A program made the translations under genes and the position numbers. Shown here piece after piece: positions 1-64,000 of a stretch of 64,000 bases of DNA. The notes below the pieces were generated by a model. It did no database searches and was not told the DNA's origin. It saw only the letters and a list, made by a program, of their open reading frames with translations. The stretch comes from Microbacterium gallinarum (GTDB lineage Bacteria; Actinomycetota; Actinomycetes; Actinomycetales; Microbacteriaceae): contig NZ_JACSPM010000003.1 of assembly GCF_014837165.1 (NCBI RefSeq), forward strand, positions 186,001 to 250,000. The letters run 5' to 3'. Within the stretch, counting starts at the first letter, position 1. Each line of letters starts with the position of its first letter.

Positions 1-694
1 TCAACGCGGGGGAGTTGTTGCGCACGTTGCCCACGGCCTTCGACACGACATGGTCGTCGAGCGTCTCGGCCAGGGCCGGCGCGGCGTCGATGGCGGCGTC
101 GAGCACGTCGCGCACGTTGTCGGTCGTCGGGTCGAGCCACGCGTCGGCGTGATCGGCGTCGAGGAACAGCGGCATGCGGTCGTGGATGGAGCCGAGGCGG
201 CCGATCGAGTCGCGCGTGAGGATCGTGAAGCTCAGGAGCCAGCGGGACGGATCGTCGTCGCCCTTCGCCTTGTCGCGCCACCACTCGTAGAGGCCGGCCA
301 TGAACAGCGGAGACCCGTCGGCGGGGTGGATGTAGTGCGGCGTCTTCACGCCGTCTTCGGTCTTCCACTCGTAGTAGCCCGAGGTCGGCACCACCGCGCG
401 CCGCTTTTCGAGGGCGCTGCGGAACATCGGCTTGGCCTCGAGCTCTTCAGACCGTGCATTGAAGGCCCGCGCGCCGATCTTGGGGTCTTTCGCCCACCCG
501 GGCACGAGGCCCCACCGAGCGCTCTCGAGCCGCCGCGTCGGCAGCTCTTCCTTCAGCGAGTCGAGCACGATCGCGACCTGGGCGGTCGGCGCGACGTTGT
601 ACGACGGCTCGGGCAGGTCGTCGCCCTCGACGTCGACCCGCAGCACGCCGACGAGGTCGGAACCGGCACTGGCCACCACGAAGCGTCCGCACAT
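1..694 (-). CDS. SOS response-associated peptidase (SRAP/YedK/HMCES family), 3' end outside window
   Basis: The protein begins MCGRF, so Cys2 becomes the N-terminal nucleophile after Met removal, as in all SRAP proteins. These form a DNA-protein crosslink with abasic sites in single-stranded DNA and shield them during repair. Other family motifs seen are NARSE (near residue 100), SGYYEW with the active-site Glu, and IHDRMP with the active-site His. About 231 residues are visible and the stop lies beyond base 1. The ATG sits 6 bases after a TAGGCT hexamer, so the mRNA is probably leaderless. The assignment is strong; only the C-terminus is missing. Confidence 0.93.
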   Translation of the reverse strand, partial: MCGRFVVASAGSDLVGVLRVDVEGDDLPEPSYNVAPTAQVAIVLDSLKEELPTRRLESARWGLVPGWAKDPKIGARAFNARSEELEAKPMFRSALEKRRAVVPTSGYYEWKTEDGVKTPHYIHPADGSPLFMAGLYEWWRDKAKGDDDPSRWLLSFTILTRDSIGRLGSIHDRMPLFLDADHADAWLDPTTDNVRDVLDAAIDAAPALAETLDDHVVSKAVGNVRNNSPAL

Positions 695-700
695 GCGGTC

Positions 701-706
701 AGCCTA
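701..706 (-). promoter_or_regulatory. -10 element (TAGGCT) of leaderless SRAP gene
   Basis: Read on the minus strand, TAGGCT is followed by six bases and then the ATG at 694, which puts the expected transcription start on the start codon. The same arrangement recurs at many genes in this window. Confidence 0.5.
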
Positions 707-732
707 CGCGCGGGGTGCGACGTCGGACGGGC

Positions 733-1767
733 TCAGCGCGGAATGACGCCGGCTGCTTCCAGCCGCTCCAGCAGCCCGGCGCCGTCGGAGTCGGTCACCC
801 AGGGTACCGCCGCGGCCGAATGGTCGTTGACCGCGGTGCGACCGCCCGCGAGCACGGCCTCGGCGGGCGACAGGCGACGGATCGCCACGCCGACGACGTT
901 CTGCGGGTGCTCGGCGGTGAAGGTCGTGTACAGCTCGTCGTCGTGCTGGCCGTCGTCGCCGAGCAGCAGCCACCGTACGTGCGGGAACTCCTCGGCCAGA
1001 CGGCGGAGGTTCGTAAGCTTGTGGGTCTGACCGCTGCGGAACCAGCGGTCGTGCGTGGGTCCCCAGTCGGTCAGCAGCAGCGCGCCGGGAGGGAAGAGGT
1101 GACGCGTGAGGAAGCGCATGAGCGTCGGCGCGATGTTCCACGCGCCCGTCGAGAGGTAGATCACCGGGGCGCCGGGATGCTCGCGCACAACGCGCTCCAT
1201 CAGCACCGCCATGCCGGGCACCGGCTGGCGTGCGTGCTCGTCGACGACGAACGAGTTCCAGGCGGCGAGCAGCGGGCGGGGGAGCGCCGTGACCATGACG
1301 GTGTCGTCCACGTCCGACACGACGCCGAACGTCACCTCCGGGCCGACGACGAAGACCCGGGTCTCGACGGGCTCGCCGTCCTCGACCGACATCGTGAAGG
1401 TCTGCCAGCCGGCTTCGAGCGTCGCGGGGAGCCGGACGTCGATGACACCGCCGCGATCGGCGACCACGTCATGGCGTACACCGGCGATCGTGACGGTCAC
1501 CTGCGCATAGCCGATCGGCACGGCCACGAAGCTGCGCCAGCCGCGCACGCTCGCGTACTCGCCGGACTCCGTCTTCTTGACGGGCGGCACGATCATGACC
1601 CTGCCGAGCACGCGCACCCACTCGGTTCCGGCGTATCCGGGGAAGGGCGTCACGGTCGGTGTCTGGCCCCGGCGCCGGGCGCGCCGCTCACGCCAGGAGT
1701 GGAAGCGGTACTCGAGCCGTGCGAGCCACAGCACCTTGGTGCGAGAGGTCGTCGCTTTCTCGGGCAT
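733..1767 (-). CDS. App1/DUF2183 family phosphatase-domain protein
   Basis: The 344-residue protein has an N-terminal beta-rich region and then SDVDDT at about residue 150, the HAD-like DxDxT motif of the App1 (DUF2183) phosphatidate-phosphatase domain. STGAWN and a GDDGQHD motif further on are also typical. Eukaryotic App1 dephosphorylates phosphatidic acid; the bacterial substrate is not known. The ATG at 1767 (MPEKATT) is preferred over an upstream ATG because it lies 4 bases after the dedA stop, giving a two-gene operon with that membrane protein. No signal peptide is seen, so a cytoplasmic or peripheral protein is likely. Confidence 0.85.
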   Translation of the reverse strand: MPEKATTSRTKVLWLARLEYRFHSWRERRARRRGQTPTVTPFPGYAGTEWVRVLGRVMIVPPVKKTESGEYASVRGWRSFVAVPIGYAQVTVTIAGVRHDVVADRGGVIDVRLPATLEAGWQTFTMSVEDGEPVETRVFVVGPEVTFGVVSDVDDTVMVTALPRPLLAAWNSFVVDEHARQPVPGMAVLMERVVREHPGAPVIYLSTGAWNIAPTLMRFLTRHLFPPGALLLTDWGPTHDRWFRSGQTHKLTNLRRLAEEFPHVRWLLLGDDGQHDDELYTTFTAEHPQNVVGVAIRRLSPAEAVLAGGRTAVNDHSAAAVPWVTDSDGAGLLERLEAAGVIPR

Positions 1768-1771
1768 CCCC

Positions 1772-2458
1772 TCAGTCTTCCACGTCCTCCTCCACGCGAC
1801 CTGCACGGGCGGCGGAGTGATCGTGGTCGAGGTGCTTGCGCTCGATCCGCTCGATGACCTTCTTGCTGACGTAGATGAGCACCAGGAACAGCACGATGAT
1901 GCCGACGAAGATGTAGCCCGCGTAGTGCAGCTGATCCGCGAGCTGGCGGTAGGTGCCGGCGGCCACCGAGGCGACCGAGATGTACAGCCCAGCCCAGATC
2001 ACGCACGCCGGCAGCGTCCACGCGAGGAACCGGCGGTACGGGTAGCCGCTCATGCCGACGGTGAGCGGCACGAGCGAGTGCAGCACCGGCAGGAAGCGGG
2101 AGATGAAGATCGCCGGGCCGCCGCGCCGCAGCAGGTACCGCTCCGACCTCGCCCAGTTCTCGTGGCCGATCTTGCGCCCGAGCCAGGAGTGCTCGATCTT
2201 CGGGCCGAGGAAGCGGCCGAGCCAGAAGCCGATGCTCTCGCCGATGAGGGCGCCGACCACGACGGCGACACCGAGCAGGACGCCTTCGAGGGGCGAGGCG
2301 ACCGCCGTCGCCGCGACGATGACGATCGTGTCGCCGGGGACGACGAGCCCGATCAGCACGCTCGTCTCGAGCATGATCGCGAGGCCTGCCAGCACCGTCC
2401 TGAGAACCGGATCGACGCTCTGCACCGCGTCGAGCAGCCACGACAGGAACTCGTTCAC
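1772..2458 (-). CDS. DedA family (SNARE-associated/VTT domain) membrane protein
   Basis: The 228-residue polytopic membrane protein has about five hydrophobic segments. It carries the DedA signatures LETSVLIGLVVPGD (residues 31-43), GxxxGFWLGR, and SRFLPVLHSLVP (120-131), where a conserved Arg precedes the re-entrant segment. DedA proteins are linked to lipid carrier recycling and membrane homeostasis; the exact substrate is not evident here. The tail is charged. The start is GTG, six bases after TAGGCT, which fits a leaderless message. It is followed after 4 bases by the App1-type gene, and shared expression with a lipid phosphatase suggests a phospholipid or undecaprenyl-phosphate role (inference). 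Confidence 0.9.
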   Translation of the reverse strand: MNEFLSWLLDAVQSVDPVLRTVLAGLAIMLETSVLIGLVVPGDTIVIVAATAVASPLEGVLLGVAVVVGALIGESIGFWLGRFLGPKIEHSWLGRKIGHENWARSERYLLRRGGPAIFISRFLPVLHSLVPLTVGMSGYPYRRFLAWTLPACVIWAGLYISVASVAAGTYRQLADQLHYAGYIFVGIIVLFLVLIYVSKKVIERIERKHLDHDHSAARAGRVEEDVED

Positions 2459-2464
2459 GCCACG

Positions 2465-2470
2465 AGCCTA
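2465..2470 (-). promoter_or_regulatory. -10 element (TAGGCT) of dedA
   Basis: The hexamer ends six bases before the GTG start of dedA on the minus strand. It is back to back with the pabB promoter 19 bases away, making a compact divergent promoter region. Confidence 0.5.
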
Positions 2471-2488
2471 GGACCACGACCCGCCCTC

Positions 2489-2494
2489 TAGCCT
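2489..2494 (+). promoter_or_regulatory. -10 element (TAGCCT) of pabB
   Basis: TAGCCT is followed by six bases and the ATG at 2501, so transcription is expected to start on the start codon (leaderless). Confidence 0.5.
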
Positions 2495-2500
2495 GGGAAC

Positions 2501-3805
2501 ATGTCGGACTCCCTCGTCGCGGTCGAGCTGACGGACTGGGTGGATCCGGCATCCGTCTTCTCGAGCCTCCACTCCCACGACGCGCACGCCTTCTGGCTGG
2601 ATGCCGGCCCGGACGTCTCCGACGGCTGGAGCTGGGTCGGTGCGGGCGTGCCCGAGTCCGATCCCTCCGCGGTTCGGGCGGTGCCGTGCGCGACGTCGGA
2701 CGCCGAGCCGTGGAAGGCGGGACGGTTCCGCGGCGGCTGGGTCGGCTGGCTCGGCTACGACGACGCCGCGGAACGCGCCGGTGCTCCGGCCCGATTCGAC
2801 GACGGGATGCCGCGGCAGCAGTGGCTCAGGGTCGAACGGTTCCTCGCCTTCGACCACGCGGCCCGGCGCGTGTGGGCCGTGGCTCCGGGCGCCGAGGCGG
2901 AAACCCTGGCCGCCGCGGTCACGCAGCTCGACACCGCGCCGCCCGTCCCGGCTCCTGCGCCGACGGCGGCGACGGCCCGCTCCCGGCACAGCGCCGAGGA
3001 GTACGCCGAGCTGATCGGGCGGTGCCGCGACGCGATCCGCGAGGGCGATGCCTATCAGCTGTGCCTCACGACGCGCTTCGACGTCGACGCGACGGTCGAC
3101 CCGCTCGAGACGTACCTGCGCCTCCGGGCGGCGACACCCGCCCACCACGGCGGATTGGTGCGGTCCGGCGCGGTCTCCCTGGCGAGCGCCAGCCCCGAGC
3201 GGTTCCTCGAGGTCGAGGAAGGCATCGTCCGCACGCGCCCGATCAAGGGGACAAGGCCCCGCAGCGCCGATCCGACGACCGACGCCGCGCTCGCCGACGA
3301 GCTGCGCACCGACGTGAAGGAGCGCGCCGAGAACGTCATGATCGTCGACCTCATGCGCAACGACCTCTCGCGGGTGTGCGCCCCCGGCTCGGTGGGCGTC
3401 GACGGCCTCCTTCAGGTCGAGTCCTACCCGCACGTGCATCAGCTCGTCAGCACCGTCTCGGGGGCGCTGACGCCTGGCATCACGGTCGGCGGGCTGCTCG
3501 ATGCCGCGTTCCCCGCCGGCAGCATGACGGGGGCGCCGAAGCTCTCGGCGATGACGATCCTGCACCGTCTGGAGAACGGACCGCGCGGCGTCTTCGCGGG
3601 GTGCTTCGGCTGGGTGGGGACCGACGGTGCGCTGGATCTCGCGATGGTGATCCGCTCGATCGTCGTGCACGACGGTGGCGCGTACGTCGGCGCCGGTGGA
3701 GGGATCACGTGGCGATCGGATGCCGCGGCCGAGGTCGCCGAGGTGGGGATCAAGGCGCGGGGGCCGCTTGCCGCCCTCGGCGCCTCCCTGCCGCCCGGCT
3801 GGTGA
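2501..3805 (+). CDS. pabB: Aminodeoxychorismate synthase component I (chorismate-binding)
   Basis: The 434-residue enzyme of the chorismate-utilising family makes 4-amino-4-deoxychorismate, the first step from chorismate towards p-aminobenzoate and folate. Visible motifs are IKGTRPR (about 248), MIVDLMRNDLSRV (about 284) and PAGSMTGAPKLSAM (about 340), which form the chorismate and Mg2+ site. The overall pattern and length match PabB better than TrpE, but anthranilate synthase I is the main alternative. No glutamine amidotransferase partner (PabA) or lyase (PabC) is adjacent. The gene is monocistronic with a leaderless start. Confidence 0.85.
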   Translation: MSDSLVAVELTDWVDPASVFSSLHSHDAHAFWLDAGPDVSDGWSWVGAGVPESDPSAVRAVPCATSDAEPWKAGRFRGGWVGWLGYDDAAERAGAPARFDDGMPRQQWLRVERFLAFDHAARRVWAVAPGAEAETLAAAVTQLDTAPPVPAPAPTAATARSRHSAEEYAELIGRCRDAIREGDAYQLCLTTRFDVDATVDPLETYLRLRAATPAHHGGLVRSGAVSLASASPERFLEVEEGIVRTRPIKGTRPRSADPTTDAALADELRTDVKERAENVMIVDLMRNDLSRVCAPGSVGVDGLLQVESYPHVHQLVSTVSGALTPGITVGGLLDAAFPAGSMTGAPKLSAMTILHRLENGPRGVFAGCFGWVGTDGALDLAMVIRSIVVHDGGAYVGAGGGITWRSDAAAEVAEVGIKARGPLAALGASLPPGW

Positions 3806-3876
3806 GGGCGCCGTTCCGGTAACCTGGAGTTTCGCGCTGCGCGCGCGTCTCCGGCATCCGTTCGATTGGTTCCCTC

Positions 3877-6468
3877 GTGTCACAGACCCTCCCGCCCGAC
3901 ACCACCGCGCCCTCCGAGGGTGGCGGCTACGACGCGTACGCCATCCAGCAGAAGTGGCAGCAGCGCTGGGCGGAGGCCGACCCGTTCCGCGCGGGCGGTG
4001 ACGACGACACCCGCCCGCGCAAGTACGTGCTCGGGATGTTCCCGTACCCGTCGGGCGACCTGCACATGGGCCACGCCGAGAACTACGCCTACGTCGACGT
4101 CGTCGCGCGCTTCTGGCGTCACCGCGGCTACAACGTCCTGAACCCGATCGGGTGGGACTCGTTCGGGCTCCCGGCCGAGAACGCGGCGATCCAGCGCGGT
4201 GCCGACCCGCGCGAGTGGACCTACGCCAACATCGAGCAGCACAAGAAGAGCTTCCGCGAGTACGGCTCGTCGTACGACTGGTCGCGCATCCTGCACACGA
4301 GCGACCCCGAGTACTACCGCTGGAACCAGTGGCTGTTCCAGCGCCTGTACGAGCGCGGCCTGGCCTACCGCAAGGAGAGCCCGGTCAACTGGTGCCCCAA
4401 CGACCAGACCGTGCTGGCCAACGAGCAGGTCATCGACGGCCACTGCGAACGCTGTGGCTACGAGGTCATCAAGAAGAAGCTCACGCAGTGGTACTTCAAG
4501 ATCACCGATTACGCCGACCGCCTCCTCGACGACCTCAACCAGCTCGAGGGGTTCTGGCCGCAGAAGGTCATCCGCATGCAGCGGAACTGGATCGGCCGTT
4601 CGATCGGCGCCGACATCGAGTTCGAGATCGAGGGCCGAGACGAACGCGTCACCGTCTTCTCGACGCGGCCCGACACGCTGCACGGTGCGACGTTCTTCGT
4701 CGTGGCGCCCGACAGCGACCTCGCCGCCGAGCTGGCGGCGGGCGCCTCGCCCGAAGTGCGCGTGCGCTTCCAGGATTACCTGGAGCGCGTCCAGCGCGAG
4801 ACCGACATCGAGCGCCAGAGCACCGACCGCCCGAAGACCGGCGTGTTCCTCGACCGCTACGCGATCAACCCGATCAACGGCGAGCGGCTGCCCATCTGGG
4901 CCGCCGACTACGTGCTGGCCGACTACGGTCACGGCGCCGTCATGGCCGTGCCCGCCCACGACCAGCGCGACCTCGACTTCGCACGCGCCTTCGACCTCCC
5001 GGTCAAGGTCGTCGTCGACACGACCGCGCCCATCACCGGAGCGATCCCGGTCATCGAGCTCGACGACGACGGCGTTCCGATCGATCCCGGTGCGGACGAG
5101 GCATCCCTCGACGATCTCGACCCGGCCAAGACGGGCATCGCGCTCACCGGCGAGGGTCGGATGATCAACTCCGGCGCGCTCGACGGCCTGTCCAAGCGCA
5201 ATGCGATCGCCCGCATCATCGAGCAGCTCGAAGCAGCGGGTGTGGGTCGCGCGGCGAAGTCGTACCGCCTGCGCGACTGGCTCATCTCGCGCCAGCGCTT
5301 CTGGGGTACGCCGATCCCCATGATCCACACCGCCGACGGACGCATCGTGCCGGTGCCCGACGACCAGCTGCCGCTGCAGCTGCCCGACGCCCACGGCCTC
5401 GACCTGGCGCCCAAGGGCACGTCGCCGCTCGGCGGCGCGTCGGAGTGGATGCAGACGGTCGACCCCGAGACCGGTGAGCCCGCCCTGCGCGACGCCGACA
5501 CGATGGACACGTTCGTCGACAGCTCGTGGTACTTCCTGCGCTTCCTCGCCTCGAACGACCCGACGCAGGCGTTCCCGACCCGCGAGGCCGACCGCTGGGC
5601 GCCCGTCGACTCCTACATCGGCGGCGTCGAGCACGCGATCCTGCACCTGCTGTACGCGCGCTTCATCACCAAGGTCCTGTACGACATGGGCCTGATCGAC
5701 TTCACCGAGCCCTTCACGAGCCTGATCAACCAGGGCATGGTGCTGCTCGGCGGCTCGAAGATGTCGAAGAGCAAGGGCAACCTGGTCGAGTTCGCCTCGA
5801 GCATGGTCGACCCCGGTGCCGATGCGGTGCGCACCGCGATCGCGTTCGCCGGTCCGGTCGAGGACGACATCAACTGGGAGGACGTCTCGACGACAGGTGC
5901 CCAGAAGTTCCTCGCCCGCGCGTGGCGCGTGGCGAAGGACGTCACGAGCGACCCCGACGTGATCTGGGCCGAGGGCGACCCGGCGCTGCGCCGCGTCACG
6001 CACCGCCTGCTCGCCGACGCCCCGGGTCTCATCGAGCACAACAAGTTCAACGTAGTGGTCGCCCGCCTGATGGAACTGGTGAATGCGACCCGCAAGGCGA
6101 TCGACACCGGCGCCGGCCCCGCCGACCCGGCGGTGCGCGAGGCCGCCGAGGTCACCGCGATGATCCTCGACCTCTTCGCGCCGCACACGGCGGAGGAGAT
6201 GTGGGAGATCCTCGGGTACGACGGGTTCGTCGGGCTCGCCACGTGGCGCTCGGCAGACCCGACGCTGCTGGTCGAGGAGTCCGTGACGTCGGTCGTGCAG
6301 ATCGACGGCAAGGTGCGCGCAACGCTGCAGGTTCCCGCGCGGATCGACGCCGCCGAGCTCGAGCGGCTCGCTCGCGCCGACGAGCGTGTGCTGCGCTCGC
6401 TGGCGGGCCGGGAGATCACGCGTGCCGTCGTGCGTCCGCCGAAGGTCGTCAGCTTCAGCACGCACTAG
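3877..6468 (+). CDS. leuS: Leucyl-tRNA synthetase
   Basis: The 863-residue class I aminoacyl-tRNA synthetase charges tRNA-Leu. The ATP-binding signatures are HMGH at residues 63-66 and KMSKS at 628-632. Between them lies the inserted CP1 editing domain, with the family sequence [13 protein letters not shown]. Length is normal for LeuS. The start is a GTG (MSQTLPP) with no clear Shine-Dalgarno; a TAACCT hexamer about 55 bases upstream would give a short leader. It is preceded by pabB and followed by the variable segment rather than its usual neighbour comEA. Confidence 0.97.
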
Positions 6469-6558
6469 CGATGGGATCATCAGGCCCGAGTCGCCGGCTC
6501 TGGCGCGTCGGCCGCTCGAAGCCCGGTGAGGCTACACGCCGTCCGGCGTCGTCGGTGT

Positions 6559-6582
6559 GGCGCGAGGGAGATGCCTCGCGCC
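6559..6582. terminator. Hairpin downstream of leuS
   Basis: GGCGCGAGG (6559-6567) pairs perfectly with CCTCGCGCC (6574-6582) around a 6-base loop, about 90 bases after the leuS stop. There is no T-run, which is common for terminators in GC-rich actinobacteria. Confidence 0.4.
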
Positions 6583-6870
6583 TCCGGCTCTCTCGGAGCA
6601 GTGCGCCGATTCAACGACGGCGCAGAAGCCAGCTCCGTGACGTGAGATCTGGCCACGCAGAATGAGGCCGCGCAGACTCGCAGGGGTCGCCAGAAGCGCT
6701 CGAATAGTGCACCTCGCATGGGCAAAGCATCGGCCGGGGTAATCGTGCGCAGGAGGTCCGCGTAGCTGAGATGCCTCGCAAACCCAGCGGCCGCGGGCGG
6801 ATGGTCTCCCTCGAGATGAGCCCATCAGGACCGACTGTCGGGCTTCGCGGTTCCCCGTCGACTCAGCGTG

Positions 6871-6876
6871 TACCGT
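6871..6876 (+). promoter_or_regulatory. -10 element (TACCGT) of META-domain gene
   Basis: TACCGT ends seven bases before the ATG at 6884, the same leaderless layout as elsewhere in the window. It suggests the disrupted gene is still transcribed. Confidence 0.4.
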
Positions 6877-6883
6877 CGGCTCC

Positions 6884-7575
6884 ATGCTCGTCGGGGAGGA
6901 CAGATCACAGGCTGCCGGTGCACGGCCGCAACGACGCGGTCTGGAACTGTTCCTGTGGCTCTTGCTGCCTGTGATCTTGCTGGCCGCTCACTTCATGCAG
7001 ATCCTCGAGCAGTTCAGCACGGTCGGGTGCGACGGAGTCTGCGACCTGAACCTCATCTTCGGCGCACGGGCCGCTTACCCATGGATGGTTGCCGCTTCCA
7101 TCGGCGTGGCGGCCATCCTCGCGGTGATCCTGAGACTGCGCGGCAAACCCACCTATTGGGCTCCGCTGGTCGGCGCTGCACTCGTCTTGTCGTCAGCGAT
7201 CAGCACCAGCGTCTTGTTCCAGGCCGGGCTGGCTCCGATGTACGAGCGCAACGCCCGGATCACACAGGGGGAAGTGCGCGCTGCGCCGCCGCCACCTGAT
7301 CCGGTCGGGAGTTGGGTGCGGAAGGGGAGCCGTACCTCAGTTTCGCTCCGGATGGAACGCTCTCGGGCTACGACGGATGCAACGACGTGAATGGCCGGTG
7401 GACGCAGGATCCCGACGGTCACATCACATTCAGCGAGGTCAGCCTCACCGCGACTGTCTGCGACGGCGTCGACACCTGGCTGAGCAAGGGACGTTCCGTG
7501 ACAATCGCAGATGACTTCCTCTACATCAACGGCGCCGCCGGCTCGCCCATCGGTGGTCTGCCACCCTCACCTTGA
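6884..7575 (+). pseudogene. Membrane protein with C-terminal META (HslJ-like) domain, interrupted by a frameshift
   Basis: The first frame (6884-7390) encodes an N-terminal tail and about three or four hydrophobic segments, including LFLWLLLPVILLAA. It then reaches PDPVGSW and runs into a sequence with no domain character and a stop. The overlapping frame from about 7312 continues exactly where a META domain should: GEPYLSFAPDGTLSGYDGCN, then TATVC and FLYING. META/HslJ domains normally read G-x-W then pylsFxxDGxxxGxxGCN. Joining GSW to GAEGEPYLSF needs one extra base near 7315 (GGG to GGGG). So this is a one-base frameshift, a sequencing error, or, less likely, programmed -1 slippage. Function is unknown; META domains occur in envelope-stress and heat-inducible proteins. 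Confidence 0.65.
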
Positions 7576-7733
7576 ACGACGCACTCCTCCGTTGCCGAAG
7601 CCCGCACACGCCACGGACCGCTCTGACCCACTCGCTTCGAAGGGACGCGCGCATAACGACTGGTTTGAAGGCGTCCCTCGGGTCTCGGGTCTCAGGCTGT
7701 GAGTGAAAAACCGACGGAGGACACTCGCCAACG

Positions 7734-8177
7734 CTACGGCGTGATCTCGTCGCTCGAGTCACGCCGGTACACGAGCCGCAGCTCGACACCGTCTTCCGTG
7801 GGTCTGCTGTATACCCACACGGGACGCCAATCCAGGGGGGTCGGGCCGATCTGAGTCGGCTGCTCAGCCAGCCCCATCTCCTCAATGAGTTGATGGGCTT
7901 TCTGACCGTCCGCCGGACGGATCGTCACGTATGTCGTTGCCCTGTAGGGCTCGTAACCGATCCGAGGCTCTCCCACGATCGATGCCCCTGCCGGTGCCGT
8001 TATGAGCCACGATGGCGGCACCGCGTCCTTCGCGGTCCACACTCCGAGGAGTTGCCAGATGACGTAGCAGCCGACGATGATCAGGGCGATAGTCCACGCG
8101 ATGATGCGTCGGTCTTTCGCCTTCCGGGGCCGCGGCTGCCCGTCGTCGGCTTTGGCCTTGTCCTCCTGAACTGTCAA
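7734..8177 (-). CDS. Single-span membrane-anchored protein of unknown function
   Basis: The 147-residue protein has a charged N-terminus (many Lys/Arg/Asp in the first 25 residues), one transmembrane helix (IIAWTIALIIVGCYVIWQLL), then an outward domain of about 95 residues with no family I recognise. The start is TTG (MTVQED), supported by a GGGAGAA Shine-Dalgarno about six bases upstream; no better start is in frame. It lies alone in the variable segment, beside a lipoprotein gene on the same strand. The external domain ends in a beta-like stretch WVYSRPTEDGVELRLVYRR. Confidence 0.65.
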   Translation of the reverse strand: MTVQEDKAKADDGQPRPRKAKDRRIIAWTIALIIVGCYVIWQLLGVWTAKDAVPPSWLITAPAGASIVGEPRIGYEPYRATTYVTIRPADGQKAHQLIEEMGLAEQPTQIGPTPLDWRPVWVYSRPTEDGVELRLVYRRDSSDEITP

Positions 8178-8268
8178 CGGATTCTCCCTGTAGCAGCACT
8201 CGCCAGCAACCGAGTCGTCACCTTTCCTCCATCATCTGGGAGGAGGCCGGAGAGCGCCTCAGTGTCGT

Positions 8269-8871
8269 TCATGTGCGCAGGTCGCCGACGAACCCGTTGC
8301 AGATTCCGCTCTCACTGGCGAGCGCCTGATCGTCGATAGACCCGTCGGTGCGGGTCATGTCGTTGGGGTAGGGGACGTCGGGCATGGTCGCATCCCCGCG
8401 TGCGGCGTAGTCCTTGGACGCGATCGGGTCGTCATCGACGAAATACGCGTCCCACGCTGCGTACACCAGCATGCAGTGGTAGATGCCGGCGGCACTGGTG
8501 TAGCCGGACCAGTCGCCGTTACCGTGCCATCGTCCAGCGGGCAGACCTGTTATCGACTCCGGCCACGCGAACCCCGGAGGAATCGCCCCAGTCCACGCGG
8601 CGACCTCCGCGTCGTACGCGCTGTCACGCGGATCGAGCGGGTGCGTAGGCGTAGGGCTCGGTGATGCTGGTGCGGTAGATGCCGTCGGTGCAGGCATCTC
8701 TGCCGTCACCGTGGCATCCGCGGTTCGTTCAGAAGCGGGTTCATCCACGGGCACGGCGCATCCGGTCAGCGAGAGCGCGATGATGACGACGACGGCTCCG
8801 AGAACGGCCTCGGCGATGCGATTCACAAGCGAGTACTCGCACACGACCGTGTGGGCATCCGACCGTCGCAT
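8269..8871 (-). CDS. Putative lipoprotein of unknown function
   Basis: The 200-residue protein has a hydrophobic signal segment ending in the lipobox SLTGC (Cys near residue 38), so a lipid-anchored surface protein is expected. A Thr/Ser/Pro/Ala-rich linker follows, then a domain with WPESITGLP, GNGDWSGYTSAAGIYHCML and a late Cys (ESGICNGF); the two domain cysteines may form a disulfide. No family was recognised. The ATG at 8871 has AGAGG about five bases upstream; a GTG at 8826 would give a shorter signal peptide and remains possible. Confidence 0.7.
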   Translation of the reverse strand: MRRSDAHTVVCEYSLVNRIAEAVLGAVVVIIALSLTGCAVPVDEPASERTADATVTAEMPAPTASTAPASPSPTPTHPLDPRDSAYDAEVAAWTGAIPPGFAWPESITGLPAGRWHGNGDWSGYTSAAGIYHCMLVYAAWDAYFVDDDPIASKDYAARGDATMPDVPYPNDMTRTDGSIDDQALASESGICNGFVGDLRT

Positions 8872-9053
8872 CGGCCTCTGGGGAATCGTGGACCGCTGAA
8901 CGAGACGAGTCGGCTCGCGCTCGCGTGACTAACGGTTCGCGTCGCATCGATCACCTCGACTGCCGCGCGCTCGACGACCGATTCGCGGGCGGCAAGCTGA
9001 GCCTGCGATGCCTCACGACGAACCGCTACGAGCGCGGCTCTGACTTATCCGCC

Positions 9054-9059
9054 TACCGT
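9054..9059 (+). promoter_or_regulatory. -10 element (TACCGT) of DUF1990 gene
   Basis: TACCGT ends seven bases before the ATG at 9067. It is the same hexamer and spacing as at the META-domain gene. Confidence 0.4.
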
Positions 9060-9066
9060 AGAGCCG

Positions 9067-9570
9067 ATGCTTCCCGTCACCTATCCAGAGATCGGCGCCA
9101 CCGCGGGCGATTTGCCGGCTGGCTACCACCACCTGCGCGCCGAACGCATCGTCGGGCACGGACGGCAGGCATTCGAGCGAGCGGCCGACGATCTGCTTGC
9201 TGGTGAGGTGCAACGTCGAGCCGGTGCAACCGTTCGGCTATCTGAGGCCCCGATACGCGAAGGCACATACGTGCGGATGCGGTTGCGCCTGTGGCCGCTG
9301 CGATTCGACATCCCATGCGTCGTCGTGTGGGCCGAGCGCACCGCCAACTAGTGCGGGTTCGCCTACGGCACGCTGCCCGGCCACCCCGAGCGGGGTGAGG
9401 AACGCTTCGAGGTATCTCTCACGCCGGCCGGCGATGTGACGTTCAGCATCACCGCGTTCTCTTCACCGGCTCGTTGGTTCACGCGACTCGGCGCGCCGGT
9501 AGCTCGACTCGTGCAAGCTCGGATGACCCGCCGCTACCTGCACGCTCTCGACTCGCCTACTCCCCGCTGA
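9067..9570 (+). pseudogene. DUF1990 (UPF0548) family gene with in-frame TAG
   Basis: From ATG 9067 the frame reads VTYPEIGATAGDLPAGYHH, the start of a DUF1990 protein, and reaches TAG at 9349-9351 (codon 95). The same frame then continues without a break to TGA at 9568-9570 and still encodes the second half of the family: GFAYGTLPGHPERGEERF, a FSIxAFSSPARWFTRLG stretch, and a closing MTRRYLHAL. The full product would be 167 residues, the usual family length. A nonsense mutation is the simplest reading. The retained homology after the stop suggests it is recent. An intact DUF1990 relative lies at 21210-21860. The biochemical function of the family is unknown. Confidence 0.8.
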
Positions 9571-9718
9571 CCATCCACCCGCTACCCGCCCCTGTGCTGT
9601 GCGAAGAGGGACCGGCCGGCGTGCAGGCGGGCGCGGGGTCCCCGCGAAAGGGTGGTCAGTGTTCGTGACGGTCGAACGACGGCTCGAGCGGGCGTGGCGC
9701 GAACCGTTCCGGTCGGTC

Positions 9719-9976
9719 CTACTCGGCCCGTCGGCGGGTACGCGCCAGAGCTCGCAATCGGCCTTCGAAGTAGGCGACGGCTGCGATCGCGTTCACGTGG
9801 TTGTGAGTGATTCGCTGACCCTCGATCGGGAGGGCGTATGTGGGATCTTCGTAGGTGGCAGCGATTCGCTGGATCGCGTGGAGGTCCTTCTCTGACATCG
9901 TGAGGGCGCGTTCGGCGAGGGTGTCCTCTCCGTAATCCCAGAGGCTTGCCGAGGTCTGGCTAATGGAGAAGTGCAC
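9719..9976 (-). CDS. Small protein of unknown function, possibly a truncated remnant
   Basis: The 85-residue frame (GTG start, MHFSISQTS) has ordinary protein composition: a mixed helical region TMSEKDLHAIQRIAATYED and an Arg-rich tail. No family is recognised. No Shine-Dalgarno or TAnnnT element precedes the GTG. The frame stays open upstream for about 53 more codons, to the stop of the tetR gene, without any ATG, GTG or TTG, and that stretch (GPAGFGKGRKRFKV) also looks protein-like. The gene may therefore be a 5'-truncated relic left by a rearrangement. Confidence 0.35.
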   Translation of the reverse strand: MHFSISQTSASLWDYGEDTLAERALTMSEKDLHAIQRIAATYEDPTYALPIEGQRITHNHVNAIAAVAYFEGRLRALARTRRRAE

Positions 9977-10135
9977 TTTGAAGCGCTTGCGTCCCTTCCC
10001 GAACCCCGCAGGTCCACGAAGCGACAGAACGCCCCCTGGTGGGACGTTCGTCCTTTTGTCGTGCGTGGAGCGATTCGAACTCCCAGATAGGTCCCTGCGG
10101 CAGAGGCACCGCGCAGCCGTCTGCGCTTCTACCTC

Positions 10136-10792
10136 TCACGCGAGGGCGAGGCTGCCGTCCAGATAGGCGGTGAGGATGCGTCTGAGCCGCGGCTCGAACT
10201 CGATGAGCGCGTGCCCGAGCCGGGGATCGTCGCGATACAGGGCCGCGATCTCCGGGGGCGGCGTCGAAATCTGCCAGAATGTGCCGGCAACCGAGACGGC
10301 GACGGCCACGAGGTCGCGGGCTGCGTCGTCGCTCAAGCCGGGGAGCGCTCTGCGTGCCGCCGCCGAGATCACGCCCAGATGCTCGCCGCTGGTGAGCTTG
10401 TACGTGCGCACGGCCTCCACGGAGACGTTGCGCTCGAGGTTCATCGGGGTCTGCGCGAAGAGGTCGCACAAGAGACCCCGCGCTCCCAACGTGGTCGCGA
10501 ATGCGTCCGCGACTTCGGACGGGCGGGATGCGCCGGAAAGCCGCTCGCAGAGAACCGGCGTCCATTCCCGCCACCCGTCGGCCGTGAGCCGTAGGAAGAT
10601 CTCCTCCCTCGTCTCGAAGTAGCGGAGCAGGGCCGACTTGTGCATCCCGACCTCCTCAGCGATATCGGTCAACGTGATCGCGCGGATGCTCCGTTCGGCG
10701 GCCAGCGTGCGGGCGGCGTCCAGGATCGCCCGCTCGCGCACCGCCTTCGCCTCGGAGGAGCGCGCGCGCTGGAACGATGCGGATTCATGCAT
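10136..10792 (-). CDS. TetR family transcriptional regulator
   Basis: The 218-residue protein has an N-terminal TetR helix-turn-helix: ILDAARTLAAERSIRAITLTD then IAEEVGMHKSALLRYFETREEIF. The C-terminal ligand-binding half (ARGLLCDLFAQTP, SEHLGVISAAARRALPG) is of the TetR_C type found near SDR genes. The ATG at 10792 (MHESASF) is chosen over one 39 bases upstream because it has a TACGCT hexamer six bases before it. It is divergent from the SDR-CMD pair, which it probably represses; the effector is unknown. Confidence 0.88.
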   Translation of the reverse strand: MHESASFQRARSSEAKAVRERAILDAARTLAAERSIRAITLTDIAEEVGMHKSALLRYFETREEIFLRLTADGWREWTPVLCERLSGASRPSEVADAFATTLGARGLLCDLFAQTPMNLERNVSVEAVRTYKLTSGEHLGVISAAARRALPGLSDDAARDLVAVAVSVAGTFWQISTPPPEIAALYRDDPRLGHALIEFEPRLRRILTAYLDGSLALA

Positions 10793-10798
10793 GACAAC

Positions 10799-10804
10799 AG
10801 CGTA
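10799..10804 (-). promoter_or_regulatory. -10 element (TACGCT) of tetR gene
   Basis: On the minus strand TACGCT is followed by six bases and the ATG at 10792, consistent with a leaderless tetR message. Confidence 0.4.
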
Positions 10805-10815
10805 GCGCAACAGGG

Positions 10816-10833
10816 TTGCACTATTTAGCACAA
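10816..10833. promoter_or_regulatory. Candidate TetR operator
   Basis: TTGCACTATTTAGCACAA is an imperfect dyad (outer TTG/CAA and inner CTA/TAG matched) in the short region between the divergent tetR and SDR genes, where an autoregulated TetR would be expected to bind. It is AT-rich against the GC-rich background. This is a structural guess only. Confidence 0.3.
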
Positions 10834-10851
10834 TGGTGTTTCATTAACCCC

Positions 10852-11715
10852 ATGAATCAGACATGGTTTGTCACCGGCTCCTCGCGGGGCTTCGGTCGTG
10901 CTCTCGTTCTCGCGGCACTGCGTGCGGGCGATCGCGTCGTCGCCACCGCACGCCGGCCCGAGCAACTCGATGACGTGGTTGCCGAGTTCGGCGACAGCAT
11001 CCTCCCGCTGGCGCTCGACGTCACCGATCCGCGCCGTGTCGCGGTCGCCCTGCACGAGGCGCGCGAGCGCTTCGGGCGCATCGACGTCATTGTGAACAAC
11101 GCCGGATACGCCAATGTGGCGCCGATCGAGACGGCATCGGAGGGCGATTTCCGGCAGCAGTTCGAGACGAACTTCTGGGGCGTCTACCACGTGTCCCGAG
11201 CGGCGATCCCCATGCTTCGCGAACAGGGGAGCGGCCTCATCGTCCAGTTCTCCTCCGTGGGCGGACGCGTCGGCGGCACGCCGGGTCTCGGCTCCTACCA
11301 GGCCGCGAAGTTCGCGATCGACGGCTTCAGTCGCTCGCTCCGTGCCGAGATCGCACCGTTCGGCACGAAGGTCCTCGTCGTCGAGCCCAGCGGTTTCCGC
11401 ACGGACTGGGCGGGGTCGTCGATGGAGGTCCACGATGTGCCGGAAGAGTACGCGAGCACCGTCGGTGCGGCCGGCGGCATGCTGCGGCCCCTCGCGAGCG
11501 ACGCCCCGGGTGATCCGGCACGTGTGGCCGAGATCCTGGTCGCCCTGGCGAAACAGTCTGAGATCCCGGAGAACCTGCCTGTCGGCGTGAACGCGACCGA
11601 GATGAGCGTCGCCCTTGAACGGAATCTCTTGGCCTCGGATCTCCGGTGGGCTGCCGTCAGCCGCTCCGCCGACATCGGCGAACCTTTCCCCGCCCCCTTC
11701 CCCGTCACCGCTTGA
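10852..11715 (+). CDS. Short-chain dehydrogenase/reductase (SDR), classical type
   Basis: The 287-residue protein has the NAD(P)-binding glycine motif TGSSRGFG (residues 7-14), NNAGYAN (about 83-89), the Ser of QFSSVGGR and the catalytic YQAAK (about 149-153). Basic residues after the second strand (ATARRPEQL) favour NADPH. The substrate cannot be read from the sequence. The ATG at 10852 (MNQTWF) starts just before the Rossmann fold; an upstream ATG would place the operator inside the gene. It is divergent from tetR and is followed after 47 bases by a carboxymuconolactone-decarboxylase-like gene, so an inducible small-molecule oxidation unit is likely. Confidence 0.9.
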   Translation: MNQTWFVTGSSRGFGRALVLAALRAGDRVVATARRPEQLDDVVAEFGDSILPLALDVTDPRRVAVALHEARERFGRIDVIVNNAGYANVAPIETASEGDFRQQFETNFWGVYHVSRAAIPMLREQGSGLIVQFSSVGGRVGGTPGLGSYQAAKFAIDGFSRSLRAEIAPFGTKVLVVEPSGFRTDWAGSSMEVHDVPEEYASTVGAAGGMLRPLASDAPGDPARVAEILVALAKQSEIPENLPVGVNATEMSVALERNLLASDLRWAAVSRSADIGEPFPAPFPVTA

Positions 11716-11762
11716 CCCGCGGCGCGCCGGCTCACTTCCCACTCAGACGCAAGGAGATCGCA

Positions 11763-12155
11763 ATGCCCGAATCCACTGACCGCGAGTACGCGACGGCGCT
11801 CGATGAGGCCGAAAAGCTCCTGGGCTTCCGCCTCGAGCGCTTCCTCGGGACCGCACCGACGGAGCCGGAGAACGCCGAGGACTTCAAGCGGATCGCCACC
11901 ATCCAGGCGTTCGGCGATGCCTGGCCGCGCACCGAGCGCCTCGATACCCGCACGCGCGCGCTCGTCTCCGTGACCATCGCGGCGTCTCTCGGCGTGCTCG
12001 AGCCACTCCGCGGGCAGCTGCGCATCGCCCTCAACAGCGGAGCCACCAAGGAGGAGCTCGTCGAGGTCTTCATTCAGATCGCTGCCTACGCCGGCGTCGC
12101 GCGCGCGTTCGAGGGCTACGGCATCGCGGCCCAGGTCTTCGCAGAGCACGCCTGA
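11763..12155 (+). CDS. Carboxymuconolactone decarboxylase (CMD) family protein
   Basis: The 130-residue single-domain protein has the CMD helix pattern TRALVSVTIAASLGVLEPLR then ALNSGATKEELVEVFIQIAA. It has the PcaC-like pattern and lacks the CxxC of the AhpD peroxidase branch, so it is more likely a decarboxylase or lactone-acting protein than a redox enzyme. A strong Shine-Dalgarno (AAGGAG) lies six bases before the ATG. It sits in an apparent operon behind the SDR gene under TetR control. The true substrate is unknown; beta-ketoadipate pathway neighbours are absent. Confidence 0.85.
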   Translation: MPESTDREYATALDEAEKLLGFRLERFLGTAPTEPENAEDFKRIATIQAFGDAWPRTERLDTRTRALVSVTIAASLGVLEPLRGQLRIALNSGATKEELVEVFIQIAAYAGVARAFEGYGIAAQVFAEHA

Positions 12156-12201
12156 GCGCACTCGTGGTCCGGCGCCGAAGCAACCACCTCGACGACTGTC
12201 C

Positions 12202-12708
12202 TCAGTAGACGTTGGATTCGCCCTCTGGGTAGACCATCACGCCCACTTCCTGAAGCGTCTTACTCAAGCGCGCACGCTCCCGGCCCGTCTCATAGGCGTC
12301 GATGAATACGACGTTGGGTGCGTCTGCGGAGGTGAGGTGGTTCCTGGCTGCGTGGAGGGCGGCGACCGCGCTGTCGGGGAGCAGGTACGCCTCCACCGAT
12401 TCGGTGGGGCTTGTCATCCGCAGTGCGGCGCCGCGCGCGTTGAACGAGTCGGGACTTTGACACGATGACCCGACCATCCAGTCATTCGCCGACACGTCAA
12501 TGCTGCTGATCACGCACAGCTCGCCTGAAGCGCTGAACGCCGTGAATATCGCCGCATTCCCTGTGGTGCCGACAAGTCGCAGCGTTCCCGAGTCAATGTC
12601 GTCGTCGTCGCACTCACACGTCACCGCTGCAAGAACCGGCGTCGACTCATCGGGTACCTGCTCCAAGAACAACCAGACGACCGTCTGTCGATCAGCAGGC
12701 CCGACCAT
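12202..12708 (-). CDS. Protein of unknown function, possibly a lipoprotein lacking its signal peptide
   Basis: The 168-residue frame has no recognised domain. It contains acidic stretches (CECDDDDIDSG), AAIFTAFSASGELC and a C-terminal helical region (DAYETGRERARLSKTLQEVG). Upstream of the ATG the frame stays open for 29 codons without a start codon and reads RCAASATTDQPTEPSS. This resembles the mature beginning of a lipoprotein (Cys plus Thr/Pro/Ser linker) whose signal peptide is gone. The adjacent kinase promoter begins where that signal would have been. It could be a truncated gene or use the internal ATG. Confidence 0.5.
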   Translation of the reverse strand: MVGPADRQTVVWLFLEQVPDESTPVLAAVTCECDDDDIDSGTLRLVGTTGNAAIFTAFSASGELCVISSIDVSANDWMVGSSCQSPDSFNARGAALRMTSPTESVEAYLLPDSAVAALHAARNHLTSADAPNVVFIDAYETGRERARLSKTLQEVGVMVYPEGESNVY

Positions 12709-12796
12709 CGAACTCGGTTCAGTCGGTTGGTCGGTCGTAGCCGAAGCGGCGCACCGGACGCGCCAAAGGGCGCCCGGCCGACTCCGGTGCCTGATC

Positions 12797-12802
12797 TAGA
12801 TT
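12797..12802 (+). promoter_or_regulatory. -10 element (TAGATT) of kinase gene
   Basis: TAGATT ends six bases before the ATG at 12809, which supports this ATG over the GTG three bases upstream and a leaderless message. Confidence 0.45.
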
Positions 12803-12808
12803 TGCGTG

Positions 12809-13732
12809 ATGAACCTCTCGCACCTGGGCGCGCCGATCCGGCCGATCACCCGCGTGGAAGGCGGGTTCGCGAACCGTCTGTACCGGCTCGATACGGAGGA
12901 AGGATCGTTTGCGGTCAAGGAGATGAATGTCCTAGACCGCCGGTGGACGTACCACTTCGATGACGTGTTGAGGCTCGAGCGCGCGGCGTTCGCTGCGGGT
13001 ATCCCCATGCCGGAGCCGATTTCAGCCAGCGAACACACTCTCGTGCACCGGTGGGTCGACGGCGAGAAGGTGCCCGAAGCGCCGGTGTCACCGTCTTATG
13101 CGTTCGAGATCGGCGAGATCCTCGCGCGCATTCATGCGCTCGGCATCGAGTGGACCCACCCCCCGATCAAGGCTCAAGTGTCCCGCGACTGGCCCCAACT
13201 CGCGGCACGAGCATCGGAGACCGGACAACCGTGGGCAGACGAGCTCGCCTCCCATACCGAGTCCCTCCTCGCGATCGCCGAATTCGTCGACACCTGCCAC
13301 CTGCCGGGTCCCCTAGTGTTGACCCACAGAGACATCCAGCCCTGGAATTTGCTTTCTCGAGACGGTCGGCCTGTGGTGCTCGACTGGGAACTATCGGGGA
13401 TGCTGGACCTGTCGGGTGAACTCGGCTCGACTGCGCTGAGTCTTGCCAAGGGACCCGGCTTGGACGACGTCAAGCCCGCCGTCTTCCGCTCGGTCCTCGA
13501 CGGCTACGTCGCCAACGGCGGAACGCTACCGCCGACGGGGTCCAGCTGGTTCGCCTTCTCGATCAGCGGCTGGCTTGAGCACACCCGGTGGAACGTCGTC
13601 CGCTGCCTCGCCGGCACCGAGGCGACCACCGGACCCGGCCTAGCACTATCGCACGAAGCCGTCTGGAACGGGGTACGCGGCCTCCCCGACATCTACCGTC
13701 GACTCCCGGACCTCGAGACACTCCTTCCGTAG
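12809..13732 (+). CDS. Aminoglycoside phosphotransferase (APH)-fold kinase
   Basis: The 307-residue protein belongs to the APH/choline-kinase fold family. The N-lobe has GGFANRLYRL and FAVKEM (phosphate-binding Lys). The catalytic loop is LTHRDIQPWNLL (about residues 169-180) with the Asp base, followed by VLDWE, the metal-binding motif. Such proteins phosphorylate small molecules; many are not resistance enzymes, and nothing here identifies an antibiotic substrate. It is monocistronic, in the variable segment between leuS and comEA, divergent from the possibly truncated lipoprotein gene. Confidence 0.85.
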   Translation: MNLSHLGAPIRPITRVEGGFANRLYRLDTEEGSFAVKEMNVLDRRWTYHFDDVLRLERAAFAAGIPMPEPISASEHTLVHRWVDGEKVPEAPVSPSYAFEIGEILARIHALGIEWTHPPIKAQVSRDWPQLAARASETGQPWADELASHTESLLAIAEFVDTCHLPGPLVLTHRDIQPWNLLSRDGRPVVLDWELSGMLDLSGELGSTALSLAKGPGLDDVKPAVFRSVLDGYVANGGTLPPTGSSWFAFSISGWLEHTRWNVVRCLAGTEATTGPGLALSHEAVWNGVRGLPDIYRRLPDLETLLP

Positions 13733-14041
13733 AGGAGACGAAGTACTGACAGCGAGCGCACCGGTCGCATCCAACTCTGAGCGACCCGCTACTCGTCGAC
13801 TCCGGCGGAAGTAGCGGGCGGCCCTAGAACAGCGCGCGCGACGGCCGATCAGCGCTCGGCCGGCGTCGGTTCATCTTCAGGTGGGCGATCGCGACCACGC
13901 AGCTGCGCTGGTGAGCGGAGGAGCTGAGCGCGGGCCGCGGCCCCCGCCATCGGCTCCTCCACGGCAGGCCCGGGCCGCGACGCGTCCCCAGCTGCCACGC
14001 GGGGGAGGCGCCGCTGAGCGGTGCGCTCCTAGCGTGGGCGG
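13733..14041. other. Non-coding stretch before comEA, right edge of variable segment
   Basis: No convincing gene is present in these 309 bases. A hairpin CGGCCGA (13842-13848) / TCGGCCG (13856-13862) could terminate the kinase transcript. The comEA promoter lies at the right end. Confidence 0.5.
14030..14035 (+). promoter_or_regulatory. -10 element (TAGCGT) of comEA
   Basis: TAGCGT ends six bases before the GTG start at 14042, supporting that start and a leaderless comEA-comEC message. Confidence 0.45.
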
Positions 14042-14641
14042 GTGACCGCCTCCGAACACCCGTCCCCGGCGTCGCCGAGACGGCGACTCGGGCTGGGCGC
14101 GGCCGTCGTGCTGGTCATCGCGGCTCTTGCCGTGACGGTGGCGATCGGCGTCCTGCGCGGCGCGTCAGCGCCCGTCGAGCAGGTCGTCATCGATGAACGC
14201 GGATCGGATGCCGCGACCCCGGCCTCGCAGTATGTGCACGTGTCGGGCGCGGTCACGGCTCCCGGGCTCTACGTGCTCGCTGCGGGCGCGCGCGTCGTGG
14301 ATGCGGTGGCCGCGGCCGGCGGATTCGCGGCTGATGCCGACCAGAGCGCGGTGAACCTCGCCCGGCCGGTTGCCGACGGGGAGCACCTGCATGTCCCCGC
14401 GCTGGGGGAGACCCCCGACGCCGGCGGCCCCGCGGCGCAGGCGGGCGACGGGCGGGTCAACCTCAACACGGCCGATGTCGCGGCGCTCGACACGCTTCCG
14501 CGTATCGGCGAGGCCATGGCGCAGCGCATCATCGACTGGCGGGAGCAGAACGGGCGCTTCACGTCCGTCGAGGATCTGCTCGCCGTGCCCGGCATCGGCG
14601 ACAAGATGCTCGAGGCGCTGCGCGATCTCGTGGTGGTCTGA
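14042..14641 (+). CDS. comEA: ComEA family DNA-binding protein
   Basis: The 199-residue membrane-anchored protein has an N-terminal transmembrane segment (LGAAVVLVIAALAVTVAIGVL), an SLBB domain (VHVSGAVTAPGLYVLA, about residues 64-110), a linker, and a C-terminal helix-hairpin-helix pair (VNLNTADVAALDTLPRIGEA to VPGIGDKMLEALRDL). It binds double-stranded DNA outside the membrane and hands it to ComEC. The start is GTG, supported by the -10 spacing. The stop is one base before the comEC start, so the two are co-translated. Natural competence itself is not shown in most of this family. Confidence 0.93.
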   Translation: MTASEHPSPASPRRRLGLGAAVVLVIAALAVTVAIGVLRGASAPVEQVVIDERGSDAATPASQYVHVSGAVTAPGLYVLAAGARVVDAVAAAGGFAADADQSAVNLARPVADGEHLHVPALGETPDAGGPAAQAGDGRVNLNTADVAALDTLPRIGEAMAQRIIDWREQNGRFTSVEDLLAVPGIGDKMLEALRDLVVV

Positions 14642-14642
14642 C

Positions 14643-16979
14643 GTGCCGCTGCGGCTGACGCTCCGGCTCGTCCCGGTAGCCGCGGCGGCCTGGGTCGCGG
14701 CATCCGTCTGCGTGATCCTTCCTGTGGCGGCCGGAGGCGTGGCCATCGCGTGCTGGGCAGCTGCGCTCGGCGTGATCGCATGGGGCGTCGTTCGGCGACC
14801 TGCCGACACGCGGCTCCGACAGACCGTCGTGGTCGCCGCCTTCGCACTCGCCCTGGCGGCAGCCGTCGCGTCGCACGTCGCGCTCGCGCAGCCCGCGCGG
14901 GCGGGCGTGACCGAGCTCGCCGTCGACGGCGGGCGTGCGATCGAGGTCCGCGCGACCGTCGTGGGAAAGATCGAGCGCCGGGTCGACGGCAGCCTCGCGT
15001 TCGACGCGCTGGCGACGCGGATCGCCGTCGGCGATGTCCCTCACACCGTGCGGGTCGATGTCGTCGTACGGGTCAGCCCGGACGACGTGCATCCGCACGC
15101 CCAACTCGACGTCGGCTCCGAAGTCGAGGTGCGGGGCACAGCGCACAGCGGCCGCCCGGGCGAACGAGCGGTGGTGGAGGTGAGCGGCACGCGCGGTGTC
15201 GAGGTGATCGGCCCACCGCCGCAGACGTTAGCTGTGACGGCCGCGCTCCGTCGGGGGCTGGTGGCGGCGGTCGCCGACCTGCCAGGCGATGGGGCGGGGC
15301 TCGTCCCCGGACTGGCGGTCGGCGATACGTCGATCGTCTCGGCCGAGCTCGACACGGCCATGAAGGAGTCCTCCCTGTCGCACCTCACCGCGGTCTCGGG
15401 TGCGAACTGCGCGCTCGTCGTCGGTCTCGCGTTCTTCGGCGCAGCGGCCGCCGGTGCGGTCCGTGCCCTGCGCGTGGTCGCCGGACTCGCCGCACTTGCG
15501 GGCTTCGTCGTGCTCGTGACGCCCGAGCCGAGCGTCGTGCGCGCGGGCGTCATGGCGGCGATCGCCATGCTGGCGGTGCTGCTCGGGCGGCCGGGTGCGG
15601 GCATGTCGATCCTGTCGCTCGCGGTGGCGGTGCTGCTCGTCGCCGACCCGTGGCTGGCCGTCTCGCTCGGATTCGCGCTCTCCGCCGCAGCCACCGGCTC
15701 GCTGCTGCTGTTCGCGCGGCCGCTTGCCCGCGGCCTGGAACGGGCGCTGCCGCGTGCACTGGCCTTGGCCATCGCCGTGCCGCTGGCGGCGCAGCTCGCG
15801 TGCGGCCCGCTGCTGGTGCTGATCGCGCCGCAGGTGCCCCTCTACGGCGTCGTCGCGAACCTGCTGGCGGCGCCGGCCGCCCCCGTCGCCACCATCGTGG
15901 GGCTCGCCGCCTGCCTGACGGCGCCGGTGCCGTGGCTGCAGGACGGTCTCGCCGCCCTCGCGTGGGTGCCGGCTGCGTGGATCGCCGGTACGGCGACGAC
16001 GTTCAGCGACCTGCCGGGCAACCTGCTCCCGTGGATCGACGGCGTGCACGGTGCGGTCGCCCTGGCGGCTGTGGGGCTCGCTGCAGGCGTCGTGATCGCG
16101 GTGCGGCGCTCCACCCGCCGCGCGCGAGTCACCGTCGCTCTGGCGGCCGTCGTCTTATCGATTGTGACCGGCGTCGTCGCCGGCTCCGGACTGCTCACGT
16201 CGGTGGGTGGCCGGTGGACCCTGCCGCAGGACTGGACGGTCCTGGCGTGCGCCGTCGGGCAGGGCGACGCGATCCTGCTGCGCTCGGGCGGCGCGGTGGC
16301 GCTGATCGACACCGGCCCCGCACCCGAGTCGCTCACAGCCTGCCTCGACCGCGCCGGGGTGGGGCGCGTCGACCTCCTCGTGCTGACGCACTTCGACCTC
16401 GATCACGCCGGCGGCGTCGACGCGGTGGCCGGGCGCGTCGGAACGGTGCTCCACGGCCCCACAGCGTCCGGCGACGACAGGCGCGTGCTGGAGGAGCTCG
16501 CGCAAGGGGGTGCGCAGCTGACCGCCGCACGCTCCGGGCTGAGCGGTACCTTCGGTGAGGCGCGGTGGCGCGTGCTGTGGCCGACCGCCCGGAGTCGCGC
16601 CTTCCCCTCGGGCAACGACGCCAGCATCGTGCTCGACGTGCGCGGGGGAGGGATCCCGACGATGCTGCTGCTGGGCGACCTCTCCGCGTCCCCGCAGCGC
16701 GCGCTCGAAGCATCCGGTGCACTCCAACCGGCCTATGCCGTCGTCAAGGTCGCTCACCACGGCAGCGCGGATCAGGATGTCGCGTTCTACGCCGCGGCGC
16801 AGCCAGGCCTCGCCCTCTTCACGGTCGGCGCGGGCAACGACTACGGTCATCCGCGCGCCGAGATCCTCGATGCGCTCACGGGGCTCGGCGCTCGGATCGC
16901 CCGCACGGATATCGACGGCATCGTCGCGATGTGGGGGAGTGGCGACGCCGTCTCGGTGTGGCGCGAACGCGGCGGCTGA
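14643..16979 (+). CDS. comEC: ComEC/Rec2 DNA uptake channel
   Basis: The 778-residue polytopic protein starts at GTG 14643, one base after the comEA stop. The order is an N-terminal membrane segment, an OB-like external domain, the Competence domain with about ten helices (SHLTAVSGANCALVVG is the family signature near 245), and a C-terminal metallo-beta-lactamase domain with THFDLDHAGG (about 581-590) and VKVAHHGSADQD. ComEC forms the channel that brings single-stranded DNA into the cell, and its MBL domain is proposed to degrade the other strand. All parts are intact. Confidence 0.94.
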   Translation: MPLRLTLRLVPVAAAAWVAASVCVILPVAAGGVAIACWAAALGVIAWGVVRRPADTRLRQTVVVAAFALALAAAVASHVALAQPARAGVTELAVDGGRAIEVRATVVGKIERRVDGSLAFDALATRIAVGDVPHTVRVDVVVRVSPDDVHPHAQLDVGSEVEVRGTAHSGRPGERAVVEVSGTRGVEVIGPPPQTLAVTAALRRGLVAAVADLPGDGAGLVPGLAVGDTSIVSAELDTAMKESSLSHLTAVSGANCALVVGLAFFGAAAAGAVRALRVVAGLAALAGFVVLVTPEPSVVRAGVMAAIAMLAVLLGRPGAGMSILSLAVAVLLVADPWLAVSLGFALSAAATGSLLLFARPLARGLERALPRALALAIAVPLAAQLACGPLLVLIAPQVPLYGVVANLLAAPAAPVATIVGLAACLTAPVPWLQDGLAALAWVPAAWIAGTATTFSDLPGNLLPWIDGVHGAVALAAVGLAAGVVIAVRRSTRRARVTVALAAVVLSIVTGVVAGSGLLTSVGGRWTLPQDWTVLACAVGQGDAILLRSGGAVALIDTGPAPESLTACLDRAGVGRVDLLVLTHFDLDHAGGVDAVAGRVGTVLHGPTASGDDRRVLEELAQGGAQLTAARSGLSGTFGEARWRVLWPTARSRAFPSGNDASIVLDVRGGGIPTMLLLGDLSASPQRALEASGALQPAYAVVKVAHHGSADQDVAFYAAAQPGLALFTVGAGNDYGHPRAEILDALTGLGARIARTDIDGIVAMWGSGDAVSVWRERGG

Positions 16980-16994
16980 GTCGGGGGTGCTCGG

Positions 16995-17000
16995 TAGGCT
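16995..17000 (+). promoter_or_regulatory. -10 element (TAGGCT) of holA
   Basis: TAGGCT ends six bases before the ATG at 17007, in the 27-base gap after comEC. holA therefore probably has its own leaderless promoter. Confidence 0.45.
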
Positions 17001-17006
17001 GGAGAC

Positions 17007-18044
17007 ATGGCATCGACTGCGCGACGCGCCCCCTCGAAGGCAGCGCGCAGCGCGATCCCGCAGCTCTCATGGCGGGCACCCCAGCCGGCGCCCATCGTGC
17101 TCGTCTCCGGCCCCGAAGACGTCTGCGCCGAGCGGGCGATCGCCGGAGTCCGCGACTACCTCCGCGCCGAAGACCCGAGTCTCGAGGTCTCCGACCTGCG
17201 CGCCGACGACTACGCCGCCGGTTCGCTCCTTGGGGTGGCCTCGCCGTCGCTTTTCGGCGAGCCGCGTCTGGTGCGCGTGACAGGCGTCGAGAAGTGCTCC
17301 GACGCGTTCCTGGCCGAGGCGATCTCGTACCTCGCGGCGCCGCAGGACGGCGCGACGGTGGTGCTGCGGCACACCGGCGCGAGCGTGCGCGGCAAGAAGC
17401 TGCTCGACGCCATCCGCGCCGGCCACGGCGGCGGAGTCGAGGTCGCCTGCCCGGCCATCAAGCGCGACTCCGATCGCTTCGACTTCGCGGCGGGCGAGTT
17501 CCAGGCTGCGAAGAAGCGCATCGCGCCCCCCGCGCTCCGAGCGCTCGTGTCGGCGTTCGCCGACGACGTCACCGAGCTCGCCGCCGCGTGCCAGCAGCTC
17601 ATCGCCGACGTGCCCGGCGACATCACCGAGCAGGTCGTCGAGCGCTACTATGGCGGCCGCGTCGAGACCTCGGCGTTCACCGTCGCCGATACCGCGATCG
17701 CAGGTCGCTACGGTGACGCTCTGATCGCCCTCCGCCACGCTCTCGCCTCCGGGGCCGACCCCGTGCCGCTTGTCGCAGCCATCGCGATGAAGCTGCGCAC
17801 CATGGCCAGGGTCGCCGGCAGTCGTGAGCCCGCCGCCGCCCTCGCCGGCCGGCTCGGACTCAAGGACTGGCAGGTCGACCGCGCCCGTCGCGACCTCTCC
17901 GGCTGGAACGAGGCGTCGCTCGGCGGTGCCATCCAGGCCGCCGCGCGAGCCGACGCCGAGGTGAAAGGCGGCTCTCGCGATGCGGTGTTCGCGCTCGAGC
18001 GCCTCATCACGGTGATCGCGACGCGCGCGCCCTACGGCGCGTAA
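17007..18044 (+). CDS. holA: DNA polymerase III subunit delta
   Basis: The 345-residue clamp-loader subunit opens the beta sliding clamp. The N-terminal domain begins APIVLVSGPEDVCAERAI; RLVRVTGVEKCSDAF and AASPLVAAIAMKLRTMARV-like helical regions follow the DnaA-type AAA fold of HolA, which lacks a Walker A motif as expected. The gene order comEA-comEC-holA-rpsT is standard in actinobacteria and supports the call. It ends at a shared terminator facing rpsT. Confidence 0.92.
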   Translation: MASTARRAPSKAARSAIPQLSWRAPQPAPIVLVSGPEDVCAERAIAGVRDYLRAEDPSLEVSDLRADDYAAGSLLGVASPSLFGEPRLVRVTGVEKCSDAFLAEAISYLAAPQDGATVVLRHTGASVRGKKLLDAIRAGHGGGVEVACPAIKRDSDRFDFAAGEFQAAKKRIAPPALRALVSAFADDVTELAAACQQLIADVPGDITEQVVERYYGGRVETSAFTVADTAIAGRYGDALIALRHALASGADPVPLVAAIAMKLRTMARVAGSREPAAALAGRLGLKDWQVDRARRDLSGWNEASLGGAIQAAARADAEVKGGSRDAVFALERLITVIATRAPYGA

Positions 18045-18089
18045 GCCGCATCCCGACGCGTCAGCAACCGGGGCCGCCCCCTCAACGCC

Positions 18090-18119
18090 GAAGGCCCGCC
18101 CCCAGAGGGACGGGCCTTC
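18090..18119. terminator. Bidirectional terminator between holA and rpsT
   Basis: GAAGGCCCG (18090-18098) pairs with CGGGCCTTC (18111-18119) around a 12-base loop. It lies between the convergent holA and rpsT genes, so it can serve both. There is no long T-run. Confidence 0.8.
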
Positions 18120-18137
18120 GATCGAATCCGGTGAGGA

Positions 18138-18398
18138 TCAGAGCGCGGCGACCTGCTTCGCGATGGCCGACTTGCGGTTCGCGGCCTGGTTCTCGTGGAT
18201 GACGCCCTTGCTCACGGCCTTGTCGAGCTTCTTGGTCGCCTTCTGCAGCGCCTTCTCGGCGGCGGCCTTGTCGCCCGCGGCGACGGCCTCGCGGGTGCGA
18301 CGCACCTCGGTCTTCAGCTCGCTCTTGACGGCCTTGTTGCGCTCGCGCGCCTTCTCGTTGGTCTTGTTGCGCTTGATCTGCGACTTGATGTTCGCCAC
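18138..18398 (-). CDS. rpsT: 30S ribosomal protein S20
   Basis: The 86-residue, very basic protein begins [21 protein letters not shown] and ends with the family block [18 protein letters not shown]. It binds 16S rRNA early in 30S assembly. Length and sequence are typical. The start is GTG. The hairpin downstream at 18090-18119 terminates it. Confidence 0.98.
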
Positions 18399-18510
18399 GG
18401 TGAAGTTCTTTCGTGTCTGATGGATGGGATTTGCCGCGTTACGGGTAGAGGGGCCGCTCGCGGCGTCGTGCGGAGGTGGGACCCCGCACGCAAGCCAATC
18501 ACCGAGTTTA

Positions 18511-19230
18511 TCAGGTCTGCTCGAGCGTCGTGATCGCCAGGTTCAGGAGCGCGTTGAACACCTGCGGTCGCATCACCGTGACGTGGTGGGTCGTGCGCGG
18601 CACGACCACGAGCTCGGCGTGCGGAGCCAGCTCGAGGAAGAGCCGCTCGTTGACGCGCAGCTGGTCGTACTGTCCGTTGACGAACCAGAGCGGCACCTCG
18701 ATGTGCCGCAGCGCGGCGAGGAGGTCGAGCACCGACAGGCTGCGCAGCGCGACGTCCTGTGCGTCCAGCGCGTAGCCGCCGGCGCCGAAGTCGTCGCGCG
18801 TCTCGGGGGGCAGGATGCGGTCGAGCATGCGGTTGGTCAGCCACATGCCGCGGTCGGGGAGCGAGTCGAACCCGCGGGCGAGCATGCGGTAGGTCGCGAG
18901 GCCCACTCCGCGGGGGATCGCGGTGCACGACGCGGCGATGAAGGCCGCGACCGGTGGCGTGTCCTCCTGGCCGACGTACTCGATCGAGATGAGGCCTCCC
19001 ATCGAGTGACCCGCCAGCAGCACCGGCCCGCGGGCCGAGGCATCCCGCACCGCGTCATCGATCGTCGCGAGGGCGCCCTCGAGGGTGAACTCCTCCGACA
19101 TGCGCGACCCGTGGCCGGGCAGGTCGACCGGCGTCACGGGGTTGCCGCGCTCTGCGAGGTACTCGATCTGCGAGCGCCACATGGTCGCGGACGTGCGGAT
19201 GCCGTGCACCAGCACCACCTGCACGACCAT
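18511..19230 (-). CDS. Alpha/beta hydrolase
   Basis: The 239-residue cytoplasmic hydrolase has the oxyanion segment [12 protein letters not shown], the nucleophile elbow GHSMGG (about residues 73-78), a likely acid in [12 protein letters not shown] and the final His in [13 protein letters not shown]. Substrate is unknown; the fold covers esterases, lipases and C-C hydrolases. The ATG is six bases after TAGCCT, hence leaderless. It is divergent from lepA and is not part of an operon. Confidence 0.88.
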
Positions 19231-19236
19231 CGCCCC

Positions 19237-19242
19237 AGGCTA
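19237..19242 (-). promoter_or_regulatory. -10 element (TAGCCT) of hydrolase gene
   Basis: On the minus strand TAGCCT ends six bases before the ATG at 19230. Confidence 0.45.
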
Positions 19243-19333
19243 GCGAGCGCGCCCGCGCGCCGCTCGAAGCCTCGGCAGGATGCCCGCCCGCAGGGATCCA
19301 GCGACTGCGCAGGGTGGAGGCATCCCTCACCCG

Positions 19334-19339
19334 TAGAAT
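19334..19339 (+). promoter_or_regulatory. -10 element (TAGAAT) of lepA
   Basis: TAGAAT ends nine bases before the ATG at 19349, so the leader would be only two or three bases long. Confidence 0.4.
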
Positions 19340-19348
19340 CGACGGGAT

Positions 19349-21199
<1,851 letters not shown>

Positions 21200-21209
21200 G
21201 CTGGTCGTC

Positions 21210-21860
21210 ATGCGTCGAGGGAACTTCCGGGACGACACCGTCGACTACGCCGCCGTCGGGGCGACGCAGGCGGCCGACCTCATGCACTACCCGCCGGAGC
21301 GCAGCATTCCGGCGGAGGAGTCGTGGCGCATCGGCAGCGGCGAGGCGCGTTTCCTGGGCGCCGGCGAGGCGCTGATGTCGTGGACCGCGCAGCGCGGTGC
21401 CGGCCTCACCGTGAAGGACGTGCGGCCGGCCGCCGGGCCGATGTACTCCGGCGTGAGCTTCGACGGCGAGGGCAACCCCATCGCACCCAGTCGGTCCGAG
21501 TCCGACCTCCGCTACGACGCCGACGGCACGCCCTACGTCGGCGCGGGCACGACGATCCGCGTCGATGGTCGCGTGCGAGGACTGCGCGCCGATGCCGAGC
21601 TGCGCGTCATCTTCGCGGTCGAAGAGCCGCGGCGCATCGGGTTCGCCCTCGGCACGGTGGGCGACTCCGTCGTGAGCGGCGAGGAGTCGTTCATGCTCGA
21701 GTGGCACGACAACGACGAGGTGTGGTTCACCGTGCGCGCCTTCGATGCGCCGTCGTCATTCGTCTACCGTCTGCTGCCCGGCCTGATCCGCCGCCGCCGA
21801 CGCGAGCTCTTCACGCGGTACCTGCGGGCGATCTCGCCGCTGTACACGACGCCCGCGTGA
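21210..21860 (+). CDS. DUF1990 family protein
   Basis: The 216-residue protein is the intact DUF1990-type relative of the broken gene at 9067-9570. Shared features are an N-terminal VDYAAVGATQA stretch, the central FLGAGEALMSWTAQRGAGL and ELRVIFAVEEPRRIGFALGTV, and a C-terminal hydrophobic/basic helix (SFVYRLLPGLIRRRRRELF). It lacks the exact HPERGEE motif of the standard branch, so it is a divergent member. Function is unknown. It is followed eight bases later by hemW. Confidence 0.75.
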   Translation: MRRGNFRDDTVDYAAVGATQAADLMHYPPERSIPAEESWRIGSGEARFLGAGEALMSWTAQRGAGLTVKDVRPAAGPMYSGVSFDGEGNPIAPSRSESDLRYDADGTPYVGAGTTIRVDGRVRGLRADAELRVIFAVEEPRRIGFALGTVGDSVVSGEESFMLEWHDNDEVWFTVRAFDAPSSFVYRLLPGLIRRRRRELFTRYLRAISPLYTTPA

Positions 21861-21867
21861 GCTGCTG

Positions 21868-23085
21868 ATGGGCTCCGCGCTTCCCCTCGGCGAGCCGGTC
21901 CCCGCCGACGGCTCCTTCCCGCCGGGCACGACGATCGACGCGGCGACGCCGTTCGGCGTGTACCTGCACGTGCCGTTCTGCCGCGTGCGCTGCGGCTACT
22001 GCGACTTCAACACGTACACGTCCGACGAGCTGCGCGGCGCGCGCCAGGACCAGTACGCCGACACCCTGCTGCGCGAGGTCGCCCTGGCGCGCGGAGTGCT
22101 GGAGCGCACCGGACCGCTGCGCCCCGCCTCGACCGTCTTCTTCGGCGGCGGCACCCCGACGCTTCTCCCGCCCGGGGACCTCGGCCGCATGCTCGAGGGC
22201 GTGCGCGGGGCGTTCGGCATCGCCGAGGGCGCCGAGGTGACGGTCGAGGCCAACCCCGACACGGTCACCGATGCGGTCGCGGCCGAGCTCGCGGCATCCG
22301 GAGTCACCCGGCTGTCCATCGGCATGCAGTCGGCCGTTCCCCACGTGCTCGCGGCGCTCGACCGCACGCATGACCCGGCGAACGTGCGCACCGCGGTCGC
22401 CGCAGCGCGCGCAGCCGGCCTCGATGTGAGCGTCGACCTCATCTACGGCGCGCCGGGGGAGTCGCTCGACGACTGGCGCGCGTCCCTCGACACCGCGATC
22501 AGCCTCGCGCCCGACCACGTGTCGGCGTACGCGCTGATCATCGAGGACGGCACGAAGCTCGCCCGGCAGATCCGCCGTGGCGAGGTGCCTGCGCCCGACG
22601 ACGACCTGCAGGCGGACATGTATGAGCTCGCCGACGAGCTGCTCGCGGCGGCCGGCTTCGACTGGTACGAGGTGTCGAACTGGTCGCGCGGCGTCCACCA
22701 GCGCTCGCAGCACAACCTGGCGTACTGGCAGGGCACCGACTGGTGGGGGTTCGGCCCCGGCGCGCACAGCCACGTCGCCGGCGTGCGGTTCTGGAACGTC
22801 AAGCACCCTGCCGCGTACGCGCAGCGCCTCTCGGTGGGGGAGTCCCCGGCCGCCGCGCGCGAGGTGCCCGACGTGGAGGCGCGGACGCTCGAGAACGTGC
22901 TGCTGCGCACTCGCATCCGTGAGGGGCTGCCCGTCTCGGAGCTGCTCGGCGAAGGGCGGCGTGCGGTCGCGGCGCTCATCGCGGACGGGCTCGTGGACGG
23001 GCCGACGGCGCTCCACGGCCGGATCGTGCTCACGCTGCGCGGTCGCCTGCTCGCCGATGCCGTCGTGCGCGCGCTCACCGAGTAG
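21868..23085 (+). CDS. hemW: Radical SAM heme chaperone HemW
   Basis: The 405-residue radical SAM protein has the [4Fe-4S] motif CRVRCGYC (Cys38, Cys42, Cys45), followed by FGGGTPTLL and the HemW_C domain near the end. HemW was long called oxygen-independent coproporphyrinogen III oxidase, but the HemW branch binds and delivers heme. The aromatic CxxxCxxC-F rather than the HemN CxxxCxxCxC pattern supports HemW. It lies between lepA and hrcA as in other actinobacteria. Confidence 0.93.
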   Translation: MGSALPLGEPVPADGSFPPGTTIDAATPFGVYLHVPFCRVRCGYCDFNTYTSDELRGARQDQYADTLLREVALARGVLERTGPLRPASTVFFGGGTPTLLPPGDLGRMLEGVRGAFGIAEGAEVTVEANPDTVTDAVAAELAASGVTRLSIGMQSAVPHVLAALDRTHDPANVRTAVAAARAAGLDVSVDLIYGAPGESLDDWRASLDTAISLAPDHVSAYALIIEDGTKLARQIRRGEVPAPDDDLQADMYELADELLAAAGFDWYEVSNWSRGVHQRSQHNLAYWQGTDWWGFGPGAHSHVAGVRFWNVKHPAAYAQRLSVGESPAAAREVPDVEARTLENVLLRTRIREGLPVSELLGEGRRAVAALIADGLVDGPTALHGRIVLTLRGRLLADAVVRALTE

Positions 23086-23129
23086 CGGATCCGCCTGTCA
23101 CGCTCCCGGCTGCGGGTCGGGGCATCCGG

Positions 23130-23135
23130 TAGAAT
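23130..23135 (+). promoter_or_regulatory. -10 element (TAGAAT) of the hrcA-dnaJ operon
   Basis: TAGAAT immediately precedes and overlaps by one base the CIRCE inverted repeat, so repressor binding would cover the -10 to +1 region. Confidence 0.5.
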
Positions 23136-23161
23136 TGGCACTCCAGTCATGCGAGTGCCAG
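23135..23161. promoter_or_regulatory. CIRCE operator (HrcA binding site)
   Basis: TTGGCACTC (23135-23143), nine spacer bases and GAGTGCCAG (23153-23161) match the CIRCE consensus TTAGCACTC-N9-GAGTGCTAA at most positions. It lies directly upstream of hrcA, whose product binds this element, so the operon is autoregulated by heat. Confidence 0.9.
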
Positions 23162-23181
23162 CAGCGGCGTGAGGAGGCGGG

Positions 23182-24222
23182 ATGGTCAGCGAGCGAGGGC
23201 TCCAGGTGCTGCGCGCGATCGTCGAGGACTACGTCGACACGCGCGAGCCGGTCGGCAGCAAGGCGATCGTCGAGCGCCACGCCTTCGGCGTGTCGGCGGC
23301 GACCATCCGCAACGACATGGCCCTGCTCGAGGACGAAGAGCTCATCGCGGCGCCGCACACGTCGTCGGGTCGCGTGCCCACCGACAAGGGCTACCGCGTC
23401 TTCGTCGACCACCTCGCCGACGTGCGCCCGCTGTCCACGGCGCAGCGCACGGCGATCACCTCGTTCCTCGAGGGTCCGGGCGATCTCGACGACGTGCTGG
23501 CGCGCACCGTCCGCGCACTCACCCAGCTGACCGGTCAGGTCGCGATCGTGCAGTACCCGTCGTTCGCCCGCGCGAACGTGACCCACGTCGAACTCGTGCA
23601 GCTCGGCGGCGGGCGGATGCTCGTGATCGTGGTCACCGACACCGGCCGCGTCTCGCAGCGGATGGCCTTCGTGCGCGACGACTTCGACGAGGCCGACCTC
23701 GCGCGCATCCGCGCCGAGCTCGGCACGCTGCTGGTCGGCCGCTCGGTCCGCGACGGACTCACCCGCATCGCGGAGCGGCTCGGCAACGCCGCGGTCATGA
23801 CCGCGCCCCATGAGGCCGCGACGGCCGAGATCGTGCGCGTGGTGGCCGAAGAGCTCGACGAATTCCGCCAGGATCGCCTCGTCATGGCCGGCAGCGCGAC
23901 GCTCGCCCGCCGCGAAGCCGATTTCCGCGGGAGCATCTATCCCCTCCTGGAGGCGATCGAGGAGCAGGTCACGATCCTGCGGCTGATGGGCGAGATGGTC
24001 GCCGACGAGAAGGGCCTCGCCGCCAGCATCGGACGCGAGAACGAGCCCTTCGGCCTGTCGGAGGCCTCGGTCGTCGCCAGCGACTATGACGCGACGGGAT
24101 CGCGCGCCCGGGTCGGCATCATGGGCCCGACCCGCATGGACTACCCCACCAACCTCGCGGCGGTCAGAGCCGTCGCGCGCTACCTCACGCGGATGCTCGA
24201 GGAAGACGAGAGCAGCCGCTGA
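23182..24222 (+). CDS. hrcA: Heat-inducible transcription repressor HrcA
   Basis: The 346-residue protein has an N-terminal winged helix (SERGLQVLRAIVEDYVDTREP, then GSKAIVERHAFGVSAATIRNDM), a GAF-like central domain and a C-terminal dimer region (EIVYPLLEAIEEQ-type block, VGIMGPTRMDYP). HrcA represses chaperone operons through CIRCE and is kept active by GroE. A GAGGAGG-like Shine-Dalgarno precedes the ATG. It heads an operon with dnaJ. Confidence 0.96.
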   Translation: MVSERGLQVLRAIVEDYVDTREPVGSKAIVERHAFGVSAATIRNDMALLEDEELIAAPHTSSGRVPTDKGYRVFVDHLADVRPLSTAQRTAITSFLEGPGDLDDVLARTVRALTQLTGQVAIVQYPSFARANVTHVELVQLGGGRMLVIVVTDTGRVSQRMAFVRDDFDEADLARIRAELGTLLVGRSVRDGLTRIAERLGNAAVMTAPHEAATAEIVRVVAEELDEFRQDRLVMAGSATLARREADFRGSIYPLLEAIEEQVTILRLMGEMVADEKGLAASIGRENEPFGLSEASVVASDYDATGSRARVGIMGPTRMDYPTNLAAVRAVARYLTRMLEEDESSR

Positions 24223-24276
24223 CGCGGACGCGCACACGAACGATCCCCGCGGGCTCCCGCGGGCAGGAAGGCGAAT

Positions 24277-25392
24277 GTGGCTGACCACTACGAGGTCCTC
24301 GGCGTCTCGAAGGACGCATCCCTCGACGAGATCAAGAAGGCGTACCGGCGCCTCGCACGGGAGCTGCACCCCGACGTCAATCCGGGCGAAGAGGCATCCG
24401 AGCGGTTCAAGCTCGTCACGCACGCCTACGACGTGCTGAGCGACCCCGATCAGCGCGCCCGCTACGACATGGGCGGCAGCGACAGCCCGTTCGGCGGTGC
24501 CGGCGGGTTCGGCGGGTTCAACGACATCTTCGAGACGTTCTTCGGCGCGGCGGGCGGGGGCGGCGGGCGAGCGGGTCGACCGCGCTCGCGGCGCGAGCGC
24601 GGTCAGGACGCCCTCGTGCGTGTGACCCTCGAGCTCGGCGACGTCGTCTTCGGCGTGCACCGTGACATCGAGGTCGACACGGCGGTGCTGTGCGACACGT
24701 GTCAGGGCTCGTGCTGCCAGCCCGGCACGACGCCGGTCACATGCGACATCTGCCACGGCACCGGCCACGTGCAGCGCCAGGTGCGCAGCCTGCTCGGCAA
24801 CGTGCTCACCAACCAGCCCTGCAACGTCTGCCAGGGCTACGGCACGACCATCCCGTACCCGTGCGCGACATGCCAGGGTCAGGGGCGCGTGCGCGCGCGC
24901 CGCACCGTCTCGCTCGACATCCCCGCCGGCGTCGAGACCGGCCTGCGGCTGCAGCTTCCCGGATCCGGCGAGGTCGGCCCCGCCGGCGGCCCCAACGGCG
25001 ACCTCTACATCGAGGTGAACGTCACGCCGCACGAGGTCTTCAGCCGCGACGGCGACGACCTGCTCGCGACGCTCGAGGTGTCGATGCCCGACGCGATCCT
25101 CGGCACGACGACGACGATCCAGTCGCTCGACGGACCGGTCGAGCTCGAGATCCGCCCGGGCGTGCAGGCCGGCGACGTGCTCACGATCAAGAGCCGCGGC
25201 ATCACGCCGCTGCGCGGCACTCAGCGCGGCGATCTGCGCGTCGGCGTGCACGTGGTCACCCCGACGCGCCTCGACGGCAAGGAGCGCGCCCTCATCGAGG
25301 ACTTCGCCAAGCGCACGAAGGCACCGCCGCCCCGGCTGTCCGAGTTCCACCAGGGCCTGTTCGCCAAGCTGCGCGACCGGTTCCGGGGCTGA
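24277..25392 (+). CDS. dnaJ: Chaperone DnaJ (DnaJ2 type)
   Basis: The 371-residue type I J-protein stimulates DnaK. The J domain has the HPD triad in ELHPDVNPG (about residues 30-38). A Gly/Phe-rich linker ([12 protein letters not shown]) follows, then four zinc-binding repeats: [24 protein letters not shown] and CATCQGQG. The first repeat ends in Cys where Gly is usual. Two C-terminal substrate domains follow. The start is GTG with AGGAAGG upstream. An hrcA-linked second DnaJ without dnaK/grpE beside it is typical of actinobacteria. Confidence 0.95.
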
Positions 25393-25394
25393 CG

Positions 25395-26129
25395 GTGGCA
25401 CTGCACTTCGTGCTCGACGAGCCGACCGACGCCGGTCCCGGCGACACCGTCGTGCTCACGGGTGCGGAGGCGCACCACGCCGCGTCGGTGCGCCGCGTGC
25501 GCGCCGGCGAGGAGGTCACGGTCGGGGACGGCCTCGGCGCCTGGCTGACGGGCCGGTGCGAGTCGGTGGCGCCACGCGAGGTCGTGGTGAGGATCGAATC
25601 GCGGACGGATGCCGCGGCCCCACGTCCGCGCGTCGTGCTCGTGCAGGCGCTCGCCAAGGGCGACCGCGACGAACTCGCCGTGCAGGCGGCGACCGAACTC
25701 GGGATCGACGAGATCGTGCCGTGGCAGGCTGCCCGCAGCATCTCGCGATGGGACGCCGCGAAGGCCGAGAAGGGCCGCGCCCGCTGGGCGACGATCGTGC
25801 GCGAAGCGGCCAAGCAGGCGCATCGCGCGTGGATCCCCGAGGTCTCGCCGCTGGTGACGACCCGCGAACTGGTGCGCCGGGCCGCGGCATCCCGCACCCT
25901 CGTCCTCGAACCGACCGGCGTCGCGCGCCTCACCGGCGTCGACCTCGCCGGCGAGGAATCGGACGTGCTGCTCGTGGTCGGCCCCGAGGGCGGCATCGCG
26001 GCGGAGGAGCTCGCCGAGCTCGAGGCCGCAGGGGCCGTGCTCGTCCGTCTCGGCGAGAGCGTGCTGCGCACGTCGACGGCAGGGCCGGCGGCGCTGGCGG
26101 TCGTGAGCGCGTCGCTCGGCCGGTGGTGA
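25395..26129 (+). CDS. rsmE: 16S rRNA (uracil(1498)-N(3))-methyltransferase
   Basis: The 244-residue SPOUT methyltransferase has an N-terminal PUA-like part (VVLTGAEAHHAASVRRV). The C-terminal SAM-binding knot has VGPEGGIAAEEL and LGESVLRTSTAGPAAL, the RsmE signatures. It methylates N3 of U1498 in 16S rRNA. The GTG start at 25395 is two bases after the dnaJ stop, which fits the usual dnaJ-rsmE coupling. Confidence 0.93.
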   Translation: MALHFVLDEPTDAGPGDTVVLTGAEAHHAASVRRVRAGEEVTVGDGLGAWLTGRCESVAPREVVVRIESRTDAAAPRPRVVLVQALAKGDRDELAVQAATELGIDEIVPWQAARSISRWDAAKAEKGRARWATIVREAAKQAHRAWIPEVSPLVTTRELVRRAAASRTLVLEPTGVARLTGVDLAGEESDVLLVVGPEGGIAAEELAELEAAGAVLVRLGESVLRTSTAGPAALAVVSASLGRW

Positions 26130-26182
26130 GCGGGCCTCTCGCCGCGACGATCCGCCCCCGACCCGCGCCGGAGCCTCGTCGG

Positions 26183-26188
26183 TAGACT
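26183..26188 (+). promoter_or_regulatory. -10 element (TAGACT) of HIT gene
   Basis: TAGACT ends six bases before the ATG at 26195, giving the HIT-phoH-ybeY-CNNM-era run its own leaderless promoter. Confidence 0.45.
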
Positions 26189-26194
26189 TGCGGG

Positions 26195-26542
26195 ATGAGC
26201 GAGTCATCGATCTTCACGCGCATCCGCAACGGGGAGATCCCGTCCGAGATCATCGCCGAGACCGAGAACACGTTCGCCATCCGCGACATCGCCCCCAAGG
26301 CTCCGGTGCACCTGCTGGTGATCCCCAAGACACAGGAGTACCGCAACGTCGTCGAGCTCGCCGCGGGCGACCCCGAGCTGATGGCCGAGATGATCGGCCT
26401 CGCCAACAGCCTGGCGGCCGAGCACTCCGACGGCGACTTCCGTCTGATCTTCAACACCGGTCCGAATGCGGGCCAGACCGTCTTCCACGTGCACGCCCAT
26501 GTGCTCGCCGGAGGACTCGAGGAAGCGAGCCTTGGTGCCTGA
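26195..26542 (+). CDS. HIT domain (Hint-type) nucleotide hydrolase
   Basis: The 115-residue protein begins SSIFTRIRNGEIPSEIIAET and carries the catalytic triad motif HVHAHV (about residues 99-104). Family members hydrolyse purine nucleoside phosphoramidates and adenylated compounds. It heads the operon HIT-phoH-ybeY-CNNM-era. The phoH GTG start lies inside its last codons (8-base overlap), so the two are translationally coupled. Confidence 0.95.
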   Translation: MSESSIFTRIRNGEIPSEIIAETENTFAIRDIAPKAPVHLLVIPKTQEYRNVVELAAGDPELMAEMIGLANSLAAEHSDGDFRLIFNTGPNAGQTVFHVHAHVLAGGLEEASLGA

Positions 26543-27623
26543 CGAACAACCCCATGATCCGGTGATCGACCGGGTGTACGCCGACGGCGTCGCCATGGTG
26601 CAGCTGCTGGGACCGCAGGACCGCCTGCTGCGCGTCGTGGAGAAGGAGCATCCCGGCGTCGACGTGCACGTGCGCGGCAACGAGATCACGCTGACGGGGG
26701 AGGCGGATGCGGTGGCCGCAGCGCGCTCGCTCGTCGACGAGCTGCTGGCCATGACGAAGGCCGGGCAGGGCCTCGACCCCGCCGACGTGTCGTCGTCGAG
26801 CCGCATCCTGCGCACCGAGGGCGGACCGCGCCCGTCCGAGGTGCTCGGCGAGGCGATCCTGTCATCGCGCGGCAAGGTGATCCGCCCGAAGACGCTCGGC
26901 CAGAAGGCCTACGTCGACGCGATCGAGGAGAACACGATCGTCTTCGGCATCGGTCCCGCGGGCACCGGCAAGACGTATCTGGCCATGGCCAAGGCCGTCC
27001 AGGCACTGCAGCGCAAGGAGGTCAACCGCATCATCCTGACGCGACCGGCCGTCGAAGCCGGCGAGCGCCTCGGGTTCCTCCCGGGCACGCTCACAGACAA
27101 GATCGACCCGTACCTGCGCCCGCTCTACGACGCGCTGAACGAGATGATGGACCCCGAGCTCGTTCCCAAGCTCATGGCCACCGGCACGATCGAGGTGGCC
27201 CCGCTGGCGTACATGCGCGGTCGCACGCTGAACGACTCGTTCGTCGTGCTCGACGAGGCGCAGAACACGACTCCCGAGCAGATGAAGATGTTCCTCACGC
27301 GCCTCGGCTTCGGCACGCGCATGGTGGTCACGGGAGACATCACGCAGATCGACCTGCCCCAGGGCGCGTCGGGGCTGCGACTCGTCACGCGGGTGCTGGG
27401 AGAGATCGACGACATCCACTTCTCGTACCTCACCAGCGACGACGTGGTCCGTCATACCCTGGTCGGCCGCATCGTCGACGCCTACAGCGAGTACGACGAG
27501 CGCCGCATCGCCGCCCGCCGCGAGCGGGACGAGGCGTCCGAGTTCGCCAACCGCGCCGAGCGGCGCGCCGGCATGCGGCCGCAGAACCCGCGCGACCACC
27601 TTCCGAAGCGAGGACGCTCATGA
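26535..27623 (+). CDS. phoH: PhoH family ATPase
   Basis: The 362-residue protein has an N-terminal KH-like segment and a PhoH P-loop domain with Walker A GPAGTGKT (residues 140-147) and Walker [13 protein letters not shown] (about 236-247). PhoH proteins are RNA-linked ATPases that often pair with YbeY, as here. The start is GTG 26535 (MPDEQPHD), overlapping the HIT stop; a TTG three bases upstream is the alternative. It overlaps ybeY by four bases (ATGA). Confidence 0.93.
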
Positions 27624-28090
27624 CGATCGAGATCAGCAACGAGTCGGGGATCGCGGTCGACGAGACCGTGCTGCTGCGCTTGATGGAGAACAACTTCTCC
27701 GAGCTGCATGTGAGCCCCGAGGCCGACGTCGCCATCCTCCTCGTGGACGAGGGGGCGATGGAGGCGCTGCACGTGCAGTGGATGGACGAGCCCGGACCCA
27801 CCGACGTGCTGAGCTTCCCGATGGACGAGCTGCGCCCCGGCACCGAGGACATGCCGACGCCGGCGGGTCTGCTCGGCGACATCGTGCTCTGCCCGCAGGT
27901 GGCCGAGACGCAGGCCGTCGCCGCGAAGCACTCCACGATGGACGAGCTCGTCATGCTGACGACCCACGGGCTGCTGCACCTGCTCGGCTTCGACCACGCC
28001 GAGCCCGAGGAGGAGCGCGAGATGTTCGGGCTCCAGCGCGAGCTGATCACGGCGTTCCAGGCCGTGGAACGCCGCCGTAATCGCGCATGA
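27620..28090 (+). CDS. ybeY: Endoribonuclease YbeY (rRNA maturation factor)
   Basis: The 156-residue metalloprotein has the zinc motif HGLLHLLGFDH (about residues 115-125), with three His ligands. PTDVLSFPMDEL and LGDIVLCPQVAE are also family signatures. It takes part in 16S rRNA 3'-end processing and 70S quality control. Start and stop overlap neighbours by four bases on both sides, within the phoH-ybeY-CNNM-era operon. Confidence 0.96.
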   Translation: MTIEISNESGIAVDETVLLRLMENNFSELHVSPEADVAILLVDEGAMEALHVQWMDEPGPTDVLSFPMDELRPGTEDMPTPAGLLGDIVLCPQVAETQAVAAKHSTMDELVMLTTHGLLHLLGFDHAEPEEEREMFGLQRELITAFQAVERRRNRA

Positions 28091-29448
28091 CCGCTGGACT
28101 CCTCCTCGCCGCCGCCGCCCTGCTGCTGGCGTTCGGCGCCCTCATGGTGGCCATCGACGCCGCCCTGAGCGTGACCTCCCGGGCCGACCTCGCCGAGCTC
28201 GGCGCGTCCGGTCGCAACGCGTCCGCGCTGCGGCGGATCGCCGCTGACCCCGAAGCGCACACGAACGCCGTGATCTTCATCCGCGTTCTCGCCGAGACCA
28301 CCGCCGCCGTGCTCGTCACCGTCGCGTTCACCATCCTGTTCGACAGCATCTGGTGGGCGATGCTCGCCGCCGCGGTGCTGATGACCGGCATCTCGTACGT
28401 CGTCGTCGGAGCGAGTCCGCGCAACGTCGGCCGGCAGCACGCCAAGGGGCTGCTGCGGGGCGCCGCACCGGTCATCCGCGGCGTCCGCATCATTCTCGGG
28501 CCCCTCGCGCACGGTCTCGTCGCGCTCGGCACGCGCATCACGCCCGGAGCATCCCGCGGGGCATCCTTCGCTTCGGAGGAGCAGCTGCTCAGCATCATCG
28601 ACGAGGCCGCCGAGAACGAGCTGATCGAGCAGGACGACCGCGAACTGATCCACTCGGTCTTCGATTTCACCGACACGTTCGTGCGGGCCGTCATGGTGCC
28701 GAGAACAGACATGGTCACCGTGGATGCCACGGCTTCGACGCGCGAGGCGATGTCGATCTTCCTCGACAAGGGCATCTCGCGCATCCCGATCGTCGACGAC
28801 GAGGCGGACGACGTGGTCGGCGTGCTGTACCTCAAGGACCTCGTGCAGTTCGGCTTCCGCGACGAGTCCGGCTGGCGCGACGCGCCCGTCACGCGCATCG
28901 CGCGACCGGCGGTCTTCGTGCCGGAGTCGATGAAGGCCGAGACGCTCCTGCAGCAGATGAAGCGCGACGCCGTCCACGTGTGCCTCGTCATCGACGAGTA
29001 CGGCGGCGTGTCGGGCCTCGTCACGCTCGAGGACCTTATCGAGGAACTCGTCGGCGAGATCGCCGACGAGTACGACCCGCGCTCCGACGAGGTGACCGAG
29101 ATCGAGCCGGGGCACTACCGTGTCAGCGCGCGGCTCGGCCTCGACGAGGTGGGCGACCTGTTCGGCATCGACCTCGAGGACGAGGACGTCGACTCCATCG
29201 GGGGACTGCTCGGCAAGGCCCTCGGTCGCGTGCCGCAGCCGGGCGCGACCGCCGAGTACGGCGGGCTGGTCATGACCGGCGGCGCCTCGCGCGGTCGCGG
29301 CCGCGGCATCTCCACCGTCTTCGTCGAGCGCGGGGAGTCCGCCGACCCGGACGAGCAGAACGGTCGCGTGCCCCGCACCGCCGAGATCCACATCGTGTCG
29401 ACCCGCACCGGCGAGGTGCGCGTCCAGAGGAGAGGCGACCGCCCATGA
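28087..29448 (+). CDS. CNNM/CorC-HlyC family transporter-associated protein
   Basis: The 453-residue protein has an N-terminal CNNM (DUF21) membrane domain with about four helices, then a CBS pair (MVPRTDMVTVDATAS and VCLVIDEYGGVSGLVTLEDL, about residues 205-325), then a CorC_HlyC FAD-like domain (YRVSARLGLDEVGDLFG). Relatives export Mg2+ or Co2+. Its position between ybeY and era is conserved in bacteria. It overlaps both neighbours by four bases. Confidence 0.92.
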   Translation: MTAGLLLAAAALLLAFGALMVAIDAALSVTSRADLAELGASGRNASALRRIAADPEAHTNAVIFIRVLAETTAAVLVTVAFTILFDSIWWAMLAAAVLMTGISYVVVGASPRNVGRQHAKGLLRGAAPVIRGVRIILGPLAHGLVALGTRITPGASRGASFASEEQLLSIIDEAAENELIEQDDRELIHSVFDFTDTFVRAVMVPRTDMVTVDATASTREAMSIFLDKGISRIPIVDDEADDVVGVLYLKDLVQFGFRDESGWRDAPVTRIARPAVFVPESMKAETLLQQMKRDAVHVCLVIDEYGGVSGLVTLEDLIEELVGEIADEYDPRSDEVTEIEPGHYRVSARLGLDEVGDLFGIDLEDEDVDSIGGLLGKALGRVPQPGATAEYGGLVMTGGASRGRGRGISTVFVERGESADPDEQNGRVPRTAEIHIVSTRTGEVRVQRRGDRP

Positions 29449-30341
29449 CCGAGACGACCCGCTCCGGCTTCGTCACCTTCGTCGGACGACCGAACGTCGG
29501 CAAGTCGACGCTGACCAACGCCCTCGTCGGCGAGAAGGTCGCCATCACCAGCGACAAGCCGCAGACGACCCGCCGCGCGATCCGCGGCATCGTCAACCGG
29601 CCGGCCGGCCAGCTCGTGATCGTCGACACCCCCGGCATCCACAAGCCGCGCACGCTGCTCGGCGAGCGGCTGAACAGCCTCGTGGAGCAGGTGCTCGGCG
29701 ACGTCGACGTGATCGGGTTCTGCGTGCCCGCGACCGAGAAGGTCGGGCCCGGTGACCGTCGTATCGCGGAGTCGCTCGACGGCTACCCCCGGGCGAAGAA
29801 GGTCGCGATCGTGACCAAGACCGACGCGGCCACCCGTGACCAGATCACCGAGCGCCTCATGGAGGTCGATTCCCTGCGCGAGGACTGGGCCGCGGTCATC
29901 CCGCTGTCCGCGCTCACCCGGGAGCAGCTGGACGTGCTCACCGACGAGCTGCTCGTCCTCATGCCCGAGGGGCCGGCGCTCTACGAGGCGGACGTCGTGA
30001 CCGATGAGTCCATGGAGGATCGCGTCGCCGAGATCATCCGCGAAGCCGCGCTCGAGGGCGTGCGCGACGAGCTGCCGCACTCGATCGCCGTCACCATCGA
30101 AGACATGGGGCCGCGCGAGGACTCCGACCTGACCGACATCTACGCGAACATCGTCGTCGAGCGCGACAGCCAGAAGGCCATCATCATCGGCCGCAAGGGG
30201 TCGCGTCTGGCCGATGTGGGCAAGCGCGCCCGCGCCGGCATCGAACCGCTCGTCGGCACCCGCGTGTTCCTCTCGCTCCATGTGCGCGTCGCCAAGGAGT
30301 GGCAGCGCGACCCGAAGCAGCTGGGCCGGCTCGGCTTCTGA
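29445..30341 (+). CDS. era: GTPase Era
   Basis: The 298-residue protein has a P-loop GTPase domain with GRPNVGKST (residues 14-22), TTRRAIRGIV (G2), DTPGIH (G3) and TKTD (G4). The C-terminal KH domain has IIIGRKGSRLADVGKRAR. It binds the 3' end of 16S rRNA and checks 30S assembly. The ATG at 29445 overlaps the preceding stop. It is the last gene of the run. Confidence 0.97.
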   Translation: MTETTRSGFVTFVGRPNVGKSTLTNALVGEKVAITSDKPQTTRRAIRGIVNRPAGQLVIVDTPGIHKPRTLLGERLNSLVEQVLGDVDVIGFCVPATEKVGPGDRRIAESLDGYPRAKKVAIVTKTDAATRDQITERLMEVDSLREDWAAVIPLSALTREQLDVLTDELLVLMPEGPALYEADVVTDESMEDRVAEIIREAALEGVRDELPHSIAVTIEDMGPREDSDLTDIYANIVVERDSQKAIIIGRKGSRLADVGKRARAGIEPLVGTRVFLSLHVRVAKEWQRDPKQLGRLGF

Positions 30342-30366
30342 CGGTTCTGACGGTTCTGACGCCGGA

Positions 30367-31014
30367 TCAGCCGTCGATCGGACGCATCGCCGACCGGACG
30401 ATGACCGTGTCGTCGCCGTAGTCGTCGTCGGCAGCCTTCTGCCACGTGCCGTCGTCCCACACGACGTCGATGAAGAGCCAGCCGTTCTCGACCGACGACC
30501 CGAGGTACGCCTCCTGCAGGATCTCGGGGAGCTCGTCCTGGATCTCGGCGAGCGTGGCCTCGTCGCCCTGACCGGGCTCGCCGCCCGTCGGATCGTCCGG
30601 CATCATCGGGTCGTACAGCGCCAGCATGACGGGCGGCTGCGAGAGGGAGAACTCCTCGCCGTCGTACGTGCCCTGCACCGCGTACGCGCCCCACGTGGTG
30701 TCGCCCGAGGACTCCGAGCCGTCGACGCCCTCCCACGTCCAGCCGGCGATCGGGATGCCACTGCACTGCGGGGGGTAGGACTCCGCAATCGGGCCGAGAC
30801 ACAGCTCGGCCTCGCCGCCGACGTCCATCACGGTGCCCTGCGCGATCACATCGCCCTGCGGGGGAGCGGGCCACAGCGAGCCGAGCGAGGCGCCCACGGG
30901 CGCGTCGCTCGCCGCCGAGGGCGCAGCTGAGCCCGCGGGGGTCGCGCAGCCGGCCAGGGCGAGGACGGACGCCGCGCCCAGCGTGACGAGGAGAGGTCGA
31001 CGGTGACGTGTCAT
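30367..31014 (-). CDS. Putative lipoprotein of unknown function
   Basis: The 215-residue protein has a basic N-terminus (MTRHRRPLL), a hydrophobic signal segment and the lipobox ALAGC. The mature part is acidic, with a Ser/Ala/Pro linker and an external domain containing LCLGPIAESYPPQCSG (two cysteines), PIAGWTWEGVDGSE and a late WLFIDVVWDDGTWQ. It is widespread in Microbacteriaceae in my reading, but I recognise no named family. The ATG at 31014 is chosen because it immediately precedes the signal peptide; the longer frame has no coding character. It is divergent from leuA. Confidence 0.75.
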   Translation of the reverse strand: MTRHRRPLLVTLGAASVLALAGCATPAGSAAPSAASDAPVGASLGSLWPAPPQGDVIAQGTVMDVGGEAELCLGPIAESYPPQCSGIPIAGWTWEGVDGSESSGDTTWGAYAVQGTYDGEEFSLSQPPVMLALYDPMMPDDPTGGEPGQGDEATLAEIQDELPEILQEAYLGSSVENGWLFIDVVWDDGTWQKAADDDYGDDTVIVRSAMRPIDG

Positions 31015-31060
31015 ATCCGTCGAGTGTCGCGGACGGCGGGATCGTCTCACGCGATTGTGA

Positions 31061-32980
<1,920 letters not shown>

Positions 32981-32997
32981 CGTCGTTCGCCGTCGAA

Positions 32998-33056
32998 ACC
33001 GGGGATCGACCTCGACCCCAGGGGCATCGCCCCCGGTCTCGACGCTGATCCCCGGT
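32998..33056. terminator. Long inverted repeat between convergent leuA and TRIC-like gene
   Basis: ACCGGGGATC (32998-33007) pairs with GATCCCCGGT (33047-33056), with a nested GGGGC/GCCCC hairpin inside. The position between two convergent genes suggests a bidirectional terminator. Confidence 0.6.
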
Positions 33057-33074
33057 CTGGGCGGCGGGTGGGCC

Positions 33075-33761
33075 TCAGGACTTGACGATCGGGATGGTCG
33101 ACGTCTCGACGGCGACCTTCCGGCGGTAGAGCGCGCGCTGCTCGGGCAGCGAGATGTCGAAGGTCACGGCGAGCAGCCGGATGATCGCGGTCACCGCGAT
33201 GCCGATCGCAGCGGCGATGACGAGATCGAGCCCGAGCGTGTGCGCGACCGCCAGGACGAGGCACCCCGCTCCCGCGGCGACCGCATAGAGCGAGCCGACG
33301 TGCATGATCGCCACCGGAAGCCCCATGATCATGTCGCGCAGGATGCCGCCGCCCACCGCTGCGCACACGCCGACGAAGACGGCGGGGACGAGCGGAAGGC
33401 CGAGTGCCAGCGCCTTGCTCGTGCCGAAGGCGCCGAAGAGTCCGATCACCAGCGCGTCGAGTCCGACGATGACGGCATTGAGGCGCTGGAAGACGCCGGC
33501 GAGCAGCATCCCGAACAGAGCGGCCCCCGTCGCGGTCAGCAGATACCAGTTGCTCTGCAGCGTCACCGGCGTGACGTTGAGCAGCAGGTCGCGGATGAGA
33601 CCGCCGCCCATGCCGACGACGATCCCGATGATCGCGACGCCGAGCAGGTCGAGCCGGCGCTGGCCGCGGAAGCCCGACGCGAACAGGGCCCCCTGGATGC
33701 CGCCCAGTCCGACGGCGATGAGGTCCGCCCACAGCGGGATCACGAAGATCGGCTCGTCCAC
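33075..33761 (-). CDS. Trimeric intracellular cation (TRIC/UPF0126) channel family protein
   Basis: The 228-residue membrane protein has about seven helices built as two repeats. Each repeat carries the Gly-rich kink and charged pair GGGxxRD: GMGGGLIRDLLL and AVGGGILRDMIMG. These are the TRIC/UPF0126 signatures; bacterial members are monovalent-cation channels. The GTG start at 33761 is preferred over an upstream one because it fits directly before the first helix. A weak GACAAT hexamer six bases upstream agrees. Confidence 0.85.
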   Translation of the reverse strand: MDEPIFVIPLWADLIAVGLGGIQGALFASGFRGQRRLDLLGVAIIGIVVGMGGGLIRDLLLNVTPVTLQSNWYLLTATGAALFGMLLAGVFQRLNAVIVGLDALVIGLFGAFGTSKALALGLPLVPAVFVGVCAAVGGGILRDMIMGLPVAIMHVGSLYAVAAGAGCLVLAVAHTLGLDLVIAAAIGIAVTAIIRLLAVTFDISLPEQRALYRRKVAVETSTIPIVKS

Positions 33762-33781
33762 CCCTCTATTGTCGGGGCGGC

Positions 33782-34426
33782 TCAGGGGATGTGCGTGCGC
33801 ACCGCCGTCATGAAGCCCTCCAGGTCGTCCACCCACAGCCGCACAGCCTCGACCTCGCCCTCCTGGTCGCCGAGCCGGACGGTCACCGGACGCTCGAGGA
33901 GCACGAGGACGTTCGTCTCGTCCTGCATCCGCAGGGCGAGGGTGCGCCCGTGCGGCTCGTCGGCGATCTTGGGCGCCTTGTCACGCACGTCGCGGGACTT
34001 CTCGACGCTCGCGACGGCCTCCCACGGCAGGTCGAGGTCGAGGTCGGCGCCGGATCGGGCGCGGATCCCGGCGGGTCCGACCGCGTGCGGGCGGGTGATG
34101 AAGCCGAGCATCAGGCCGATCATCCACGTCACACCCCAGATGCCGAGGGCGAGAAGCGGGATGCGCACCCACGGCCAGTCGTGGACGATGAGGTCGATGA
34201 CCGGGATCTCGATCGCCGACAGGACGATGAAGATCACGAGGATCGTGCGGACGGGGGAGTGGTACGTGAAGGCAGAGGCTCCCCGCGGCACTCTCGGCCG
34301 GCGCAGCAGCCACCGGTAGAGGCTCTGCCACACCCCGACCTCGGCGCGCCACGCCGCGCGCGCGAGCGCCGCCGCGCGGTCGATCGGCCGTCGCCGCGGC
34401 TCGGTGGCGGGAGCGATGCCGGTCAT
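33782..34426 (-). CDS. Membrane protein of unknown function with two helices
   Basis: The 214-residue protein has a basic N-terminus (WRAEVGVWQSLYRWLLRRP), a helix pair (ILVIFIVLSAIEIPVIDLIV and IPLLALGIWGVTWMIGLMLG), and a C-terminal soluble domain of about 95 residues with mixed strands (TLALRMQDETNVLVLLERP). No named family is recognised. Its start overlaps the end of marR by four bases, so both are co-transcribed and it may be a MarR-regulated membrane function. Confidence 0.8.
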   Translation of the reverse strand: MTGIAPATEPRRRPIDRAAALARAAWRAEVGVWQSLYRWLLRRPRVPRGASAFTYHSPVRTILVIFIVLSAIEIPVIDLIVHDWPWVRIPLLALGIWGVTWMIGLMLGFITRPHAVGPAGIRARSGADLDLDLPWEAVASVEKSRDVRDKAPKIADEPHGRTLALRMQDETNVLVLLERPVTVRLGDQEGEVEAVRLWVDDLEGFMTAVRTHIP

Positions 34427-34890
34427 GCGGTGTCCTCGCGCTCCCGCTGGGCGCGCTCGTGAGCGGCGATCAGCTCTTCGAGCCGGCCGCGCACGTGGTC
34501 GAGACCGCGGGTCAGTGCCTCGACCGTGTCAGGGTCGAGGCCGGCGACGAGCGCCGCACCGAGCTCGTCGTGCTCCGCGTCCATCGCCTGCATCAGCGTC
34601 GTGCCGCGTTCGGTGAGGTGCACGAGGACAGCGCGCCGGTCGGTGGGATGCGGTTCACGTCGGGCCAGCCCGGTGGCGTCGAGGGCGTCGACGAGCGTCG
34701 TGATGTGTCGAGGGGTGACACCGAGCGCCTCCGACAGCTGCACCTGCGTCGCGGGCCCGCCGTGGAAGAGCACCCACAGCAGGTGCGTGCGCGGGACGGT
34801 GAGTCCGCGTCGGTCGAGTTCGCGCTCCTGGTCGGCCTGCAGAACCTGCGTCAGCGCCAGGAGAGAGTCGAGGACGTGTGTACCGGACAT
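34423..34890 (-). CDS. MarR family transcriptional regulator
   Basis: The 155-residue regulator has the winged helix LSEALGVTPRHITTLVDALDATGL and the wing REPHPTDRRAVLVHLTERG, the classic MarR DxRxxxVxLT pattern. It ends in a helical, Arg/Glu-rich dimer region. The ATG at 34890 has TACTCT seven bases upstream. It is first in a two-gene operon with the unknown membrane protein and divergent from the aminotransferase gene; both are plausible targets. Confidence 0.9.
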   Translation of the reverse strand: MSGTHVLDSLLALTQVLQADQERELDRRGLTVPRTHLLWVLFHGGPATQVQLSEALGVTPRHITTLVDALDATGLARREPHPTDRRAVLVHLTERGTTLMQAMDAEHDELGAALVAGLDPDTVEALTRGLDHVRGRLEELIAAHERAQREREDTA

Positions 34891-34897
34891 AGTGAAT

Positions 34898-34903
34898 AGA
34901 GTA
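34898..34903 (-). promoter_or_regulatory. -10 element (TACTCT) of marR
   Basis: On the minus strand TACTCT ends seven bases before the ATG at 34890. Confidence 0.4.
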
Positions 34904-34989
34904 CACGATACCTGCACGGGTGGTTGACCGGCCGCGGCGGTGCTGGGATCCTGTGCTGGGGTTCACCGGCACTGGGGAAGGTGATGGCG

Positions 34990-36177
34990 ATGACGATCTC
35001 CGATCGCGCAGCGCGGGCGAGGGCGGCCGTCGACGTCGTGACCGCGTTCTTCGCACAGATCCAGGCGGCGGCCGGCGATCCTGACGCGCTCGACTTCACC
35101 TTCGGCAATCCGCACGAGCTCGCCCTGCCGGGCCTGACGAGCGCCATGCAGGCGCAGATCGAGCCGCGGTCGGTCGAGTGGTACGCGTATAAGACGAGCG
35201 AGCGCCTGGCGCAGGAGACGGTGGCCGTGGGGCTGCGGACCGACCTGGGACTCGACTTCGAGCCCGAGGACATCGCGATGACGCAGGGTGCGTTCGGCGC
35301 GCTGTCGCTGGCGTTCGCGCTGCTCGCCGATGCCGGCGACGAGGTGGTCATCCCCGTGCCGGGCTGGTTCTGCTACGAGCCGATGCTCTACGCGGCAGAC
35401 CTCGTTCCGATGCGCGCGGCCCTCGACCCCGAGACGTTCGACCTCGACCTCGATGCGATCGAGAACGCCATCACGCCGCGCACGAGGATCGTCGTCGTCA
35501 ACTCGCCCGCCAATCCGACCGGTCGCGTGTACTCCGAAGCCACGTGGCGATCGCTGGCGGACCTTCTCGAGAGCGCGTCGCGCCGGTACGGGCGGCGCAT
35601 CTGGCTGGTGTCCGACGAACCGTACCGTCGCATCCGCTTCGACGGCATCGACTTCGTCAGCCCGGCCGCCGTGTACCCGTGGACGGTGATCGACTACAGC
35701 TACGGCAAGGTGCTCCTGGCGCCCGGCCAGCGGCTCGGCTACCTTGCGCTGTCGCCGCTCATCCCGAACGCCGAGCGGGACGAGCTGCGCGAAGCGCTCT
35801 TCCCGATCGGCCTCGCGATCGGCTGGGGCTTCCCGGACGCCGTCATGCAGTACTCGGTCCCCGCGCTCGAGAGCGTCTCGCTCGACCTCGACGAGCTCGC
35901 TCGCAAGCGCGATCGGCTGTTCGGCGCGCTCGACGCGGCCGGCGTGCGTCTCACGCGCCCCGAGGGCACGTTCTACCTGTGGGGGGAGGCTCCCGGCGGC
36001 GACGCAGCTGCGTTCTGCGCCGCCCTCGCCGAGCGCGGCGTGCACGTGATGCCCGGCACGCTGTTCGCCCAGCCGCATCACTTCCGGATGTCGCTCACCG
36101 CGACGATGGACATGATCGATCGCGCGCTGCCCCACCTCACCGACGTCGCGGCATCGCTGGGTGCGACGGCGCGCTGA
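34990..36177 (+). CDS. Class I/II pyridoxal-phosphate aminotransferase
   Basis: The 395-residue enzyme has fold type I motifs: TQGAFGALSLAFALLAD (cofactor loop), VNSPANPTGRVYS (substrate and cofactor Asn), SDEPYRRIRF, and SYGKVLLAPGQRLGY with the Schiff-base Lys240. The amino-acid substrate is not determined. The ATG at 34990 is chosen because GGGGAAG lies nine bases upstream; an ATG six bases earlier is too close. It is divergent from marR. Confidence 0.88.
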   Translation: MTISDRAARARAAVDVVTAFFAQIQAAAGDPDALDFTFGNPHELALPGLTSAMQAQIEPRSVEWYAYKTSERLAQETVAVGLRTDLGLDFEPEDIAMTQGAFGALSLAFALLADAGDEVVIPVPGWFCYEPMLYAADLVPMRAALDPETFDLDLDAIENAITPRTRIVVVNSPANPTGRVYSEATWRSLADLLESASRRYGRRIWLVSDEPYRRIRFDGIDFVSPAAVYPWTVIDYSYGKVLLAPGQRLGYLALSPLIPNAERDELREALFPIGLAIGWGFPDAVMQYSVPALESVSLDLDELARKRDRLFGALDAAGVRLTRPEGTFYLWGEAPGGDAAAFCAALAERGVHVMPGTLFAQPHHFRMSLTATMDMIDRALPHLTDVAASLGATAR

Positions 36178-36228
36178 TCGGCGGCCCGTCGAGGCCCGTG
36201 GGCCGGAAGTGGCATCCATAATTGACGG

Positions 36229-36969
36229 GTGCCCACGTACCGCGATGAAGTCGTGGTCCTGCGCACCCACAAGCTGGGTGAGGCCGACAGGATCGTGACC
36301 ATGCTCAGCCGCCGTCATGGCAAGCTGCGCGCCGTCGCCAAAGGGGTGCGCCGCACCTCTTCGCGGTTCGGCGCGCGGCTCGAGCCGTTCATGGTGGCCG
36401 ACGTGCAGCTCTACCAGGGACGCTCGCTCGACATCGTGCAGCAGGCCGAGACGCTCGGGTCGTACGGCGCCGACATCGCCGCGCACTACGACCGGTACAC
36501 GTCGGCCCACGCGATGGTCGAGGCGGCTGACCGGCTCAACGAGGCAGAGGCGACGCCGCAGCAGTACCTGCTCCTGGTGGGCGGCCTCCGGGCGCTCGCG
36601 CGGGGCGAGCACGCGTCGCGCAGCGTGCTGGACTCCTACCTCCTGCGTGCGATGGCGCTGTCGGGCTGGGCGCCCGGGCTGAGCGAGTGCGCCCGTTGCG
36701 GCCGCGCGGGCCCGCATGACACCTTCGTCGCCCAGCTCGGCGGCATGGTGTGCCGCGACTGCGCCCCGACCGGTGCGGCGCGCGTGCATCCCGAAACGGC
36801 CGCGCTGCTCGACTCCCTCATGGCCGGCGAGTGGGGGCGGGTGGATGCCGCGTCTCCCGGCTCCGGAGCCGCCGCATCGGGTCTGATCGCGGCCTACGCC
36901 CAGTGGCACCTCGAGCGCGGCATCCGCTCGCTCTCTCATGTCGCCGCCGACCCCGGAGGCGATCGATGA
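36229..36969 (+). CDS. recO: DNA repair protein RecO
   Basis: The 246-residue protein has an N-terminal OB fold ([19 protein letters not shown], then [18 protein letters not shown]) and a C-terminal zinc-binding region with CARCGRAG and CRDC. RecO loads RecA with RecR and anneals strands during recombinational repair. The GTG start is six bases after CATAAT, a weak -10. It overlaps uppS by four bases (ATGA), the common recO-uppS order in actinobacteria. Confidence 0.94.
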
Positions 36970-37790
36970 CCCCGAAGCCGTTCACGCACCGTGACGCCGT
37001 CCCCTATCGCCCCGTGGACTGGACGGGCCTGTACCCGCCGGCGTTCCCCGCCGGGTCGGTCCCGGCCCACGTGGCGATCGTCATGGACGGCAACGGCCGC
37101 TGGGCGAACCGTCGCGGGCTCACCCGCGTCGAGGGGCACAGGGCGGGGGAGGCCGCGCTGCTCGACGTCGTGGCCGGCGCGATCCAGGCGGGCGTCACGC
37201 ACCTGTCGGTGTACGCGTTCTCCACCGAGAACTGGTCGCGGTCGCCCGACGAAGTGCGCTTCCTGATGGGCTTCAACCGCGATGTGCTGCACCGCCGTCG
37301 CGACCAGCTCAACGAATGGGGCGTGCGCGTGCGGTGGGCCGGGCGGAAGCCCCGCCTGTGGTCGAGCGTGATCAAGGAGCTCCAGTTCGCCGAGCGACTG
37401 ACTGCGGGGAACGACACCCTGACCCTCACGATGTGCGTCAACTACGGCGGCCGGGTCGAGCTCGTCGACGCGATGCGCTCGATCGGCGACGACATCGCGG
37501 CGGGACGCCTGCGCCCGTCGGCTGTGACGGAGAAGCTCATCCAGAAGCGGCTGTACCTGCCCGACATGCCCGATGTCGACCTGTTCATCCGCTCGAGCGG
37601 CGAGCAGCGCACGTCGAACTTCCTCCTATGGGAGTCGGCATATGCCGAGTTCGTCTTCCTCGACACGCTGTGGCCCGACTTCTCCCGCACCGACCTGTGG
37701 CACGCGATCGGCCTGTACCTCGACCGCGACCGCCGGTTCGGAGGTGCCGTCGACTCGCCGGACGGGCGTATGACGCATCCGCCGGAATAG
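36966..37790 (+). CDS. uppS: Isoprenyl transferase (polyprenyl diphosphate synthase)
   Basis: The 274-residue cis-prenyltransferase has [14 protein letters not shown] (Asp41 binds Mg2+), [10 protein letters not shown], and [18 protein letters not shown] near the end. These are the five-region signature of undecaprenyl/decaprenyl diphosphate synthases that supply the lipid carrier for cell-wall synthesis. The chain length cannot be read with certainty. It is translationally coupled to recO. Confidence 0.94.
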
Positions 37791-37820
37791 ATCTCCGGGC
37801 GGCGGCGGTTGTGACTCATT

Positions 37821-38501
37821 ATGACGGACGCCATAAAGATCGACGTGTGGAGCGACATCGCCTGCCCCTGGTGCTACATCGGCAAGCGCAATCTCGAGAA
37901 GGGGCTGGCCGCGGCATCCACCGCGGACGACAGCCCTGAGGTGGAGGTCGTCTACCACTCGTTCGAGCTGTCGCCCGACACCCCGACCGACTTCGAGGGC
38001 GGCGAAGCCGATTACCTCGCTCAGCACAAGGGCATCTCGCCCGCCCAGGCCCAGCAGATGCTCGACCGCGTCACGGACGTGGCCGCCGAGGCGGGGCTGG
38101 AGTACCGCTTCGACCTGCTCAAGCACACCAACACCGTCAAGGCGCACGAACTGCTGCACTTCGCGAAGGAGCAGGGGCGGCAGCACGAGATGGCCGAGCG
38201 CCTCATGTCGGCCTACTTCACCGAAGGCCGACACCTCGGCCAGGTGGACGAGCTCGTCGCGCTCGCCGCGGAAGCCGGCCTGGACGCCGCCGCTGCGCGC
38301 GACGCGCTGCAGTCCGGCCGCTTCGTCGACGCCGTCCGGGCCGACCAGGCGCAGGCGAGCGCATACGGCATCAACGGCGTGCCGTTCTTCGTGATCGACG
38401 GCAAGTACGGCGTCTCGGGCGCGCAGCCCGCCGAGGCCTTCACCGACATCGTCCGCCAGGTCTGGGCTGAGCACCGCGAGGATGCTCCGGCCGTCGCCTG
38501 A
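37821..38501 (+). CDS. DsbA family (FrnE-like) thiol oxidoreductase
   Basis: The 226-residue protein has a thioredoxin fold with an inserted helical domain. Its active-site CPWC is at residues 15-18 (SDIACPWCYIGKRNLEK), and NGVPFFVIDGKYGVSG holds the cis-Pro. There is no signal peptide, so it acts in the cytoplasm. FrnE-like proteins are disulfide isomerases linked to oxidative stress; 2-hydroxychromene-2-carboxylate isomerase is a related alternative. A shared terminator separates it from glutathione peroxidase. Confidence 0.88.
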   Translation: MTDAIKIDVWSDIACPWCYIGKRNLEKGLAAASTADDSPEVEVVYHSFELSPDTPTDFEGGEADYLAQHKGISPAQAQQMLDRVTDVAAEAGLEYRFDLLKHTNTVKAHELLHFAKEQGRQHEMAERLMSAYFTEGRHLGQVDELVALAAEAGLDAAAARDALQSGRFVDAVRADQAQASAYGINGVPFFVIDGKYGVSGAQPAEAFTDIVRQVWAEHREDAPAVA

Positions 38502-38520
38502 CCTCGCTCCGATCCCCTAC

Positions 38521-38558
38521 GACGAGACCCGCCGTGCGATCGCGCGGCGAGTCTCGTC
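38521..38558. terminator. Bidirectional terminator between dsbA-like gene and gpx
   Basis: GACGAGAC (38521-38528) pairs with GTCTCGTC (38551-38558), with an inner CGCCG/CGGCG extension. It sits between convergent genes. Confidence 0.7.
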
Positions 38559-38579
38559 ATGTCCGCGGGCGGGAGTGGT

Positions 38580-39083
38580 TCAGCGCGACAGGTTCGCCTC
38601 GATCACGCTGACGACAGCCGGGTCGTCGGGCTTCACGTTCGGGCGGAAGCGGTGCACCTCTCCGCCGGGCGTGAGCACGAACTTCTCGAAGTTCCACTGG
38701 ATGCGCCCGCTGTTTCCCTGCGCATCGTCCGCGTCCTTCAGCGCCTTGTAGATCGGGGCCGCCTTGCCGCCGTTCACCTTGACCTTGTCGAACACCGGAA
38801 ACGAGACGCCCCACGTCGTCGAGCAGTACTCGAGGATCTCGTCCATCGAGCCGGGTTCCTGTCCCATGAACTGGTTGCACGGGAAGCCGAGCACGGTGAA
38901 GCCGCGATCGGCGTACGCGCGCTGCAGCGCCTCGAGCTGCTCGTACTGCGGGGTGAGACCGCACTTCGACGCCACGTTGACGACGAGGAGGACCTGATCG
39001 CCGTAGTCAGCAAGCGTGGCGGTGCCGCCGTCGGCGGTCTGGAACGGGATGCTGCGGAGATCGGTCGCGGTAGCCTCGGTCAT
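38580..39083 (-). CDS. Glutathione peroxidase family protein
   Basis: The 167-residue thioredoxin-fold peroxidase has the peroxidatic Cys41 in NVASKCGLT, plus FPCNQFMGQEP and WNFEKF, which supply the Gln and Trp of the catalytic tetrad. It is a Cys, not a selenocysteine, enzyme and in actinobacteria is likely thioredoxin-dependent. It detoxifies peroxides and lies beside the DsbA-like gene. The ATG is six bases after TAGCCT, so leaderless. Confidence 0.95.
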   Translation of the reverse strand: MTEATATDLRSIPFQTADGGTATLADYGDQVLLVVNVASKCGLTPQYEQLEALQRAYADRGFTVLGFPCNQFMGQEPGSMDEILEYCSTTWGVSFPVFDKVKVNGGKAAPIYKALKDADDAQGNSGRIQWNFEKFVLTPGGEVHRFRPNVKPDDPAVVSVIEANLSR

Positions 39084-39089
39084 GCTCCC

Positions 39090-39095
39090 AGGCTA
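39090..39095 (-). promoter_or_regulatory. -10 element (TAGCCT) of glutathione peroxidase gene
   Basis: On the minus strand TAGCCT ends six bases before the ATG at 39083. Confidence 0.45.
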
Positions 39096-39135
39096 AGGCC
39101 TGGATATCAGCGAAGGCCCGGATTCCTCTGGGAGA

Positions 39136-40311
39136 ATGGACGACGTGACCACTGCCTACGCTCCCGCGCGCACGTTGCGCATCGGGCCCATCGAACTCGA
39201 TGCGCCCGTCGTGCTCGCGCCCATGGCGGGAATCACCAACACGGCGTTCCGGCGCCTGTGCCGCGAGTACGGCGCCGGGCTGTACGTGAGCGAGATGATC
39301 ACGACGCGTGCGCTCGTCGAGCGCAACGCCACGACGATGCGACTCATCACGCACCACGACTCCGAGAAGCCGCGATCGATCCAGCTCTACGGCGTCGACC
39401 CGGCCACCACCGAGGCCGCTGTGCGCCTGCTCGTCGAAGAGGATCGCGCCGACCACATCGACCTCAACTTCGGCTGCCCCGTGCCCAAGGTGACCCGCAA
39501 GGGCGGCGGCGCCGCCCTGCCGTGGAAGCTCGGGCTGTTCCGCGACATCGTCACGCGGGCCGCCCGCGCCGCCGGAGACATCCCCCTCACCGTCAAGATG
39601 CGCAAGGGCATCGACTCCGATCACCTGACCTACCTCGACGCCGGTCGCATCGCCGAAGATGCCGGCGTCGCCGCCGTCGCACTCCACGCACGCACCGCCG
39701 CCGAGTTCTACTCGGGCGAGGCGGACTGGTCGGCGATCGCCAGGCTGAAGGAGGCCGTGACGAGCATCCCGGTGCTCGGCAACGGCGACATCTGGTCGGC
39801 GGACGACGCGGTGCGAATGATGGACGAGACCGGCTGCGACGGCGTGGTGGTGGGCCGCGGATGCCTCGGCCGCCCGTGGCTGTTCGGAGATCTCGCCCGT
39901 GCCCTGGGCGGGCCGGAAGCGGCATCCGGTGATCCCGTCGACGCCACCCTGGGCTTCGTCGCCCACGCGTTCCGCCGCCACGCGGAACTGCTGGTGGACT
40001 TCTTCGAGGACGAGGGGCGCGGCTGCCGCGACATCCGCAAGCACGTCGCGTGGTATTTCAAGGGCTACCCGGTCGGCGGCGACACGCGCGCCCGGCTCGC
40101 GACCGTGTCGAGCCTCGCCGAGATCGACGAACTCCTCGCGACGCTCGAGCTGGACGCACCGTATCCCGGCGCAGCCGCCGAGGGTCAGCGTGGACGCGCC
40201 GGCACACCCAAGCGCCCGGCGCTGCCCGAGTTCTGGCTCGACTCCCGCGACCTGGGTGCCGAGGCATCCTGCGCCCTCGCCGACGCGGAGCTCGACCACA
40301 GTGGCGGCTGA
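39136..40311 (+). CDS. dusB: tRNA-dihydrouridine synthase
   Basis: The 391-residue FMN-dependent enzyme has VVLAPMAGITNTAFR and DLNFGCPVPKVTRKGGGAAL, the Dus signature with the catalytic Cys, and then HARTAAEFYSGEADW. It reduces uridines in tRNA D-loops. The ATG at 39136 is used; a GTG nine bases later (MTTAYAP) has GAGAAT seven bases upstream and may be the true leaderless start. It overlaps dgt by 11 bases. The dusB-dgt-dnaG order is conserved. Confidence 0.93.
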   Translation: MDDVTTAYAPARTLRIGPIELDAPVVLAPMAGITNTAFRRLCREYGAGLYVSEMITTRALVERNATTMRLITHHDSEKPRSIQLYGVDPATTEAAVRLLVEEDRADHIDLNFGCPVPKVTRKGGGAALPWKLGLFRDIVTRAARAAGDIPLTVKMRKGIDSDHLTYLDAGRIAEDAGVAAVALHARTAAEFYSGEADWSAIARLKEAVTSIPVLGNGDIWSADDAVRMMDETGCDGVVVGRGCLGRPWLFGDLARALGGPEAASGDPVDATLGFVAHAFRRHAELLVDFFEDEGRGCRDIRKHVAWYFKGYPVGGDTRARLATVSSLAEIDELLATLELDAPYPGAAAEGQRGRAGTPKRPALPEFWLDSRDLGAEASCALADAELDHSGG

Positions 40312-41641
40312 GCGCGACGGCGGGGCGGCACTCGCGTCGGAGCGACCGCCGGGCTATGACGACGCCGACGCCGAGCGCTTCCACTCCGAGCGCCACCGCT
40401 CACTCCGGGACGACTTCGCGCGCGACCGCGCGCGCGTGCTGCACTCCGCGGCTCTGCGCCGGCTCGCGGCGAAGACCCAGGTGCTGAGCCCCGCGAGCCC
40501 GGCCGACTTCGCGCGAAACCGGCTCACGCACTCCCTCGAGGTCGCCCAGGTCGGCCGCGAGCTGGCCACGGCACTCCGCCTCGCCGCCGACGTGGTCGAC
40601 ACCGCGTGCCTGAGCCACGACCTCGGGCACCCGCCGTTCGGTCACAACGGCGAGCGCGCGATGAACGAGTGGGCCGAGGACATCGGCGGGTTCGAGGGCA
40701 ACGCCCAGACCCTCCGCATCATCAGCCGTCTGGAGCCCAAGGTCGTCGACGAGGACGGGCGCACCTTCGGCCTGAACCTCACGCGCGCGAGCCTCGACGC
40801 CACGTGCAAGTACCCGTGGACGGCCGAGCACCCGCTGCCCGATCCCGGCGGCCGGCTGAAGTTCGGTGTCTATCCCGACGACGAGCCGGTGTTCCGATGG
40901 ATGCGTGAGGGCGCGCCCGGCCGCGTGCGCTGCATCGAGGCCGAGGTCATGGACCTCTCCGACGACATCGCGTACTCCGTGCACGACTTCGAGGACGCGG
41001 TCGTGAACGGCTACCTCGATCCCGCGCGCCTCGCGGACGCCTCGGAGCATGCGGCCCTTCTGTCCGCGATCCAGAGCTGGGTCGGATTCGACTTCGCGCG
41101 CGACGAGCTCGAGGACGCCCTGTACCGACTTATGCGGATGCCGGAATGGATCACGTCCTTCGACGGCACGCGCGCCTCGCTCGCAGGTCTCAAGAACCTC
41201 ACCTCCGACCTCATCGGCCGGTTCGCGCGGGCGGCGACCACCGCGACGCGTGAGGCATACGGAATGTCGGCGCTCACCCGCTATCGTGCCCACGTGGTCG
41301 TTCCGCGTGTGGTGGAAGCCGAGATGGCGGTGCTCAAGGGCATCATCGGCGCCGTCGTGGTCTCGATCGAGGGCCGCAAAGACCTGTACAAGGAGCAGCG
41401 GCGCGTGCTCAAGCGGCTCGCGACGGCGCTCTGGGAGCGTCCGGAAGAGCTCGACGCACTCCACGCGGAGGACTTCGCAGCCGCCGGCACCGAGGCCGCC
41501 CAGCGGCGCGTGGTCGTCGACCAGGTCGCGAGCCTGACGGATCAGCACGCGATCGCGTGGCACGGCCGTCTGGTCGGCGAACTGGATCCCGCGACCATCG
41601 GCGTGTGGTCGCCAGCCGCGCGAGCGCCCGGGACGCGCTGA
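40301..41641 (+). CDS. dgt: Deoxyguanosinetriphosphate triphosphohydrolase-like protein
   Basis: The 446-residue HD-domain protein has NRLTHSLEVAQVGRE (first His), then LSHDLGHPPFGHNGE (His-Asp metal pair) and DDIAYSVHDFEDA. It hydrolyses dNTPs to nucleoside and triphosphate, tuning dNTP pools. The start GTG 40301 lies inside the end of dusB, and its stop shares one base with the dnaG start (TGATG), so all three are tightly coupled. Confidence 0.93.
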   Translation: MAAERDGGAALASERPPGYDDADAERFHSERHRSLRDDFARDRARVLHSAALRRLAAKTQVLSPASPADFARNRLTHSLEVAQVGRELATALRLAADVVDTACLSHDLGHPPFGHNGERAMNEWAEDIGGFEGNAQTLRIISRLEPKVVDEDGRTFGLNLTRASLDATCKYPWTAEHPLPDPGGRLKFGVYPDDEPVFRWMREGAPGRVRCIEAEVMDLSDDIAYSVHDFEDAVVNGYLDPARLADASEHAALLSAIQSWVGFDFARDELEDALYRLMRMPEWITSFDGTRASLAGLKNLTSDLIGRFARAATTATREAYGMSALTRYRAHVVVPRVVEAEMAVLKGIIGAVVVSIEGRKDLYKEQRRVLKRLATALWERPEELDALHAEDFAAAGTEAAQRRVVVDQVASLTDQHAIAWHGRLVGELDPATIGVWSPAARAPGTR

Positions 41642-43497
41642 TGGCGGGGCGCATCCGTCAGAGCGACGTCGAAGAGGTCAAGTCCCGCACGAACATCGCC
41701 GACATCGTCGGTGAACGGGTCGCGCTCAAGAACGCCGGGGTCGGCGCCATGAAGGGACTCTGCCCGTTCCACGATGAGCGCAGCCCGAGCTTCAACGTGC
41801 GCCCGCAGGCGGGCTTCTACCACTGCTTCGGCTGTGGCGAGTCGGGTGACGTCTACTCGTTCCTGACGAAGATGGACCATGTCTCGTTCACCGAGGCCGT
41901 CGAGCGGCTCGCAGGGCGCATCGGCTACACGCTGCACTACGAGGACGGCGGAGCGGCACCCGAGCACACCGGGCGCACGCGCCTGTACGCCGCCAACGCT
42001 GCGGCAGCCGAGTTCTTCCGTGGTCAGCTCCTCACAGCCGAGGCAGACACCGCGCGCCGCTTCCTCGGCGAGCGCGGCTTCGACGCGGGCGCCGCCGCCC
42101 ACTTCGGCGTCGGCTACGCACCGAAGGGCTGGGAGGGCATGCGCGACGCGCTGCGGTCCGCCGGCTTCACCGACGAGGAGCTCACCAACGCCGGTCTCGT
42201 CTCGCAGGGGCAGCGCGGTGTCTACGACCGGTTCCGCGGTCGCGTCGTGTGGCCCATCCGCGACGTCACCGGACAGGTCATCGGCTTCGGCGCCCGACGG
42301 CTCTACGACGACGACAAGGGGCCGAAGTACCTCAACACTCCCGAGACGACGATCTACAAGAAGGCGCAGGTGCTCTACGGCCTCGACCTCGCCAAGCGCG
42401 ACATCTCGCGCGAGCATCGGGTGGTGGTCGTCGAGGGCTACACCGACGTCATGGCGTGCCACCTCGCGGGGATCACCACGGCGATCGCGACGTGCGGAAC
42501 CGCCTTCGGCTCCGACCACATCACCGTGCTGCGGCGGGTAATGGGCGACGACTCGACCGCGGGCGAGGTCGTGTTCACGTTCGACCCGGATGCCGCGGGC
42601 CAGAAGGCGGCGCTGCGCGCCTTCGCCGACGCCAAGCGCTTCAACGCGCAGACGTACGTCGCGACCGGGCCCGAAGGGCTGGATCCCTGCGATCTGCGGC
42701 TGAAGCGAGGCGACGGCGCAGTACGGGGACTGATGGACACCAAGGTGCCCATGGTGGAGTTCGTGCTCGATCAACGGATCGCGGGCTACGACCTCACCAG
42801 CGTCGAGGGGCGCGTCGGCGCACTGCGTGCTTCGGCCCCCGTCGTGGCCGAGCTCCGCGACGCGCTGCTGCAGCCGGAGTACATCCGCGTGCTCGCCCGT
42901 CGCCTCGGCATGGACACCGAAGACGTCCGGCGCGAGGTCGAGCGCGCCGGACGCAGTGGGGCGCGCCGCGACAGCGCACCCCCGACGGCACAGGCCGACA
43001 ATGCGCCCGGCGAGCCGCTCGTGCGCGTGACGGTGTCGTCGCTGCCGCTCACGGCCGACGTCACGCTCGAGCGCGACGCGCTGATGGGGTTCCTGCAGTT
43101 CGGGCACCGCATGGATGCCGCGCTCGTCGCACGCGCGGTGGGCCTGCCGTTCCGGCATCCCGCCCTCGATGCCGTCCGGCAGGCGGTCCAGCAGCACGCC
43201 GACTCCATGCAGCGTCCCGGGTGGGCGGTCGAGGCGGTCTCCACGGTGCGCGAACCCTTTCGCTCGCTCGGCGCCGAGCTGCTCGCGTCCGACTTCCCGG
43301 CCCTCGACGATGCGGCGGCGCTGTCGTCGGCCTCCGACCTCGCCCGGCGGCTCGTGATCCGCTCGCTGGACGCGCAGAAGAACGAGCTGCTCGGGGCCAT
43401 CCAGCGTGTGCCCGCCGCTTCAGAGGAGGGCCGCGCCATCCGGCTGCAGCTGCGCGAACTCGACGCGGAGCGCCAGCGGCTCGGCAACGAGTCCTGA
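41641..43497 (+). CDS. dnaG: DNA primase
   Basis: The 618-residue primase has an N-terminal CHC2 zinc finger (Cys41, His44, Cys62, Cys65), the catalytic core with TOPRIM motif VVVEGYTDVMA and DPDAAGQKAA (acidic metal residues), and a C-terminal DnaB-interaction domain. It makes RNA primers for replication. Being third in the dusB-dgt-dnaG unit links primer synthesis with dNTP control. Confidence 0.97.
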   Translation: MAGRIRQSDVEEVKSRTNIADIVGERVALKNAGVGAMKGLCPFHDERSPSFNVRPQAGFYHCFGCGESGDVYSFLTKMDHVSFTEAVERLAGRIGYTLHYEDGGAAPEHTGRTRLYAANAAAAEFFRGQLLTAEADTARRFLGERGFDAGAAAHFGVGYAPKGWEGMRDALRSAGFTDEELTNAGLVSQGQRGVYDRFRGRVVWPIRDVTGQVIGFGARRLYDDDKGPKYLNTPETTIYKKAQVLYGLDLAKRDISREHRVVVVEGYTDVMACHLAGITTAIATCGTAFGSDHITVLRRVMGDDSTAGEVVFTFDPDAAGQKAALRAFADAKRFNAQTYVATGPEGLDPCDLRLKRGDGAVRGLMDTKVPMVEFVLDQRIAGYDLTSVEGRVGALRASAPVVAELRDALLQPEYIRVLARRLGMDTEDVRREVERAGRSGARRDSAPPTAQADNAPGEPLVRVTVSSLPLTADVTLERDALMGFLQFGHRMDAALVARAVGLPFRHPALDAVRQAVQQHADSMQRPGWAVEAVSTVREPFRSLGAELLASDFPALDDAAALSSASDLARRLVIRSLDAQKNELLGAIQRVPAASEEGRAIRLQLRELDAERQRLGNES

Positions 43498-43545
43498 CGC
43501 ACGGAGCGGCTGGCGCGCGCGAGCCGCGCAGGGCAGGATGAAGGC

Positions 43546-44334
43546 ATGCCTCGACGACGAGCCGCCGACGCCGCCATCCATGCGGTCGACCTCTCGATCG
43601 CCCGTGTCGGACGCGGCGGAGCCGCCCAGCGGGTCATCGACGGCGCGACCTTCACCATCGCGCACGGCGGCACGCTCGCCGTCATGGGCCCGACGGGTGC
43701 CGGCAAGTCGAGTCTCGCCGCGGTGCTCGCAGGCTCCGATGACACGAGCCTCGCCGTCATCGGCGGCGATGCCGAGGTCGAGGGCATCGGCGTGCGCCGG
43801 CCCGGACGTGCGCACCGGCTGCACACGTACCTGACGGGCTATCTGCCGCAGGCCGCCGGCATGGCGCTGCCGGCCCGGCTCACCGTGGGCGAGGTGATCT
43901 CCGAGCCCATCACGAGCCGCGACCGGCGTGTGAATCAGCGGGCGCTGCAGATCCGGGTCGCGACGCTCCTCGACGAGCTGATGCTGCCGCTCGGCACTGC
44001 GGCGAAGTACCCGTACGAACTGAGCGCCGGGATGCGGCAGCGGGTGGCCTTCGCCCGCGCACTGGTCCTGCAGCCCAAGGTGCTCGTCGCCGACGAGCCG
44101 TTCTCCAACATGGACGTCGAGGTGCGCAAGGCCGCGCGCGACGCGATCCTGCGGCGCCGGGCCGAGTACGCGATGTCTACGCTCGTCGTGACGAATCAGG
44201 CCGACGTGGTCCGCGAACTCGATGCGGACGTGCTCGTGCTGCGCGGTGGCCACACCGTCGCGTATGGCCACGGCACGGACGACCTGCTGTGGACGCCGGA
44301 TGGCGACGCGGACCACCGGCTGGTCGCGTCCTGA
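43546..44334 (+). CDS. ABC transporter ATP-binding protein without adjacent permease
   Basis: The 262-residue ATPase has Walker A GPTGAGKS (residues 48-55), a Q-loop LPQAAGM, signature LSAGMRQRV (about 159) and Walker B VLVADEP (about 180). It resembles oligopeptide/nickel-type importers such as DppF. Neither a permease nor a binding protein is next to it, so the partner must be elsewhere or the gene is an orphan. A CAGGAT hexamer six bases before the ATG could act as -10. Confidence 0.88.
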   Translation: MPRRRAADAAIHAVDLSIARVGRGGAAQRVIDGATFTIAHGGTLAVMGPTGAGKSSLAAVLAGSDDTSLAVIGGDAEVEGIGVRRPGRAHRLHTYLTGYLPQAAGMALPARLTVGEVISEPITSRDRRVNQRALQIRVATLLDELMLPLGTAAKYPYELSAGMRQRVAFARALVLQPKVLVADEPFSNMDVEVRKAARDAILRRRAEYAMSTLVVTNQADVVRELDADVLVLRGGHTVAYGHGTDDLLWTPDGDADHRLVAS

Positions 44335-44397
44335 CGTCACGAGCACCCCTCAGCGTTTGCTAACATAGTGGGGTTGCCTGCGCGAGCGGGTGACTCT

Positions 44398-44470
44398 TCC
44401 TCCATAGCTCAATTGGCAGAGCAATCGGCTGTTAACCGATAGGTTCTTGGTTCGAGTCCAAGTGGGGGAG
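44398..44470 (+). tRNA. tRNA-Asn (GTT)
   Basis: The acceptor arms TCCTCCA and TGGGGGA pair with one G-T. The anticodon stem ATCGG/CCGAT holds the loop CTGTTAA with anticodon GTT at 44431-44433, and the T-loop TTCGAGT is normal. There is no encoded CCA. A TAACAT hexamer about 37 bases upstream is a plausible -10. Confidence 0.96.
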
Positions 44471-44471
44471 C

Positions 44472-44503
44472 GAAAGCCCCGGGGCTCCACCCTCGGGGCT
44501 TTC
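44472..44503 (+). terminator. Terminator of tRNA-Asn
   Basis: GAAAGCCCCG (44472-44481) pairs with CGGGGCTTTC (44494-44503) directly after the tRNA, followed by TTC. Confidence 0.8.
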
Positions 44504-44526
44504 TTCATGCCTGAGATCGACTGTGC

Positions 44527-45093
44527 TCAGGCGTCGATGTCGTCGACGCCCGGCGTCCAGGCGTGACCAGGCCGGCCCCATCCGCGCTTGCGCGCGATCT
44601 TCTGCGCGGTCTTCCAGTCGCTGTCGCCGAGGCGGTCGACGTACAGGATGCCGTCGAGGTGGTCGAACTCGTGCTGCATGATGCGCGCGCGCCAGCCGTC
44701 GACCCGGATGCGCACGGGGCTGCCGTCCAGGTCGGTGCCGGTCACCAGCACCTCGTCGGAACGCCGCAGCGGGAACCGCTCGCCGGGGAACGACAGACAG
44801 CCCTCGGACTCCTCGTCGGGGTCGGGGTCGCCGGGCTCGAGCGGGCGCATCCACAGCTCGGGGTTGATGATCACGCCGCGCCACGGGGCACCGTCGTCAT
44901 CGGTGTACGAATACGTGTAGACGCGCAGCGCCGCGCCGACCTGCGGGCCGGCGAGGCCGACGCCGGGCGCGGCATCCATCGTCTCGAACATATCCGCCAC
45001 CAGCGTGCGGATCTCGTCCGTGATCTCGTCGATCGCCACGGCGGGAGCGTGGAGAACAGGGTCACCCATGATGCGAATCGGCAGAACGGCCAC
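44527..45093 (-). CDS. def: Peptide deformylase
   Basis: The 188-residue metalloenzyme has all three motifs: GVGLAGPQ (44-51), EGCLS (97-101, Cys ligand) and QHEFDH (140-145, two His ligands and catalytic Glu). It removes the formyl group from new proteins. The start is GTG, six bases after TAGGCT, thus leaderless. It is divergent from the DMT transporter. Confidence 0.96.
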   Translation of the reverse strand: MAVLPIRIMGDPVLHAPAVAIDEITDEIRTLVADMFETMDAAPGVGLAGPQVGAALRVYTYSYTDDDGAPWRGVIINPELWMRPLEPGDPDPDEESEGCLSFPGERFPLRRSDEVLVTGTDLDGSPVRIRVDGWRARIMQHEFDHLDGILYVDRLGDSDWKTAQKIARKRGWGRPGHAWTPGVDDIDA

Positions 45094-45099
45094 GCCTTG

Positions 45100-45105
45100 A
45101 GCCTA
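45100..45105 (-). promoter_or_regulatory. -10 element (TAGGCT) of def
   Basis: On the minus strand TAGGCT ends six bases before the GTG at 45093. Confidence 0.45.
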
Positions 45106-45123
45106 CCGAGAGGCGACCGCGAC

Positions 45124-45129
45124 TAGTGT
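45124..45129 (+). promoter_or_regulatory. -10 element (TAGTGT) of DMT transporter gene
   Basis: TAGTGT ends six bases before the GTG at 45136, supporting that start codon. Confidence 0.45.
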
Positions 45130-45135
45130 CGACGT

Positions 45136-46212
45136 GTGGTGTGGATGGCGGACGAGCTGCAGGACGTGGGCGACCAGCTGGTCGGCGCGTTCCAGAACCC
45201 GGCCCTCCTCGTCGGCATCCCGCTGGCCCTCCTCGGCGCCGTCTTCATGTCGTTCGGCGCGCAGTATCAGCACCGCGGCGTGACGAAGGTCGAGAAGCTG
45301 ACCGGCTCGGCGGGCACCGGTGGACTGAACTTCCAGCACCTCCTCAAGCTCCTCTCGCGACCTTCGTGGGTCGTCGGCACGCTCATGCTGGGGCTCGCGA
45401 TCGCGTGCCAGCTGTCGGCGCTGGCCGTCGCGCCCCTCATCGTCGTGCAGCCGCTCGGCGCGATCGCGCTGGTCATCACGACTCTCCTGAACGCGCAGAT
45501 CAGCGGGCATCGCCCGACGAAGCGCTCGCTGATCGCGATCGGCGCGTGCGTGGGCGGCATCTTCGTGTTCGTCACGATCGCCGCGCTGTTCGCGACCGAG
45601 AAGCCGGTCACGAATCAGCAGCTCATCACGATCCTCGTCCTGTTCGGCGTCGTCACTCTGGCACTGGGCGCCCTCTGGCTGTGGCGGCGGCAGAAGCTCG
45701 GCGCGCTGTTCTACATCTCGGCCGCCGGCGTCATGTACGGCTTCGTCGCCACGCTCGCGAAGGTCATCATCGAGCGGATCAAGACCGGCGACTTCGAGTG
45801 GCTCACGCTCACGTGTCTCGTGGCGCTCGTCCTGGGTGCGGTCGTCGGTGCGTACTTCGTGCAGACGGCCTACTCGTCGGGTCCGCCCGACCTCGTCATC
45901 GCCGGGCTCACGGTGATCGACCCGATCGTCGCCATCATCATCGGCCTCGCCATCCTCGGCGAGGCCAGCGGAGCCCCCGTATGGGTCTACCTCGCGTTCG
46001 CGGTCGTCGGCGGAATCGCCGTGTGGGGCGTCTTCCAGCTCGCGCGGTATCACCCGCAGATCCTGAGCGACAGCCAGGAGCTGCCGATCCGGCGGGGGAG
46101 CGAGCCGGGCGCCGACTCGACGCAGCCGATGACCGGATCGATCCGCGTCACCGAGGCGGTCGCGAAGGTCTGGCCCGATCCGCCGGTCAAAGACAAAGAC
46201 GACCGGCGCTGA
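45136..46212 (+). CDS. DMT family (NIPA-like) transporter permease
   Basis: The 358-residue protein has about nine transmembrane segments starting at GIPLALLGAVFMSFGAQYQHRG. VVQPLGAIALVITTLLNAQ and DLVIAGLTVIDPIVAIIIGLAILGE are drug/metabolite transporter (EamA/NIPA) motifs. It ends with a soluble, charged tail of about 60 residues. The substrate is unknown; eukaryotic NIPA proteins carry Mg2+. Its stop abuts the stop of the convergent small membrane protein with no gap. Confidence 0.88.
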   Translation: MVWMADELQDVGDQLVGAFQNPALLVGIPLALLGAVFMSFGAQYQHRGVTKVEKLTGSAGTGGLNFQHLLKLLSRPSWVVGTLMLGLAIACQLSALAVAPLIVVQPLGAIALVITTLLNAQISGHRPTKRSLIAIGACVGGIFVFVTIAALFATEKPVTNQQLITILVLFGVVTLALGALWLWRRQKLGALFYISAAGVMYGFVATLAKVIIERIKTGDFEWLTLTCLVALVLGAVVGAYFVQTAYSSGPPDLVIAGLTVIDPIVAIIIGLAILGEASGAPVWVYLAFAVVGGIAVWGVFQLARYHPQILSDSQELPIRRGSEPGADSTQPMTGSIRVTEAVAKVWPDPPVKDKDDRR

Positions 46213-46506
46213 TCACGCCGGGTCGTCGACGTGGATGACGAGACGGCCGTCTTCGATGCGACCCTTGTCGCCTGGCGTCGGAGCCGGCGCGGGCAGCTCC
46301 ACCCGGGCCTCCCAGTCGGCGTGGGCGTCTTCGGCGGACGGACGCCACACGGCGTCGAACCCCGAGCCGACTCCGGCGAGCGATCCGCCGGCAGAGCCGT
46401 CGAGCTGCTTGCGCAGCTGCGAGCGCTTGAGGCGGGGCGCGAGCGCGATCAGCGCGACCGTCGCAGCGAGGATCCCCGCCACCACGAGCCAGCCCATCGC
46501 GTCCAC
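46213..46506 (-). CDS. Small single-span membrane protein of unknown function
   Basis: The 97-residue protein has one N-terminal helix (GWLVVAGILAATVALIALAP), a basic patch (RLKRSQLRKQL), then a soluble acidic tail (AVWRPSAEDAHADWEARVELPAPAP). It resembles small actinobacterial proteins annotated only as hypothetical. The start is ATG (MDAMGW). It is convergent with the DMT transporter. Confidence 0.75.
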   Translation of the reverse strand: MDAMGWLVVAGILAATVALIALAPRLKRSQLRKQLDGSAGGSLAGVGSGFDAVWRPSAEDAHADWEARVELPAPAPTPGDKGRIEDGRLVIHVDDPA

Positions 46507-46543
46507 GGGCCGATTCTCCCACGGGCTCGCGCGCGGAGACAGG

Positions 46544-46571
46544 GAAGGGGCCGCCCGCCGGCGGCCCCTTC
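46544..46571. terminator. Terminator downstream of the CAT-anticodon tRNA
   Basis: GAAGGGGCCGCC (46544-46555) pairs with GGCGGCCCCTTC (46560-46571) around CGCC. It lies just past the 3' end of the minus-strand tRNA. Confidence 0.8.
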
Positions 46572-46577
46572 GTCATG

Positions 46578-46651
46578 TAGGGCGGGTGGGACTTGAACCC
46601 ACGATCGTCGGGTTATGAGCCCGCTGCCTTGACCAGCTTGGCCACCGCCCC
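46578..46651 (-). tRNA. tRNA with CAT anticodon (Met, subtype unresolved)
   Basis: The acceptor GGGGCGG/CCGCCCT closes with one G-T pair, the D arm is GCC/GGC, the anticodon loop is CTCATAA with CAT at 46615-46617, and the T arm is GTGGG/CCCAC with TTCAAGT. Three G-C pairs next to the anticodon loop are shared with initiator tRNA, but position 1 is G. Elongator Met or Ile2 (lysidine type) remain possible. Confidence 0.85.
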
Positions 46652-46664
46652 CTGCGGACCGAGC

Positions 46665-48686
46665 CTAACGCCCGGACACCTTGTTCATCGCCGTGCCGAT
46701 GTAGGAGTACTTCACGAAGACCTCCGCCGCGATGCCCGCCTCTTCGAGGAGGCCCTGGACCGCACTGAGCATGTAGCTCGAGTCCCACCCCATGTAGAGC
46801 CAGGTGTCGTCGTCGAGGCGGTCCCACTGGCCGTTCCACGACTGCGCGGTGTACACGGGCCCGCCGCGTCGCGCGCTGTAGGCGACGACGGCAGGACGGG
46901 CATCCGCCCACAGGCGCTTGAACACGCGGTTGAAGAGGTACTTCACGTCGGGCACCTCCCAGTGCTCGCCGCGGTACTCGACGTAGTCCCACTCGCGCTC
47001 CCAGCCGCGCGGCCATCCCCGCCGGTGCACGGCATCGAGGATCGGCGTGAGACCGTCGTCGTCGATGAGCGTGGCGCCTGGTCGCGCCCAGATCTCGACG
47101 AAGCGCTGCCCCAGGGTCGCGGACCGCTCGGCGATCGCGGCGGTGCCCCAGCTCTCGCGCTGGGCGAGGTCCGAGGTGAGGCCGACGGCGCTGCGACCGT
47201 AGACCGCCCGCTTCTCGGGGAATGACGCGTCGAACGCGCGGAGGGACAGCTCCTCTTCGAGGAGGGTCAGGTTGCCGAGCGTCGTGGCGAGGGCGCGGTG
47301 GCTGTTCTGCTCGTCTTCGCTGTACTCGGACCACGCGCGCACGCCGTCTCCCGACCACGACTCCGACGGCGACAGCGGGACGATGTGCTCGACGTCGAGT
47401 GGCGCCCCACCGTCGACGCCCGCGAGGCGCCCCAGCACGTACGCCGCGTGCGGCAGCTCGGAGTACTTGAGGGCGGCGCGGATGCGCTCGTCGGACGGGG
47501 TGATGCGCGAGATGGCGGTGACGAGATCGGCCTCACCGCCCTCGCGGGCGCGGATCAGGCGTGCGACGAGCCGGTCGTTGTCGAGGCCGGCCACGGTTCG
47601 GCGCAGAAGGAGCGCCTGCAGGTGCTCCAGCGTGCGGATCAGGTCCGCCCGTTCCAGCGCGCCTTCGCGCCAGTCTCGGTACACGCGCATGACGAGCGGG
47701 CGGACTGCCGTGCCGAAGACGCCGAGGTGACCGAGATGGCGCGAGACCGCGGCATCCGTCTCCCTCTCCGGCTCGAGCAGCACACGATAGATCGCGGAGT
47801 ACCCCCGCCACTCGGCGGCGTGGCTCCGGAGGTCGTCGATCTCGAGTCGCGGGAAGACCTGCCGGAAGGTGTCGTACACGCCGCGGCTGCGCGCGACGAC
47901 AACCTCGCGGCCCGTCGTCATGATCAGGTACTGACGCCAGAACTCGGCGATCGAGTCGCCGGTGTTGCGCTCGATCGGGAGCCAGTACTCCGCCTCGACC
48001 TCTCGCTGTTCGTCGTGCGAGAGCCCCATCAGCACGTAGTTGTGGATGAGCTCGTGGTCGCGCAGCGGCTCGCCCGTCGAGTTGAGGCTCTCGAAGATCT
48101 GCTGCGCGTTCGCGCCGGCCCGCAGGGTGATGGCGACGTGCTCCAGCTTCTGCAGGCCTCGCCAGATGTGCGGGGCCTCATCCGCGCTGATCTGGCTGCG
48201 GAAGAAGGCGTAGTTGTCGTCGAAGCGCGAGTCTCGCGCGCCGTCGCCCTCGCCGCGGCGGTCCAGGACGACGTCCTCGAACACCTCCGCCCACGCCCGG
48301 TGCGGACGCAGCTTCGTCGCGTCCGCGTCGTGCGGCTGCACGAGGACGCGGGCGAGCTCGGCGGCCAATCCCGGGTCGCTCTCGCGGACCGTGTGCTGCA
48401 GGGCGGCGACGAGGAGCATGATCGTCGTGATCCGCTGCTGCCCGTCGATGAGGACGAGTTCGGGCTGGTCGCCGGCGGTGGTCGATGACAGGATCGACCC
48501 GATGAAGTGCATGTGGCGGTCGTCGAGATCGGCGACCTCGCGGATGTCGGACAGCAGCTGCTCGCACGCGCCGATGTCCCAGCGGTACTGCCGCTGATAG
48601 ACCGGGACGACGATGGTCCAGTCGCCTGCCGAGAGCCAGCGGATCGTGTTGACCGCGGTCGCGTCGACATTGGTGGCCCTGACCAT
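46665..48686 (-). CDS. DUF262-DUF1524 (GmrSD-like) putative nuclease
   Basis: The 673-residue protein has an N-terminal DUF262 ParB-like domain: QRQYRW (31-36), the nucleotide-binding DGQQR (81-85) and IFESLNSTGEPL (197-208). A DUF1524 HNH-type domain follows, with VEHIVPLSP (432-440) and GNLTLL (471-476). An extension of about 130 residues (545-673) ending in a YMLSAVQGLLEEAGI helix has no family I recognise. GmrSD proteins of this fold restrict modified DNA; related ones work in phosphorothioate and BREX-like defence. The stop is 14 bases from a tRNA gene and no partner gene is adjacent, so a stand-alone defence nuclease is likely but unproven. Confidence 0.82.
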   Translation of the reverse strand: MVRATNVDATAVNTIRWLSAGDWTIVVPVYQRQYRWDIGACEQLLSDIREVADLDDRHMHFIGSILSSTTAGDQPELVLIDGQQRITTIMLLVAALQHTVRESDPGLAAELARVLVQPHDADATKLRPHRAWAEVFEDVVLDRRGEGDGARDSRFDDNYAFFRSQISADEAPHIWRGLQKLEHVAITLRAGANAQQIFESLNSTGEPLRDHELIHNYVLMGLSHDEQREVEAEYWLPIERNTGDSIAEFWRQYLIMTTGREVVVARSRGVYDTFRQVFPRLEIDDLRSHAAEWRGYSAIYRVLLEPERETDAAVSRHLGHLGVFGTAVRPLVMRVYRDWREGALERADLIRTLEHLQALLLRRTVAGLDNDRLVARLIRAREGGEADLVTAISRITPSDERIRAALKYSELPHAAYVLGRLAGVDGGAPLDVEHIVPLSPSESWSGDGVRAWSEYSEDEQNSHRALATTLGNLTLLEEELSLRAFDASFPEKRAVYGRSAVGLTSDLAQRESWGTAAIAERSATLGQRFVEIWARPGATLIDDDGLTPILDAVHRRGWPRGWEREWDYVEYRGEHWEVPDVKYLFNRVFKRLWADARPAVVAYSARRGGPVYTAQSWNGQWDRLDDDTWLYMGWDSSYMLSAVQGLLEEAGIAAEVFVKYSYIGTAMNKVSGR

Positions 48687-48820
48687 CGCCCGGATACGCT
48701 CCTTCGAAGCTGTCGTGGCGCGGGGGCCGATCGGCCCCCGGACACGCCGATCACGAGTCTAATCGGCCGTGCCTGAGGCATCCGTTATTCACGGTCCCGT
48801 CCAGGGGCCGCCGAGAGCCT

Positions 48821-48840
48821 CCAAGGTAGGCTTGCCTTAG
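48821..48840. promoter_or_regulatory. Candidate iron box (DtxR/IdeR site)
   Basis: AAGGTAGGCTTGCCTT (48823-48838) is a near-palindrome (12 of 16 positions symmetric) resembling the DtxR/IdeR consensus with AGG and CCT half-sites. It lies 49 bases upstream of a predicted 2OG-Fe(II) oxygenase gene. Confidence 0.55.
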
Positions 48841-48888
48841 TTGGGCCTGTTAAAACGTGCTGGCCCGCTGACCGAAAGGCAATCCGTC

Positions 48889-49662
48889 ATGGGTTACATC
48901 AAGTCCGCCGCTCTCGAGGAGACCGGCTACGTCGTCCTCGACCGCTACAACCAGGAGCTCGACCCCAAGGAGTGGCTCGACATCGAGTACAACGACTGGA
49001 AGTCGTCGGGCGACACGCGCTTCGCGCCGCTCGCCAGCGCATTCGGCGACATCGAGTGCAACGGCTTCTGGAACCACAAGCCGCCGCGCACCGACAAGGA
49101 CGGCGTCTGGATCGACTCGCAGGTCGAGAAGGCCCCGAATCTCACGCGCCGCGCGCAGGAGCCGGGCGCGAACGTCGGTCGCTGCCGCGTCATCGAACTG
49201 CAGCCGACTCCCTACGGTGAGACCCTCTACAACCTTCACCAGGACGACAACAACCGTCTCAACCCGGACGGCACGGGCTGGGTGGTCCGCGGCTTCTTCA
49301 ACCTGACCGACGACAAGGACAGCTTCTTCGTCCTCCGCGAGAACCGCACCGACCCCGAGGGCGAGGTGCGCATCGCCCTCCCCGCCGGCGCGCAGCTCAT
49401 CATCGACACGCAGCGCCTGTGGCACGCGGCGACGCACATCGGCACCGAGCCGCGCTACTGCCTCATCACCTCGTGGACCTCCGGTCCCGAACTGGACGCG
49501 TACATCGAGAAGTACCACGGCGTGAACCACGTCGAGAGCGTCCACGTCCCGCAGGACGTGCTCGAGGCCGGCTACGCCGAGCAGGCCCGCAAGGACGCCG
49601 CCCGCGCCGCCTACTACGCCGCCAAGGGCCAGGCTGCGGTGAATGTCATGAGCGAGGCCTGA
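48889..49662 (+). CDS. Predicted 2-oxoglutarate/Fe(II) oxygenase-like protein, iron-box associated
   Basis: The 257-residue protein shows a jelly-roll oxygenase pattern: NLHQDDNN with a His-x-Asp pair (about residue 123), GFFNLTDD and FFVLRE strands, then LIIDTQRLWHAATHIGTEPRY with the distal His and an Arg for 2-oxoglutarate. I infer the family from this facial-triad layout; it is not a confident database assignment. The ATG at 48889 has GAAAGG nine bases upstream. An iron box upstream suggests induction when iron is scarce, as for siderophore-related enzymes. It ends at a strong terminator. Confidence 0.65.
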   Translation: MGYIKSAALEETGYVVLDRYNQELDPKEWLDIEYNDWKSSGDTRFAPLASAFGDIECNGFWNHKPPRTDKDGVWIDSQVEKAPNLTRRAQEPGANVGRCRVIELQPTPYGETLYNLHQDDNNRLNPDGTGWVVRGFFNLTDDKDSFFVLRENRTDPEGEVRIALPAGAQLIIDTQRLWHAATHIGTEPRYCLITSWTSGPELDAYIEKYHGVNHVESVHVPQDVLEAGYAEQARKDAARAAYYAAKGQAAVNVMSEA

Positions 49663-49680
49663 TCGGCTCCACCCGCTCTC

Positions 49681-49710
49681 GAAGGCCCCGGCTCAGCAGC
49701 CGGGGCCTTC
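49681..49710 (+). terminator. Terminator of the oxygenase-like gene
   Basis: GAAGGCCCCGGCT (49681-49693) pairs perfectly with AGCCGGGGCCTTC (49698-49710) around CAGC. Confidence 0.85.
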
Positions 49711-49859
49711 GTCGTGGAGGGATGCTGCGACACGGCCTAATCACATCCTTGTGATTCACCCTGCCGGTGGGTGATAATGGCGACAGCACAACCGAATACA
49801 CCGCCGGACATCCGTGCACAGGTCGTTGGGGAAGACGTACCTGATGAAACGGAGAGATC

Positions 49860-50363
49860 ATGGCGACACCACAGGCGCGTGGAGTGATCTTCATTCACTC
49901 CGCGCCACGAGCATTGTGCCCCCACCTCGAGTGGGCGATCGGTCGTGCCCTGGGCCGAGCGGTCAGCTTCGACTGGGCCGACCAGCCGGTGCTGCACGGT
50001 GCGCGGCGCGCGGAGTTCTACTGGGAGGGCACCGCCGGCACCGGCGCGGCGCTCGCCACCGCGATCCGCGGGTGGGAGCACCTGCGCTTCGAGGTGACCG
50101 AAGACCCCACCCCGCGCAGTGACGGCGGCCGCTGGCTGCACACGCCGGGACTCGGCATCCACTACGCGCAGACCGACACCGCGGGCAACGTGGTGATCGG
50201 CGAGGACCGCATCCGCTACGCCATGGAGGTCTCGGGCGGCAGCGCCGTCGAACTGCACCGTGAACTGCAGGTCGCGCTCGGGGCAGCCTGGGACGAAGAA
50301 CTCGAGGCCTTCCGTCACGCGAGCGACGACGCACCTGTCGTCTGGCTGCACAAGGTCGGCTGA
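49860..50363 (+). CDS. DUF3145 domain-containing protein
   Basis: The 167-residue protein is conserved in actinobacteria and begins ARGVIFIHSAPRALCPHLEWA. It has FDWADQPVLHGARRAEFYWEG and ends HASDDAPVVWLHKVG. I recognise it as DUF3145; the role is unknown. A GGAGAG Shine-Dalgarno precedes the ATG. It faces the fab operon through a shared terminator. Confidence 0.85.
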   Translation: MATPQARGVIFIHSAPRALCPHLEWAIGRALGRAVSFDWADQPVLHGARRAEFYWEGTAGTGAALATAIRGWEHLRFEVTEDPTPRSDGGRWLHTPGLGIHYAQTDTAGNVVIGEDRIRYAMEVSGGSAVELHRELQVALGAAWDEELEAFRHASDDAPVVWLHKVG

Positions 50364-50496
50364 GGCGAGGTTTCGCCCTGCGACGCCGGACGCGGCATCC
50401 ACAACTTCACAGACTCAGGCGGCTCGAGGCGCCGCCACCGAGGCTCGGAGAGAAGTGACCCGGGCAGCGGGAGGGCGAACCGCCGCCTGACACGAC

Positions 50497-50527
50497 AGAC
50501 GCCCCCGGAGGCTTCCCGGGGGCGTCT
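50497..50527. terminator. Bidirectional terminator between fabF and DUF3145 gene
   Basis: AGACGCCCCCGG (50497-50508) pairs with CCGGGGGCGTCT (50516-50527). It ends the fab operon on the minus strand and may also end the DUF3145 transcript. Confidence 0.8.
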
Positions 50528-50564
50528 TCGCGTATGCCGGTGCGGCGCCGCGTCGGATCCGGCG

Positions 50565-51803
50565 TCAGACCGAGCGGAATGCGACGACGGCGTTGTGGCC
50601 GCCGAAGCCGAACGAGTTGCTGATCGCGAGCTGCGGGCCGTCGCCCAGCGGCTGCGCCTCGCCCGACACCTTGAGCGGGATCTCGGGATCCTGGGTCGAG
50701 ATGTTGATGGTCGGCGGAGCGACGCGGTCGCGCAGCGCGAGGATCGTGAAGATCGCCTCGAGCGCGCCGGTGCCGCCGAGGAGGTGGCCGGTCGAGGCCT
50801 TGGTGGCCGACACCGGGATGTCGTGCACGCGGTCGCCGAACACGCTCAGGAGCGCCTTGTACTCGGCGATGTCGCCCGTGGGGGTCGACGTCGCGTGCGC
50901 ATTGATGTGGGTGACGTCGTCGGGCGTCGCGCCCGCGGCCTCGAGCGCGAGACGCACGGCGCGCGAGGCGCCGAGACCCTCCGGCTCGGGAGCGGTGATG
51001 TGATACGAGTCGGCCGTGACGCCGCCGCCGGCGACCTCGGCGTAGATCCTGGCGCCGCGGGCCTTCGCGTGCTCCTCGGTCTCGAGCACGAGGCACGCCG
51101 CGCCCTCGCCCATGACGAACCCGTCGCGATCGACGCTGTACGGGCGCGAGGCGGTCTCGGGGGAGTCGTTTCGCCTGGAGAGAGCCTGCATCGCCGCGAA
51201 CGCCGCAAGCGTGAGGCCGTGGATCACGGCCTCCGAACCGCCGGCGATGATCACGTCGGCGTGGCCGGCCCGCAGCGCGTCGACCGCGTTCACGATCGAC
51301 TCGGTGCTCGACGCGCAGGCGGAGGCGACGGTGCGCGCGTAGGCGCGTGCACCGAGGTGCATCGACACCGCGGCCGCCGGCGCGTTCGGCATGAGCATCG
51401 GGACGCTCATCGGCATGACGCGCCGCGGTCCCTTCGTCTTGAGCACGTCCCACGCGGCGAGCGTCGTCTGCAGCCCGCCGATGCCCGTGGCGAAATCGAC
51501 GCCGAAGCGCTCCGGATCGACCTCGGGCTTTCCGGCATCCGCCCACGCCTCCTGTGCCGCCACCAGCGCGAACTGCGCGGACGGGTCGAGACGGTTGGCG
51601 ACCGGACGGTCGAGGACGGTGTCGGGACGCACCGTGGCCTCGGCGGCGAAGGTCACCGGGATCTGGTACTCCTCCACCCAGTCGTACTCGAGCGTGTGGG
51701 TGCCGGAGGTCCCGCCGAGGAGGGCCGACCAGCTCTCGGGCGCGGTGCCGCCCAGCGGGGTGGATGCGCCGATGCCGGTGACGACGATTCGGGGTGTGCT
51801 CAT
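50565..51803 (-). CDS. fabF: 3-oxoacyl-ACP synthase II
   Basis: The 412-residue condensing enzyme has the Cys163 nucleophile in VASACASSTESI, then HINAHATSTPTGD and KASTGHLLGGTGAL with the two active-site His. It extends acyl chains with malonyl-ACP in type II fatty acid synthesis. The ATG at 51803 (MSTPRIVVTG) is the family start. It is the last gene of fabD-fabH-acpP-fabF. Confidence 0.96.
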   Translation of the reverse strand: MSTPRIVVTGIGASTPLGGTAPESWSALLGGTSGTHTLEYDWVEEYQIPVTFAAEATVRPDTVLDRPVANRLDPSAQFALVAAQEAWADAGKPEVDPERFGVDFATGIGGLQTTLAAWDVLKTKGPRRVMPMSVPMLMPNAPAAAVSMHLGARAYARTVASACASSTESIVNAVDALRAGHADVIIAGGSEAVIHGLTLAAFAAMQALSRRNDSPETASRPYSVDRDGFVMGEGAACLVLETEEHAKARGARIYAEVAGGGVTADSYHITAPEPEGLGASRAVRLALEAAGATPDDVTHINAHATSTPTGDIAEYKALLSVFGDRVHDIPVSATKASTGHLLGGTGALEAIFTILALRDRVAPPTINISTQDPEIPLKVSGEAQPLGDGPQLAISNSFGFGGHNAVVAFRSV

Positions 51804-51904
51804 GGGGATGGAGTCCTCGTAGATGGCCGGTGGGGGCTGTGCGCCCCCACCGTGGCCTGCGTCAGCAAGCCGGGGTATGGGGCGGCGCCCCACAGGAATG
51901 GTGC

Positions 51905-52153
51905 TTACGCCTGGTTCGACGTGATGTAGGTGACGGCGTCGCCGACGGTCTTGAGGTTCTTGACCTCGTCGTCCGGGATGGTGACGCCGAACTTCTCCTC
52001 GGCGTTCACGACGATCGTCATCATCGAGATGGAGTCGATGTCGAGGTCGTCCGTGAACGACTTCTCGAGCGCAACCTCGTCGGCCGAAATGCCCGTCTCG
52101 TCGGTGATGAGCTCGGCGAGTCCGGCAAGGACCTCGTCGCTGCTGAATGCCAT
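51905..52153 (-). CDS. acpP: Acyl carrier protein
   Basis: The 82-residue acidic protein carries growing acyl chains on a 4'-phosphopantetheine attached to Ser41 in DLDIDSIS. The motif reads DS-I rather than the usual DS-L. It lies between fabH and fabF, as in other actinobacteria. Confidence 0.96.
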   Translation of the reverse strand: MAFSSDEVLAGLAELITDETGISADEVALEKSFTDDLDIDSISMMTIVVNAEEKFGVTIPDDEVKNLKTVGDAVTYITSNQA

Positions 52154-52226
52154 GGGTTTCTCCTGTTTCTTCGGGGTTCGCGAACCGGGTGGTCCGGCTC
52201 AAGTCTAGGGTCGGGGCGCAGAGGGC

Positions 52227-53228
52227 TCAGGGGAGCACGACGACCTGGGCGCCGAACACGAGTCCGGCGCCGAAGCCGATCTGCAAGGCGAGACCGCCGC
52301 TCAGCTCGGGGTGCTCCTCGAGCAGACGGTGCGTGGCCAGCGGGATCGAGGCGGCCGACGTGTTGCCCGTCGTCTCGATGTCGCGACCGACGACCACCGT
52401 GTCGGGCAGGCCCAGCTGCTTGGCGAATTCGTCGATGATGCGCATGTTGGCCTGGTGGGGCACGAAGGCCGCCAGATCGGATGCCTGCACCCCGGCAGCC
52501 TCGAGGGCCTGGCGTGCGACCTTGACCATCTCCCAGACGGCCCAGCGGAAGACGGTCGGGCCCTCCTGGCGCAGGGTCGGCCACGGCGCCGTGCCGTCGC
52601 GGAACTCGGTGAGCGTGTGGTTCATGCCCACCGCTTCGGCCTTCGAGCCGTCGGAGCCCCACACGGTCGGGCCGATGCCGGGCGTGTCGCTCGGGCCGAT
52701 GACGACCGCTCCGGCGCCGTCGCCGAGCAGGAACGAGATGCTGCGGTCGGCGGGGTCGACGACGTCGCTGAGCTTCTCGGTTCCGATCACGAGGGCGTAG
52801 TGCGCGGCGCCGGCGCGGATCAGGGCGTCGGCCTGGGCGACGCCGTAGGCGAAGCCGGCGCAGGCGGCGTTGAGGTCGTAGGCGGCGGCCGGGTTCGATC
52901 CGACGCGGTCGGCCACGATCGCCGACACCGAGGGCGTCTGCTTGGGGTTGCTGATCGTCGCGACGATGACGGCGTCGATCTTCGCGGGGTCCACGCCCGA
53001 GCGCTCGATCGCCTCGCGGCCGGCGTCGGTCGCCAGGTCGATCGCGGTGGTCCCGGCGACCGCGCGGGTGCGGGTGATGATGCCGGTGCGCTGGCGGATC
53101 CACTCGTCGCTGGAGTCGATGGGCCCGACGAGGTCGTCGTTGGGCACGGCGATCTCACCGCGCGCGGCTCCGTAGGAGTAGATGCGCGTGTGGGCGGGCC
53201 CGGTGGGCTGGACGAGTGTGGGGGTCAT
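52227..53228 (-). CDS. fabH: 3-oxoacyl-ACP synthase III
   Basis: The 333-residue initiator enzyme has Cys123 in NAACAGFAYGV, FVPHQANMRIIDE (His) and GNTSAASIPLA (Asn), the KAS III triad. It starts chains from acyl-CoA, often branched in actinobacteria. The ATG at 53228 is chosen because GGAGAA lies seven bases upstream; an ATG at 53249 overlaps fabD and lacks such a site. Confidence 0.96.
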   Translation of the reverse strand: MTPTLVQPTGPAHTRIYSYGAARGEIAVPNDDLVGPIDSSDEWIRQRTGIITRTRAVAGTTAIDLATDAGREAIERSGVDPAKIDAVIVATISNPKQTPSVSAIVADRVGSNPAAAYDLNAACAGFAYGVAQADALIRAGAAHYALVIGTEKLSDVVDPADRSISFLLGDGAGAVVIGPSDTPGIGPTVWGSDGSKAEAVGMNHTLTEFRDGTAPWPTLRQEGPTVFRWAVWEMVKVARQALEAAGVQASDLAAFVPHQANMRIIDEFAKQLGLPDTVVVGRDIETTGNTSAASIPLATHRLLEEHPELSGGLALQIGFGAGLVFGAQVVVLP

Positions 53229-53241
53229 GCGGATTCTCCGG

Positions 53242-54159
53242 TCATGCATCGGCCGAGGCGCTCAGCAGAGCGGCTGCAGCCTGGAGGTCGTCGGGTGTCT
53301 TGACGGCGACGGCGGGAGTGCCGCGCAGGGCCCGCTTGGCGAGCCCCGTGAGCGTACCCGCGGGCGACAACTCCACGATGCCCGACACACCCTCGGCTGC
53401 GAAAGACGCCATGCAGAGATCCCAGCGCACCGGCGAGGCCACCTGGTCGACGAGCAGTTCGACGAATGCCGGGCCGGAGCCGACGGCCGCGCCGTCGCGG
53501 TTGCTCCAGATCGTGATGCGGGGATCGGATGCCGCGACCTGTGCCGCGGCGCTGCGCAGCGTCTCTACCGCGGGCGCCATGTAGCGGGTGTGGAAGGCGC
53601 CGGCGACCTGGAGCGGGATGACCCGGGTGGCGGCGGGCGGCTCGGCGGTGAGGGCGGCGAGGGCGTCGAGCGCACCGGCGGCCACGAGCTGGCCGCCGCC
53701 GTTGTAGTTGGCGGGGGTGAGGCCGAGCTCTTCGAGCCGGGAGACGACGGATGCCTCGTCCCCGCCGATGACGGCGCTCATGCCGGTCTGCTCTGCTGCT
53801 GCGGCTTCGGCCATGGCACGTCCGCGGATGCCGACGAGGCGCAGGGCGTCCTCCTCGGACAGGATGCCCGAGGCCGCGGCTGCGGCGAACTCGCCCACGG
53901 AGTGGCCGGCGACACCGGCGACGGCGTCACGATCGGGGAGCGCGTTCCACGAAAGGAGGCTGGCCGCGACGATGAGCGGCTGGGCCACCTGCGTGTCGCG
54001 GATCCGGTCGGCATCCCATTCGGTGCCGGCGGCGACGAGGTCGACGCCGGACCACTCGGAGTAGGCCGCGAGGCGTTCGGCGGTGCCGTCGACGGAGAGC
54101 CAGGGGGACAGGAAGCCGGGGGACTGGGAGCCCTGCCCGGGGAAGACGGCGATTCTCAC
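53242..54159 (-). CDS. fabD: Malonyl CoA-ACP transacylase
   Basis: The 305-residue enzyme has FPGQGSQ near the start and Ser87 in GHSVGEFAA, the acyl-transfer nucleophile. It charges ACP with malonate. The GTG start has GAAAGGA about nine bases upstream. It heads the fab operon downstream of the FasR-like regulator. Confidence 0.96.
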   Translation of the reverse strand: MRIAVFPGQGSQSPGFLSPWLSVDGTAERLAAYSEWSGVDLVAAGTEWDADRIRDTQVAQPLIVAASLLSWNALPDRDAVAGVAGHSVGEFAAAAASGILSEEDALRLVGIRGRAMAEAAAAEQTGMSAVIGGDEASVVSRLEELGLTPANYNGGGQLVAAGALDALAALTAEPPAATRVIPLQVAGAFHTRYMAPAVETLRSAAAQVAASDPRITIWSNRDGAAVGSGPAFVELLVDQVASPVRWDLCMASFAAEGVSGIVELSPAGTLTGLAKRALRGTPAVAVKTPDDLQAAAALLSASADA

Positions 54160-54243
54160 TCGTCCATCCTTTCAAGGATCATCGTGCGCCTTCTGGCGAT
54201 CCCCGCACAGAAATGCGAAGGAGCTTTGTGAGACCTGTACAGA

Positions 54244-55461
54244 TCAGGGGGCGCTTCGGCGCGAAGAAGGCGCGCGTCGGCGGGTCGCGTCGGTGCCGAT
54301 CGAGCCCAGGATGAGCGCCGTCTGGAGGATCAGCGCCTCACGCGGGCCCGTGGCATCCCAGCCGATCACCTCCGAGACGCGCTTGAGCCGGTAGCGCACA
54401 GTGTTCGGATGCACGAACAGCTCACGGGCGGTCGCCTCGAGCGATCGTCCGTTGTCGAGGTAGCTCCACAGCGTGGCGACCAGATCTGCGCTGTGCGACT
54501 GCAGCGGGCGGTAGATGCGGTCGACCAGCGTCAGCTTCGCGAGCGGGTCACCCGCGAGCGCGCGCTCGGGAAGCAGGTCGTCGGCCTCGACGGGACGCGG
54601 CGCGTGGCGCCACGCGCGGGCGACGGCGAAGCCCGCCAGCGCGGCGCGGGCGCTCTGGCCCGCGTCGACGAGAGCCGGAACGGTCGGACCGAGCACGAGG
54701 AAGCCCGGGCCGAACCCGGGCTCGAGCCGCCGCGCGATCTCCGTGAAGGGCAGATCGGCGGCGACGTCGTCGGGGCGGGTCGCCGACTCGGAGCGTCCCA
54801 CGACGAGCACGAGCCGCGAGCCCTGCACACCGATGAGCACGTCGACGCCGAGCTTGCGGGCGGTGCGCCGCAGCTGGTCGATGTCGAACTGCGGCGGCGT
54901 GGTGCCTACGAGCACGGCGACTTCGCCGTGGCCGTGCCACCCCAGCGCGGCGATCCGGCTGGGCAGCTCCTCATCGGCCTCGCCGGTGAGGATCGAGTCG
55001 ACGACGAGCGCCTCGAGGCGGGCATCCCACAGTCCTCGCGCCTCGGCGGCGCGCGCATACACGTCGGCGGCTGCGAAGGCGACATCGCGCGAGTAGAGCA
55101 GGATCGCCTCGCGGAGGTGCTCGCCCTTTCCGGCGACCCGCTCCTCGGTGATCTCGACCGTGACGCGGATGAGCTGCAGTGTCTGCTGCAGGCTCACGCT
55201 GCGCAGCAGCTCCCGCGGCGCGGCCGCGAAGATGTCGGCGGCGATCCAGGGCGTCGAAGTCGGATCCTCGTACCACGAGATGAACGACGTGATGCCCGCC
55301 TGCGCGACCAGGCCGACGGCCGACCGGCGCGCCGGCGGCATATCGGCGTACCAGGGGAGGGTCTCCTCCAGCCGCTTGATGGTCGCCGTCGCGAGGTCAC
55401 CCGAGATGCGCCGCAGCCAGGCGAGCGTATCGGTCTTGTCCATCGACGAGGGGGCGGGCAT
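54244..55461 (-). CDS. FasR-like regulator of fatty-acid synthesis (PucR/CdaR C-terminal HTH)
   Basis: The 405-residue protein has a long N-terminal sensor region (GITSFISWYEDP, RSVSLQQTLQLIRVTVE), a GGDEF-like central part and the C-terminal PucR helix-turn-helix: LVATLWSYLDNGRSLEATARELFVHPNTVRYRLKRV. In Streptomyces coelicolor a protein of this type, FasR, sits upstream of fabD and activates the fabDHPF operon. The same position here supports that role (inference). The ATG at 55461 is used; one at 55443 is possible. It follows the aceE stop by nine bases. Confidence 0.85.
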   Translation of the reverse strand: MPAPSSMDKTDTLAWLRRISGDLATATIKRLEETLPWYADMPPARRSAVGLVAQAGITSFISWYEDPTSTPWIAADIFAAAPRELLRSVSLQQTLQLIRVTVEITEERVAGKGEHLREAILLYSRDVAFAAADVYARAAEARGLWDARLEALVVDSILTGEADEELPSRIAALGWHGHGEVAVLVGTTPPQFDIDQLRRTARKLGVDVLIGVQGSRLVLVVGRSESATRPDDVAADLPFTEIARRLEPGFGPGFLVLGPTVPALVDAGQSARAALAGFAVARAWRHAPRPVEADDLLPERALAGDPLAKLTLVDRIYRPLQSHSADLVATLWSYLDNGRSLEATARELFVHPNTVRYRLKRVSEVIGWDATGPREALILQTALILGSIGTDATRRRAPSSRRSAP

Positions 55462-55469
55462 CGCGCCGG

Positions 55470-58199
55470 TCAGCTCTCGCCGCCGGCGTTTCCGCTCGTG
55501 CCCGCGGTCACGTCGTGCAGGCGGTACTTCTCGATGGCCTGCGCCGCCAGCCCGCGATCGACGGTGCCGTCCGCAGCCAGCGCCTGGAGCGTCCGCACCA
55601 CGATCGACGGACCGTCGATCTTGAAGTAGCGACGCGCTGCGGCACGGGTGTCGGAGAAGCCGAAGCCGTCGGCGCCGAGCGTGACGAAGCGGTGCTCCAC
55701 CCACGGGCGGATCTGGTCCTGGACCGCGTGCATGAAGTCGCTGACGGCCACCACCGGACCGGGGGTGTCGCGCAGCTTCTCGGTGATATACGCGGTGCGC
55801 GGCTCTTCGTCCGGGTGGAGGAAGTTGTGCTCGTCGGCGGCGAGGCCGTCACGGCGCAGCTCGGTCCACGACGTGACCGACCACACGTCGGCCTGCACGC
55901 CCCAGTCGTCGCGCAGCAGCTGCTGCGCCTCGAGCGCCCACGGCACGCCGACGCCCGACGCGAGGAGCTGTGCGCGGGGGCCGTCGCCCTCGGGCGACGA
56001 GATGCGGTGGATGCCGCGCACGATGCCGTCGACGTCCACGCCCTCCGGCTCGGCCGGCTGCACGAGCGGCTCGTTGTACACCGTCAGGTAGTACATGACA
56101 TTCGGGTCGGGGTGGTTGCCGCCGTACATGCGCTCGATGCCCGAGCGCACGATGTGCGCGATCTCGTAGCCGTAGGCGGGGTCGTACGACACCGTCGCGG
56201 GATTCGTAGAGGCGAGCAGCTGCGAGTGGCCGTCGGCGTGCTGGAGGCCCTCACCCGTCAATGTCGTGCGTCCGGCGGTCGCTCCGATGATGAAGCCGCG
56301 CGCCATCTGGTCGCCGGCCGCCCACTGGGCGTCGCCGGTGCGCTGGAAGCCGAACATCGAGTAGAAGACGTACACCGGGATCAGCGGCTCGCCGTGCGTC
56401 GAGTACGACGTGCCCGCCGCGGTGAACGCCGCGAGGGCGCCGGCCTCGTTGATGCCGACATGCACGATCTGGCCCTGCGGGCTCTCCTTGTAGGCGAGGA
56501 GCAGCTCACGGTCGACCGAGGTGTAGTTCTGGCCGTGCGGGTTGTAGATCTTCGCCGTCGGGAAGTACGCGTCCATGCCGAACGTGCGCGCCTCGTCGGG
56601 GATGATCGGGACGATGCGGTGACCGAAGTCCTTCGCCCGCAGGAGGTCCTTGAGCAGACGGACGAACGCCATCGTCGTGGCGATCTCCTGTGTGCCCGAG
56701 CCCTTCTTCGGGAGCGCGTACGCCTCGTCGCCGGGGAGCTGCAGGCCGACGTGGTGCGTGCGGCGCTCCGGCAGGAAGCCGCCCAGCTCGCGGCGGCGCT
56801 CCAGCATGTACTGGATCGTCTCGTCCTGCGGACCGGGGTTGTAGTACGGCGGCAGGTACGGGTTCTCGTCGAGCTGCTCGTCGGTGATCGGGATGCGCAT
56901 CGAGTCCCGGAAGTACTTGAGGTCCTGCAGCGTCATCTTCTTCATCTGGTGGGTCGCGTTGCGGCCCTCGAAGTGGTGACCCAGGCCGTAGCCCTTGATC
57001 GTCTTCGCCAGGATGACGGTCGGCTGCCCCTTGTGCTCGGTGGCCGCCTTGTAGGCCGCGTAGACCTTGCGGTAGTCGAGACCGCCGCGACGCAGGTTGC
57101 CCCAGATGTCCTCGTCGGACCAGTCCTTCACCAGCGCCGCCGTGCGCTCGTCGCGCCCGAAGAAGTGCTCGCGGATGAAGGCGCCGTCCTCGGCGCGGTA
57201 CGTCTGGAAGTCGCCGTCGGGCGTGGTGTTCATGAGGTGAACGAGCGCGCCGTCGGTGTCCTTCGCGAGCAGCTCGTCCCAGCCGCTGCCCCAGACCACC
57301 TTGATGACGTTCCACCCTGCGCCGCGGAAGAAGCTCTCGAGCTCCTGGATGATCTTGCCGTTGCCGCGGACCGGGCCGTCCAGGCGCTGCAGGTTGCAGT
57401 TGACGACGAAGGTCAGGTTGTCGAGACCCTCGTTCGCCGCGACCTGGAGCTGGCCGCGGCTCTCGACCTCGTCCATCTCGCCGTCGCCGAGGAAGGCCCA
57501 CACGCGCGAGTCCGACAGGTCCTTGATGCCGCGATTGGTGAGGTACTTGTTCGACATCGCCTGATAGATGGCGTTGATCGGACCGAGACCCATGGAGACC
57601 GTCGGGAACTGCCAGTACTCCGGCATGAGCCGCGGGTGCGGGTACGAGGGGATTCCGTCGGGCGCCTTCGACTTCTCCTGACGGAAGCCGTCGAGCTGCG
57701 TCTCGGAGAGACGCCCCTCCAGGAAGGAGCGCGCGTAGATGCCGGGGGAGGCGTGACCCTGGATGAAGATCTGGTCGCCGCCGGTCGGGTCGTCGAGCCC
57801 GCGGAAGAAGTGGTTGAAGCCGACCTCGTAGAGCGAGGCGGACGACGCGTACGTCGAGATGTGCCCGCCCACGCCGATTCCGGGTCGCTGCGCGCGGTGC
57901 ACGGTGATCGCCGCGTTCCAGCGCAGCCAGCGCCGGTACCGGCGCTCGAGCTCCTCGTCGCCGGGGAACTCGGGCTCGTTGTCGGGCGCGATGGTGTTGA
58001 TGTAGTCCGTGGTGGGGACCTGCGGCACGTTCAACTGCAGCTCGTGCGAGGTCTGCAGGAGGCTGAGCATGATCTCGCGGCCACGACCATGGCCCTTCGC
58101 CTGAACGAGCTGCTGCAGGGATTCCTGCCACTCGGAGGTCTCGTCGGGATCGCTGTCGAGGGGTTCCTGCGAGTACGGATCCTGATCGTTGACAGTCAC
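55470..58199 (-). CDS. aceE: Pyruvate dehydrogenase E1 component (homodimeric)
   Basis: The 909-residue thiamine-diphosphate enzyme is of the E. coli AceE type. It has [20 protein letters not shown] near the start, the ThDP motif GDGEMDE followed by [20 protein letters not shown], and a C-terminal transketolase-like domain. It decarboxylates pyruvate for the E2 subunit, which is not encoded here. The GTG at 58199 (MTVNDQDP) has GAAAGG about seven bases upstream and gives the usual length; the longer frame is less likely. Confidence 0.96.
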
Positions 58200-58387
58200 A
58201 GATGACCTTTCGTCGTCTGGCAGATCGTGCCAGGTAATCGCTACCGGAGCGGACAGGCCTTTGTCGGCCCTGTACAACGCACCATCCTCCAGCCTAGCGA
58301 GTCGTGGGTCCAGCGGACGCCGTTTGCGAGCACGAGGCGATGAGCAGGCGTTCGGGCGCGAGGCCCCGACCTTAGACTGAACGACGA

Positions 58388-58460
58388 GGGCCTTTAGCTC
58401 AGCTGGTAGAGCGCCACGTTTACACCGTGGATGTCGTCGGTTCGATCCCGGCAGGGCCCA
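58388..58460 (+). tRNA. tRNA-Val (TAC)
   Basis: The acceptor GGGCCTT/AGGGCCC, the anticodon stem CCACG/CGTGG with loop TTTACAC and anticodon TAC at 58421-58423, and the T-loop TTCGATC make a complete tRNA. No CCA is encoded. A TAGACT at 58373-58378 is a likely -10. Confidence 0.96.
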
Positions 58461-58493
58461 CCGTCTTCACGACCGAGGTGTCGATGCCCGGGG

Positions 58494-58499
58494 TAGGTT
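58494..58499 (+). promoter_or_regulatory. -10 element (TAGGTT) of zinc-ribbon gene
   Basis: TAGGTT ends seven bases before the GTG at 58507 and supports that start over the upstream TTG. Confidence 0.45.
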
Positions 58500-58506
58500 G
58501 GAGGGC

Positions 58507-59238
58507 GTGAACGCCAGCCCCGCCGACCAGCGCCGCCTCGTCGAGGTCGCCGAGCTCGATGCCCGTATCCGTCACGCCGACCACGCCCGCAAGAACCCGC
58601 CGCAGGCGGCGAAGGTGCACGAGCTCCTCGCCCACCGCCAGACGCTCACTCAGGAGCTCTCCGTGCGGCTCGGCGCGCGCGACGACCTCCGCACGGAGCT
58701 GGCGCGCATCGAGTCCGACGTCGCGGTCGTCGACGCGCGCAGCGCCCGCGACGCCGAGCGCCTCGCGACCTCGAGCAACTCCAAGGAGGCGCAGGGGCTC
58801 GAGAGCGAGCTCGCTTCGCTGGCCCGGCGCAAGAGCGACCTCGAAGACGCCGAGCTCGAGGTGATGGAGCGGCTCGAGGAGGCCGAGGCCGCGGTCGCCG
58901 AGCAGGAGGCCCTCATCGCCGAGACGAACGCCCAGGGCGCCGAGCTCAGCGCCGAGGGCAAGCGCGTCGTCGCCGAGGCGACCGCTGCCTTCGAGGCGGC
59001 TTCCCGCGACCGCGCCGCCCTCGCCGGCGAGGTGCCGGCAGACCTCCTCGGCCTGTACGACAAGCTCGCCACGCGCAGCCCCGGTGCCGCCTTCCTCCGG
59101 GCGCGCACGTGCGAGGGCTGCCACATGGTGCTGTCGGGCACCGACCTCAACGTCGTGCGGCAGACCCCCGAAGACACTGTCGTGACGTGCCCGGAGTGCG
59201 GTTGCATCCTCGTCCGTACGAACGAATCCGGCATATGA
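58507..59238 (+). CDS. Coiled-coil zinc-ribbon protein (C4-type, CdsZ-like)
   Basis: The 243-residue protein has a long coiled coil (about residues 20-180, Ala/Glu/Arg-rich heptads) ending in a C-terminal zinc ribbon with CEGCHMVLSG and CPECGCILVR (four Cys). Orthologues in actinobacteria lie before an RNase H/phosphatase gene and near glnA2. Its TGA overlaps the ATG of the RNase H relic, as in an intact operon. The exact role is unknown; RNA or ribosome-linked functions have been suggested for this family. Confidence 0.88.
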   Translation: MNASPADQRRLVEVAELDARIRHADHARKNPPQAAKVHELLAHRQTLTQELSVRLGARDDLRTELARIESDVAVVDARSARDAERLATSSNSKEAQGLESELASLARRKSDLEDAELEVMERLEEAEAAVAEQEALIAETNAQGAELSAEGKRVVAEATAAFEAASRDRAALAGEVPADLLGLYDKLATRSPGAAFLRARTCEGCHMVLSGTDLNVVRQTPEDTVVTCPECGCILVRTNESGI

Positions 59239-59300
59239 CGCCGCGCCTCGTCGTCGACGCCGACGGGGGATCGTGTGGCGAAGCGGATGCCTCGGCCTGA
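59235..59300 (+). pseudogene. 21-codon relic of an RNase HI / acid phosphatase gene
   Basis: ATG 59235 overlaps the zinc-ribbon stop (ATGA), the usual coupling of this gene pair. The frame reads TPRLVVDADGGSCGEADAS then stop. The beginning matches the start of actinobacterial RNase H domains, which read xLVVEADGGSRGNPGPA. The rest of the gene (about 370 codons) is missing and the PolA-like gene starts inside the relic at 59275. Confidence 0.55.
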
Positions 59301-61014
59301 CGCCCCGAGCTGGATCGTCGTCGGCCGCACCGACGGCGGCGTGGTAGCCGCGCTGCTCGACGCAGACGGCGCCGAGACCGGCCGTCACCCGCTGACCGCG
59401 TCCGATCTGCCCGGCTGGGTCGCCGAGCGCGAGGCCGCGGACGCACCGCGCTGGGTCTGGAACGACACCCCGCAGTGGTACGCGTCGTTGCTGCGCGCGG
59501 GCGTCCGGGTCGGCCGCTGCCACGACCTGCGCTTGTGTCACGCGATCCTCCGCTCGTCGGCGTACGTCGTCCGAGGCGCGATGCGCGGAGCAGGAGGGTG
59601 GGATGCCGCGCCCTTCGTCGCGGTCGCCGACTCCGCGCCTGCGCTGTTCGACCTCGACGGCGCGGAGCGGCCCGCCGGTCCGCCCGACGATCTGGACGAG
59701 GTGCTCGCCGAGTTCGCGCGCCAGCGCGGCGCAGTCGCGAGCTCCGCGGATCCCTCGCGGCTGCGGCTGCTCCTGGCCGCCGAGTCGGCGGGAGCGCTGA
59801 TCGCCGAGGAACTGCGGGCAGCGGGACTGCCGTGGGATGCCGCGGCCCACGACCGCATCCTGGTCGACCTCCTCGGCGAGCGGCCGCCGGGCGGCGGGCA
59901 GCCCGAGAAGCTCGCCGCGGCCGCCGCGAGGGTGCGCGCGGCGCTCGGCGATCCGACCGCGAGTCTCGACTCGCAGCCGAAGCTCCTCAGGTCGCTTCAC
60001 CGGGCGGGCGTGCTGGTGGAGTCCACCAGCCGGTGGGAGCTCGCCGAGCACCAGCATCCGGCCATCGATCCTCTGCTCGAGTACAAGAAGCTCGCGCGGC
60101 TGCTGTCGGCCAACGGCTGGGCGTGGCTCGACGAGTGGGTCGCCGGCGGACGCTTCCGGCCGGTTTTCGTGCCGGGCGGCGTGGTCACCGGGCGCTGGGC
60201 ATCGTCGGGCGGTGGCGCCCTGCAGCTGCCGCGCCAGCTGCGCGAGGCCGTGCGCGCCGACCCCGGATGGAAGCTCGTCGTCGCCGACGTGGCTCAGCTC
60301 GAGCCGCGCGTGCTCGCCGCGATGTCGAGCGACACCGCTCTTGCCGCCGCCGCACGCGGGCGCGACCTGTACGCCGGCATCGTCGAGAGCGGCGCGGTTC
60401 CGTCACGCCAGCAGGCTAAGATCGCGCTCCTGGGTGCGATGTACGGCGCGACGACGGGGGAGTCGGGCCGGCTGATGCCGCGCCTGCGTCGCGCCTACCC
60501 GCGGGCGATGGGCCTCGTCGACGATGCCGCTCGCACGGGAGAGGACGGCGGCGTGGTCTCGACCTGGCTCGGGCGCACGTCCCCGCCGCCGTCGGAGGCA
60601 TGGGCGGCCGCGCAGTCCCAGGCGACCGAGGCCGAGGCATCCGGAGCCGACGAGACCCGCGCACGCCGCTGGGCGCGCGACCGCGGCCGCTTCACCCGCA
60701 ACTTCGTGGTGCAGGGCACCGCCGCCGAGTGGGCGCTGGCGTGGATGGCCGACCTGCGGTCGCGCCTGCACGCGATGCCTCCGGTCGTCGAGGACCTGGC
60801 TGCGTCGCGGTCCGGACCGGTGTTCGCCCGCCGCCCCCACCTCGCCTTCTTCCTGCACGACGAGGTCATCGTGCATGCCCCGGCATCGCTCGCCGACTCG
60901 GCTGCACAGGCGGTGACGGATGCCGCGGCCGCGGCCGGACGGCTGCTGTTCGGCGACTTCCCTGTGGACTTCCTGCTCGACGTGCACATCGCCGACTCGG
61001 CGCTCAAGGGCTAG
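59275..61014 (+). CDS. PolA-like bifunctional 3'-5' exonuclease/DNA polymerase
   Basis: The 579-residue family A polymerase has motif A VADVAQLEPRVLAAMS (about 337), motif B RQQAKIALLGAMYGATTG (about 378) and motif C FLHDEVIVH (about 527). The N-terminal part corresponds to the proofreading domain but lacks clear DEDD acidic motifs, so it may be inactive. It is distinct from the full-length PolA. The start is GTG 59275 with GGGGGA upstream; ATG 59287 is possible. The start lies inside the RNase H relic. Confidence 0.88.
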   Translation: MAKRMPRPDAPSWIVVGRTDGGVVAALLDADGAETGRHPLTASDLPGWVAEREAADAPRWVWNDTPQWYASLLRAGVRVGRCHDLRLCHAILRSSAYVVRGAMRGAGGWDAAPFVAVADSAPALFDLDGAERPAGPPDDLDEVLAEFARQRGAVASSADPSRLRLLLAAESAGALIAEELRAAGLPWDAAAHDRILVDLLGERPPGGGQPEKLAAAAARVRAALGDPTASLDSQPKLLRSLHRAGVLVESTSRWELAEHQHPAIDPLLEYKKLARLLSANGWAWLDEWVAGGRFRPVFVPGGVVTGRWASSGGGALQLPRQLREAVRADPGWKLVVADVAQLEPRVLAAMSSDTALAAAARGRDLYAGIVESGAVPSRQQAKIALLGAMYGATTGESGRLMPRLRRAYPRAMGLVDDAARTGEDGGVVSTWLGRTSPPPSEAWAAAQSQATEAEASGADETRARRWARDRGRFTRNFVVQGTAAEWALAWMADLRSRLHAMPPVVEDLAASRSGPVFARRPHLAFFLHDEVIVHAPASLADSAAQAVTDAAAAAGRLLFGDFPVDFLLDVHIADSALKG

Positions 61015-61056
61015 GTGGCGAACGCACCCCATGCCGGCGTGGGAGAATCGACTCCG

Positions 61057-61430
61057 CGAATGGGTCGGCTGGACGGTCGCGTCGCGAGCGGTTCGCCGCT
61101 TCGCGCCGAGGAACGTCCGGGCTCCGCAGGGCAGGGCGGTGGGTAACACCCACCCGGAGCGATCCGCGAGACAGTGCCACAGAGAGCAGACCGCCGGGAC
61201 CTCGGTCCCGGTAAGGGTGAAAGGGTGGTGTAAGAGACCACCGGGGTCGCGGTGACGCGACCCGCAAGGTAAACCTCGCCCGGAGCAAGGCCAGACAGGG
61301 GATGATGACGCGGCCCGCCGAGTCCCCGGGTAGGCCGCTGGAGCGGCACGGCAACGTGTCGCCGAGAGAGATGACCGTCCACGGGGCTTCGGCCCCCGGA
61401 CAGAACCCGGCGTACAGGCCGGCCCATTCG
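61057..61430 (+). ncRNA. rnpB: RNase P RNA (class A)
   Basis: CGAATGGG (61057-61064) pairs with CCCATTCG (61423-61430) as helix P1. The conserved cores are present: GAGGAACGTCCGGGCTCC (61109-61126), CAGAGAGCAGACCGCC, AAGGGTGAAAGGGTGGTGTAAG, and GACAGAACCCGGCGTACAGG near the 3' end. It is the catalytic RNA that matures tRNA 5' ends. The exact ends are approximate. Confidence 0.95.
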
Positions 61431-61446
61431 CCCTCTCGTCAGCTGC

Positions 61447-61464
61447 TCAGGCGAGCGCGAGGGC
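61447..61464. repeat. Extra copy of the 3' end of ppgK
   Basis: An 18-base stretch identical to the stop and last five codons of ppgK (61522-61539) lies 75 bases downstream on the minus strand, in the same frame, encoding AALALA then stop. It may be a remnant of a small tandem duplication or of an earlier gene end. Confidence 0.6.
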
Positions 61465-61489
61465 CGCGGCGCTGTGCTGGTGGAATGAT

Positions 61490-61506
61490 CGCGGGGTTCC
61501 CCCGCG
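61490..61506. terminator. Hairpin between rnpB and ppgK
   Basis: CGCGGGG (61490-61496) pairs with CCCCGCG (61500-61506) around TTC, between convergent transcripts. Confidence 0.45.
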
Positions 61507-61521
61507 AGGCACCGAGAGGTG

Positions 61522-62283
61522 TCAGGCGAGCGCGAGGGCTGCCGCCCCGATGATGCCCGCGTTGTTGCGATGCACGGCCGGCACGATGGGCGTGCGCAGG
61601 TCGAGCAGGTGCAGGAACTGGTCGGCGTGCTTCGAGACGCCGCCGCCGACGACGAAAAGGTCGGGGCTGAAGAGGAACTCGATGTAGCTGTAGTACCACT
61701 GCAGACGCTTGGCCCACTTCTCCCAGCTGAGATCCTCGCGCTCCATGGCGGAGTAGGCGGCGTACGCCTCGGCATCCTTCCCGTGCTTCGCCCGCTGCAC
61801 GTGGCCGAGCTCGGAGTTGGGTACGAGCACGCCGTTGTAGAGCAGCGCCGACCCGATGCCAGTGCCGAGAGTGGTGAGGATCGTCAGGCCCGGCTTGTCC
61901 TTCGCCGCGCCGTAGCGGAGCTCGGCGACGCCGGCGACATCGGCATCGTTGGCGAAATGGATGTCGCGCCCCAGCCCGGCCTCGAAGAACTTCTCGGCCT
62001 CGAAGTCGATCCACTTCTCCGAGACGTTCGCCGCCGACAGCGTGCGGCCGTTCTTCACGATCGCGGGGAACGCGACGCCGAGGGGAATGGACTCGCCCGT
62101 CACGCCGAGGGTCGAGAGCACTTCGGTGACGGCATCGAGCACGTCCTGGGGCTCGGCCCCCTCGGGGGTCGCGACCTTGATGCGGTCGCTGATGAGCTGT
62201 CCGCGCTCGAGGTCGACCAGTCCTGCCTTGATCCCGGTGCCGCCGATGTCCACGCCGACAGCGCGAGTCGCCTGAGAAGCCAT
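61522..62283 (-). CDS. ppgK: Polyphosphate-glucose phosphotransferase
   Basis: The 253-residue ROK-type glucokinase has DIGGTGIKAG (12-21), FANDADVAGVAE, TLGTGIGSAL and ELGHV, the phosphate and glucose site motifs. The actinobacterial branch uses polyphosphate as well as ATP. The ATG is six bases after TAGGGT, hence leaderless. It is convergent with rnpB. Confidence 0.93.
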   Translation of the reverse strand: MASQATRAVGVDIGGTGIKAGLVDLERGQLISDRIKVATPEGAEPQDVLDAVTEVLSTLGVTGESIPLGVAFPAIVKNGRTLSAANVSEKWIDFEAEKFFEAGLGRDIHFANDADVAGVAELRYGAAKDKPGLTILTTLGTGIGSALLYNGVLVPNSELGHVQRAKHGKDAEAYAAYSAMEREDLSWEKWAKRLQWYYSYIEFLFSPDLFVVGGGVSKHADQFLHLLDLRTPIVPAVHRNNAGIIGAAALALA

Positions 62284-62289
62284 ACCCTC

Positions 62290-62295
62290 ACCCTA
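62290..62295 (-). promoter_or_regulatory. -10 element (TAGGGT) of ppgK
   Basis: On the minus strand TAGGGT ends six bases before the ATG at 62283. Confidence 0.45.
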
Positions 62296-62384
62296 TCCAG
62301 CCCCGGCGCGCGCGGGTGCGAGGCGGCGGTCAGTAGGATCGTGCGGAGGGCCGCCTCGACCGATCGGAATCCCAGGAGCGCACC

Positions 62385-62612
62385 ATGACGAGTGACAGCG
62401 AGAAGTACTGGTACAACCTCAAGACGGGCGAGGTCGAGAAGGGCTTCGAGTCCCCGGCCCCCGACCGCGCCGGGCCGTTCGACACCGCCGAGGAGGCCGC
62501 TCAGGCGCCCGAGGTCATCCGCAGGCGCTCGCGCGCGTGGGCCGAGGAAGAGGCCCGGGAGGACTCCTGGGGTGGCTCCGCGGCGTCCGGTGACGACCGC
62601 GACGACCAGTAG
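62385..62612 (+). CDS. Small SPOR-like protein upstream of glnA
   Basis: The 75-residue acidic protein reads EKYWYNLKTGEVEKGFES then GPFDTAEEAAQAPEVIRRR and ends in a disordered Glu/Asp/Ser tail. The first half resembles a minimal SPOR-like strand-helix unit common in actinobacteria. Function is unknown. CAGGAGCG precedes the ATG. It probably shares a transcript with glnA, 38 bases downstream. Confidence 0.75.
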   Translation: MTSDSEKYWYNLKTGEVEKGFESPAPDRAGPFDTAEEAAQAPEVIRRRSRAWAEEEAREDSWGGSAASGDDRDDQ

Positions 62613-62650
62613 TCTGGCTACGGCCGCATCGGGCACCCGGAGAGGATGCG

Positions 62651-63988
62651 ATGGACAAGCAGCGTGACTTCGTTCTGAGGACGATCGAGGAGCGGGGCGT
62701 GAAGTTCGTCCGGCTGTGGTTCACCGACGTCATCGGCACGCTCAAGTCGGTGGCGATCGCCCCGGCCGAGGTCGAGGGAGCCTTCGCCGAGGGCCTCGGG
62801 TTCGACGGATCCGCCATCGAAGGTCTCACGCGCTCGTACGAGTCCGACCTGCTGGCGCACCCCGACCCCACGACCTTCCAGACCCTGCCGTGGCGGGGCG
62901 AGATCGACCCGACGGCGCGCATGTTCTGCGACATCACGACGCCCGACGGGCAGCCGGCGGTCGCCGACCCGCGCCACGTGCTCAAGCGCACGCTCGCCAA
63001 GGCGGCCGACGCAGGCTTCACCTTCTACACCCACCCCGAGATCGAGTTCTACCTGCTCAAGTCGTCGTCGTTCGGCGCTGACGGACCTGAGCCCGTCGAC
63101 TCGGCCGGCTACTTCGACAATGTGCCCGGCGGCACCGCACACGACTTCCGTCGCCGGTCCGTCCGCATGCTCGAAGACCTCGGCATCTCGGTGGAGTTCA
63201 GCCACCACGAGGGCGGTCCCGGTCAGAACGAGATCGACCTGCGCTACGCCGACGCCCTCGCGACGGCCGACAACATCATGACGTTCCGCACGGTGATCAA
63301 AGAGGTGGCGATCGAGCAGGGCGTCTACGCGACGTTCATGCCGAAGCCCCTCAGCGGCAAGCCGGGCAGCGGAATGCACACCCACATGTCGCTCTTCGAG
63401 GGCGACGTCAACGCCTTCTACGAAGAGGGCGCGCAGTACCAGCTGTCGAAGGTGGGCCGTCAGTTCATCGCGGGCCTGCTGCGCCACGCCAACGAGATCG
63501 CGGCGGTGACCAACCAGTTCGTCAACTCCTACAAGCGACTGTGGGGCGGCGACGAGGCTCCGAGCTTCATCTGCTGGGGTCACAACAACCGCTCCGCGCT
63601 GGTGCGCGTGCCGCTCTACAAGCCGAGCAAGGGCCAGTCGTCTCGCGTCGAGTACCGCGCGCTGGACTCCGCCGCCAACCCGTACCTCGCGTACGCGCTC
63701 ATGCTGGCGGCCGGCCTGAAGGGCATCGAAGAGGGCTACGAGCTCCCGCCCGAGGCGGAAGACAACGTGTGGTCGCTGACCGATGCCGAGCGCCGCGCGC
63801 TGGGCTACGCCCCGCTGCCTGCGAGCCTCGATCACGCCCTCGAGTACATGGAGGAGTCCGAGCTCGTCGCCGAGACCCTCGGCGAGCAGGTGTTCAACTA
63901 CGTGCTGCTCAACAAGCGCCGCGAGTGGCAGGAGTATCGCTCGCAGGTCACCCAGTTCGAGCTCAAGAGCAACCTCGAGATGCTCTGA
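62651..63988 (+). CDS. Type I glutamine synthetase (GlnA2-like)
   Basis: The 445-residue enzyme has the beta-grasp domain (FVRLWFTDVIGTLKS), the metal site block FLMPKPLSGKPGSGMHTHMS-type sequence (about 232-252) and NRSALVRVP. At the usual adenylylation site NLYDLPP it reads NVWSL, so the target Tyr is replaced by Trp374; regulation by GlnE adenylylation is then not possible. This and the length fit GlnA2 of Mycobacterium rather than GlnA1. GGAGAGG precedes the ATG. Confidence 0.92.
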   Translation: MDKQRDFVLRTIEERGVKFVRLWFTDVIGTLKSVAIAPAEVEGAFAEGLGFDGSAIEGLTRSYESDLLAHPDPTTFQTLPWRGEIDPTARMFCDITTPDGQPAVADPRHVLKRTLAKAADAGFTFYTHPEIEFYLLKSSSFGADGPEPVDSAGYFDNVPGGTAHDFRRRSVRMLEDLGISVEFSHHEGGPGQNEIDLRYADALATADNIMTFRTVIKEVAIEQGVYATFMPKPLSGKPGSGMHTHMSLFEGDVNAFYEEGAQYQLSKVGRQFIAGLLRHANEIAAVTNQFVNSYKRLWGGDEAPSFICWGHNNRSALVRVPLYKPSKGQSSRVEYRALDSAANPYLAYALMLAAGLKGIEEGYELPPEAEDNVWSLTDAERRALGYAPLPASLDHALEYMEESELVAETLGEQVFNYVLLNKRREWQEYRSQVTQFELKSNLEML

Positions 63989-64000
63989 GCCGCCCCTGGC

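What the first reader, a model, noticed from the sequence alone, without database searches (positions are those of the whole stretch)
46578..48686. Stand-alone DUF262/DUF1524 nuclease candidate beside a tRNA
The gene has the GmrSD-type DGQQR and HNH motifs intact plus a 130-residue C-terminal extension I cannot assign. It is a single gene next to a tRNA, a common entry point for defence genes, in an otherwise core region. The extension may provide a new target-sensing function.
Basis: partly seen in the sequence, partly recalled or inferred. Interest (0 to 1): 0.55.

Follow-up and report, generated by a model that had tools for sequence, protein, structure and literature searches.

The report
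Iron-linked oxygenase–pseudonuclease gene pair
A gene that looks like a phage-DNA-cutting enzyme has lost key parts of its cutting site and travels together with an oxygen-using enzyme gene that carries an iron-type control site, so it looks like half of a conserved two-gene unit of unknown purpose rather than a lone defence gene.

Summary
The gene is real (46665-48686, minus strand, 673 aa; Microbacterium): GmrSD_N, GmrSD_C and a conserved C-terminal domain. (1) The HNH site is not intact: the metal-binding Asn is absent in 75 of 75 proteins counted (Ala 51, Thr 18, Ser 6) and the general-base His in 10 of 75, while DGQQR is kept in 75 of 75; 13 of 13 other GmrSD homologues compared keep both residues. 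(2) It is not stand-alone: a divergent 257-aa gene with a 2OG-Fe(II) oxygenase fold lies beside it in 77 of 80 loci (the other 3 end at a contig edge); among 59 congeners 39 have both, 19 neither, 1 is cut by a contig end. (3) A tRNA is within 100 bp in only 10 of 78 loci; the pair also sits at other sites and in Subtercola and Herbiconiux. The oxygenase leader carries a conserved iron-box-like palindrome and a hairpin with compensatory changes, without Rfam match. The extension has the lowest dN/dS in 9 of 12 pairs and weakly resembles SeqA's DNA-binding domain. Best reading: an iron-linked two-gene module with a probably nuclease-dead GmrSD-like NTPase. Function is untested.

The parts
46665..48686 (-). 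GmrSD-like protein, 673 aa, here called GMR
   Evidence: ORF; Pfam; 40 of 59 congeners carry it; dN/dS 0.03-0.22 in 12 chosen pairs
48033..48614 (-). GmrSD_N / DUF262 domain, residues 25-218, with DGQQR 81-85
   Evidence: DGQQR 75 of 75
47112..47411 (-). GmrSD_C / DUF1524 HNH domain, residues 426-525, active site degenerate
   Evidence: residue counts; comparison with 13 other homologues
47385..47387 (-). codon of His434, the HNH general base; present here, lost in 10 of 75 proteins counted
47244..47246 (-). codon of Ser481, at the place of the metal-binding HNH Asn; never Asn in 75 proteins counted
   Evidence: motif from PMC4619093
46686..47066 (-). C-terminal extension, residues 541-667; weak SeqA-like fold match (570-663)
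48889..49662 (+). divergent partner, 257 aa, 2OG-Fe(II) oxygenase fold with HxD...H...R, here called DOX
48826..48839 (+). DtxR-type iron-box-like palindrome in the DOX leader
   Evidence: site list in PMC1382209
48843..48866 (+). conserved hairpin in the DOX leader, with compensatory changes
   Evidence: no Rfam match
46577..46651 (-). tRNA-Met (cat), 13 bp downstream of GMR; not a constant neighbour

Best explanation
GMR and DOX are one divergently transcribed two-gene module of Microbacteriaceae. Shown by sequence: they stay together across sites and three genera and share presence and absence in the genus; the HNH site of GMR lacks residues needed for catalysis in relatives; the DOX leader carries a conserved iron-box-like palindrome and a hairpin. 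Inferred: a DtxR/IdeR-type repressor lowers DOX expression when iron is plentiful and releases it under iron starvation. Inferred: GMR no longer cuts DNA; it works as a nucleotide-driven (DGQQR) DNA-binding switch in which the pseudo-HNH and the SeqA-like extension contact DNA, and it controls or guides its partner DOX, whose oxygenation of a still unknown substrate is the catalytic output. The module is therefore more likely a physiological (iron-linked) or regulatory system derived from a restriction-type protein than a lone restriction enzyme.
For: Linkage: in 34 of 34 congener loci read (own included) the two genes are adjacent and divergent; 39 of 59 congeners have both, 19 neither, 1 (G023) GMR only, cut by a contig end at its 5' side; 77 of 80 DOX loci from named genomes (the best 80 of 344) have GMR beside DOX, the other 3 start at a contig edge. 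Presence/absence needs 4 changes on a 25-genome tree. In 28 loci without the tRNA-Met/DUF3145 setting, no ORF cluster other than those lying on GMR or DOX is in all. Degenerate HNH: 0 of 75 keep the metal Asn and 10 of 75 lack His434, against DGQQR 75 of 75 and GN 75 of 75; 13 of 13 other GmrSD homologues keep both. Published changes of an HNH Asn to Ala in SspE (N676A) and DndI (N541A) impair nicking and abolish phage protection (passages). Constraint: the extension has the lowest dN/dS of four domains in 9 of 12 pairs, the HNH domain the highest in 7 of 12. DOX: candidate Fe/2OG residues in 81 of 81, oxygenase fold. Iron: the best palindrome match lies 42-54 bp before DOX in 78 of 78 loci, with at least 12 of 14 bases in 70; in the window's genome like sites lie just upstream of a SIP/FecCD operon and a heme oxygenase; two DtxR-family genes are present.
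Against: No expression, binding or activity data. The iron box is 14 bp, the right part of the 19-bp DtxR consensus, and its left part is poorly conserved; pattern counts in the genome are not above the reversed-pattern control (5 against 18; 1 against 2), and of six other places found only two are firmly iron genes. The box lies on the DOX side; the GMR side of the intergenic region is not conserved by eye, so iron control of GMR is not shown. The GMR and DOX trees of 15 genomes do not fully agree: second-site copies are one group for GMR but not for DOX, and DOX joins G000 to G011, GMR joins it to G049 and G052. Distant DOX relatives and DOX paralogues have no GMR in the stretches read, so DOX can work alone. 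DOX model confidence is moderate (pLDDT 71.8; TM-scores 0.25-0.45). The closest outside GMR (G195, L139) keeps the HNH Asn residues, so an ancestor probably had a complete site. hhalign finds no sequence link between the extension and E. coli SeqA.
Confidence: 0.42

Rival explanations
1. GMR is still an active modification-dependent restriction nuclease with a rearranged metal site, and protects against phages; DOX is only a neighbour or supplies something for it.
For: GmrSD_C fold and EH plus GN are kept in most copies (65 of 75 keep His); best PADLOC match is Orf5 at 1.3e-76 over 24-533; best structural matches are DndI and SspE, both nickases in phage defence.
Against: Metal Asn absent in 75 of 75 and His lost in about six separate groups, HNH domain least constrained in 7 of 12 pairs, although the other homologues compared keep these residues (13 of 13).
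Confidence: 0.2
2. DOX writes or erases an oxidised DNA base mark and GMR reads it through the SeqA-like extension: a reader and writer pair for defence or replication control, tuned by iron.
For: Strict pairing; extension 570-663 aligns to SeqA bound to hemimethylated DNA, Z 7.9, rmsd 3.0, 94 aligned; AlkB is among DOX fold matches.
Against: 2OG oxygenases act on many kinds of substrate and the top fold matches are protein and small-molecule hydroxylases; the SeqA match is at a level the tool calls possibly only a common arrangement, with no sequence support; distant DOX relatives have no GMR in the stretches read.
Confidence: 0.17
3. Two unrelated genes that merely stay neighbours: an iron-controlled oxygenase and a fixed former defence gene.
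For: DOX relatives elsewhere lack GMR, and GMR of G195 has no DOX on its 5.6-kb contig; conservation of the intergenic region stays on the DOX side; the trees of the two genes differ in places.
Against: The pair is found together at several genomic sites and in three genera, 77 of the 77 loci that could show it; gains and losses coincide; GMR is under purifying selection, not decaying.
Confidence: 0.17
4. A genomic island integrated at a tRNA 3' end brought in GMR.
For: At one site the pair lies between tRNA-Met and DUF3145; at the other, in some genomes, beside tRNA-Gln. A tRNA is within 100 bp in 9 of 34 congener loci (my count).
Against: Only 10 of 78 in the named set, in both orientations; in the window the tRNA 5' end faces the gene; GC content does not depart from the flanks. 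Integrases and border repeats were not searched for.
Confidence: 0.05

Closest known systems
DndI (PDB 9JFL) and SspE (6JIV, 7DRS, 7DRI), phosphorothioate-sensing DUF262-DUF1524 nickases
   Same: Same two-domain architecture; among the best solved matches by sequence (an entry 20YV, named only DUF262 protein, ranks between them) and the best by fold (Z 18.9 and 17.1-17.3); DGQQR kept.
   Different: Their HNH Asn is needed for nicking and defence (passages); GMR has Ala, Thr or Ser at the metal Asn, an extension, and an oxygenase gene as partner. Dnd or Ssp modification genes were not searched for here.
GmrSD / BrxU type IV restriction enzymes
   Same: Pfam GmrSD_N and GmrSD_C above cut-off; BrxU fold match Z 10.7.
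   Different: E/D-H-N-N active site not complete; not stand-alone; extension gives no match to the ones named for this family (DUF4268, DUF4357, DNA_binding_1; PMC4619093 passages; Pfam).
CciT-CciO and PiuA-PiuC, iron-regulated 2OG-Fe(II) oxygenases in co-conserved pairs
   Same: An oxygenase of this class under an iron regulator, paired with another gene (PMC12004947, passages); PiuC is among the DOX fold matches.
   Different: There the partner is a TonB-dependent outer membrane receptor in Proteobacteria and the regulator is Fur; here it is a GmrSD-like protein in Actinomycetota and the box is DtxR-like.
SeqA C-terminal domain (PDB 1IU3)
   Same: Fold alignment to extension residues 570-663, rmsd 3.0 over 94 residues.
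   Different: No sequence similarity (probability 0.3%); moderate model confidence there.

Membership tests
GmrSD type IV restriction enzyme | DUF262 domain with (I/V)DGQQR | tested here: met
   Pfam E 1.7e-29; DGQQR 75 of 75
GmrSD type IV restriction enzyme | DUF1524 domain | tested here: met
   E 9.9e-14, above cut-off; fold
GmrSD type IV restriction enzyme | complete E/D-H-N-N nuclease site | tested here: not met
   metal Asn 0 of 75, His 65 of 75; controls 13 of 13 complete
GmrSD type IV restriction enzyme | cleaves modified phage DNA | not testable with these tools
   needs purified protein or phage assay
SspE / DndI phosphorothioate-sensing nickase | encoded in a genome with dnd/ssp modification genes | not tested
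   no search for dnd or ssp genes was made
2OG-Fe(II) dioxygenase (for DOX) | HxD...H iron ligands and distal Arg | tested here: met
   H, D, H, R in 81 of 81; that these four are the ligands is assigned by eye
2OG-Fe(II) dioxygenase (for DOX) | fold of the family | tested here: met
   62 matches at E<=0.001; the 50 shown include PHD2, AlkB, PhyH, PiuC; best Z 8.7; model pLDDT 71.8; no significant Pfam, NCBIfam or PDB sequence match
DtxR/IdeR regulon (for the DOX promoter) | 19-bp box TTAGGTTAG(G/C)CTAACCTAA or close to it at the promoter | tested here: inconclusive
   right 14 bp conserved (12 or more of 14 in 70 of 78), best 19-bp score mostly 12 of 19; like sites precede SIP/FecCD and heme oxygenase
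DtxR/IdeR regulon (for the DOX promoter) | regulator of this family in the genome | tested here: met
   two PF02742 genes in G000
SeqA-like DNA-binding domain (for the extension) | SeqA fold or sequence | tested here: inconclusive
   fold Z 7.9; sequence profile probability 0.3%; Pfam none
tRNA-borne integrative island | constant association with a tRNA 3' end | tested here: not met
   10 of 78 within 100 bp, both orientations; 9 of 34 in congener loci

The most novel reading that the evidence does not exclude
An iron-gated epigenetic pair: a former restriction enzyme turned non-cutting reader, with a SeqA-like domain, is tied to an iron-starvation-induced oxygenase that writes or erases the mark it reads, and the oxygenase mRNA has its own structured leader not known to Rfam. 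It would join iron status to DNA modification, defence or replication timing in one small transferable module.
Probability: 0.13. Interest if true: 0.87.

Novelty: new variant of a known kind. Interest (0 to 1): 0.6.

Why it matters
DUF262-DUF1524 proteins are readily scored as defence nucleases by homology. This family shows the active site lost across three genera while the NTPase motif and extension stay under strong selection, so such calls can be wrong. It also offers a concrete, testable link between iron supply and a restriction-derived protein, a leader hairpin without a family, and an unassigned domain that can be cloned and tried for DNA binding.

Tried and rejected
Rejected: tRNA-borne island as the main account. 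Rejected: phage-borne gene (pattern scans of viral contigs with A2 and A1 gave no relative). Rejected: general riboswitch reading of the leader. Model R1 is found at DOX (places compared by eye) in 23 of 24 pair-positive genomes among G000-G034, the exception being G023; the 11 pair-negative congeners and 23 other genomes searched have nothing better than E 0.03, with stricter filters that lose weak matches; one extra hit, G028:C12, E 8e-4. It is not in 8 paralogue and 17 distant DOX stretches apart from one chance-level hit. Rejected: leader as Rfam family. Rejected: the palindrome as an RNA stem, because its varying positions 1 and 13 do not compensate. Led nowhere: NCBIfam for GMR and DOX, PHROGs for DOX, PDB sequence search for the extension and DOX, extension search in 396 genomes of the phylum (4 hits: 3 of the genus and one weak), family search around G195 (1 of 18, itself), paper searches (nothing on this pair seen in the listings). 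The meaning of the PADLOC names Orf5 and HEC-06 was not established. Folds missing from VIA lists prove nothing. Tree caveat: the 25 genomes were those whose DUF3145 region had been fetched, not all 59; dN/dS pairs were 12 of my choosing.

Full report
What is there. The ORF at 46665-48686 (minus) encodes 673 residues, here called GMR. A tRNA-Met lies at 46577-46651 on the same strand, 13 bp beyond the GMR stop, and the finding's coordinates include it. Pfam gives GmrSD_N at 25-218 and GmrSD_C at 426-525, both over their cut-offs, and nothing for the rest. The window lies in a 3.35-Mb genome (G000); its nearest relatives in the named collection are titled Microbacterium.

The gene is common in its genus. 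A full-length or nearly full-length match is in 40 of 59 congeners (own genome included) at 63-94% identity to the window; no match of that level is in the 39 genomes of other families of the order. In one search the extension alone was found in 12 of 297 genomes of the order: 11 of the genus and one, G195, of another family (32% identity). So this is an established, partly lost gene of the genus, not a rare arrival.

It has a partner. In all 30 congener loci first read, and in four more, the gene upstream and divergent is the same 257-aa protein, here called DOX. A separate search for DOX gives the same genomes: 39 of 59 have both, 19 have neither, and G023 has GMR only, cut at its 5' side by a contig end (of DOX-like genes G023 shows only the paralogue). 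In the named genome collection 344 stretches encode a DOX relative; the best 80 were kept. GMR lies divergent beside DOX in 77 of these 80; in the other three (L167, L232, L240) DOX begins 59-92 bases from the contig end. These 80 include records titled Subtercola and Herbiconiux. The 264 weaker relatives were not seen, and are likely to include paralogues without GMR.

The pair sits at several sites. In many genomes it lies between tRNA-Met and DUF3145. Of ten pair-negative genomes whose DUF3145 region was read, two (L098, L101) have NIPA, tRNA-Met and DUF3145 close together without the pair, one (L103) has about 0.9 kb in between, and in seven NIPA and tRNA-Met were not found there. G008, G013, G015, G018 and G026 carry the pair elsewhere, four of them beside tRNA-Gln, and their tRNA-Met/DUF3145 site lacks it. 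On a tree of 25 genomes from five core proteins, presence needs 4 changes, of which well-supported branches force 3. In a quick GMR tree of 15 genomes the second-site copies form one group (support 91); in the DOX tree they do not, and the two trees differ on the neighbours of G000. In 28 loci without the tRNA-Met/DUF3145 setting, no ORF cluster other than those lying on GMR or DOX is in all 28; the next is in 13 (some loci are short). A tRNA is within 100 bp of the GMR end in 10 of 78 loci of the named set, in both orientations, and in 9 of 34 congener loci (my count). The tRNA idea is therefore not the main account, though two tRNA genes do border two of the sites.

The HNH site is broken. 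The published GmrD motifs are (I/L/V)(E/D)H(I/L/V)xPQ, L(G/A)NLxLLxxxN and NxxFxxKK, with E/D-H-N-N predicted as the active site (PMC4619093, passages). Over 75 GMR proteins (74 loci of more than 620 residues plus the window; three broken or short copies, L184, L239 and L242, were left out) DGQQR is complete in 75, the GN Asn in 75, His434 in 65 (else Asn 4, Tyr 2, Ala 2, Ser 1, Arg 1), and the metal-binding Asn in none (Ala 51, Thr 18, Ser 6). Judged by residue and nearest relatives, not by a tree, the His losses fall in about six groups; in the earlier set of 25 two copies have Trp and Thr there. As a control, 13 other GmrSD homologues from the genus and order, including G195, keep His and both Asn. 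In SspE the change N676A in the HNH motif impairs nicking and abolishes phage resistance, and in DndI N541A does the same (PMC9646914 and PMC11662687, passages). The passages do not place these Asn by alignment to GMR; I take them as the metal-binding one from the context.

Yet the protein is kept. In 12 pairs of my choosing dN/dS of GMR is 0.03-0.22. The extension has the lowest value of four domains in 9 of 12 pairs and the HNH domain the highest in 7 of 12; DOX is 0-0.075. Mean column identity is 0.84 for DUF262, 0.83 for the extension, 0.75 for the middle and 0.73 for HNH; 57 of 128 positions of the extension are the same in at least 74 of 75.

Structures. The GMR model (pLDDT 80.0, 47 sequences) matches DndI (Z 18.9), SspE (17.1-17.3) and BrxU (10.7) (Foldseek). 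Its extension, residues 570-663, matches the SeqA domain bound to hemimethylated DNA with Z 7.9, rmsd 3.0, 94 residues; the next unrelated row has Z 5.6. The tool warns that Z under 8 may be only a common arrangement; Pfam and hhalign give no sequence support. The SspE domain 7DRI also spans to residue 671 of the model, so a shared C-terminal part with SspE is possible and was not resolved. The DOX model (pLDDT 71.8) matches 2OG-Fe(II) oxygenases: PHD2, AlkB, PhyH, PiuC and others, best Z 8.7, TM-scores low. The residues that look like its iron and 2OG ligands are the same in 81 of 81.

The leader. The DOX leader has, 42-54 bp before the start codon, a palindrome of the form (T/G)TAGGCTTGCCT(A/T)A; the best match is there in 78 of 78 loci, with at least 12 of 14 bases in 70. 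It equals most of the right 14 bp of the DtxR box, and resembles listed C. glutamicum sites (PMC1382209, passages). The best score of the leader against the 19-bp consensus is 12 or more in 70 of 78 loci against 70 of 1560 shuffles, but the loci are related. In G000, patterns of this type find six other places. One is directly before a siderophore-interacting protein with FecCD, one before a heme oxygenase, one before a solute-binding protein of unsure substrate, one between cytochrome oxidase subunit III and a gene that looks like trpD; two were not examined. Reversed control patterns are as frequent or more frequent, so the support comes from position, not number. By eye 5 of 8 DOX paralogue loci have a similar palindrome. 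Two DtxR-family genes exist in G000. The GMR side of the intergenic region is not conserved by eye. By contrast the 24-bp hairpin next to the palindrome is. In 45 leaders 99.0% of cells pair and 6 cells in 2 of 7 pairs carry compensatory changes: no shuffle of 500 reached this number of cells, 16 reached the number of pairs, the number of further pair types is no higher than in shuffles, and slid versions have none. No Rfam family matches. A model of it finds it at DOX in 23 of 24 pair-positive genomes, with one weaker extra hit.

Reading. The observations fit an iron-linked two-gene module in which a restriction-type protein has probably lost cutting but kept its nucleotide switch and a sensor. 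How GMR and DOX act on each other is inference. A paired, Fur-controlled oxygenase of this class is known in Caulobacter (CciO with CciT; PMC12004947, passages), so pairing of such an oxygenase with an unlike partner has a precedent. Distant DOX relatives stand without GMR in the stretches read, so the oxygenase may be the older part and GMR an addition in this family. G195's GMR keeps a complete HNH site and lies on a 5.6-kb contig without DOX; its neighbours look like restriction-type genes by eye but have no Pfam match.

What is not known: substrate of DOX, activity of GMR, iron response, phage effect. Novelty was checked only by the named paper searches, in an open-access library; nothing on this pair was seen in the listings.

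Noticed in passing
window 46577-46651; L004, L016, L075, L086, L087, L098, L101: The tRNA-Met gene at this site is turned round relative to NIPA in different lineages: opposite strand to NIPA in the window, L004, L016 and the empty site L098, same strand in L075, L086, L087 and L101.
   Followed up: partly
G000:C11:146061-146720 (L138, L001): The same genome has a second GmrSD protein with a complete HNH site; its C-terminus looks like a DNA_binding_1 (alkyltransferase-like) domain by eye.
   Followed up: partly
G000:C6:1400630-1401379 (L132) and L133-L137, L140, L141: A DOX paralogue (60-64% identity) exists in 15 congeners, own included, without GMR in the stretches read; in L135, L136, L137 and L140 it is beside a divergent ~349-aa protein; two copies of that protein tried have no Pfam family.
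   Followed up: partly
L142-L158: DOX relatives in other classes of the phylum have recurrent neighbours that look like methylmalonyl-CoA mutase, PAPS reductase and protoheme farnesyltransferase by eye, so the wider family may be metabolic.
   Followed up: partly
G028:C12:233271-233305: A second, weaker copy of the DOX leader hairpin (E 8e-4) away from DOX.
   Followed up: no
L176: A record titled Planococcus sp. APC 4015 carries the Microbacterium-type locus and is probably mislabelled.
   Followed up: no
L139 (G195:C149): The closest outside GMR, with complete HNH site, lies on a short contig between ORFs that resemble restriction-type genes by eye.
   Followed up: partly
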